From positions 1 through 33,341 of the forward strand of contig CAIMWE010000085.1 of the NCBI GenBank assembly GCA_903845115.1: a stretch of 33,341 nt of DNA, in the 5' to 3' direction. Positions within the stretch are counted from its first letter, which is position 1. Each line of letters starts with the position of its first letter. The notes under the pieces are model-generated. The model did not search any database. It was not told where the DNA came from and worked only from the letters and a program-made list of their open reading frames with translations. Positions 1 through 33,341 of the stretch are shown one piece after another. This stretch comes from an uncultured Acidobacteriota bacterium (GTDB lineage Bacteria; Acidobacteriota; Thermoanaerobaculia; UBA5066). Both the position numbers and the translations under genes were made by a program.

Positions 1-1
1 C

Positions 2-3000
2 GTCGTTTCGGCGGCGAGCGGAAGCTACGACAACACGATCGCCAAGGACTCCCTCCAGACCTCCGCGGGCAACAACCCGGCGACGGCCACCGCGAACCTG
101 CTCGTCTTCACCCGGCCCACCGTGTCCAAGGCCTTCTCGCCAACGACGATCCTGGAGAATGCCCAGTCGACGCTCACGATCACGCTCGGGAACTCCAACG
201 CCCGGCCGCTGACCCTGGCTTCGGCCCTCGTCGACGGGCTCCCGTCGGGCCTGGTCGTCGCTCCGTCGCCGACCATCGGCGGGACCTGCACGGGAACCGT
301 CACCGCCGTCGCGGGCACGGGGTCGATCACCTACGCGGCCGGCTCGACCATCCAGGCGACGACCGGATGCACGATCACCGTCCCGGTGACCTCGGCGACC
401 GGTATTCCCTACACGAACACGATCGCAGCGGGCGCCCTGAACACCGTGGAGGGAAGCAGCAACGTCTCCCCCGCCCCTGCGCAGCTCACGGTGCTCGCTC
501 CGCCGACCGTGGCGAAGTCGTTCTCGCCCTCCTCCATCTTCGCCGGCGGCACGTCGACCCTGACGATCACGCTCGGAAACTCGAACGCCCCCGACGCGAA
601 GCTCAGCTCCCCGCTGCTGGACACGTTCGGCGCCGGCTACGCCATCGATTCCACCCTGGTGCTCGGAGGGACGTGCGCCTCCGCCAACGTCACCGCTTCT
701 GCGGGCGGCACGTCGGTCACCTACAAGAGCGGAGCCGTGATCCCGACGGGCGGCTGCACGATCACCGTCCGGGTCGCCGCGTCCGCGACCGGCACGCTCA
801 CCAACTCGATCCCGGCCGGAGCGCTCAGCACCGACGCCGGTTCGAACGCGAGCGCGGCGACGGCGGTCCTCAACGTCTCGGATTTCGTCAAGAACGTCGT
901 CGGCCATTCCGAAGCGTCGACGGCCCTCCCGTCGGTCGCGATCGGCGAGACGGTCCAGTACGAGCTGAAATTCCGCGTGCCGAACGGGTCGACGCTCCCA
1001 GGCGTCCAGCTCTCGGACACGCTCCCCGCCGAGCTCGCCGTCGTTAGCCTCGACTCGCTCACGGCCGACCCTGGAATCACCGCCACCGCCCAGGGAGGAA
1101 GCCTTGCGGCCATCCTCGCCGCGGCACGAAGCGGCATCGTCTCGCCAGGCAGCTCCTTCGCCGTCACCTTCGGCGACATCACGAACACGAACGCCACCCC
1201 CTCGACCGCCGAGTCGGTGACCCTCCGGTTCACGGCGGTGGTCCTCAACGTGGCGGCGAACGCGCGGGGAGCCTCCCGGGTGAACGGGGCGACGTTCACC
1301 TGGACGGGGACGACGAACTCTGCCTCGTCCTCCGCCATCACGGTCGTCGAGCCCACGCTCGAGATAACGAAGACGGCGGCGCCCAAGTCGGCCGCGGCGG
1401 GAGACCTGGTCACCTTCACGTTCGTGGTCTCGCACGCGTCGGCCTCGGACGAGGACGCCTTCAACCTCTCCTTCTCGGACACCGTCCCGGCCGGGCTTGT
1501 TTACGTCTCCGGCTCGCTGAAGAACGTCTCCGGTCCGGTGGCGACGCTCGACGACTCCGCGGCGCCGGCCCTGAGGGCGACCTGGGCTTCCCTGCCAAGG
1601 GCGGGCGGAGCGAGCACCTTTCTCTTCCAGGCTCGGGTCTCGCCTTCGGTCACGGCGGGACAGGTGATCCAGAACAGTGTAGCCGGCACCTGGATGAGCC
1701 TTCCTGGCACGGTCGCCGAGCCGATCTCGCAGCACAACGCGAGCTCGACGGTCCGGAAGGGGAGCGGGACCCCCTCGTTCAACAACTACTCCGTGTCGGC
1801 GAATGCCTCGGTCACGGCCGGGCCGAGGGCGGACGTCTCCGTGGTGAAGACGGACGCCCCTGATCCCGCGGCGGTGGGCGGCACGCTGACCTACACGTTC
1901 GTGGTCGGCAATGCGGGGCCGAGCGCTGCGGCCAGCGTCGTCTTCACCGACCCGCTGCCGCCCGAGCTGACGGCGACGGCGATCACGCCCCCTTCGGGCT
2001 GGGTGTGCGGGACGCTCCCGACGGGGCCCGGCGGGACGGTGACCTGCACGGCGACATCGCTCGCGGCGGGAGCATCCGGGACGATGGTTCTGACGGCGAC
2101 GGTGGGGGCGGCGACGCCTCCCGGGACGCAGCTCTACAACACGGCGGCGGTGACTTCGTCGACGCCGGACTCCAACCCGGCGAACAACGCCTCGACGGCG
2201 GCGACGCTCGTGGCACGGGCAACGGAGGCGGATCTCTCCGTCACGAAGGTGGCGACGCCTCTGACCGCGGCCGCGGGGCGTGCGATCGCGTGGACGATCG
2301 TGGCGCGAAACGACGGCCCGGCCGCGGCGACGGGGGCTACCGTGACGGACACGTTCTCCTCGGAGGTGACGGGGATCTCGTGGACCTGCTCGGCCGCCGG
2401 GGGGGGCGCGTGCCCGCCTTCGGGGACGGGGAACCTGTCCGCCGCGGTCGACCTCCCGGTGGGCGGGACGGCGACGTTCACGGTGACGGGGACGATCGGC
2501 GGGTCGGCCACGGGGCCGATCACGAACACGGTGGCGATCGCGGCGCCGTCGGGTCTGGTGGACCCGCGGCTGTCGAATAATTCAGCCTCCGTTTCGACGC
2601 CGCTCGGGACGTCGCAGGGAAGCTGGGCGGACCTGGCGGTGACGAAGACGGGGGGGCCGAACCCGGTGACGCCCGGGGCGCCTCTCGTCTACACGCTGAC
2701 GGCGGTGAACAACGGGCCGGACGCGGCAGTGTCTGTGACGCTGTCCGACCCGCTGCCGGCGACGGCGTACTTCCAGACGGTCTCGGCGCCGGCGGGGTGG
2801 AGCTGCACGGCGCCGGCGGTAGGAGCCACGGGGACGGTCTCCTGCACGGCTTCGGGCCTGGCGGTGGGCGCGACAGCCTCCTTCCAGGTGGGAGTGATCG
2901 TCTCGGCCTCGGCAGCGGCCGGGTCCACGGTGGCGAACACGGCGACGGTCTCGGCGACGACGCCGGATCCGGTGCCGGAGAACAACACGTCGACCTGGAC

Positions 3001-6000
3001 GGCGACGGTGCGCGCGTCGGCGGACGCGGACCTCTCGGTGGTGAAGATCGCGTCGCCCGAGCCGGTCTATGCGGGGCACGACGTCGGGTACACCATCGTG
3101 GTTCGCAACCTCGGTCCCGGGACGTCGACGGGGATAGCCGTGACCGACACGCTCCCGGCTGGAGTCACGTTCATCTCCTCCGGAGCGAGCCAGGGGACGT
3201 GCGGCGGAACGGGTCCGATCAGCTGCAGCCTCGGGGACCTCGTGTCCGGTGCGACGGCGACGGTCGCCATCGTCATCCGGACGTCGGTGCCGGGGAGCCT
3301 CTCGAACACGGCGACGGCGATCAGCACGACGAACGACCCGGACCTTTCGAACAACACGGCGACGGCGACGACCACCGTGGTGGCCCCGGCGCTGGCCGTG
3401 ACGAAGAGCCACGCGGATCCGTTCCAGAGGGGGACGAGCAATACCTACACGATCCTCGTGGCGAACCAGTCGTCGGCGACGGCCTCGCCCTTCGGGACAG
3501 TCACCGTGGTGGACCAGTTCCCGGTCGGGATCGTCCCGACGGCGGCGGCGGGGACGGGCTGGGTCTGCACGGTGGACGGGACGGCGCGGACGGCGCGCTG
3601 CACGCGATCGGACGCGCTGGCGCCGGAGGCGGCGTGGCCCGCGATGACCGCGACCGTCAACGTGACGGAGTCGGCCGCCTCCTCGTCCCTGAACGTCGTG
3701 GACGTGACGGGGGGCGGGGACCTCGGAGGCCCGAAGACGCACTACGAGGACCCGACGACGGTCTACTCGGCATCGGGGCTGTCGATCCTGAAGACGGACG
3801 GGGCGACGACGGTCGTCCCCGGGACGAGCACGACCTACACGATCACCGTCCGCAACAACGGCCCGAGCATCGCGACGCTCGCCACCGTCACCGACCCCTT
3901 CCCCGCCGCCATCACTTCCGTCTCCTGGACCTGCGCCACGACGGTCGCCGGCGCCTCGTGCGAGACGGCCAGCGGGACCGGCAACGTGAGCACGCGCGTG
4001 ACGCTCCCGGCAGGGAGCACCGCGACCATCACGGCGGTGGCGCAAGTCTCCCCGGCGGCGACGGGGACCCTCGTCAACACGGCCACCGTGACGCCTCCGT
4101 CGGACTACTTCGACCCGACGCCGAAGTCGGCAACGGATACGGATACCCTTCGCCCGCTGGCCGACCTCGCCATCGTCAAGACGGTCGACGTCCCCCAGCC
4201 CGCCATCAACGCCAACGTCGTCTTCACCCTCGTCGCCTCGAACCTCGGTCCCAGCACCGCCGTGGCCGCCACCGTCGCCGACCGCCTCCCCCCCGGCCTC
4301 ACCTGGGTCTCCGACGACTCCGTCGGTTCCTACGACCCCGTCTCCGGCGTCTGGACGCTCGGCACCATGACCCCGTCGTCCACCCGCACCCTCCATATCA
4401 CCGCCAAGATGACGTGGATCGCGACCGTCACGAACACCGCCGTCATCTCCTCACCGACCGAAGACCCCGTGCTCACGAACAACTCCTCCTCGGTACCCGT
4501 CTCGGTGCCTTCGGGTCCGAGCGCGGACCTGTCGGTGGTGAAGACGGACGCGCCGGACCCGGTGGCGCCGGGCGGGGTGCTGACGTACTCGTTCGTGGTC
4601 GGGAATGCCGGGCCGAGCGCGGCGGCGAACGCGGTCTTCACCGACCCGCTGCCTCCCGAGGTGAAGGCGGCCTCGATCAACGCCCCGTCGGGCTGGACCT
4701 GCGCGGCGCTCCCGGCGGGACCCGGCGGGACGGTGACCTGCACGGCCGCGTCGCTTGCGGCCGGCGCCACCGGGACGATCGTCCTCACCGCCTCGGTTGC
4801 GGCGACGACGCCTCCGGGAACTCCGCTCTTGAACACGGCGGCGGTGACGTCGTCGACCCCGGACCCCGATTCCGCCAACAACGTCTCCACCCAGCCGACC
4901 CTCGTCGCCCGTGCCACCGAGGCGGACCTGTCGGTCACCAAGCGGGCGAACCCGACGGTCTCGGCCGCGGGCCGGGCGATCACCTGGACGATCGTGGCCC
5001 GCAACGACGGTCCGGCCGCCGCGACGGGCGCGACGGTCACGGATACCTTCCCGGCGGGAATCTCGGGCATCACCTGGACCTGCGGCGCCGCCGGCGGCGC
5101 CGCCTGTCCGGCGTCGGGCTCGGGAAGCCTCTCGGCGAACATCGACCTCCCGGTGGGCGGGACGGCGACCTTCACCGTCACGGGGTCCATCGGGGCCTCC
5201 GTGACCGGGCCGATCGCGAACTCCGTCGCGATCACCCCGCCCGCGGGCCTCGTGGACCCGCGCCTCTCCAACAACGCCGCCTCCAGGCCGACCCCGCTCG
5301 GCACCTCGTCGGGCACCTGGGCCGACCTGGCCCTGACCAAGAGTGGCGGGACGAACCCGGTGACGCCCGGGATGCCCCTTCTCTACACGCTGACGGCCGT
5401 CAACAACGGGCCCGACCCGGCGGTCTCCGTGACGGTCTCCGACCCGCTGCCGGCCTCGGCGCTCTTCCAGGCGGTCCTCGCTCCCTCCGGTTGGAGCTGC
5501 ACGACCCCGGCCGTCGGCACGTCCGGGACCGTCTCGTGCTCGGCCTCCTCTCTCCCCGCCGGCGCGACGGCCCTCTTCCAGGTGGGCGTGATCGTCTCGT
5601 CCTCCGCCTCCGCCGGGTCGACCGTCGTCAACACGGCAACCGTCTCGGCGACGACGCCCGACCCGGTGCCCGCCAACAACGCCTCCTCCTGGACGGCCAC
5701 GGTCCGCTCGCCCTCCGACGCCGATCTCTCGGTGGTCAAGATCGCCTCGCCCGACCCGGTCTACACCGGGCACGACGTGGGGTACACCGTCGTGGTCCGC
5801 AACCTCGGGCCCGGCACGGCCACGGGAATCTCCCTCTCCGACACGCTCCCCACTGACGTGACGCTCGTCTCGTCCGGGGCCAGCCAGGGGTCCTGCTCCG
5901 TCACCAGCCCCGTCACCTGCTCCCTCGGCGACCTCGTCCCCGGCGCCACCGCCACGGTCTCCGTCGTCGTCACGACCTCGGCCCCGGGGACCCTCCAGAA

Positions 6001-7663
6001 CACGGCCTCGGTGAGCAGCACCTCCACTGACCCGGACCTCACCAACAACACCGCTTCCGCAGGGCCCACCGTCGTGGCTCCCTCCCTCGCCGTCACCAAG
6101 AGCCACGTCGACCCCTTCCAGCGAGGCACGAGCAACTCCTACACGATCCTCGTCACGAACCTCGCCACGGCGACGGCCCCCACCTCCGGGACCGTCACCG
6201 TTGTCGACGCATTCCCCGTCGGGATCGTCCCCGCGTCGGCCTCGGGAACCGGCTGGACCTGCGCCGTCGACGGCACCGCCCGGACCGCGACCTGCTCGCG
6301 CTCGGACGCCCTCGCCCCAGGAGCCGCCTGGCCGGCGATCACGGCGGCCGTCAACGTGACCGAGGCAGCCCAGGCCTCCTCCCTGAACGTGGTGGACGTC
6401 GCCGGCGGCGGCAGCCTCGTCGGACCCAGGAGCCACTACGAGGACCCGACGACCGTCTTCTCGGCCTCGGGTCTCTCGATCTCCAAGACCGACGGGACGG
6501 CGACCGTCGTCCCCGGCACCTCCACGACCTACACCATCACGGTCCTCAACGGCGGCCCCAGCATCGCGACCCTCGCCGCCGTCACCGACCCCTTCCCCGC
6601 CGCGATCACCTCCGTCGCCTGGACCTGCGCGGCGACCGGCGCCGGCGCCTCGTGCGAGACCGCCAGCGGAACCGGCAACGTCAACGCCCGCGTCACTCTC
6701 CCCGCCGGGACGAACGCGGTCTTCACCGCGGTGGCCCAGGTCTCCCCGTCGGCCACCGGCAACCTCGTGAACACCGCCACCGTCACGCCTCCCGCCGGCT
6801 CCTCCGACCCAACCCCCAGGTCCGCGACCGACACGGACCTCCTCCGCCCGCTGGCCGACCTCGCCATCGTCAAGACGGTCGACGTCCCCCAGCCCGCCGT
6901 CAACGCCAACGTCGTCTTCACCCTCGTCGCCTCGAACCTCGGCCCCAGCACCGCCACGGCCGCCACCGTCGCCGACCGCCTCCCTCCCGGCCTCACCTGG
7001 GTCTCCGACGACTCCACCGGCACCTACGACCCCGCCGCCGGCCTCTGGACCCTCGGCACCATGGCCCCGTCCTCCACCCGCACCCTCCACGTCACCGCCA
7101 GGATGACGGGAACGGCGACCGTCACGAACGCCGCCGTCATCTCCTCGGCAACCGAGGACCCCGTCCTCACGAACAATTCCTCCTCGGCGAGGGTGACGCC
7201 TCTGGCCGCCGATCTGTCCATCTCGAAGACCGCCTCCGCTTCGCAGGTCACGCAGGGAAATCCGGTCGAGTTCACACTGATCGTCGGCAACGCCGGACCC
7301 GCGGTGGCCACAGGAGTGACGGTCCAGGACGCCTTGCCCGCCGCCCTGACCTTCCTCTCGGCCGAATCGAGCCAGGGAACCTGCTCCGGCAAGGCGGCTC
7401 TCTCCTGCTCCATCGGGACGATGCCCGTGGGGGGACATGTGACGATCAAGATCCTGGCCGCGGCAGGGGGCTCCGTCACGCTGACGAACACCGCGACGAT
7501 CAGCGGCGACCAGCCCGACCCAGACCTCAGCAACAACACGAGCAGCGTCATCGTCACCCCCAGCGACATCACGATCCCGACCCTCTCCGGTATCGGCCTC
7601 GGCGCCCTGACGCTCGCGCTCGCCCTCGCCGCGGTCGCCCTCATCCGCCGCTGGGGACCGTAG
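2..7663 (+). CDS. Giant DUF11-repeat surface protein with IPTL-CTERM sorting signal (5' end outside window)
   Basis: The frame is open from base 2, so the true start lies upstream; the GTG at 122 is only an internal codon. The visible part is about 2,550 residues of Ala/Thr/Ser/Val-rich, low-charge sequence built of about 19 modules of 110-140 residues. Each opens with a strand like ADLSVVKTDAP or WADLAVTKTGG and holds 'NxGPSxA...VTDPLP...WxC...NTAxVSSxTPDP...NN', the hallmark of DUF11 (TIGR01451-type) Ig-like repeats. Modules with paired Trp-x-Cys and Cys strands probably carry disulfides. The C-terminus reads ITIPTLSGIGLG, then a hydrophobic helix, then RRWGP: the tripartite IPTL-CTERM signal (motif, membrane segment, basic tail) recognised by exosortases. 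The protein is therefore expected to be exported, processed and cell-surface attached or released, with an adhesin or matrix role inferred. No exosortase gene is in the window. Confidence 0.9.
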   Translation, partial: VVSAASGSYDNTIAKDSLQTSAGNNPATATANLLVFTRPTVSKAFSPTTILENAQSTLTITLGNSNARPLTLASALVDGLPSGLVVAPSPTIGGTCTGTVTAVAGTGSITYAAGSTIQATTGCTITVPVTSATGIPYTNTIAAGALNTVEGSSNVSPAPAQLTVLAPPTVAKSFSPSSIFAGGTSTLTITLGNSNAPDAKLSSPLLDTFGAGYAIDSTLVLGGTCASANVTASAGGTSVTYKSGAVIPTGGCTITVRVAASATGTLTNSIPAGALSTDAGSNASAATAVLNVSDFVKNVVGHSEASTALPSVAIGETVQYELKFRVPNGSTLPGVQLSDTLPAELAVVSLDSLTADPGITATAQGGSLAAILAAARSGIVSPGSSFAVTFGDITNTNATPSTAESVTLRFTAVVLNVAANARGASRVNGATFTWTGTTNSASSSAITVVEPTLEITKTAAPKSAAAGDLVTFTFVVSHASASDEDAFNLSFSDTVPAGLVYVSGSLKNVSGPVATLDDSAAPALRATWASLPRAGGASTFLFQARVSPSVTAGQVIQNSVAGTWMSLPGTVAEPISQHNASSTVRKGSGTPSFNNYSVSANASVTAGPRADVSVVKTDAPDPAAVGGTLTYTFVVGNAGPSAAASVVFTDPLPPELTATAITPPSGWVCGTLPTGPGGTVTCTATSLAAGASGTMVLTATVGAATPPGTQLYNTAAVTSSTPDSNPANNASTAATLVARATEADLSVTKVATPLTAAAGRAIAWTIVARNDGPAAATGATVTDTFSSEVTGISWTCSAAGGGACPPSGTGNLSAAVDLPVGGTATFTVTGTIGGSATGPITNTVAIAAPSGLVDPRLSNNSASVSTPLGTSQGSWADLAVTKTGGPNPVTPGAPLVYTLTAVNNGPDAAVSVTLSDPLPATAYFQTVSAPAGWSCTAPAVGATGTVSCTASGLAVGATASFQVGVIVSASAAAGSTVANTATVSATTPDPVPENNTSTWTATVRASADADLSVVKIASPEPVYAGHDVGYTIVVRNLGPGTSTGIAVTDTLPAGVTFISSGASQGTCGGTGPISCSLGDLVSGATATVAIVIRTSVPGSLSNTATAISTTNDPDLSNNTATATTTVVAPALAVTKSHADPFQRGTSNTYTILVANQSSATASPFGTVTVVDQFPVGIVPTAAAGTGWVCTVDGTARTARCTRSDALAPEAAWPAMTATVNVTESAASSSLNVVDVTGGGDLGGPKTHYEDPTTVYSASGLSILKTDGATTVVPGTSTTYTITVRNNGPSIATLATVTDPFPAAITSVSWTCATTVAGASCETASGTGNVSTRVTLPAGSTATITAVAQVSPAATGTLVNTATVTPPSDYFDPTPKSATDTDTLRPLADLAIVKTVDVPQPAINANVVFTLVASNLGPSTAVAATVADRLPPGLTWVSDDSVGSYDPVSGVWTLGTMTPSSTRTLHITAKMTWIATVTNTAVISSPTEDPVLTNNSSSVPVSVPSGPSADLSVVKTDAPDPVAPGGVLTYSFVVGNAGPSAAANAVFTDPLPPEVKAASINAPSGWTCAALPAGPGGTVTCTAASLAAGATGTIVLTASVAATTPPGTPLLNTAAVTSSTPDPDSANNVSTQPTLVARATEADLSVTKRANPTVSAAGRAITWTIVARNDGPAAATGATVTDTFPAGISGITWTCGAAGGAACPASGSGSLSANIDLPVGGTATFTVTGSIGASVTGPIANSVAITPPAGLVDPRLSNNAASRPTPLGTSSGTWADLALTKSGGTNPVTPGMPLLYTLTAVNNGPDPAVSVTVSDPLPASALFQAVLAPSGWSCTTPAVGTSGTVSCSASSLPAGATALFQVGVIVSSSASAGSTVVNTATVSATTPDPVPANNASSWTATVRSPSDADLSVVKIASPDPVYTGHDVGYTVVVRNLGPGTATGISLSDTLPTDVTLVSSGASQGSCSVTSPVTCSLGDLVPGATATVSVVVTTSAPGTLQNTASVSSTSTDPDLTNNTASAGPTVVAPSLAVTKSHVDPFQRGTSNSYTILVTNLATATAPTSGTVTVVDAFPVGIVPASASGTGWTCAVDGTARTATCSRSDALAPGAAWPAITAAVNVTEAAQASSLNVVDVAGGGSLVGPRSHYEDPTTVFSASGLSISKTDGTATVVPGTSTTYTITVLNGGPSIATLAAVTDPFPAAITSVAWTCAATGAGASCETASGTGNVNARVTLPAGTNAVFTAVAQVSPSATGNLVNTATVTPPAGSSDPTPRSATDTDLLRPLADLAIVKTVDVPQPAVNANVVFTLVASNLGPSTATAATVADRLPPGLTWVSDDSTGTYDPAAGLWTLGTMAPSSTRTLHVTARMTGTATVTNAAVISSATEDPVLTNNSSSARVTPLAADLSISKTASASQVTQGNPVEFTLIVGNAGPAVATGVTVQDALPAALTFLSAESSQGTCSGKAALSCSIGTMPVGGHVTIKILAAAGGSVTLTNTATISGDQPDPDLSNNTSSVIVTPSDITIPTLSGIGLGALTLALALAAVALIRRWGP
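1829..4522 (+). repeat. Tandem internal duplication, copy 1 (seven DUF11 modules, 2,694 bp)
   Basis: Seven different DUF11 modules occur in a fixed order. Their openings are ADVSVVKTDAP, ADLSVTKVATP, WADLAVTKTGG, ADLSVVKIASP, ALAVTKSHADP, GLSILKTDGA and ADLAIVKTVDV. The same order repeats in copy 2, giving a period of 898 codons. Wobble positions are mostly G in the first five modules (gcg, acg, ggg runs) and switch to mostly C from about 3860 to 4500. Confidence 0.9.
4523..7207 (+). repeat. Tandem internal duplication, copy 2 (seven DUF11 modules, 2,685 bp)
   Basis: This is the second copy of the seven-module block, in the same order and in frame. One further DUF11 module (ADLSISKTASA, from 7208) and the sorting signal follow. 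The last module (from about 6850) is nearly identical at nucleotide level to its partner at about 4160: only about five differences in the first 140 nt. Earlier modules differ at many wobble positions. Copy 2 is mostly C-ending in its codons from about 4870 on. Confidence 0.9.
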
Positions 7664-7713
7664 GAGCGTGCCCGGGTAATGGGAGGGGCCCTCGGTCGCA
7701 CGGTCCGATCGTC

Positions 7714-7719
7714 TATCCT
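7714..7719 (+). promoter_or_regulatory. Possible -10 element of the racemase-like lipoprotein gene
   Basis: TATCCT lies in the 106-bp gap after the DUF11 gene, about 50 nt before the ATG at 7770. I see no convincing -35. It is supported only by likeness to other TANNNT hexamers before genes in this window. Confidence 0.3.
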
Positions 7720-7769
7720 CGAATCGGCCTGATCCGCCACGCGCGGGCCAGGCCGCACAGGAGGAGAGA

Positions 7770-8813
7770 ATGAAGCAGCGAGCGAGAGGGGGGGCGTTCC
7801 GGACCCTGACGGTACTGGCTCTGACGGCCTTCGCCCTCGCCGGTTGCCAGGGGCCGCTGCCCAAGCCCGCGACCAGCGCCTCCTTCCGGGAGCGCGCCGA
7901 CATCACGATCGTGGTGACCGACTCGGGCCTGGGAGGCCTCTCGGTCGTCGCCGAGCTCGCGGCGCGCCTGCCCGAGAGCGGGATCGCGCGCTCGGCCCGC
8001 ATCGTCTTCGTCAACGCCCTCCTCGACGACGCCATCGGGTACAACGACCTGAAGCGCGAGGCGGACAAGGTGCGCGTCTTCGACGCCGCCCTCGCGGCGA
8101 TGGAGAGCCGCTACCACCCCGACATGATCCTCGTCGCCTGCAACACGCTTTCCGTCCTCTACGACGGGACCCGGCACGCGAAGGAGGCGTCCACCCCCGT
8201 CGTCGGGATCGTCGGCATGGGCGCCGACCTCATCGCCCGCGAGCTGGCCGAGAAGCCCGGCTCGACCGCCGTCATCTTCGCCACCCGGACGACGATCGAG
8301 TCCGGCGCCTACCCCGCGCTCCTGGTCAAGAAGGGGGTTCCCCGCGACCACATCGTCGGAGAGGCGTGCCACCGGCTCGCCGGCTCGATCGAGCGGGGCG
8401 CCGGCAGCGCGGAGACCGCGAACTACGTCCGGACCTTCGTGGCCGAGGCGATCTCACGCCTCCCCAAGGACCCCGGGCCGCTCGTCGCGAGCCTCAACTG
8501 CACCCACTACGGCTACGTCCGGAGCCTGTGGGAGGAGGCCTTCGCGGCCGCGGGCCACCCGCACGTGAAGATCCTCGACCCGAACCCCCTTATGGCCGAC
8601 TACGTCGTGAGGCAAGGGGGCGCTCGCCGCTATCCCGACACGCCGGTGACGGTCGAGGTCGTCTCCAAGGTGCCGATCGGCCCGGACGTCCAGGCCTCCC
8701 TCGGCACCCTGCTCCGGACCGTCTCCCCGCTCACCGCGGACGCGCTGGCCCGGTACCGGCACGAGCCGGGACTCTTCTCGGTCGCCATCGACCCGTCGGC
8801 CATCGTGAAATAG
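7770..8813 (+). CDS. Aspartate/glutamate racemase family lipoprotein (MurI-like)
   Basis: 347 aa. The start ATG has a strong ribosome site (AGGAGGAGA ending 2 nt upstream). Residues 1-25 form a lipoprotein signal peptide with lipobox L23-A24-G25-C26. The rest has the Asp/Glu racemase signatures: DSGLGGLSV (D51, S52), ACNTLSVL with the first catalytic cysteine C124, and LNCTHYGYV with the second, C244, followed by T245-H246. All key residues of MurI appear present. MurI normally makes D-glutamate in the cytoplasm for peptidoglycan. Here the signal predicts a lipid-anchored periplasmic enzyme, which is unusual: it may racemise free amino acids or act on another substrate. It stands alone, 106 bp after the DUF11 gene and convergent with the barrel gene. 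Family assignment is firm; substrate is unknown. Confidence 0.88.
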   Translation: MKQRARGGAFRTLTVLALTAFALAGCQGPLPKPATSASFRERADITIVVTDSGLGGLSVVAELAARLPESGIARSARIVFVNALLDDAIGYNDLKREADKVRVFDAALAAMESRYHPDMILVACNTLSVLYDGTRHAKEASTPVVGIVGMGADLIARELAEKPGSTAVIFATRTTIESGAYPALLVKKGVPRDHIVGEACHRLAGSIERGAGSAETANYVRTFVAEAISRLPKDPGPLVASLNCTHYGYVRSLWEEAFAAAGHPHVKILDPNPLMADYVVRQGGARRYPDTPVTVEVVSKVPIGPDVQASLGTLLRTVSPLTADALARYRHEPGLFSVAIDPSAIVK

Positions 8814-8832
8814 CCGTAAGAACGGCTGGCCC

Positions 8833-10083
8833 TCACCAGCTCCGCCGGACTGCCAGGTGCACCCGCCGGCTGGCCCAGCGGGCGCCGAAGGGACCGTACC
8901 TGGAACCGTAGGGAAGCTCCGCGCCGACGACCGCCTTCCAGACGTCGTCGAGGTTGTCGGCCACCTCGGCCTTCAGGAGGCCGTCGCCGTGGTCGAACGC
9001 GCCGGTCCAGGCGGCCCGCCAGCTCCCCCACCGCTCGGTCCGGTCCCAGACGACGATCAGCCCCGGCAGGAAGGCCCGGTCGAAGAGGAGCGCCTTGTCG
9101 ATCGGCGTCCCCCGCGCGTTCGCCGCGAACGTGACGAGGAGCGTCCCGTCCCCGAACGCCCGCTCCAGTCCCACCGTCCAGATCAGCGCCTGCCCCAGGT
9201 CCGGATCGGCCGACGAGAGGAAGGACGCCTCGCCCCGCAGGACGAAGGGGCCGGTGACGCGCGACACCTCGAGCCCGGCCGCGTTCTCGCGGGCGTATCG
9301 CCGGTCGGCGGGGATGGCGTATCCCTCGGGCGTCGGGAACGCCTCGTCCACCCTGGCGACGAGGAGGGGCGCGGGGCGGACGCCGGTGCGGCCCCAGAGC
9401 CCCAGGTCCCACTCCGCCACCGCCGTCAGGAGGCGCAGCGCCCCGAACCCGTCGCGCGGCGGGTCGCTCGTCCCGTCGACGAGGTGGACCGGGACCGGCG
9501 CCCCGCTCGTGTCGATCGGAGCGTTCCGGCCGGTCAGGACGGGCATCCTCCACGGCGTGGTCGTCGCCGCCCAGACCCCGTCGAGGCGGAGCGCCCCGGC
9601 CTGTCCGGTCACCCTTGCCCCCCAGACGGGCAGCTTCTCGTCGGCGAACGGGTCGGAGAGGTCCCGCGGGAGGAAGGCGTCGGCCGGCGAGTAGCCGTCG
9701 GTCTTCCCCCAGCCGAGGAAGAAGCGGCCCGCCTGGAGGTCCACCGAGGAGGCGAGCGGGAGTCGCAGCCAGGCCTCGCGGATCGACAGCGGCGTCCGGC
9801 GCAGCTCCCGGTCGGCGGGGTCGAAGAGCAGCGGCCCCCTCTCGTGCGAGCTGATCGCCTCCGCCCTCCCCGAGACGGCGTAGGCGACGGACCCTAGCTT
9901 CCCCTCCTGCTTCACGAAGAGCGTCTGCCAGCCGACCACCCACGGGTCCAGGTCGTTGACCCGGTCCGCGTAGGCGAACCCCTTGGCCTCCGCGTATCCG
10001 GAGAATCCCTGCCCGCTCGCGGCCCGGGGCGCGCCCGCGAGAATCGCGAGGAACGCGGCCGCGGCCAGCCGGCCGAGGGTCAA
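8833..10083 (-). CDS. Outer-membrane beta-barrel protein of the ABC/LolA-like operon
   Basis: 416 aa. The start is set by a TTG at 10083-10081 whose last two bases belong to the TGA of the upstream gene (TTGA overlap), with a G-rich Shine-Dalgarno (gggaggggggcgagga) just before it; an ATG-initiated reading would need about 160 extra residues that are only the shadow of the upstream gene. Residues 1-24 form a signal peptide ending at AASG. The mature part has alternating amphipathic strands and a final aromatic residue (VRRSW), typical of outer-membrane barrels. The block 'FFLGWGKTDGYSPADAF.PRDLSDPF' resembles the conserved 'WGkaDg.nPtD' stretch of DUF1302-like or alginate-export-like barrels. 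It is the last gene of the operon, so it may be the outer-membrane acceptor or outlet for the ABC/LolA-like pathway. That role is inferred. Confidence 0.8.
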   Translation of the reverse strand: MTLGRLAAAAFLAILAGAPRAASGQGFSGYAEAKGFAYADRVNDLDPWVVGWQTLFVKQEGKLGSVAYAVSGRAEAISSHERGPLLFDPADRELRRTPLSIREAWLRLPLASSVDLQAGRFFLGWGKTDGYSPADAFLPRDLSDPFADEKLPVWGARVTGQAGALRLDGVWAATTTPWRMPVLTGRNAPIDTSGAPVPVHLVDGTSDPPRDGFGALRLLTAVAEWDLGLWGRTGVRPAPLLVARVDEAFPTPEGYAIPADRRYARENAAGLEVSRVTGPFVLRGEASFLSSADPDLGQALIWTVGLERAFGDGTLLVTFAANARGTPIDKALLFDRAFLPGLIVVWDRTERWGSWRAAWTGAFDHGDGLLKAEVADNLDDVWKAVVGAELPYGSRYGPFGARWASRRVHLAVRRSW

Positions 10084-10877
10084 TCCTCGCCCCCCTCCCG
10101 GTTCAGGTTCTGGAGCGAGAAGCGCGCGGCAGGCTGCGGGCGGTCGAAGGCCAGCTCCTCGAGGACGATCGTCGTCCGGCTCCCCTTCTTCAGGTCGCTC
10201 ATCTCCAGCTTCCTCGCCACCCAGTGGCCGTCCACCTGCTGGAGATCCGCCAGGACGAGCCGCTTGGCGACCTCCTTCTCCCCTTTCCGGAAGATCTCCT
10301 GCTTCACCATGTAGAGGATGTCCTTCCGGAGCCAGAGGAGCTTCCGTTCGTAGAGCGACTTCCCCGCCTTCTCGGTCGTCGAGGTCGGCCGCGCCTCGAT
10401 CTTCCAGCAGGGCTGCCCGTCGACGGTCTCCTCCCCCTTGACGGCGACGTCGAACTTCGCCTGGTCGAACTCCTCCATGTCCTCGTAGTTGAAGTCGGTC
10501 CCGACGAACGAGGTGTCGCGGTCCTGCGTCGCGATCCGGCGCTCGCGCTTCATCGACGGGAGGTAGAGCCACTGGTCGGGCGAGAGGCCCGGCTTGCCCA
10601 GCGACAGGAACGAGACCCCCTTCACCTCGGGCGGGGCGGTGAAGCGGATCAGGAGCTTCGCGTCGCCCGCGTACCCCTCGCGCCAGCTCCGCCAGCTCTT
10701 CTTCCTCACCTTGCCGTCTTTCGCGGCGACCGACAGCTGACCGGCGTACTGCTGGCTCTTCGTCCGGTGCCTCGCCTCCGACTCGACGAGGAGCTTCCGG
10801 GCGTCGTCGGCGAGGAGGGGACGCGACAGGACGAGGAGCGCGACGAGGAGGGCGGGCCCGGGAGAGCGTCTATTCAT
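10080..10877 (-). CDS. Outer membrane lipoprotein-sorting protein (LolA-like, PF17131 type)
   Basis: 265 aa with a signal peptide (residues 1-23, cleavage near LLA-DD). It has the features of the LolA-like 'outer membrane lipoprotein-sorting' family: KGVSFLSL, DQWLYLPSMKRERRI, 'SFVGTDFNYEDME', and a later 'W.IEARP' and 'W.ARKLEM' pattern on a half-barrel fold. Family members are periplasmic carriers of hydrophobic cargo and usually sit next to an FtsX-type ABC transporter or RND pump, as here. The ATG overlaps the end of the permease gene by 8 bp, and its own stop overlaps the TTG start of the barrel gene, so all three are translationally coupled. Cargo (lipoprotein, lipid or hopanoid-like) cannot be read from the sequence. 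It is not canonical LolA, which acts with LolCDE and LolB. Confidence 0.88.
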   Translation of the reverse strand: MNRRSPGPALLVALLVLSRPLLADDARKLLVESEARHRTKSQQYAGQLSVAAKDGKVRKKSWRSWREGYAGDAKLLIRFTAPPEVKGVSFLSLGKPGLSPDQWLYLPSMKRERRIATQDRDTSFVGTDFNYEDMEEFDQAKFDVAVKGEETVDGQPCWKIEARPTSTTEKAGKSLYERKLLWLRKDILYMVKQEIFRKGEKEVAKRLVLADLQQVDGHWVARKLEMSDLKKGSRTTIVLEELAFDRPQPAARFSLQNLNREGGED

Positions 10878-13422
10878 ACTCGATGGCCTCGGTCACTTTC
10901 ACGCCCGCGGCCTGGCGGGCCGGGACGAAGGCGGCGATCGCCGACACGACCGGGAGGGCGACGGCCAGCTCGAGCAACATCCCCCACGGGGTGGTGTGCG
11001 GCATCAGCCAGCCGGCGAAGGTGGCGGCGATGGTCCGTTCCATGAAGAGGGCGATCAGGAGGCCGAGCGGGATGGCCAGGAGGTAGCCGACCATCGCGAG
11101 CGCTGTCCCCTCGAGGGCCACGCTCCGGGCGATCTGGCCCCCCACCGCCCCGAGCGCCTTCAGGATCCCGATCTCGCGGGTCCGCTCCGCCACCGAGATC
11201 AGGAGCGACGTGACGATCCCGAGGAAGGCGACGCCGAGGGCGAGGAAGACGGTGATCCGGACGAGGGAGTGGAAGCCGTCGATCGCCTTCCCGATCTCGG
11301 CGACGAACTCGCGGCGCGTGGAGACCAGGGCTGGCATCCGGGCTCCCATCAGCTCCCGGATCGAGTCGCGCACCTTCCCCACGTCGGCCCCCTTCTTCAG
11401 GTTGACGTCGTAGGTGTCGACCCGGTCGTCGTGCCAGTGCTTCAGGAAGACCGCGCGGTCCATGAAGATCGTCCCCTTGTCGTTCGTGTAGTCGCGGAAG
11501 ACCGCCGCGATCGGGAACGAGACGGCGCCGGAAGGGGTCGTGAGCCTCACGGAGCCTCCGACGCCCGCCTGGTGGAGCCGGGAGTAGTTCTCCGAGACCG
11601 CCACCTTTTCCTCGTGGACGAGGCCCCGGAGCATCGCCTCCTCGCTCCCCTCGAGGAAGTCGTGTCGAACCCGGGACATCATCAGCTCCACCTCGATCGA
11701 GGAGAGGAGGGCCACCGTCTCCCCCATCGTCACGCGGAGGCCCCGGTAGCTCTCGACCGACCGGACCCCGGGAAGGGCCGCCAGCTCGTCCCTGAGCGAG
11801 GCGGGAAAGCGGGAGTCGGGGTTGACGAAGTTGGCCGAGGCGCGAACGTAGATGTCGGAGGTGAGGACGTCGTCCATCCACCGGACCATCGAGGCCTTCG
11901 TCGACCCCATGTAGCCGCCGAGGCCGAGGACGAAGGCGATCGAGAGGGTGGTCGCCACGACCGTCCCGGCCGTCCGGCGGGGGCTTCCGAGGAGGGAGTC
12001 GGACGCGAGCTTCCCGGCCACCGGCGCCAGCCTGGCCAGCACGGGCGCGACCTTCCGGATGACGAACTGCGACGCCGGGGAGGCGAGGAAGGCCACGGCC
12101 GCTCCGAAGAGCCCGAGCGGGACGACGATGAGGGGGAGGCCATGAATCGGCGGCCGCCACGCGATGAGGCAGGCGACGGCCAGGAGGAGGCCACCGATCG
12201 CGAGACGCCGCCCCGGCGCCCGGACCGCCTGCGCCTGGAAGCTCCCCTTGGCGAACGCTTCCGTCGGCGAGATCCGCGCCGCGGCCATGGCGGGGCCCCA
12301 CGCCCCGGCGAGAGAGGCCAGGAGGCCCAGGAGGACCGACTGCGCCGCGAGCGGCGCGTCGATCCGGGCGGTGGAGGCGTCGACGACGCCGTAGACCTGC
12401 GCGCTCGTCTGCTCCATCGCCCGGAGGAACCCCTCCGCCATCGAGGAGCCGAGGAGGAGGCCCAGGACTCCCCCGAGGAGGCCGAGGACCGCCGCCTCCA
12501 CGAGGAAGAGGAGCGCGACCTGCCTCGGCGTCGCCCCGAGCGAGCGGAGCGTCCCGATGTCGCGGCGCCGCCGGTTCACGGCGACGGCGAACGAGTTGAA
12601 GATCAGGAACGTGCCGATCCCGAGGGCGAAGCCGCTCGAGACGTGGAAGCCCGCGACGAAGTTGGCGATCAGCTTCTCCAGCTGCGCCCCGCGCATCCCC
12701 GGCGTCTCGACGCGGAACGTCGGCCCGAGCGCCGCCTGCAGCTCCTTCGTCCCCTCGTCGAGCGTCAAGCCTTCCGCCAGGCGGATCTCGATCCGGTCGA
12801 ACCGGCGGCCCCTGGCGAAGAGGTCTTGCGCTGCATAGACGTCCATCAGGATCAGGTTCCCGCCGAATGCCTCCGCGAACCCCTTCGGCGTCAGGAGGCC
12901 GCGAACCGTCACCTTCCGCATCCCCCGCGCCGTCCGGAGCGTCAGGGTGTCCCCCACCCTCAGCCCCGCCTTCGTGGCGAGCGGCCGGGCCAGCGCCACC
13001 GAGTCGGGCTGGGCCAGGAAGAGGAGCGGGTCGTCCAGGTCGGCGTCCTCCCCCTCGAAGCCGTAATCGCGCATCTCCCGGTCCCCGAGGAGGTCGACGC
13101 CGAGGACGAGCAGGCTCCCCAGCTCGCCCCTCTCGGGCACCACCACCTGCTCGATGACGGGCGACTGCGCCTTCACGGCACCGACCAGCCGGATCGTCTC
13201 GGCCAGCTCCTCCGGGACGCCGCCGTCGGCCACCACCTGGAGCTGCGCCTTCCCCGCCATCCGGTCGACCGTGCTCCGGATCCCGCCGATCAGCGTCCCC
13301 TGCGCTCCCCGGATCGCCGCGAAGGTCGCCACGCCGACGACGACGCCGAGGAGCGTCAGGAAGGTCTTCGCCTTGTTCCGCGACGCGTACGAGAGCGACA
13401 GCGTCGAGAGGAGGAACCTCAA
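10870..13422 (-). CDS. ABC transporter permease with two FtsX/MacB-type domains
   Basis: 850 aa. It starts at a TTG (13422-13420) 4 nt after the ATPase stop; no ATG or GTG in frame fits better. An N-terminal membrane helix (about 20-38) is followed by a periplasmic MacB-type core domain (about 40-250) and a first FtsX membrane unit (about 262-390, with the cytoplasmic 'RRRRDIGTLRSLGATPRQV' motif). Two middle helices (about 408-450), a fourth helix (about 485-503), a second periplasmic domain and a second FtsX unit (about 715-845, with 'ERTREIGILKALGAVGGQI') complete it. Four-plus-four helix permeases of this kind work as mechanotransmission or lipid/lipoprotein extraction devices rather than importers. 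With the ATPase upstream and the LolA-like carrier downstream, it probably moves a lipid-like substrate from the inner membrane to the carrier. Substrate is unknown. Confidence 0.92.
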   Translation of the reverse strand: MRFLLSTLSLSYASRNKAKTFLTLLGVVVGVATFAAIRGAQGTLIGGIRSTVDRMAGKAQLQVVADGGVPEELAETIRLVGAVKAQSPVIEQVVVPERGELGSLLVLGVDLLGDREMRDYGFEGEDADLDDPLLFLAQPDSVALARPLATKAGLRVGDTLTLRTARGMRKVTVRGLLTPKGFAEAFGGNLILMDVYAAQDLFARGRRFDRIEIRLAEGLTLDEGTKELQAALGPTFRVETPGMRGAQLEKLIANFVAGFHVSSGFALGIGTFLIFNSFAVAVNRRRRDIGTLRSLGATPRQVALLFLVEAAVLGLLGGVLGLLLGSSMAEGFLRAMEQTSAQVYGVVDASTARIDAPLAAQSVLLGLLASLAGAWGPAMAAARISPTEAFAKGSFQAQAVRAPGRRLAIGGLLLAVACLIAWRPPIHGLPLIVVPLGLFGAAVAFLASPASQFVIRKVAPVLARLAPVAGKLASDSLLGSPRRTAGTVVATTLSIAFVLGLGGYMGSTKASMVRWMDDVLTSDIYVRASANFVNPDSRFPASLRDELAALPGVRSVESYRGLRVTMGETVALLSSIEVELMMSRVRHDFLEGSEEAMLRGLVHEEKVAVSENYSRLHQAGVGGSVRLTTPSGAVSFPIAAVFRDYTNDKGTIFMDRAVFLKHWHDDRVDTYDVNLKKGADVGKVRDSIRELMGARMPALVSTRREFVAEIGKAIDGFHSLVRITVFLALGVAFLGIVTSLLISVAERTREIGILKALGAVGGQIARSVALEGTALAMVGYLLAIPLGLLIALFMERTIAATFAGWLMPHTTPWGMLLELAVALPVVSAIAAFVPARQAAGVKVTEAIEYE

Positions 13423-13426
13423 CGAC

Positions 13427-14101
13427 TCACCGTCCGTGGTCCCCGACGAGGCGCCCGTCCCGGAGCTCCACGGTCCGGTCGCAGACCGCCGCGGCGTGCG
13501 GGTCGTGCGTCACCATGACGATCGTCGCCTTCCCCTCGTCGTGGATGGAACGGAGCAGGGCGAGGATCTCGGCCCCCCGCGCGGTGTCGAGGTTCCCGGT
13601 CGGTTCGTCGGCCAGGAGGAGGGGCGCCCCGGTCACGAGCGCCCGCGCGATGGCGACGCGCTGGCGCTCGCCGCCGGAGAGCTCGTCCGGCAGGTGCCGG
13701 CTCCGCTCCGACAGCCCCACCGTCCCGAGGGCCGCGGCCACGCGGGAGTCGACCTCTTTCCGCGCGACACCGGCGAGGTGGAGCGGCAGCGCCACGTTCT
13801 GGGCCGCCGTCAGCGTCGGCATCAGGTGGTAGGCCTGGAAGATGTAGGAGACGTGGGTCCGCCGGAAGAGGGAGCGGGCCTCCTCGCTCTCCTTCGTCAG
13901 GTCCCGCCCGGCGACCTCCACCGAGCCCGCGGTCGGGACGTCGAGGCCGCCCATCAGGTTGAGGAGCGTCGATTTCCCCGAGCCCGACGGCCCCACCACC
14001 GCCACCATCTCCCCGGCCTCGATCGAGAAGGAGATGCCCGAGAGGGCGGTCACCTGCGACTTGCCGTCGTAGACCTTGGAGACTTCGGTCAGGCGCAGCA
14101 T
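13427..14101 (-). CDS. ABC transporter ATP-binding protein (LolD/MacB family)
   Basis: 224 aa. All nucleotide-binding motifs are intact: Walker A GPSGSGKST (37-45), Q-loop Q89, signature LSGGERQRVAIARAL (141-155), Walker B LLLADEPTG with catalytic E166, and H-loop H199. Length and motif wording match the LolD/MacB/FtsE group, the partners of FtsX-type permeases. An in-frame reading can be extended to 14920, but that part is antisense to the M2 peptidase gene and looks non-coding; the ATG at 14101 begins MLRLTEVSKVY, the normal family start. No Shine-Dalgarno precedes it. A TTGACA-N17-GATTCT promoter ends 6 nt upstream, so the mRNA probably starts at the ATG. First gene of the four-gene minus-strand operon. 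Confidence 0.93.
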   Translation of the reverse strand: MLRLTEVSKVYDGKSQVTALSGISFSIEAGEMVAVVGPSGSGKSTLLNLMGGLDVPTAGSVEVAGRDLTKESEEARSLFRRTHVSYIFQAYHLMPTLTAAQNVALPLHLAGVARKEVDSRVAAALGTVGLSERSRHLPDELSGGERQRVAIARALVTGAPLLLADEPTGNLDTARGAEILALLRSIHDEGKATIVMVTHDPHAAAVCDRTVELRDGRLVGDHGR

Positions 14102-14107
14102 CGGTCG

Positions 14108-14136
14108 AGAATCGGTGCGGGGGAATCGGCTGTCAA
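14108..14136 (-). promoter_or_regulatory. Sigma70-type promoter of the ABC operon, probably leaderless
   Basis: On the minus strand, TTGACA (14136-14131) and GATTCT (14113-14108) are separated by exactly 17 nt, and the ATG at 14101 follows after 6 nt. A transcript starting at the usual +7 would begin at the A of the ATG. The -35 is a perfect consensus; the -10 matches 4 of 6. Confidence 0.7.
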
Positions 14137-14212
14137 GGCGCCCCGCCCCGGGATCCCCGCGCCCTCGTTCAGCGGCCGGGAGTGGCAGTAGGATCGCGGA
14201 GGAGGTTCCCCC

Positions 14213-16018
14213 ATGCGCCGACTGGCCCTCGCCCTGGTCCTGGCCCTGATCGCTTTCCCCGTCGCGTCCGCCCCACCGACCCCGGCCGCCACCCCCGCCG
14301 AGGCGAGGGCGTTCGTCGAGGGGGCCGAGGCGAAGCTCCTGGCCCTCTCGGTCGAGGCGGAACGGGCTACCTGGGTCCAGGAGAACTTCATCACCGACGA
14401 CACCGAGACCATCGCCGCCCTGGCCGCCGAGCGGCGCGCCGCGGCCGCGGCCGGGATGGCCAAGCAGGCGACCCGCTTCGACGGCCTCGCCCTTCCGGCC
14501 GACGTCGCGAGAAAACTGGAGCTCCTGAAGCTCTCCCTCGTTCTCGCCGCCCCGGCCAACCCGGCCGAGAGCGCCGAGCTGGCCCGTCTGGCGGCCGGCA
14601 TGAACGGGACCTACGGAAAGGGGAAGTACTGCCCTCCGGGCAAGGAGTGCCTCGACCTCACGGCGATCGATAAGCGGATGGCCGAGAGCCGGGATCCGAA
14701 GGAGCTGCTGGAGCTCTGGAAGGGCTGGCACGCCATCGCCCCGCCGATGAAGAACGACTTCGCCCGGGCGGTCGAGCTGTCGAACAAGGGGGCCAGGGAG
14801 CTCGGCTTCGCCGACACCGGCGCCATGTGGCGGAGCAAGTACGACATGCCGCCGGAGGCCTTCGCCAAGGAGGTCGACCGCCTCTTCCAGCAGGTGAGGC
14901 CGCTGTACCTCTCGCTCCACGCCTACGTCCGGTTCCAGCTACGGAAGCAGTACGGGGACGCGGTCGTCCCGGCCACGGGACCGATCCCGGCGCACCTGCT
15001 GGGCAACATGTGGGCCCAGACCTGGGGGAACATCTACCCGCTCGTCGCGCCGAAGGAGGGCGACCCCGGCTACGACGTGACCGTCATCCTCAAGGAGAAG
15101 AAGGTCGACGAGAAGGGGATGGTCCGCTACGGCGAGGGCTTCTTCACGTCGCTCGGCTTCGCCCCGCTCCCGGCCACCTTCTGGGAGCGGTCGCTCTTCA
15201 CGAAGCCGCGGGACCGGGAGGTCGTCTGCCACGCCAGCGCGACGGACGTCGATTACGTCGACGACCTCCGGATCAAGATGTGCATCGCCATCACCGCGGA
15301 GGAGTTCGCGGTGGTCCACCACGAGCTGGGGCACAACTTCTACCAGCGCGCCTACAACAAGCAGCCTGGCCTCTTCCGCGAGAGCGCCAACGACGGATTC
15401 CACGAGGCGATCGGCGACACGATCGCCCTCTCCATCACGCCGGGCTACCTGAAGAAGCTCGGCTTCATCGCCGCCGAGCCGCCCGCGTCGAAGGACCTCG
15501 GCCTCCTGATGCAGATGGCGCTGGATAAGGTCGCTTTCCTCCCGTTCGGCCTGCTGATCGACCGGTGGCGCTGGAAGGTCTACTCGGGCGAGGTCCCGCC
15601 CGGGAAGTACAACCAGGCGTGGTGGGACCTCCGGCTCGAGTACCAGGGGGTCGCGGCCCCGGTCGCCCGCACCGAGGCCGACTTCGACGCCGGCGCGAAG
15701 TACCACGTCCCGGCGAGCGTCCCCTACACGCGCTACTTCCTGGCCGACATCCTCCAGTTCCAGTTCCACCGGGACCTGGCGAAGACCGCTGGCTGCACGG
15801 ACGCCGTGAACCGCTGCTCGGTCTACGGCAACAAGGCGGCCGGGAAGAAGCTGAACGACATGCTGGAGATGGGGATGTCGAAGCCCTGGCCCGAGGCCCT
15901 CGAGAAGATCAGCGGCACGAAGACCATGGACGCGACCGCCGTCCTCGACTACTTCGCCCCGCTGCAGAAGTGGCTCGACGAGCAGATCCGGAAGGAGAAG
16001 ATCCCGGTCGGCTGGTAG
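14213..16018 (+). CDS. Secreted M2-family metallopeptidase (angiotensin-converting-enzyme-like)
   Basis: 601 aa, with an ATG 7 nt after GGAGGAGG (14198-14205). Residues 1-20 form a signal peptide (ALVLALIAFPVASA). The zinc site is H370-E371-L-G-H374 in 'VVHHELGHNFYQ', and 'FRESANDGFHEAIGD' supplies the third ligand E398, 24 residues after the second histidine, exactly the spacing of ACE. Length matches bacterial single-domain M2 enzymes, which remove dipeptides from peptide C-termini in the periplasm or outside the cell. Cysteines at 'CPPGKEC' and near the end (CTDAVNRC) could form disulfides. The gene is divergent from the ABC operon and convergent with nothing; MerR follows after 90 bp in the same direction but has its own promoter. 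A peptide-scavenging role is inferred. Confidence 0.93.
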   Translation: MRRLALALVLALIAFPVASAPPTPAATPAEARAFVEGAEAKLLALSVEAERATWVQENFITDDTETIAALAAERRAAAAAGMAKQATRFDGLALPADVARKLELLKLSLVLAAPANPAESAELARLAAGMNGTYGKGKYCPPGKECLDLTAIDKRMAESRDPKELLELWKGWHAIAPPMKNDFARAVELSNKGARELGFADTGAMWRSKYDMPPEAFAKEVDRLFQQVRPLYLSLHAYVRFQLRKQYGDAVVPATGPIPAHLLGNMWAQTWGNIYPLVAPKEGDPGYDVTVILKEKKVDEKGMVRYGEGFFTSLGFAPLPATFWERSLFTKPRDREVVCHASATDVDYVDDLRIKMCIAITAEEFAVVHHELGHNFYQRAYNKQPGLFRESANDGFHEAIGDTIALSITPGYLKKLGFIAAEPPASKDLGLLMQMALDKVAFLPFGLLIDRWRWKVYSGEVPPGKYNQAWWDLRLEYQGVAAPVARTEADFDAGAKYHVPASVPYTRYFLADILQFQFHRDLAKTAGCTDAVNRCSVYGNKAAGKKLNDMLEMGMSKPWPEALEKISGTKTMDATAVLDYFAPLQKWLDEQIRKEKIPVGW

Positions 16019-16066
16019 GCCGGCCCTGGTCTTCGCGGGAAGGGGCGGCCCGAGGCCAGAAAAATA

Positions 16067-16080
16067 TTGTCACTTGACAA
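16067..16080 (+). promoter_or_regulatory. Operator palindrome 1 (over the -35)
   Basis: TTGTCA-CT-TGACAA is a perfect 6+6 inverted repeat. It includes the -35 hexamer. It shares the TGACA half-site with the second palindrome 4 nt downstream. Confidence 0.6.
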
Positions 16081-16083
16081 ACG

Positions 16084-16098
16084 TGACAGTAACTGTCA
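16084..16098 (+). promoter_or_regulatory. Operator palindrome 2 (spacer and -10)
   Basis: TGACAGTAACTGTCA is a perfect 7+7 inverted repeat around one A. It fills most of the -35/-10 spacer, the place where MerR-family proteins usually bind. Confidence 0.65.
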
Positions 16099-16108
16099 TA
16101 TTTATGGA

Positions 16109-16552
16109 GTGAGCGACAGACCTTCTCCCTCCCCCTGGGGCATCGCGGAACTGGCCGAGCTGGGAGGGGTGAGCCGGCGGACGGTCCGGTACTACGTCCA
16201 GGAAGGTCTCCTCCCCGCCCCGCACGGCGTCGGGCGCGGAAACCACTACGGCCGGGAGCACCTCGACCGCCTCCTGGCGGTGAAGGCGATGCAGGAGAAG
16301 GGGTGGTCCCTGGAGAGGATCCGGGGCGAATCCGTCCCCCCCGCGGAGGGAAACGTGACAGTCACACTGGTTCCCCGGGAGGCCTGGGTGAGGCTGACCG
16401 TGGCACCGGGGATCGAAATCCACCTCGGGAGCGGGCGGCGGCTTCCGCCTCCCGGACGGCTGGCCGAGCTGGCGGCGACGTGCCGCGAGCTCTTCGGAGA
16501 CGGGCCGGAAAGCGCGGAAGCCGGCAGCCCGTCCAAGGACGGAAAGGAGTGA
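16109..16552 (+). CDS. MerR-family transcriptional regulator
   Basis: 147 aa from GTG 16109. A TTG at 16067 is in frame but lies inside the operator and promoter, so it is rejected. Residues 10-75 are a MerR winged helix-turn-helix: 'WGIAELAELGGVSRRTVRYYVQEGLLP', then 'GRGNHYGREHLDRLLAVKAMQEKGWSLERIR'. The usual long dimerisation helix is short. The rest (about 82-130, VTVTLVPREAW...LTVAPGIEIHLGSG) looks like a small beta-rich effector part without the cysteine ligands of metal-sensing MerR proteins. The stop lies 2 nt before the VIT/vWA start with GGAAAGGAG between coding ends, so the two are cotranscribed. It probably controls this cassette through the palindromes in its promoter. Confidence 0.88.
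   Translation: MSDRPSPSPWGIAELAELGGVSRRTVRYYVQEGLLPAPHGVGRGNHYGREHLDRLLAVKAMQEKGWSLERIRGESVPPAEGNVTVTLVPREAWVRLTVAPGIEIHLGSGRRLPPPGRLAELAATCRELFGDGPESAEAGSPSKDGKE
16351..16365 (+). promoter_or_regulatory. Possible third operator inside the MerR gene
   Basis: AAACGTGACAGTCAC contains the perfect palindrome GTGAC-A-GTCAC. Its first 12 bases (AAACGTGACAGT) are identical to 16079-16090 in the promoter. It could be a downstream operator for looping or road-block control. It also encodes NVTVT, so chance is possible. Confidence 0.4.
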
Positions 16553-16554
16553 CC

Positions 16555-19035
16555 ATGCCCATCGGAATGGCCTTGCCCGGGACGGAAGGAAAGGTCCGGG
16601 CCGGTCTCTGGGTCAGGGAGGCAGCGGACCGGCCGGCAGGGAACCGTGCGGAGCGGGAAGAGGTCCCGCTGGAGGGGGTCCAGGTGGAGGCCCACCTCAG
16701 GGACTTCACGGCAAAGGTGACGATCTCCCAGCGGTTCGTCAACCGCGGGCCGAAGCCGATCGAGGCGGTCTACGTCTTCCCGCTGGACGAGGGGGCCGCG
16801 GTCTCGGCCTTCGAGGCGGTGGTCGACGGCGTCCGCGTGACGGGGAAGTCGATGGAGCGCGAGAAGGCGTTCGAGCTGTACGACGACGCGATGGCCGCCG
16901 GCCACGGCGCCTACCTCCTCGACGAGGAGCGCCCGGACCTCTTCACGCTGAGCGTCGGGAACCTCCCGCCCGGGAAGGAGGCGCTGATCCGGATCACCAC
17001 GGTGGCCGAGCTTCCCCTCGAGGGGGAGGCCATCCGCTTCACGCTCCCGACGACGGTCTCGCCCCGGTACGCCCCGGAGCAGGACCGGACGGGCGTCGGC
17101 CGCCCGCCGGCCGAGGCCCTGAACCCTCCGACCGCCTTTCGCGTCCCGTACGGCCTCGAGCTGGCCGTGACGATGGAGATGCCGTCGGCGATCCGGGGCG
17201 TCGAGTCGCCCACTCACCCTCTGTCGGTCGAGATCGACGGGACGAGGGCCACGGTGCGCCCCGGCGAACGCCTCACCGCGATGGACCGCGACTTCGTCCT
17301 GGTGGTGAAGCTGGAGGCGCCCCACGCGCCGCGGGCCGTCGTCGAGCGGGATCCGGCCGGCCGGCTCGCGGCGCTCCTCTCGTTCGTGCCGAAGCTCGAC
17401 GAGAAGGCCCGGGGCCGCCGGCCCTGCGAGGCGATCTTCCTCGTCGACCGGTCCGGGTCGATGGGAGGGACGTCGATCGCCGAAGCGAGGAACGCCCTCC
17501 AGCTCTGCCTCCGGAGCCTCCCAGCCGGGTCGCGCTTCAACGTCGTCGGCTTCGGGTCGACCTACCAGAGCCTGTTTCCCGAGAGCCGCCTCCTGGACGA
17601 CGCCAGCCTCCAGGAGGCCAGCCGCCACGTCGCCGCGATGGACGCCGACCTCGGGGGGACCGAGATCCTCCCCGCCCTCGAGGCGGTCCTGGGGGCTCCG
17701 GCCCTCGCGGAGCTGCCGCGGCAGCTCTTCGTCCTGACCGACGGCGAGGTGACGAACACCGACGAGGTGATCGCGGCCGCCGCCGCCCACTCCGGCCGGG
17801 CCCGCGTCTTCGCCTTCGGCATCGGCGCCGGGTCGAGCGCCCACCTCGTGAGGGGGCTCGCCCGCGCGGGGCGCGGCGAGGCCGAATTCATCGCCCCCGG
17901 AGAGCGGATCGAGGGAAAGGTGATGCGCCAGCTCGGCAAGGCGCTCGCCCCGGCCCTGACCGACGTCAAGGTCGACTGGGGAGGGCTGGAGGCGACCCAG
18001 GCGCCGCACGTCGTCCCTCCCGTCTTCGACTCCGGGCGCATCCTCGTCTGGGCCCTCCTGGCCGGAGGCCGTGCCGCCACGGTGACGCTCTCCGCGAAGG
18101 GCCCGGACGGCCCGCTCTCCTTCCCGATCGCTCTCGACCCGGCCACGGCCGCGGCGGGCGACCAGATCGCCACGCTGGCCGCCCGGGCCCTCATCCGCGA
18201 CCTGGAGGAGGGGGCCAGCCCGCTCTGCGGCAAGGGGGGCTCGCGCCAGGCGCGGGGACAGGCCGGCCGCGACGTGAGGGTAAAGGCCGAGATCGTCCGC
18301 CTCGGCACGGCGTTCGGCCTCGCCTCGCGCGAGACCTCGTTCGTCGCGGTGGAGCACCGGACCACGCCGCTCGGCGAGGAGGCCGTCCTCCGAAAGATCC
18401 CGGTCGCCCTGACGCGCGGTTGGGGAGGGACAGAAGCGCTCTTCGAGGGCCCCGGCCTGATCTGCAGGAGCGCCCCTGCTTCTCCGGCGCCGCCCGCCTC
18501 GATGGGCGCCAGTTTCGGACCTTCCCCCCTGCTCGACGTCGCCGGAAGCGCACCCGCCGCAAGGTCCAGCTTCCTCGGGCGGCTCATGCATCTCGGCGGC
18601 CAGGGCGCCGCGGGACGGCATTCTGCCAGCGTGCGGGAAAAGACCGCGAAGTTCCGCTCCAGCTCCCCGGTCCAGGGGCCTCTGCCGCAGGCCGAGCTGG
18701 AACCCGCCCCCGGCGAATCCGTCCGCCCCGTCGACCGGCTCGTTGCCCTCCAGGGAGCCGACGGCAGCTGGGACCTCACCGCGGAGTTCGCGAAGGCGAT
18801 CGGGGCCCGGCTCCCCGCACTCGAGAAGCGACTCGCCGGCCTGACCGGAGATCCTTCCGTCGCCCGCCGCGCCCTCGCCACGGCGCTCGCGCTCGCGTGG
18901 CTCGAACGCCACGCCGCGGCCGAGAGGGACGAGTGGAGCCTCCTCGCCGAGAAGGCGCTCGCGTGGCTCGCCTCGTCGGGCGCCCGGGGAGCGGACGGCC
19001 GCTCGCTGGACGCGATCGCCGGAGAGACCCTCTGA
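16555..19035 (+). CDS. VIT and vWA domain protein (inter-alpha-trypsin/VWA5A/PARP4-like), cytoplasmic
   Basis: 826 aa from ATG 16555 with GGAG 5 nt upstream; an in-frame ATG much further up lies in the MerR gene and is not used. No signal peptide or membrane helix is seen. Residues about 35-165 are a VIT domain (VEAHLRDFTAKVTISQRFVN, 'PIEAVYVFPLDEGAAVSAFEA', 'EREKAFELYDDAMAAGHGAYLLD'). Residues about 290-460 are a vWA domain with a complete metal-ion-dependent adhesion site: D298-x-S300-x-S302, T369 and D396. A low-complexity linker (about 640-700) leads to a C-terminal domain with 'LVALQGADGSWDL' and 'ALATALALAWLERHAA', similar to the tail of eukaryotic VWA5A/PARP4 proteins. VIT-vWA proteins are scaffold or adhesion modules; a cytoplasmic, MerR-controlled one has no clear known job. 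Confidence 0.9.
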   Translation: MPIGMALPGTEGKVRAGLWVREAADRPAGNRAEREEVPLEGVQVEAHLRDFTAKVTISQRFVNRGPKPIEAVYVFPLDEGAAVSAFEAVVDGVRVTGKSMEREKAFELYDDAMAAGHGAYLLDEERPDLFTLSVGNLPPGKEALIRITTVAELPLEGEAIRFTLPTTVSPRYAPEQDRTGVGRPPAEALNPPTAFRVPYGLELAVTMEMPSAIRGVESPTHPLSVEIDGTRATVRPGERLTAMDRDFVLVVKLEAPHAPRAVVERDPAGRLAALLSFVPKLDEKARGRRPCEAIFLVDRSGSMGGTSIAEARNALQLCLRSLPAGSRFNVVGFGSTYQSLFPESRLLDDASLQEASRHVAAMDADLGGTEILPALEAVLGAPALAELPRQLFVLTDGEVTNTDEVIAAAAAHSGRARVFAFGIGAGSSAHLVRGLARAGRGEAEFIAPGERIEGKVMRQLGKALAPALTDVKVDWGGLEATQAPHVVPPVFDSGRILVWALLAGGRAATVTLSAKGPDGPLSFPIALDPATAAAGDQIATLAARALIRDLEEGASPLCGKGGSRQARGQAGRDVRVKAEIVRLGTAFGLASRETSFVAVEHRTTPLGEEAVLRKIPVALTRGWGGTEALFEGPGLICRSAPASPAPPASMGASFGPSPLLDVAGSAPAARSSFLGRLMHLGGQGAAGRHSASVREKTAKFRSSSPVQGPLPQAELEPAPGESVRPVDRLVALQGADGSWDLTAEFAKAIGARLPALEKRLAGLTGDPSVARRALATALALAWLERHAAAERDEWSLLAEKALAWLASSGARGADGRSLDAIAGETL

Positions 19036-20090
19036 CCCTCCCCGAAGGGCCCGGCCCGGCGGCGAGGGAGGGGGGCGCGACGCTCCTCTCCCTCACGCCG
19101 CTCGTCGCTTTCGCCGAGCGTCACCAGGCGATCTTCTGGACCCTTCACAGCGTCTGGGCGCTCGGCTGGGGCATCGCCCTGATGGCGTTCGGTTCCAAGC
19201 GGACGTGGCTCCTTCGATACGGCCTGGCGTCGGTCGGCCTCGTCTGGGCCACCAGCCTCCTCCTCCCCGCGCTCCTTCGCCGCTCGTGGATCTCCGAAAA
19301 GCGGAAGGACCCCGCCCGGCGGGTCGTCCTCTGGGTCCAGAAGTGGCAGCTCCAGGGTCTCGCCTTCTTCGTCCTGCCTCTCTATCACCGGAGCGCGACT
19401 TACCCCTCCCGGAACACCCTCTTCATGATCCTCCTCGCCCTCGCCGCGCTCGCCGCCACGATCGACGTGATCTACGACGAGTACCTCACCCGCAAGGCTT
19501 GGCTCCTCGGGGTCTTCCTCGCCTTCACCGCCTTCGCCTGCGCGAACCTGACCCTCCCGATGATCTGGCGAGTCGGCGACCGCTGGACCCTGGCGGTCAG
19601 CGCCCTCCTGGCCACGAGCGTCTTCGTCTCGTTCTGGGCGCGCCACGTGAGCGAGAAGGGCCGGAGCCTCTGGCAGGTCGCGGCCGTCGGCCTCCTCTTC
19701 CTCCTGGTCGTCACCGTCTGGCTGCCGGTCGTCCCCCCCGCGCCGCTCCGCCTCGTCTCGGCGGCCTTTGGAACGTCGCTGTCGGAGGACCGCCTCGACG
19801 TCTCCACGGCCCTTCCCGCCCTCTCCCCCGCGAGCGAGGGACTCCTTCACCTCGTCGCCGCCATCCAGGCCCCCGCCGGCCTCGCCGAGGGGGTCCGGCA
19901 CGTCTGGTCGCTGGACGGGAGGAAGGTCTCCGAGAGCCGCCTGATCGGGATGACTGGCGGACGGGCCCAGGGGTTCCGGTCCCGGTCGTCCGCTCTGCTC
20001 CGCGGCCTCGCCCGGGGCCAGCGGGTCCGCGTCGACGTCGAGACCGGCTGGGGACAGCTGATCGGGCGCGCCGAGATCGAGGTCCGCTGA
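19032..20090 (+). CDS. Polytopic membrane protein with C-terminal DUF2914-like domain (DUF5924-like N-part)
   Basis: About 352 aa. The likely start is a CTG at 19032 that overlaps the stop of the VIT/vWA gene (CTGA), with GGAGAG 6 nt upstream. The first ATG in frame (19182) would cut the first membrane helix, and GTGs further up (about 18930-18963) lie inside the previous gene. About seven hydrophobic helices span residues 35-250 ('IFWTLHSVWALGWGIALMAFG' to 'VAAVGLLFLLVVTVWLPVV'). Residues about 270-352 match DUF2914: 'AIQAPAGLAEGVRHVWSLDGRKV', 'GGRAQGFRSRSSAL', 'VDVETGWGQLIGRAEIEV'. Pairing of such a domain with the DUF5924 membrane region is known in other bacteria; the function is unknown. 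The overlap ties it to the VIT/vWA gene. Confidence 0.8.
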   Translation: MTLPEGPGPAAREGGATLLSLTPLVAFAERHQAIFWTLHSVWALGWGIALMAFGSKRTWLLRYGLASVGLVWATSLLLPALLRRSWISEKRKDPARRVVLWVQKWQLQGLAFFVLPLYHRSATYPSRNTLFMILLALAALAATIDVIYDEYLTRKAWLLGVFLAFTAFACANLTLPMIWRVGDRWTLAVSALLATSVFVSFWARHVSEKGRSLWQVAAVGLLFLLVVTVWLPVVPPAPLRLVSAAFGTSLSEDRLDVSTALPALSPASEGLLHLVAAIQAPAGLAEGVRHVWSLDGRKVSESRLIGMTGGRAQGFRSRSSALLRGLARGQRVRVDVETGWGQLIGRAEIEVR

Positions 20091-20137
20091 GGAGACGGGG
20101 GAGTCCTTCCCTGCTACCCCGGCGGGCGCCCCGGGGG

Positions 20138-20143
20138 TATGCT
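20138..20143 (+). promoter_or_regulatory. Possible -10 element before the 40-aa peptide gene
   Basis: TATGCT lies about 54 nt before the ATG at 20197. No clear -35 is visible. The ATG inside it opens a longer frame that runs into the cyclase gene but is judged spurious. Confidence 0.3.
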
Positions 20144-20196
20144 TTTGGGGATTCGCCCGCGCGCGGTCCAGCGCGGCCGGCAGCCACGGAGGACTC

Positions 20197-20319
20197 ATGC
20201 CGCACACGATCTTCCACCCCAGTTACGTCCCCCACTCCCCCGCCCTGCGAACTCTCCTGCTCCTCGGCCTCCTGCTCGCCCTGGCGGCCCTCCTGGCCGT
20301 GCCCGCCGGCGGCGTCTAG
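20197..20319 (+). CDS. Small membrane protein, 40 aa
   Basis: The ATG has a strong ribosome site (ACGGAGGA, 4 nt gap) and the stop is TAG. Residues 1-16 (MPHTIFHPSYVPHSPA) are His/Pro/Tyr-rich and polar. Residues 18-36 (RTLLLLGLLLALAALLAVP) form one transmembrane helix. Third codon positions are almost all G or C, as in the neighbours. It could be a single-pass regulator of a membrane complex. I do not recognise the family. It sits between the DUF2914 gene and the 62-aa gene, with gaps of 106 and 60 bp. Confidence 0.65.
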   Translation: MPHTIFHPSYVPHSPALRTLLLLGLLLALAALLAVPAGGV

Positions 20320-20366
20320 CGAGGTCCCTCGGGTCCGAACGCGGCTCGCGGTGGAGCGGTCCGCGG

Positions 20367-20372
20367 TACGCT
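20367..20372 (+). promoter_or_regulatory. -10-like element for a leaderless GTG start
   Basis: TACGCT ends 7 nt before the GTG at 20380. No Shine-Dalgarno lies between them. No clear -35 is visible. Confidence 0.4.
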
Positions 20373-20379
20373 TCCGCCC

Positions 20380-20568
20380 GTGAAGAGGCAAAAGCGCACC
20401 TTCTCGCCCGCCCGCGGACTCCCGGCGGCGGCGCTCGTCGTGGCGGCCGTCGCCTCTGCCGCCCCGTTCGACCTCCTCGCTGCCGGGGCCCTGGCCGTCG
20501 ACGACGGCAGGAAGCCGACCGGCGCGAAGCCCGGCGAGGCGCTCCGGGGTCCCGGCACCCGGCCCTGA
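20380..20568 (+). CDS. Small hypothetical exported protein, 62 aa
   Basis: It begins at GTG 20380 without a ribosome site but 7 nt after a -10-like hexamer, so it is probably leaderless. A basic N-terminus (MKRQKRTFSPAR) and a hydrophobic Ala/Val stretch (residues 14-38) look like a signal peptide or anchor, followed by a short polar tail. Codon wobble is G/C, as in real genes here. The stop lies 5 nt before the ATG of the diguanylate cyclase, which has no ribosome site of its own, so reading through this ORF may deliver ribosomes to it. No family recognised. Confidence 0.5.
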   Translation: MKRQKRTFSPARGLPAAALVVAAVASAAPFDLLAAGALAVDDGRKPTGAKPGEALRGPGTRP

Positions 20569-20573
20569 CAGAC

Positions 20574-21731
20574 ATGAACGCCATCGAATGCCTCTCCCCC
20601 GACCGCCTCGCCCCGATCCTCGAGCGGAAGCGTAGCGGGGACGCCTCGGCAGCCCTCCCCCGCTTCCCGCTCGACGCGCTGCTCATCTCGATCCTCGAGA
20701 AGGCGAACGAGTTCGTCCCGTCGGCCGCAGGGTCGATCCTGCTCGACGACCCCCTGCTCAAGAGCGACGGCCAGACGTCCCGCAAGGAGCTGGTCTTCGT
20801 CTGCTGCTTCGGCCCGGCCGCCCGCTCCTTCGTCGGGGAGCGGGTCGCGATCGAGACCGGGATCGTCGGAGCGGTCTACCGGACCGGACATTCGCGTGTC
20901 ACGAACGACGCCTACGGCAGCGCCGAGTTCGCCGGCGAGTTCGACCGCCGTTCCGGCTACTCGACCCGGTCGGTCCTCTGCGTCCCGATCCGCATCGGGG
21001 GGTCGATCTGCGGCGTCATCGAGCTGATGAACCGGCAGGACGGGCGGGGCTACCGCGAGGAGGAGAAGGAGCTGCTCGAGATCTTCGCCGGCTACATCTC
21101 GTCCACGATCCAGAACGCGCTCGACGCCAAGCGGATCGCGATGATGGTGCGGCGCGACGACCTGACCGGGCTGTCGAACGACCGGGACCTCCACGAGCGG
21201 CTCCCCGCCGAAGTGGACCGCGCGATCCGGGACGGGCGGCCGCTGTCGGTCGTCTTCCTCGACCTCGACCACTTCAAGGAGGTCAACGACCGGCACGGGC
21301 ACCTGGCCGGGACCATGACCCTCGGCGAGTTCGGCCGGCTCCTTCAGGACGTGGTCCCCTCCGAGGAGGCCCTCCTCGCCAGGTACGGGGGCGACGAGTT
21401 CGTCGCGGTCCTCCCGGGCGCCGGCCGGGAAGCCGCCCTCGCGACCGCCGAGTCGATCCGGTCGGCCACCGAATCGCACGTCTTCCTGAGCTCCCCCTGG
21501 GGAGACCACGAGCCCCCTCTTCACCTCGGGGGGATCGTCACGGCCAGCGTCGGCGTGTCGACCCTGGAGGCCCGGAGGGACCGTCCCCCCGGGGAGTCCT
21601 CCCTCCGTGTCGGCATGCGCCTCATGCAGACCGCGGACCAGGCCATGTACCTCTCGAAGGGCCGCGGCAAGAACGCGGTGACGGCCCTCCCGTTCGACAC
21701 GGGGGAGTCCGGCGGGAACCGGCGGACGTGA
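20574..21731 (+). CDS. GAF-GGDEF diguanylate cyclase
   Basis: 385 aa, soluble. Residues about 36-183 form a GAF sensor domain (SAAGSILLDD, 'YSTRSVLCVPIRIGGSICGVIELMNR'). Residues 194-380 form a GGDEF domain: 'RRDDLTGLSNDRDL', metal-binding D230 in FLDLDHFKEVND, and the active-site loop R-Y-G272-G-D-E-F276. The catalytic motif is intact, so it should make cyclic di-GMP. The RxxD inhibitory site five residues before GGDEF is absent (SEEA instead), so product inhibition by the usual route is not expected. The normal 'GHxxGD' segment reads GHLAGT. The family start cannot be checked, but ATG 20574 is the first after the upstream small gene. The stop overlaps the GTG of the next small gene (GTGA). 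Confidence 0.9.
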   Translation: MNAIECLSPDRLAPILERKRSGDASAALPRFPLDALLISILEKANEFVPSAAGSILLDDPLLKSDGQTSRKELVFVCCFGPAARSFVGERVAIETGIVGAVYRTGHSRVTNDAYGSAEFAGEFDRRSGYSTRSVLCVPIRIGGSICGVIELMNRQDGRGYREEEKELLEIFAGYISSTIQNALDAKRIAMMVRRDDLTGLSNDRDLHERLPAEVDRAIRDGRPLSVVFLDLDHFKEVNDRHGHLAGTMTLGEFGRLLQDVVPSEEALLARYGGDEFVAVLPGAGREAALATAESIRSATESHVFLSSPWGDHEPPLHLGGIVTASVGVSTLEARRDRPPGESSLRVGMRLMQTADQAMYLSKGRGKNAVTALPFDTGESGGNRRT

Positions 21732-21910
21732 GAGCGGCCTCCACGATCGTGCCCCGCGTCGCCCTCGCGGCCCTCCTGGCCATCCTGCCGCTCGTCCCGG
21801 GCCCGGACGGGAAGGCCGAGGATTTCACGGAGACGAAGCGTTTCGTTTTCGACGGCACCGAGTACAGAATCCCTCTCTCCGGTGGAGGAGAGAAGGGGGT
21901 CGCGCGATGA
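21728..21910 (+). CDS. Small exported protein, 60 aa, between diguanylate cyclase and ParA
   Basis: It starts at GTG 21728 overlapping the cyclase stop and ends in TGA overlapping the ParA ATG (ATGA). The N-terminal half is a signal peptide (IVPRVALAALLAILPLVPG). The mature part is about 30 residues (EDFTETKRFVFDGTEYRIPL, then a Gly-rich basic tail). The end also holds GGTGGAGGAGAGAAGGGGG, which serves as ribosome site for ParA. It may be a true small secreted protein or mainly a coupling ORF. No family recognised. Confidence 0.55.
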   Translation: MRAASTIVPRVALAALLAILPLVPGPDGKAEDFTETKRFVFDGTEYRIPLSGGGEKGVAR

Positions 21911-22716
21911 GGTGGGTCGTCTTCAACCAGAAGGGCGGGGTCGGCAAGTCCACGATCACCTGCAACCTGGCGGCGATCTCGGGACGGCGGGGGCGGAAGA
22001 CGCTGGTCGTCGACCTCGACCCCCAGGGGAACTCGTCCCAGTACCTGCTCGGACGGGAGACGGCGGCCAGCGCCGAGCCCCACCTGGCCACCTTCTTCGA
22101 GGAGTCGCTCGGCCTGGGGATCTTCAAGCGCGACGTGCGGGAGATGATCCACCCGACCCCCGTCGAGAACGTCGACATCCTCCCGTCCAGCCCTCTTCTC
22201 GAGTCGCTCCACGGGAAGCTGGAGGCCAGGCACAAGATCGGGAAGCTCCGCGCGGCGCTCGACGAGCTGGACGGCTACGAGGCGGTCTACCTCGACACCC
22301 CTCCCTCGTTCGGGTTTTTCACGCTCTCGGCCCTGATCGCCGCCGACCGCTGCCTGATCCCGTTCGACTGCGACGACTTCTCCCGACGCGCCCTCTACAC
22401 GCTCCTCGAGAGCCTCCAGGAGGTCCGGGAGGACCACAACCCGGGGCTGCGGGTGGGCGGCATCGTCGTGAACCACTTCCAGTCGCGGGCCCTGCTCCCC
22501 CAGCAGCTCGTGGACGAGCTGATCGAGGAGGGGCTACCGATCCTGATGCCGTTCATCTCGTCGTCGGTGAAGGTCCGGGAGTCGCACCACGCCGCCAGGC
22601 CCCTCGTCGTCCTCGACCCGTCGCACAAGCTCTCCCTCGAGTTCGAGGAGCTCTTCACGGCGATCGAGAAGGGGAAGATGGCCGGCAGGAAGAAGGCAGT
22701 GGGGACCCGCGGGTAG
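21907..22716 (+). CDS. ParA/MinD-family ATPase (orphan, no ParB nearby)
   Basis: 269 aa. It has the deviant Walker A KGGVGKST (residues 9-16, signature lysine K10 and K14), the switch-like LVVDLDPQGN with D38, and the Walker B region 'EAVYLDTPPSFGF'. Later come 'RCLIPFDCDDFSRRAL' and a 'GIVVNHFQSR' strand typical of Soj/ParA proteins. The C-terminus is basic (KGKMAGRKKA). No N-terminal DNA-binding domain and no ParB or parS-like neighbour is seen, so chromosome partition is not implied. ParA-like proteins of this length also position chemoreceptors, flagella, carboxysomes or secretion machines. Coupling to a c-di-GMP cyclase suggests polarity or surface-organelle placement, which is inference. 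Confidence 0.9.
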   Translation: MRWVVFNQKGGVGKSTITCNLAAISGRRGRKTLVVDLDPQGNSSQYLLGRETAASAEPHLATFFEESLGLGIFKRDVREMIHPTPVENVDILPSSPLLESLHGKLEARHKIGKLRAALDELDGYEAVYLDTPPSFGFFTLSALIAADRCLIPFDCDDFSRRALYTLLESLQEVREDHNPGLRVGGIVVNHFQSRALLPQQLVDELIEEGLPILMPFISSSVKVRESHHAARPLVVLDPSHKLSLEFEELFTAIEKGKMAGRKKAVGTRG

Positions 22717-22782
22717 GGGACCGCCGCCAGGCCCGCCCGGCGCGGACCCCGTCGCGGCCGGATCGCCGCGAAATGCCCCACT

Positions 22783-22811
22783 TTGCTTTGAGAGGCTCCG
22801 CGGAAGATACT
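22783..22811 (+). promoter_or_regulatory. Promoter of the Kelch protein gene
   Basis: TTGCTT (22783-22788), 17-nt spacer, GATACT (22806-22811). Each hexamer matches the sigma70 consensus at 4 of 6. It lies 47 nt before the ATG, in a locally A/T-richer part of the 142-bp gap after ParA. Confidence 0.5.
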
Positions 22812-22858
22812 TTGGGCAGCGGCAACCCTTCCGGCCGCGGGTACGACGTGGAGGCGTG

Positions 22859-25216
22859 ATGAAGAGAGGCCTGGAAATGTTCGAGAAGCTCTTCGGGAGA
22901 ACACTCCACGACCGGCGGGTGGGGCCGGACGGCCACGTTCGCCGCCGTGCCGCGGTCTGGCTGGCGGTTTCGGCGCTGCTCGGAGGCGCCCTCACGGCGC
23001 TTCCGGCACCCCTCGACGACTCGCCCTCCGGAGCGCGGGCCGGGGGACCGGAACGCGGAACCGTGGAAACCGCCCGGAAGGGGGCGGTCCCGTCGCCGCA
23101 GAATCTCGTCCCTGGCCAGTGGACCTGGGTCGGCGGCTCGGATTCGGTGAACCAGACGAGCATGTTCGGAAAGCAGGGCGTACCGGCTCCCGCGAACGCC
23201 CCCGGAGCCAGGACCGGCGCCTCCTCCTGGACCGACGCCGCCGGGAACCTCTGGCTGTTCGGGGGGATCGGCTTCTGGCGGGTGTCCAACTCGTACTTCA
23301 GCGATCTCTGGAAGTTCGACGTCTCGATCGGCCAGTGGACCTGGGTCAGCGGGTCGAACGTCTCGAATCAGCCCGCCACCTTCGGGAGCCTCGGAGTCCC
23401 GGCTCCAGGGAATACGCCCGGGGCGCGGACCAGCTCCGTCGCGTGGACCGACACGAGGGGCAACCTCTGGCTGCTCGGAGGGCTCGCCTACGCGCCGGGC
23501 GGGGCCGAGATCAAGAACGACCTCTGGAAGTACAACATCGCCAGCGGGATGTGGACCTGGGTCAGCGGGTCGAATCGCTCGAATCAGAGCGGGGTCTACG
23601 GGACGAACGGGACGGAAGCTCCGGGGAACGCTCCCGGTGCCCGATACGGGTCCGTCTCGTGGATCGACACCGGTGGATATCTCTGGCTCTTCGGGGGATT
23701 CGGAAACGCGGCGGTCGGCAGCGGGGAGCTGAACGACCTCTGGAGGTTCAACACCTCCAGCGGACAGTGGGGCTGGATCGGCGGCTCCAACCAGCCGAAC
23801 AAGGCCGGAACTTACGGAACGAAGGGGGTCGCGGCTCCCGGGAACGTGCCCGGCGCGCGGGACAGCGCCGTTTCCTGGATCGACGCCAGCGGGAACCTCT
23901 GGCTCTTCGGAGGGTACGGGTACGCGTCGACCGGGATCGGCGACCTGAACGACCTCTGGATGTACGACGTGGGGGCGGGAAGGTGGATCTGGTCGGGAGG
24001 CTGGATTTCCGTGAACAGCCCAGGCACCTACTCGGTCCAGGGGTCGACGGACACCGCCATCGGGCCCGGGGCGCGGCGCGACGCCGTCTCCTGGAAGGAC
24101 CCCAACGGCAAGTTCTGGCTCTTCGGGGGATTCGGGTACGGCGCGACGAACGCGAGCGGGGACCTGAACGACCTCTGGAAGCTCGACCCCCCGAACGGCG
24201 TCTGGACCTGGGCCGGCGGGACGAAAGACGTCAATCGGGGCGGCCGGTACGGAACGCGCGGGTCGTCGGACGCCGCGAACCTCCCCGGGACACGGTACGG
24301 TTCCTCCTCCTGGGCAGACGCCATGGGCAACCTCTGGCTCTTCGGGGGATACGGCTACTCGACCTTCGTGGACGGGTATCTCAACTGCTTCTGGACCTAC
24401 GCGAACCCGGCCGGCTCCTCCACCTGCTCGCCTGACAGCACGAACCTCTGCCTCCTCGGCGGCCGCTTCAAGGTGGCGGTCGACTATGCCAATTACGGCG
24501 GGGACCACGGTCAGGGGAAGGCAGTCGCGCTCACCCCTGACGCCGGCTACTTCTGGTTCTCCGGCTCCTCGAACGTCGAGGTCGTGGCGAAGATGGTCAG
24601 CTTCTGCGGGGACGGCTCGAACAACGTCTCGGTCTACACCACCGGCCTGACCGACCTGGACGTCACGGTCCACGTGACCGACACGCGGACCGGCACGGCC
24701 AAGGACTACCACAACCCGCTCGGCACCGGCTTCTCGCTCATCCGGGACGGCCCGTTCGGCTGCCCCACCGGCGTGACGCCTCCCCTCGAGAATCTGACCG
24801 CGAGGGCCGCTCCCGACCGGATCGTCGAGACGACGAGCTGGGCCCCCCCGGCTCCCGCGGCCGGCGAGGCCTGCGTGCCCGACCAGGCGACTCTCTGCCT
24901 CCTGAACAACCGGTTCCAGATTCGGGCGGCCTATGCGCAGTACGGCGGGAAGACGGGGACGGGCCAGGCGGTCACCCTCACGTCCGACACCGGCACGTTC
25001 TGGTTCTTCGACTCCAAGAACGTCGAGGTCGTGGCAAAGATGGTCAGCTTCTGCGGAGGCGGCTCGAACAACGTCGGGATCTACTCCGGGGGCCTGACCG
25101 ACCTCCAGGTCGAGCTGACCGTGACCGACACCCTCACCGGGCTCACAAAGACCTACAGCAACCCGCTCGGCACCCCCTTCCAGCTCATCCGCGACGGGCC
25201 CTTCACCTGCCCGTGA
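22859..25216 (+). CDS. Exported Kelch-repeat protein with two C-terminal Cys-paired modules
   Basis: About 785 aa. ATG 22859 follows GGAG by 5 nt; a GTG directly before it (22856) is an alternative. Residues about 28-50 are a hydrophobic signal or anchor after an unusually long basic leader. Then six repeats of about 71 residues follow, each starting 'G.WTWV.GS...N' and containing 'GARxxSxSWxDxxGNLWLFGGxG' and 'LNDLWxF': Kelch blades, enough for a closed six-blade propeller. Two related modules follow (about 24430-24770 and 24870-25213): 'LCLLxxRFxVxxxYxxYGG', 'FWFFxSxNVEVVAKMVSFC', 'VTDTxTGxxKxYxNPLG', 'LIRDGPFxCP'. Such modules are common at the C-termini of secreted proteins in Acidobacteriota-like genomes. 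A surface binding role is inferred. The stop TGA directly abuts the stop of the convergent protease gene. Confidence 0.88.
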   Translation: MKRGLEMFEKLFGRTLHDRRVGPDGHVRRRAAVWLAVSALLGGALTALPAPLDDSPSGARAGGPERGTVETARKGAVPSPQNLVPGQWTWVGGSDSVNQTSMFGKQGVPAPANAPGARTGASSWTDAAGNLWLFGGIGFWRVSNSYFSDLWKFDVSIGQWTWVSGSNVSNQPATFGSLGVPAPGNTPGARTSSVAWTDTRGNLWLLGGLAYAPGGAEIKNDLWKYNIASGMWTWVSGSNRSNQSGVYGTNGTEAPGNAPGARYGSVSWIDTGGYLWLFGGFGNAAVGSGELNDLWRFNTSSGQWGWIGGSNQPNKAGTYGTKGVAAPGNVPGARDSAVSWIDASGNLWLFGGYGYASTGIGDLNDLWMYDVGAGRWIWSGGWISVNSPGTYSVQGSTDTAIGPGARRDAVSWKDPNGKFWLFGGFGYGATNASGDLNDLWKLDPPNGVWTWAGGTKDVNRGGRYGTRGSSDAANLPGTRYGSSSWADAMGNLWLFGGYGYSTFVDGYLNCFWTYANPAGSSTCSPDSTNLCLLGGRFKVAVDYANYGGDHGQGKAVALTPDAGYFWFSGSSNVEVVAKMVSFCGDGSNNVSVYTTGLTDLDVTVHVTDTRTGTAKDYHNPLGTGFSLIRDGPFGCPTGVTPPLENLTARAAPDRIVETTSWAPPAPAAGEACVPDQATLCLLNNRFQIRAAYAQYGGKTGTGQAVTLTSDTGTFWFFDSKNVEVVAKMVSFCGGGSNNVGIYSGGLTDLQVELTVTDTLTGLTKTYSNPLGTPFQLIRDGPFTCP

Positions 25217-26542
25217 TCAGCCGGAGGGTTTCCGGGTCCCCGGGGAGGGCGCCTTCTGCGGCGCAGGGAGGAGGGCGCTCGCGAACCGGATCGGCACGCC
25301 GAAGCTGGCGCCGCTGAACTCCGTAAGGATCGCGGCGTTGATGCCGATCACCCGCCCGTGCGCTCCCAGGATCGGGCCGCCGCTGCCGCCGAGCGTGGTC
25401 TGGGCGTCGTAGACGAGACGCCCCGGCAGGACGTCCGAGAGGTGTCCCTGCGTCGCGAGCGGCCGGATCAGGCCGAGGCGGGCGAGTTCGGCCGTGATCC
25501 GCTCGGTGTCACCCTCCGACGCCTCGAGGACGTTCCGGAGGACCGACTCGTCCAGCCGGGCCAGCAACACGTCGTGACCGGTCGGATAGCCCAGGAGGAC
25601 GATCGGCTCTCCCGCGACCGCCGGAGAATCGCCCGTGTCGACCGGAAACACCGGGAGCCGGCCGAGCGGCGAGACACCGGACGAGCCGGGCCCGGCCTCT
25701 CCCATCTCCGCGGCGACCACGGCCACGTCGGCCTCGCTCGAGACCGAGACGACCCTGAGGTTGAAGGGGGTGGGGAGAGCCGGGAAGTAGGCGCGCAGCG
25801 AGCCCATCCTCGGTGAGTACCCCTTGCCGGCCAGCTCCCTGGCCGCCGCGTTCCGGAACCACGGCTCTGCGACATGGCGGTTCGTGAAGAGGATGCCGTC
25901 GCGCGACACGAGAAAGGCGGTCCCGGTGTAGCGGAGCCGCACGATCGGCCCCGTGCCGGCCCCTGAGAGGACCGGCCTCCCCTCGACGTCCGTCTCCGGG
26001 TTTCCCCTGTCGTCCAGCCCGGCGAAGCGGAGGGGCGCACCGGCCGCGTCGTGGAATCCGTAGGTTCCCTCGACGAAGGCCACCCCGCCCTGGAAGGCGC
26101 CGATCATCTGCTCGGCCCGCGACCGGTCCAGGTCGAATTCCCGGAGGTGACGCCGCGTGGCCTCCAGCCGTGCCTTCAGGCCGGCCACTTCCGTCCCCCC
26201 GGCGGCCGCGCGTGTCCGCGCCTCGGACAGCTCGAGCCTCAGCGTCCGCTCCGACTCCCGGAGCGCCTCGAGCTGGGCGGACACCGACGCCTCCCGCTCC
26301 ACCAGCCGCTTACGTTCCTCCTGGATGGCGGCGAGCCGCACCACCCCCAGGTGACGGTCGACCATGAGCTGCGCCTTCAGCTGGACGATCTCCCTCTCGA
26401 GCCGGATCCGGGCCTGCCGGCCCTGGAGGAACAGGGCGACGACGACCACCAGGGCGAGGGTGGCCAGGGCCGTTCCCAGGATCGCCAACCGGCGAGCCAT
26501 CCGGGCGGTGACCCGGGACCCGTGGCCGCGGGGGCCGGTCAC
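25217..26542 (-). CDS. Membrane-anchored coiled-coil trypsin-like serine protease
   Basis: 441 aa from GTG 26542, which overlaps the stop of the 44-aa gene (GTGA); ATG 26500 (residue 15) is the alternative start, also without a good ribosome site. A transmembrane helix (about 19-39) is followed by a coiled coil (about 42-140, rich in E, R, L, A). Then comes a chymotrypsin-fold domain with the triad H223 (FTNRHVAEP), D272 (SSEADVAVV) and S387 (LGGSGGPILG). It lacks a visible PDZ domain, so it is HtrA-like in catalysis only. With a short basic N-terminus inside, the protease domain would be periplasmic. An insertion between D and S ('VLRNVLEASEGDTERITAELARLG') could be a lid or regulatory element. 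Substrate unknown. Confidence 0.88.
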   Translation of the reverse strand: MTGPRGHGSRVTARMARRLAILGTALATLALVVVVALFLQGRQARIRLEREIVQLKAQLMVDRHLGVVRLAAIQEERKRLVEREASVSAQLEALRESERTLRLELSEARTRAAAGGTEVAGLKARLEATRRHLREFDLDRSRAEQMIGAFQGGVAFVEGTYGFHDAAGAPLRFAGLDDRGNPETDVEGRPVLSGAGTGPIVRLRYTGTAFLVSRDGILFTNRHVAEPWFRNAAARELAGKGYSPRMGSLRAYFPALPTPFNLRVVSVSSEADVAVVAAEMGEAGPGSSGVSPLGRLPVFPVDTGDSPAVAGEPIVLLGYPTGHDVLLARLDESVLRNVLEASEGDTERITAELARLGLIRPLATQGHLSDVLPGRLVYDAQTTLGGSGGPILGAHGRVIGINAAILTEFSGASFGVPIRFASALLPAPQKAPSPGTRKPSG

Positions 26543-26673
26543 GACCGGAGGCGGCCCCTCGCGCCGTCGAGGTGCCGCTCGATCTCCTCCTGCCGTTGCA
26601 CGATGGCGGAGGCGCCCCCCCCGCCCGCCGCGTCCGCGGAGAGCTCGCCGACGAGGAGCCTCTTCAGGTCCAT
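26539..26673 (-). CDS. Small protein, 44 aa, coupled upstream of the protease
   Basis: The ATG (26673-26671) has a good ribosome site (GAGGTG, 5 nt gap). The sequence MDLKRLLVGELSADAAGGGG continues with an amphipathic helix (ASAIVQRQEEIERHLDGARG) and a basic end. No signal peptide or membrane helix is present. Its TGA overlaps the GTG start of the protease. It may be a cytoplasmic partner or a coupling peptide. No family recognised. Confidence 0.6.
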   Translation of the reverse strand: MDLKRLLVGELSADAAGGGGASAIVQRQEEIERHLDGARGRLRS

Positions 26674-26691
26674 TCACTCACCTCGCGCCCC

Positions 26692-26697
26692 ATCCTA
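26692..26697 (-). promoter_or_regulatory. Possible -10 of the 44-aa/protease operon
   Basis: TAGGAT on the minus strand lies 18 nt before the ATG at 26673, so the leader would be about 12 nt and just hold the GAGGTG ribosome site. No consensus -35. Confidence 0.35.
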
Positions 26698-26771
26698 CGC
26701 GCCGGGCTCCGCCTCCGTTTCCTGGGGAATCGGCCTTCCGGACCGGCCTTCGCCGGCCGCCGGTGGTGGGC

Positions 26772-26777
26772 TAACAT
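26772..26777 (+). promoter_or_regulatory. -10-like element before the phenylacetate-CoA ligase gene
   Basis: TAACAT ends 7 nt before the GTG at 26785, with a weak -35 (TTCGCC, 26749-26754) at 17 nt. It is divergent from the protease promoter within the same 110-bp gap. Confidence 0.4.
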
Positions 26778-26784
26778 CCCGGCC

Positions 26785-28149
26785 GTGCGAATCAGCGACT
26801 CCGGTGGCCCGCCGGGGGGGGTGCGCGTGAGCAGCCTCGCCTGCCCCGAGGGGATCGTCCATACGGCGAGCGCGCCGGATTTCCTTCCCGTTCGCCTCCT
26901 GCGCGATCTCCAGCTCGACCGCCTCCGGGGGATCGTCCGCCGGGCTTACGAGAGGGTGCCCCTCTTCCGGGCGCGGATGGAGGAGCGGGGCCTGACCCCG
27001 GCCTCTCTCCGCGCGCTGGAGGACCTCGCGGCCTTTCCGTTCACGGTGAAGGCCGACCTCCGGGACACCTATCCCTTCGGCCTCTTCGCCAGCCCGATGG
27101 AGGAGGTCGTCAGGCTGCACGCCTCGTCCGGAACGACCGGCAAGCCGATCGTCGTCGCCTACACGCAGGCCGACCTCGACGTCTGGTCGGAGGTGATGCT
27201 CCGGACGTTCGCCGCCTGCGGCGTCCACCGCGGCGACGTCGTCCAGAACGCCTACGGCTACGGCCTCTTCACGGGAGGCCTCGGGGCGCACTACGGGGCC
27301 GAGTCGCTCGGCGCCACGGTGATCCCGATGTCGGGCGGCAACACCGAACGCCAGCTGATGGTGATGCAGGACTTCGGGGTGACGGCCCTCTGCTCGACGC
27401 CCAGCTATTTCCTCCACCTGCTCGAGCGGGCCAGGGAGACGAAGGCCGGGCTCGGCCAGCTCCGGGTCGGCGTCTTCGGGGCGGAGCCGTGGAGCGACGC
27501 GATGCGGTCGCGCATCGAGGCGGAGAGCGGCATCAGGGCGTACGACATCTACGGCCTCTCCGAGATCATCGGGCCGGGCGTCGGGAGCGAGTGCGGTCGG
27601 CAGGACGGGCTCCACCTCTTCGAGGACCATTTCTTCCCGGAGGTCGTCGATCCGTCGACGGGCGCGGTGCTGCCCGAAGGGACCGAAGGGGAGCTGGTCC
27701 TGACGACTCTCTCCAAGCAGGCGATGCCGATGATCCGGTACCGGACCCGGGACATCACGGCGATCCGCCCGGAGCCGTGTGAGTGCGGCCGGACCCTCCG
27801 GCGGATCCGCCGCATCTCCCGGCGCTCCGACGACATGTTCGTCATCCGCGGCGTCAACGTCTTCCCCTCCCAGGTGGAGACGGCGCTCCTGGCCGTGGAA
27901 GGGACGCTCCCTCACTACCAGATCGTCCTGACGCGGGAAAAGGGGCTCGACGCGATGGAGGTCCGGGTCGAGGTGACGCCGGAGGTCTTCTCCGACCGCA
28001 TCCGCGCCCTGGAAGAGCTGCGCCACAAGCTCTCCCGCAGCGTCGAGCACACCCTCGGGATCCGGGCCGCCGTCACCCTCGTCGAGCCCCGCACGATCCA
28101 GCGGAGCGAGGGAAAGGCCAGGCGCGTCCTGGACCAGCGCGAGATCTAG
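26785..28149 (+). CDS. Phenylacetate-CoA ligase (adenylate-forming, PaaK family)
   Basis: 454 aa from the leaderless-looking GTG 26785; GTG 26827 (440 aa, G-rich stretch upstream) is an equally possible start. The adenylate-forming family is shown by the phosphate loop 'HASSGTTGKPIVVAYT', 'NAYGYGLFTGGLGAHYGAE', 'IYGLSEIIGPGVGSEC', 'RYRTRDITAI', 'CECGRTLRRI' and the C-terminal 'RSDDMFVIRGVNVFPSQVE'. PaaK converts phenylacetate or related aryl acids with ATP and CoA to the aryl-CoA. An ACT-domain gene follows directly, the arrangement seen in anaerobes that ferment aromatic amino acids, where PaaK homologues work with indolepyruvate oxidoreductase; that enzyme is not in the window. No ring-1,2-epoxidase genes (paaABCDE) are present, so aerobic phenylacetate breakdown is not supported here. 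Confidence 0.93.
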   Translation: MRISDSGGPPGGVRVSSLACPEGIVHTASAPDFLPVRLLRDLQLDRLRGIVRRAYERVPLFRARMEERGLTPASLRALEDLAAFPFTVKADLRDTYPFGLFASPMEEVVRLHASSGTTGKPIVVAYTQADLDVWSEVMLRTFAACGVHRGDVVQNAYGYGLFTGGLGAHYGAESLGATVIPMSGGNTERQLMVMQDFGVTALCSTPSYFLHLLERARETKAGLGQLRVGVFGAEPWSDAMRSRIEAESGIRAYDIYGLSEIIGPGVGSECGRQDGLHLFEDHFFPEVVDPSTGAVLPEGTEGELVLTTLSKQAMPMIRYRTRDITAIRPEPCECGRTLRRIRRISRRSDDMFVIRGVNVFPSQVETALLAVEGTLPHYQIVLTREKGLDAMEVRVEVTPEVFSDRIRALEELRHKLSRSVEHTLGIRAAVTLVEPRTIQRSEGKARRVLDQREI

Positions 28150-28161
28150 AAAGGCAGGGCC

Positions 28162-28608
28162 ATGCCGCTCGTCAAGCAGCTCTCGCTCTTCCTCGAGAAC
28201 GAACCGGGCCACCTGAAGGTCCCCTGCCAGGCCCTGGGCCGCGCGGGGATCGACATCCTGACCATGTCGCTCGCCGATACGCAGCAGTTCGGCATCCTCC
28301 GCCTCGTGGTGGAGGAGTGGGAGCGGGCCCGGAGCGTCCTCCAGGAAGCCGGCTGCGTCGTGACGGTCACCGACCTCCTGGCCATCGAGGTTCCCGACCG
28401 GCCCGGCGGCCTGGCCGGGCTGCTCGAACAGTTCGAGGCCGCAAAGCTCGGCATCGAGTACCTCTACCCCTTCCCGTCCGGCACCCGCCGCGGGAGCATG
28501 CTCCTCGTCTTCCGCCTGGACGATCCCCTCGAGGCGGCGGAGCGCCTCCGCCGGCAGGGCGTCAGGGTCCTGGACCGCGCCGAGGTCCTTGCCCGGCTGG
28601 CCGGCTGA
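28162..28608 (+). CDS. Tandem ACT-domain protein
   Basis: 148 aa, cytoplasmic. Two ACT domains are visible: residues about 5-65 ('LSLFLENEPGHLKVPCQALGRAGIDI') and 72-140 ('AIEVPDRPGGLAGLLEQFEAAKLGIEYLY'), each opening with the beta strand and 'xPGxL' loop that binds amino acids. There is no catalytic domain. Stand-alone tandem ACT proteins next to phenylacetate-CoA ligase are a known pairing and probably sense an aromatic or branched-chain amino acid. The gap to the ligase stop is 12 bp and only a weak ribosome site (AGGCAGGG) is present, so the two form an operon. Confidence 0.9.
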   Translation: MPLVKQLSLFLENEPGHLKVPCQALGRAGIDILTMSLADTQQFGILRLVVEEWERARSVLQEAGCVVTVTDLLAIEVPDRPGGLAGLLEQFEAAKLGIEYLYPFPSGTRRGSMLLVFRLDDPLEAAERLRRQGVRVLDRAEVLARLAG

Positions 28609-28641
28609 CCTTTCCCCCGATCGCCCGCCGCCACGGGCGCC

Positions 28642-28647
28642 TATACT
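28642..28647 (+). promoter_or_regulatory. -10 element of the histidine kinase transcript
   Basis: TATACT (5 of 6 matches to consensus) ends 6 nt before GTG 28654. No clear -35. It is the best -10 hexamer in this part of the window. Confidence 0.5.
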
Positions 28648-28653
28648 GGTTCC

Positions 28654-28707
28654 GTGGAGCGGCGTGGCGACCGGCGTCTTCCGGTCCGTGTCCCCGGGGT
28701 GAGGTGA
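28654..28707 (+). CDS. Possible 17-aa leader peptide upstream of the histidine kinase
   Basis: It is a GTG-started frame of 17 codons plus TGA. The peptide is very basic (7 Arg in VERRGDRRLPVRVPGVR). The GTG is where transcription from TATACT should begin. Its stop lies 4 nt before the kinase ATG and inside the ribosome-site region (GAGGTGA). It could couple or attenuate kinase translation. It is too short to be certain. Confidence 0.3.
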   Translation: MERRGDRRLPVRVPGVR

Positions 28708-28711
28708 GCCG

Positions 28712-29875
28712 ATGGGACTTCCGACCTCTTTCGCCTCCGCCGAACGACGGTCCCCCCAGGAGATCCGGCGCCAGACCGCGGTCCTGACCGCCAACCCGAT
28801 CGTGGGCCGGCTCCTCGACGGCTATCCCGAGCCCGCCGTCGTCCTGAATTTCGAGCGTCAGATCGTCCTGGCGAACGACAAGCTGGTGGCCCTGCTGGGC
28901 AGACCGCGCGAAGGATTCATCGGGATGCGCCCCGGCGAGGCCCTCGGCTGCATCCACGGGAAGGAGGAGGCGGGAGGCTGCGGGACGAGCGAGTTCTGCC
29001 GGGAGTGCGGAGCCGTCCTCTCCATCCTCGGCAGCCAGCAGAGCGGGGCGGTGGACGTCAGGGAGTGCCGGATCACGCGGGCCGCCCCCACGGGAGACGC
29101 GGCCCTCGACCTGAGGGTCTGGTCGACCCCCCTCGCGGTGGGCGGGGAGAGCTTCACCATCTTCGCCGTCCGGGACACCACCGACGAGAAGCGGCGGCTC
29201 GTCCTCGAGCGGATGTTCTTCCACGACGTCCTGAACGCCGTCGGCGGGCTCCGGTCGATCCTCGACTTCTGGTCCGAATTCTCGGGCGCCGACGCCCGCG
29301 AGATGGAGGAGACCGCACGGCAGCTCGCCGAGCAGGTGATGGAGGAGATCCAGGCGCACCGGGACCTCGCGACCGCCGAGAGCGGGGACCTGGCCCTCTC
29401 CCTGGCGACCGTGGATGCCCACGCTCTCCTGGCGAATCTCGCGCAGATCTACGGGCGCCACCCGGTGGCGACCCGGAAGACGATCGCCGTGGCGCGGATA
29501 CGGGGGACCCGGACCTTCACCTCGGACGACGTGCTCTTGCGCCGCATCCTCGGGAATCTCCTGAAGAACGCCCTGGAAGCGTCGGCGCCGGGCGAGACGG
29601 TGAGCCTGGTCTTCGAGAGCGATCCGGCGCCGGCCTTCTCGGTCCACAACCCCGCCGTGATGACCGACTCCGTCCGGCGGCAGATCTTCCAGCGTTCGTT
29701 CTCGACCAAGGGGGCTTCCGGTCGCGGGATCGGCGCCTGGAGCGCGAAGCTGCTGGCCGAGGGCTACCTCGGCGGCACCCTCTCCTTCCGTTCCGCGCCG
29801 GGCGAGGGGACGACCTTCACCCTGGCCCTCCCCGCGTCACCCCGGGACCCCGGCGTCAGGGGAACTCCGAGCTAG
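28712..29875 (+). CDS. PAS-domain sensor histidine kinase with a cysteine cluster
   Basis: 387 aa, soluble. ATG with GAGGTGA 5 nt upstream. A PAS domain (about 35-155) contains an inserted cluster C80-x-H82, C90-G, C96-x-x-C99-G in 'LGCIHG...GGCGTSEFCRECG', a likely metal or Fe-S site. The phosphoacceptor H171 is in FFHDVLNAVGGLRSIL. The ATPase domain has N-box residues N282 and N286 (LGNLLKNALEAS), a variant 'SVHNPAVM' in place of the usual D-x-G loop, 'FSTKGASGRGIGAWSAKLL', and 'GTLSFRSAPGEGTTF'. No response regulator is next to it, so its partner is elsewhere. Redox, oxygen or metal sensing is inferred from the cysteines. The stop TAG overlaps the stop of the convergent peptidase gene. Confidence 0.9.
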   Translation: MGLPTSFASAERRSPQEIRRQTAVLTANPIVGRLLDGYPEPAVVLNFERQIVLANDKLVALLGRPREGFIGMRPGEALGCIHGKEEAGGCGTSEFCRECGAVLSILGSQQSGAVDVRECRITRAAPTGDAALDLRVWSTPLAVGGESFTIFAVRDTTDEKRRLVLERMFFHDVLNAVGGLRSILDFWSEFSGADAREMEETARQLAEQVMEEIQAHRDLATAESGDLALSLATVDAHALLANLAQIYGRHPVATRKTIAVARIRGTRTFTSDDVLLRRILGNLLKNALEASAPGETVSLVFESDPAPAFSVHNPAVMTDSVRRQIFQRSFSTKGASGRGIGAWSAKLLAEGYLGGTLSFRSAPGEGTTFTLALPASPRDPGVRGTPS

Positions 29876-30882
29876 TTCACGGGCCAGTCGTCGTGGCCGC
29901 CCGCATCCAGCGGCCCCGCTTTCGCCCTGGCCCTTTCCGCGGCCTCCTCCCGGGACACTGCTTCCTCCCTGGCCGCCTCGCGCGCCGCGACTCGCGCGGC
30001 AGCCTCCTCCTCGGCGGCCATCCGCGCCAGCTCGGCGCGGAACCGCCGGCGCCGCTTCCGGCCGGCCACGATCGCCATCACCGTGATCCCGAACCAGAGC
30101 GCCGCCCCGCTGGTGGCGACCGGGAGCCAGCGCCGCAGCAGGGTCTGGCGGGCGAGGAAGATCCCGTCGACGTCGGAGGAGGTCGCCCCGGTCGTCAGCC
30201 GGAGCGCCTCCTCGAACCGCTCGCCGCGCCTCATCCGGGAGAGCAGGCCGCGCGGGAGGCCCGGGCCGTACCGCTCGAGGAGATCCTGGACGAGCGCGCC
30301 GGCGAGCGCGTACGCCCTCCGGACGGCCGCTTCGTCCCCCCGGAACATCCCGTCGAGGCGGGCGAGCGGCACCTTCTCTCCCCAGAGGAGGTCCAGGGCG
30401 AGCCGGGTCCGGTCCTCGAGGCCCCAGGATCGGCCGGCCACCATCGCGACCCCCTCGTGGAACCACCGCGGGACCGGAAGGCCGCCGCTCGCGCGGGTGA
30501 TGAGGACGTGCGCCACCTCGTGCGCCAGCACCTCCTCCAGGCCGCCGTCCGGGTAGACGGGGGTCCGCTGCGGGAGGAGGACGACGGTGGCCGACCCGAA
30601 GGCAAAGCCGGCGACCCACGTCGGGGCCCCCTGCGCCACGGGCGACGACTCCGGGACGAGCAGGACGTGGATCGGCGGGCCGGGCTCGTCGAGGCCCACC
30701 AGCGTCATCACGTCCGGGACCCACCGGTGCTCGTCGGCGAGGGCGCTCCTCGGCGCCGAGGCCCCCCGCTGGTCCTCGACGAGGAGCGCGGTCGGCTGCG
30801 CCGCGACCGGGACGGACACGCAGAGGGAGAGGCCGGCGGCCATCGCCAGGCGGAGGAGGACGGGCCGCGCCGGATCGGGCAT
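29872..30882 (-). CDS. Membrane-anchored MA-type metallopeptidase (HExxH)
   Basis: 336 aa from ATG 30882; an in-frame extension to 31191 overlaps the divergent pfk gene and is rejected, and GTG 30903 is a close alternative. A signal peptide (1-28, ending VAAQ) is followed by a gluzincin-type 'peptidase MA-like' domain: H121-E-V-A-H125 in 'EVLAHEVAHVLITRA', with the third ligand E143 in 'PRWFHEGVAMVAG'. A transmembrane helix (about 254-274) then leads into a strongly basic stop-transfer (RKRRRR) and an Ala/Glu/Arg helix (about 283-322). The catalytic part therefore faces the periplasm and the charged helix the cytoplasm. Substrate is unknown. Confidence 0.85.
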   Translation of the reverse strand: MPDPARPVLLRLAMAAGLSLCVSVPVAAQPTALLVEDQRGASAPRSALADEHRWVPDVMTLVGLDEPGPPIHVLLVPESSPVAQGAPTWVAGFAFGSATVVLLPQRTPVYPDGGLEEVLAHEVAHVLITRASGGLPVPRWFHEGVAMVAGRSWGLEDRTRLALDLLWGEKVPLARLDGMFRGDEAAVRRAYALAGALVQDLLERYGPGLPRGLLSRMRRGERFEEALRLTTGATSSDVDGIFLARQTLLRRWLPVATSGAALWFGITVMAIVAGRKRRRRFRAELARMAAEEEAAARVAAREAAREEAVSREEAAERARAKAGPLDAGGHDDWPVN

Positions 30883-30990
30883 TCCCCCGGATTCTGACGG
30901 ATCCACCGGGACGCCATCCAGGGGGCCGACGGACCCGAAAACCCCGTCCCCCGGGTACGGTCTCGTCTCCGTCCTCGTGGAGCGGGGTAC

Positions 30991-30996
30991 TAAGAT
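30991..30996 (+). promoter_or_regulatory. Possible -10 of the phosphofructokinase gene
   Basis: TAAGAT within GGTACTAAGATCCC, about 68 nt before the ATG at 31064. The leader would be about 60 nt. No clear -35. Confidence 0.35.
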
Positions 30997-31063
30997 CCCA
31001 CGGACGCCAGGGTTCCCATTCTCGCGAAGGCCTTCCAGGGAGCCGGGCCGGAGGAGGAGAACG

Positions 31064-32179
31064 ATGACCAGCTCGACGACGATCCGGCGGATCGCCATCT
31101 CGACCGGCGGGGGCGACGCCCCCGGCCTCAACGCCGTGATCCGCGCCGCTGTCCTCTCCGCCCTGAGCAGGGGATGGCAGTGCGTCGGCATCCGCGACGG
31201 CTACCACGGCCTCCTCAGCCCCGAGCAGTATCCCCAGGGCGGCCTGATCCCGCTGACCCGTGAGACGGTGCGCGGCATCACCGACGACGGGGGGACGATC
31301 CTCGGAACCACGAACAAGGGGAACCCGCTCCACTTCCCGGTGACCGGCCCCGACGGGAAGGTCGAGGACGTGGACCGGAGCGGCGAGCTGGTCCGCGCGT
31401 TCGCCCTTCACCAGATCGACGCCCTGATCTCGATCGGCGGCGACGGGTCGCTGGCCATCGCGGCGGTCCTGGCGAAGAAGGGGCTGCGCGTCATCGGCGT
31501 CCCGAAGACGATCGACAACGATCTCGACGGCACGGTCATCACGTTCGGCTTCGACACCGCCATCTCGTTCGCCACCCTCGCCATCGACCGGCTCCAGTCG
31601 ACCGCCGACGCCCACGGGCGGGTGATGGTCGTGGAGGTGATGGGGCGCTACGCCGGCTGGATCGCCCTCTCCTCCGGAGTCGCCTCGAGCGCCGACGCCA
31701 TCCTGATCCCCGAGGTCCCGTACGACCTGGCGTCCGTCGCGAAGCGGATCGACCGGTGCGAGGAGGAAGGGCAGAAGTACTCCATCGTCGTCGTGGCGGA
31801 AGGGGCCAAGCCCAGGGGGGGAACCGTCTCGGTCGCGAGGCCGAGCGAGGTGGGACGCGCCGAGCGGCTCGGCGGCGCCGGGGAGCGCGTGGCGGCGGAG
31901 CTGGAGGCGCTCACCGGCCGCGAGACCCGGTGCGTCGTGCTGGGGCACCTCCTCCGGGGCGGCAGCCCCACCGCGTTCGACCGGCTCCTGGCCCTCCGCT
32001 TCGGGGCGGCGGCCATCCGCGCGCTCGAGGAGGGGCGGAGCGGCGTGATGGTCGCGCTGGCCCCGCCGACGGTGAACTACGTGCCACTCGAGGTGGCGAC
32101 GAAGCGGATGCGGGTCGTCCCGCTCGACTCCGACACCGTCAAGACCGCGCGGGACCTGGGGATCTGCTTCGGGGACTGA
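31064..32179 (+). CDS. pfkA: 6-phosphofructokinase (PfkA family, G/K type)
   Basis: 371 aa; ATG with GGAGGAG 6 nt upstream. It phosphorylates fructose 6-phosphate to the 1,6-bisphosphate in glycolysis. Motifs: nucleotide loop 'STGGGDAPGLNAVIR' (13-27), G125-G-D-G128-S, catalytic 'PKTIDNDLDGT' (K148, base D151), 'MGRYAGWIA' (193-201), 'GHLLRGGSPTAFDR'. The glycine in GGDGS favours ATP over pyrophosphate (PPi enzymes carry Asp there). Lys in PKTIDND is shared with PPi-type and some ATP-type enzymes, such as those of trypanosomatids. This G/K pair is typical of the 'long' or clade X bacterial enzymes, so ATP use is likely but not proven. It stands alone, divergent from the MA peptidase. Confidence 0.93.
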   Translation: MTSSTTIRRIAISTGGGDAPGLNAVIRAAVLSALSRGWQCVGIRDGYHGLLSPEQYPQGGLIPLTRETVRGITDDGGTILGTTNKGNPLHFPVTGPDGKVEDVDRSGELVRAFALHQIDALISIGGDGSLAIAAVLAKKGLRVIGVPKTIDNDLDGTVITFGFDTAISFATLAIDRLQSTADAHGRVMVVEVMGRYAGWIALSSGVASSADAILIPEVPYDLASVAKRIDRCEEEGQKYSIVVVAEGAKPRGGTVSVARPSEVGRAERLGGAGERVAAELEALTGRETRCVVLGHLLRGGSPTAFDRLLALRFGAAAIRALEEGRSGVMVALAPPTVNYVPLEVATKRMRVVPLDSDTVKTARDLGICFGD

Positions 32180-32248
32180 GGACGACCTCGACCTGGCTCC
32201 ACCCCGCCCGCGCTCCCGGGCGCCTTCGCACCCTTTCCTCCACGCGCC

Positions 32249-32254
32249 CATACT
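32249..32254 (+). promoter_or_regulatory. -10-like element before the phosphoesterase gene
   Basis: CATACT ends 8 nt before ATG 32263, with a weak -35 (TTCGCA, 32225-32230) at 18 nt. There is no Shine-Dalgarno, so the mRNA is leaderless or nearly so. Confidence 0.4.
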
Positions 32255-32262
32255 CCTCCGGC

Positions 32263-33102
32263 ATGACGGGAGGCATCCGGATCGCCGTTCTCTCCGACCT
32301 CCACCTCGAGGTCCGGCACCACCACCTCGTCCGGGACGGGCTCTCCGCCGAGCAGGCCCGCGAAACGCTGCGCCGCTCCGTCGGCGAGGCCATCGCTCCG
32401 GCCCGGAAGGCCGATCTGGTGGTCCTCGCGGGGGACGTCCACAACGGCCCCGCCGGGATCGACTGGGCGGCCCGGGCGTTCGCCGGACAGCCGGTCGTCT
32501 ACGTGGCCGGCAATCACGAGTTCTACGAGGGGAGGATCCCGGGGCTCCTGCCGCTCCTCCAGGCTGCCGCCGGGCGCTCCGGCAACGTCACCTTCCTCGA
32601 GAACGCCGAGGCGCGCCTCCGGGTCCGCGGCCGCACGCTGCGGCTCCTCGGCTGCACCCTCTGGACCGACTTCTGGCTGTACGGCGAGTCCGGCGCCGCC
32701 CTCGCCATGCCGCTCGCGGAGGACCGGATTCTCGATCACTCCCGGATCGCCCTCGACGACGGCTCGAGGTTCCTCCCCGAGGACGCGCGCCGCCTGCACG
32801 CGGCGTCCCGAGCCTGGCTGGAGGAAGCGCTGGCCGAGCCGTTCGACGGCCCGACCGTCGTCGTCACCCACCACGCCCCCTCGCCGCGCTCCGTCGCGCC
32901 GCAGTTCGCGGGCGACCCGCTCTCGCCCTCGTTCGCGTCCGACCTGACCGGCCTGATCGAGCGGACGCGGCCGGCGCTCTGGATCCACGGGCACACCCAC
33001 CACCCCATCGACTACCGCCTGAGCAGGACGAGGGTCGTCTCGAGGCAGTGGGGATACCCGAAGGAGCGCCTCCCGAGGTCGGCCGACCTCGTCGAGGTCT
33101 GA
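32263..33102 (+). CDS. Calcineurin-like metallophosphoesterase
   Basis: 279 aa, cytoplasmic, no signal peptide. All five metal-binding blocks are present: D12-L-H14 (VLSDLHLE), GD58-x-H, GN84-H85-E, 'VVVTHHAPS' and 'IHGHTHH'. The family hydrolyses phosphomono- or diesters with two metal ions. Substrate cannot be predicted: UDP-diacylglucosamine, cyclic nucleotide and protein phosphatases share the fold. A longer in-frame reading into pfkA is antisense-like junk. The start MTGGIRIAVLSDLHLE is the normal family start, and ATG 32263 lacks a ribosome site. It is 83 bp after pfkA, with a separate -10-like hexamer. Confidence 0.92.
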   Translation: MTGGIRIAVLSDLHLEVRHHHLVRDGLSAEQARETLRRSVGEAIAPARKADLVVLAGDVHNGPAGIDWAARAFAGQPVVYVAGNHEFYEGRIPGLLPLLQAAAGRSGNVTFLENAEARLRVRGRTLRLLGCTLWTDFWLYGESGAALAMPLAEDRILDHSRIALDDGSRFLPEDARRLHAASRAWLEEALAEPFDGPTVVVTHHAPSPRSVAPQFAGDPLSPSFASDLTGLIERTRPALWIHGHTHHPIDYRLSRTRVVSRQWGYPKERLPRSADLVEV

Positions 33103-33135
33103 CGCTCCGAGATCGGCGCCGGCTCGCGCGGCCGG

Positions 33136-33161
33136 GAAGATTAGAAGATTAGAGAAGATTA
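33136..33161 (+). repeat. Three GAAGATTA direct repeats
   Basis: GAAGATTA starts at 33136, 33144 and 33154. Low GC for this window. Confidence 0.7.
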
Positions 33162-33188
33162 GGGTCAGGTCTTTAGGTTGTAGGTTAC
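33162..33188 (+). repeat. 27-bp direct repeat, copy A
   Basis: It begins GGGTCAGGTCTT and ends TAGGTTAC. It is identical at 24 of 27 positions to copy B at 33315-33341. Confidence 0.75.
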
Positions 33189-33249
33189 CGGCCGAAGAAG
33201 CCAGAGCGAGTGCGAGTGCGATCTCCACTCTTCTTCTCGACGCCCCTTC

Positions 33250-33271
33250 TCGTCCCGCCGCGGCGGGACGA
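33250..33271. repeat. Perfect 22-bp palindrome
   Basis: Arms TCGTCCCGCCG and CGGCGGGACGA meet without a loop. It could be a hairpin end, an operator or part of a REP-like element. No T-run follows, so it is not a simple terminator. Confidence 0.65.
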
Positions 33272-33285
33272 GCCAGATCGTGGCC

Positions 33286-33341
33286 GATTGGGTCGATTGG
33301 GGTCGGGTCGATTGGGGTCAGATCTTGAGGTTGAAGGTTAC
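33286..33341 (+). repeat. GATTGGG(G)TC repeats and 27-bp direct repeat copy B (reaches window end)
   Basis: GATTGGG starts at 33286, 33295 and 33310. Copy B of the 27-bp repeat is at 33315-33341, 153 bp from copy A, and may continue outside the window. Confidence 0.7.

What the first reader, a model, noticed from the sequence alone, without database searches (positions are those of the whole stretch)
16056..20090. MerR - VIT/vWA - DUF5924/DUF2914 cassette as a candidate undescribed regulated system
Seen: a MerR gene with operator palindromes, 2 bp to a cytoplasmic VIT/vWA gene with intact MIDAS residues, then a stop/start overlap with a polytopic protein ending in a DUF2914-like domain. VIT/vWA proteins with a VWA5A/PARP4-like tail are best known from eukaryotes. 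A bacterial, non-secreted, MerR-controlled version paired with a membrane partner suggests a scaffold docking on a membrane protein in response to a small-molecule or stress signal. The function is inference.
Basis: partly seen in the sequence, partly recalled or inferred. Interest (0 to 1): 0.72.

Follow-up and report, generated by a model that had tools for sequence, protein, structure and literature searches.

The report
Conserved MerR–VIT/vWA two-gene regulatory module
A small DNA-binding regulator and a cytoplasmic relative of the human PARP4/VWA5A proteins travel together as a two-gene unit with a similar self-control switch in very different bacteria, but the membrane gene next to them here is a local passenger and what the unit does is still unknown.

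Summary
MerR (16109-16552) and a cytoplasmic VIT/vWA protein (16555-19035) form a conserved TWO-gene unit. Of 80 VIT/vWA loci kept from a scan of 84,980 species genomes, MerR lies directly upstream in 24 of the 25 most similar and in 1 of the other 55; carriers bear nine phylum labels. DUF5924 is found beside none of 90 loci, by a search that found 12 of 12 controls, and lies on other contigs in three relatives with the pair. The promoter is conserved too: TTGACA-17-TATATT, a TGACAGTnACTGTCA-like operator in its spacer, and the MerR start usually 6-9 nt after the -10, so probably a leaderless mRNA. A reciprocal search also finds such MerRs beside vWA-only proteins, and one myxobacterium has MerR fused in frame to VIT/vWA. 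Human PARP4's core is closest to the mainly acidobacterial part of this group; the C-terminal domain resembles that of a T. brucei vWA protein. Best reading: an autoregulated MerR switch whose partner, perhaps direct ligand, is the vWA protein. Regulation is inferred; binding and cellular role are untested.

The parts
16067..16080 (.). Weaker inverted repeat TTGTCA-CT-TGACAA overlapping the -35 box, possible second operator
   Evidence: Read from sequence; many homologues have GACACTTGACA here
16074..16079 (+). -35 box TTGACA
   Evidence: Only sigma-70-like site found in 15900-20600; conserved in homologues
16084..16098 (.). MerR operator palindrome TGACAGTAACTGTCA in the promoter spacer
   Evidence: one site in the assembly
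16097..16102 (+). -10 box CATATT, 17 nt from the -35; GTG start 6 nt further on, so the mRNA is probably leaderless
16109..16552 (+). MerR-family regulator, 147 aa, GTG start
   Evidence: PF13411 3.9e-16; family alignments
16385..16489 (+). MerR C-terminal mini-domain, W94-x-R ... P-G-x-E104-x-H106 then a helix-like stretch (P0001 numbering); shared by MerRs that sit beside vWA genes
   Evidence: helix by eye, no structure predicted
16555..19035 (+). Cytoplasmic VIT/vWA protein, 826 aa
16669..16998 (+). VIT domain (residues 39-148)
   Evidence: PF08487 2.5e-32
17434..17889 (+). vWA domain (residues 294-445) with intact MIDAS D298-x-S300-x-S302 / T369 / D396
   Evidence: PF13768 3.7e-29
18712..19032 (+). 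Helical C-terminal domain (about residues 720-826) with the LQxADGSW motif, likely counterpart of the VWA5A/Vwa1 CTD
19032..20090 (+). DUF5924 membrane protein with a sub-threshold DUF2914-like tail; CTG start possible, true start unsure; local neighbour, not part of the conserved unit
   Evidence: PF19346 5.7e-14, PF11141 20.0 bits against cut-off 23.6; absence beside relatives
20117..20136 (+). Terminator-like stem-loop after DUF5924 (1 found, 1.4 expected by chance)

Best explanation
A self-contained two-gene regulatory module. MerR binds the palindrome that fills the spacer of its own promoter. As the -35/-10 spacing looks normal (16-18 bp), not the 19-20 bp recalled for classical MerR activators, the default action is most likely repression by covering the promoter. 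The leaderless mRNA makes MerR and, through tight coupling (2 nt gap here, overlapping stop and start in several relatives), the VIT/vWA protein. The VIT/vWA protein is a cytosolic metal-site (MIDAS) binding platform of the VWA5A/PARP4 type. I propose that it feeds back on MerR: the MerR C-terminal mini-domain (W-x-R...PG-x-E-x-H) is what the vWA protein recognises, and free or client-bound vWA protein sets the level of its own operon. Shown by sequence comparison: the conserved pair, the conserved promoter/operator, the single full site in this assembly, the vWA-only variants, one natural in-frame fusion, and kinship with eukaryotic intracellular VIT/vWA proteins. Inferred: repression, leaderless start, MerR-vWA contact, the client and the signal. 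DUF5924 is a local, non-conserved neighbour.
For: Pair: MerR directly upstream in 24 of the 25 VIT/vWA loci that score 484 bits or more and in 1 of the other 55 (under 400 bits) of 80. Reciprocal: of 29 MerR hits at E<=1e-12 in 199 genomes of the phylum, 21 have a VIT/vWA or vWA gene directly downstream and 1 (G037) directly upstream; 7 have neither. Myxococcota: of the 30 loci fetched out of 49 hits, 29 adjacent, 1 fused. No third family recurs in 29 loci. Promoter: 16 of 27 upstream regions score >=15 (0.0007 of dinucleotide shuffles do) and 19 of 27 >=14 (0.0085); in 17 of those 19 the start lies 6-9 nt after the -10. 25 of 30 Myxococcota loci fit TTGACA-17-TAnnnT and then all have the start 7 nt on. 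One full site in this assembly. vWA partner without VIT in 7 loci with the same kind of MerR. A DxSxS-type MIDAS motif in 28/28, 15/15 and 29/29 partners; the MerR Glu in 23/26, 8/14 and 29/29. Stop/start overlaps. Eukaryotic kinship. Precedent for a leaderless MerR-type repressor: CvkR, PMC9938897 (passages read).
Against: No transcript start, binding or interaction was measured. The alignment and MerR profile used to find and score loci came from pair-bearing loci, three of which are among the 80 (L054, L057, L070), so the 25/55 split is partly one of kinship. Three clear MerR relatives of one genus (G052, G039, G011) keep the C-terminal motif with no vWA gene in the stretch fetched, so that motif need not mean vWA contact. 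The proposed MIDAS-ligand Glu is present in only 8 of 14 extended-set members. My patterns for the other MIDAS residues missed at least one in 7 of 15 extended partners; the vWA gene in L151 looks broken. 8 of 27 loci lack a promoter score >=14, and L067 gave none. The fusion is 1 genome of 30. L063 has no MerR. In G156 the VIT/vWA gene has an internal stop. Many MerR-linked rows are no closer to PARP4 than unlinked ones.
Confidence: 0.5

Rival explanations
1. MerR is an ordinary sensor of a small molecule or stress that turns on a VIT/vWA scaffold acting elsewhere (assembly, chaperoning, signalling); MerR and vWA proteins never touch.
For: MerR family membership and a size like that of metal-sensing MerRs (recalled); autoregulated operons are common (general knowledge); linkers before the C-terminal motif vary in length.
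Against: No metal or redox MerR model is reached and the protein has one cysteine; its C-terminal motif is shared by MerRs whose partners have only the vWA domain in common; one natural fusion.
Confidence: 0.33
2. A three-gene system in which VIT/vWA docks on the DUF5924 membrane protein under MerR control.
For: Same strand, possible CTG start overlapping the VIT stop, no terminator-like site between them.
Against: DUF5924 found beside none of 90 VIT/vWA loci, with 12 of 12 controls found by the same search; no third family recurs; in G176, G043 and G068 both are present but on different contigs.
Confidence: 0.06
3. A conflict/defence module: a MerR repressor holding back a vWA effector.
For: Patchy spread and varied neighbourhoods; a gene with DUF4062, a NACHT-type ATPase and WD40 repeats, the TEP1-like layout, lies downstream in L057 (DUF4062 NADases in PMC13174449, abstract and passages); a Sacsin/NOV_C protein in L073 and a sub-threshold HSP90-like ATPase in L072 lie downstream.
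Against: VIT/vWA has no PADLOC hit and MerR only mad1, an HTH model; no PADLOC family matches more than 2 of 82 neighbours; presence in many myxobacterial genomes suggests a stable role there.
Confidence: 0.1
4. A bacterial vault-like part: VIT/vWA with its MINT-like tail binds a major-vault-protein cage.
For: PARP4 is the top solved-structure relative by sequence and the tail matches the PARP4 C-terminal region weakly; one genome has both the pair and an MVP domain.
Against: MVP_shoulder was found in 1 of 28 genomes with the pair or a clade member, not in the window's own.
Confidence: 0.02

Closest known systems
Eukaryotic intracellular VIT/vWFA proteins: VWA5A/BCSC-1, Dictyostelium Vwa1, PARP4 (PMC10539598: abstract, section 22 and passages read)
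   Same: VIT + vWA order, cytoplasmic, C-terminal domain; PARP4 core 33% identical to L031 over 586 aa. Boland et al. already place bacterial sequences in an intracellular clade (B1) that runs into the VWA5A group.
   Different: The bacterial genes here carry an upstream MerR and a conserved operator; 'MerR' occurs 0 times in that paper. No PARP-type Pfam domain in the window protein. VWA5A and Vwa1 sequences were not compared here.
CvkR, MerR-type repressor of type V-K CAST (PMC9938897, passages read)
   Same: Short MerR, palindromic operator, leaderless mRNA; said to lack a recognisable effector-binding site (its abstract also speaks of potential effector-binding domains)
   Different: Represses cas12k and tnsB, different operator (AnnACATnATGTnnT); no vWA partner in the passages seen
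TIGR03788 marine proteobacterial sortase target protein
   Same: VIT + vWA core; the window protein scores 299.5 bits
   Different: Below its 551.65-bit cut-off
vWA-containing NTP-dependent conflict systems (PMC7159879, search listing only; MoxR-vWA systems recalled)
   Same: vWA protein as a partner component
   Different: No third recurring family, hence no recurring MoxR ATPase, beside the pair; 'MerR' counted 0 times in that paper in the listing
ITIH heavy chains (6fpy, 9c4f)
   Same: Same VIT/vWA fold, best Foldseek match of the full model
   Different: Secreted (general knowledge); far weaker by profile (4.9e-28 for ITIH4 against 4.9e-104 for PARP4)

Membership tests
MerR family regulator | N-terminal MerR winged-HTH | tested here: met
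   PF13411 59.3 bits against cut-off 21.6
MerR family regulator | Palindromic operator inside the target promoter spacer | tested here: met
   16084-16098; similar in relatives; binding itself not tested
Classical MerR activators (MerR, CueR, SoxR) | 19-20 bp spacer between -35 and -10 (recalled) | tested here: inconclusive
   Best sites scoring >=15 have 16-18 bp in 16 of 16 (allowed 16-19 only); no start site mapped
Classical metal/redox MerR subfamilies | Score above NCBIfam cut-off | tested here: not met
   Best TIGR02051 38.6 bits against 150.85; all 21 listed models below cut-off
VIT/vWA superfamily | VIT followed by vWA with MIDAS | tested here: met
   PF08487 and PF13768 above cut-off; MIDAS invariant in 6 sequences
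VWA5A/PARP4-type intracellular VIT/vWA | C-terminal helical domain homologous to the eukaryotic CTD | tested here: met
   Model pLDDT 96; the one Foldseek hit with high probability is T. brucei 9e5c_4s (E 0.043, prob 1.00, TMq 0.74; next best prob 0.35). Profile matches 9e5c_4s at 0.0012 and PARP4 at 0.044, but lanosterol synthase scores better (6.4e-6). VWA5A itself was not available to compare
VWA5A/PARP4-type intracellular VIT/vWA | Groups with these rather than with ITIH in a tree | tested here: inconclusive
   PARP4 on the MerR-linked side, ITIH4 on the other, but very long branches; AU test does not reject PARP4 outside the MerR rows (p 0.131)
TIGR03788 sortase target | Score above 551.65 | tested here: not met
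   299.5
Vault particle component | MVP encoded in the genome | tested here: not met
   PF11978 not found in G000; found in 1 of 28 genomes
Three-gene MerR-VIT/vWA-DUF5924 system | DUF5924 linked to the pair elsewhere | tested here: not met
   0 of 90 loci in the DNA held, control 12 of 12; separate contigs in G176, G043, G068
DUF2914 | Score above Pfam cut-off | tested here: not met
   20.0 against 23.6
Known anti-phage systems | PADLOC match of the pair | tested here: inconclusive
   None for VIT/vWA or DUF5924; mad1 HTH model for MerR; PADLOC-DB of 2023

The most novel reading that the evidence does not exclude
MerR-(VIT)vWA is an undescribed class of signalling switch, spread over at least nine phylum labels with its own promoter, in which a MIDAS/vWA protein is the direct protein ligand of a MerR regulator; the cytoplasmic VIT/vWA lineage of eukaryotes (VWA5A, PARP4) shares its origin with the effector of this bacterial switch.
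Probability: 0.28. Interest if true: 0.82.

Novelty: new variant of a known kind. Interest (0 to 1): 0.6.

Why it matters
To my knowledge the VIT domain and the VWA5A-type tail have no settled biochemical role (PMC10539598 calls the functions of these domains generally unknown). A bacterial operon that keeps the full protein with one dedicated regulator, one operator and a natural fusion gives a small, testable system for asking what a cytoplasmic VIT/vWA protein binds. If the vWA protein feeds back on MerR, it would be a new input to a large regulator family; a promoter, operator and leaderless start kept across phyla would also be a clear case of a switch inherited or transferred as a whole.

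Tried and rejected
Three-gene cassette: rejected. Vault hypothesis: MVP_shoulder in 1 of 28 genomes. Sortase-target family: below cut-off. Defence: no PADLOC hit for VIT/vWA; 82 neighbour proteins gave no PADLOC family in more than 2 members. Plasmids: 19 of 72,556 records hold distant matches, none over 80% of the query, 28-34% identity, so no plasmid copy of this type was found. PARP4 by structure: not among the 13 Foldseek matches of the tail, nor in the 50 rows shown for the full model. A second look by VIA-align listed complement C4 and cyclases at Z 5.9 or less, which its own note treats as possibly only a common arrangement; 9e5c_4s is not in its rows. Full-length model: mean pLDDT 70, tail linker under 50. 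The first promoter scan with one rigid pattern, built on the window's own site, fitted few relatives because the -35 shifts by a base; replaced. AU test: PARP4 inside the MerR rows is not significantly better than outside. Papers: 10 searches. 'VIT domain'+'von Willebrand'+'MerR'+'bacteria' gave one unrelated paper, 'DUF5924' none, 'Myxococcus xanthus'+'VIT domain' none; the wider searches returned listings that I did not read further. That is the whole basis for saying the pair seems undescribed; most subscription journals and bioRxiv are not held.


Full report
What is in the window. Three genes on one strand follow an M2 peptidase gene: MerR 16109-16552, VIT/vWA 16555-19035 and a DUF5924 membrane protein to 20090. 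The only sigma-70-like site found in 15900-20600 is TTGACA 16074-16079, 17 nt, CATATT 16097-16102 (10 of 12 matches, TG before the -10; shuffles mean 0.0). Inside its spacer lies TGACAGTAACTGTCA (16084-16098). The MerR GTG begins 6 nt after the -10. With up to 3 mismatches the -35/operator pattern matches once in the 5.85 Mb assembly (96% complete), the only other match being the same palindrome read on the opposite strand. The one terminator-like site is after DUF5924 (20117; 1.4 expected by chance), so the three genes may share a transcript here.

The conserved unit is two genes. A scan of 84,980 species genomes with an alignment of six VIT/vWA proteins found 186 relatives and kept the best 80. 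MerR lies directly upstream on the same strand in 24 of the 25 loci that score 484 bits or more (L063 has none) and in 1 (L100, broken) of the other 55, all under 400 bits. The profiles were built from pair-bearing loci, three of which (L054, L057, L070) are among the 80, so the split follows kinship to that group. The organism labels of this group are Acidobacteriota, Myxococcota, Armatimonadota, Spirochaetota, Chloroflexota, Eisenbacteria, Nitrospirota, Bacteroidota and Pseudomonadota; they are mostly metagenome bins, and one is labelled Klebsiella, which I doubt. All-against-all comparison of the genes called in 29 such loci finds only two families in three or more loci: VIT/vWA (27) and MerR (22; the gene caller missed some). 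The window's DUF5924 protein finds no relative in any of 90 loci. As a control, the same kind of search finds 12 of 12 known DUF5924 loci, and a profile of 12 DUF5924 sequences again finds none in the 90; 68 of 90 loci, and 22 of 31 of the pair-bearing group, hold 1.5 kb or more downstream. DUF5924 is in 12 of 199 genomes of the phylum; in G176 (same family, with the closest DUF5924 relative, 430 bits), G043 and G068, which carry the pair, it lies on another contig.

Reciprocal test. A profile of 27 MerR sequences, run on 199 genomes of the phylum (at most 20 candidates scored per genome), gave 29 hits at E<=1e-12 in 28 genomes. From coordinates and fetched stretches, 21 have a VIT/vWA or vWA gene directly downstream and one (G037) directly upstream. 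Seven do not: G052, G039 and G011 (one genus, which keep the C-terminal motif) and the weak hits G008, G046, G012 and G082 (for G082 by coordinates only). In seven loci (L142, L143, L144, L146, L148, L151, L152) the partner matches only the vWA part of the profile; Pfam, run on three of them (L143, L146, L152), shows VWA models only; the gene in L151 looks broken. In Myxococcota, 47 of 117 genomes have a MerR hit at E<=1e-14. Of the 30 loci fetched out of 49 hits, 29 have the VIT/vWA gene adjacent; the other, L177, was flagged as not adjacent because both lie in one open frame. There the MerR C-terminus runs in frame into the VIT/vWA start, where three relatives have an ATGA overlap, and the frame stays open for 1045 codons from its first GTG. 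It is one genome and a sequencing error cannot be excluded. The other 19 hits were not examined.

The promoter travels too. Of 27 upstream regions scored, 16 reach a combined -35/half-operator/-10 score of 15 or more (0.0007 of dinucleotide shuffles do) and 19 reach 14 (0.0085). In 17 of those 19 the first in-frame start codon is 6-9 nt after the -10; the exceptions are L066 (0, or 6 by the next ATG) and L071 (13). L034 and L070 are near copies. In Myxococcota 25 of 30 loci fit TTGACA-17-TAnnnT (the 17 was fixed in the pattern) and in all 25 the start follows 7 nt on; the operator letters there differ from TGACAGTnACTGTCA. In the extended set a perfect TTGACA lies at such a place in 11 of 17 loci L136-L152, that is 11 of the 14 that have a vWA neighbour. 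Transcripts starting at the start codon are implied, not shown. CvkR is a MerR-type repressor with a leaderless mRNA and a palindromic operator (PMC9938897, passages), so the mode has a precedent.

What the VIT/vWA protein is. By sequence its best solved relative is human PARP4, residues 606-1184 (phmmer 1.5e-64 over 616-1182; profile 4.9e-104 against 4.9e-28 for ITIH4). Searched the other way, the PARP4 core ranks 15 rows of this bacterial group first (13 distinct, mostly Acidobacteriota, one of them L063 without MerR; best L031, 315 bits, 33% over 586 aa); the sixteenth, L067, ties with the best row outside, L102 (202 bits). The remaining MerR-linked rows score no better than unlinked ones (for example L034 169, L076 172). 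In a quick tree the MerR-linked rows lie on one side of a branch (SH-aLRT 97) together with PARP4 and L037 (itself next to a MerR), and ITIH4 lies with the unlinked rows; PARP4 sits with seven acidobacterial-type rows (99). PARP4 and ITIH4 have very long branches, and holding the MerR rows together without PARP4 is not rejected (p-AU 0.131). The C-terminal domain (model pLDDT 96) has one confident Foldseek match, the tail of a T. brucei vWA protein (E 0.043, probability 1.00, TMq 0.74). By profile it matches that protein (0.0012) and PARP4 1573-1643 (0.044), while lanosterol synthase and terpene cyclases score better, so the sequence case for PARP4's tail alone is weak. Boland et al. 2023 (PMC10539598: abstract, section 22 and passages) already describe the CTD shared by VWA5A and Vwa1 and an intracellular clade that includes bacteria; 'MerR' does not occur there. 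So a bacterial intracellular relative is known; the regulatory unit is what I could not find in print (10 searches listed under Tried and rejected).

How it may work. The MerR proteins share, after a linker of variable length, a mini-domain W-x-R...PG-x-E-[LI]-H followed by a helix-like stretch; the Glu is kept in 23 of 26, 8 of 14 and 29 of 29 members of three sets. A DxSxS-type MIDAS motif is kept in 28 of 28, 15 of 15 and 29 of 29 partners; my loose patterns for the other MIDAS residues missed at least one in 7 of 15 of the middle set. The MerR has one cysteine and reaches no metal or redox model. Because the vWA domain is the common denominator of the partners, and because a fusion exists, I favour contact between the MerR mini-domain and the vWA protein, perhaps with the Glu as MIDAS ligand; that last step is speculation by analogy with other MIDAS proteins (recalled). 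The normal promoter spacing favours repression. The client of the VIT/vWA platform is unknown. The single site in the assembly suggests that the module regulates itself and little else.

Verdict.

Noticed in passing
L057/L032:9267-13571: Directly downstream of the VIT/vWA gene in one Acidobacteria genome lies a 1434-aa protein with DUF4062, a NACHT-type ATPase and WD40 repeats (TEP1-like layout): relatives of two minor vault proteins side by side in a bacterium. Single case.
   Followed up: partly
L135 (G199:C25:95055-95372): A major-vault-protein shoulder domain (PF11978, 5.8e-19) in a 946-aa open frame of the Thermoanaerobaculia genome that also carries the MerR-VIT/vWA pair.
   Followed up: no
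L186:4330-7467 (-): Natural in-frame MerR-VIT/vWA fusion in a 10.35 Mb contig of an unnamed myxobacterial genome.
   Followed up: yes
L137, L138, L139: MerR relatives with the same C-terminal W...GLE[LI]H motif but no vWA gene in the stretch fetched (one genus); the true partner is unknown.
   Followed up: partly
L037:7296-10498: MerR relative directly downstream of a divergent VIT/vWA gene, reversed gene order; the C-terminal part of that VIT/vWA protein looks sigma-70-like by eye.
   Followed up: no
L071: The contig is labelled Klebsiella pneumoniae but is a metagenome bin whose VIT/vWA protein groups with Proteobacteria and Myxococcota bins; the label is probably wrong.
   Followed up: no
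window:22859-25216: Protein with repeated 'WTWVSGSN'-like, Kelch-like units and two copies of a C-terminal module (by eye, ORF), not searched.
   Followed up: no
window:122-7663: Open frame of about 2513 aa that begins with repeat-like surface-protein sequence (by eye), not searched.
   Followed up: no
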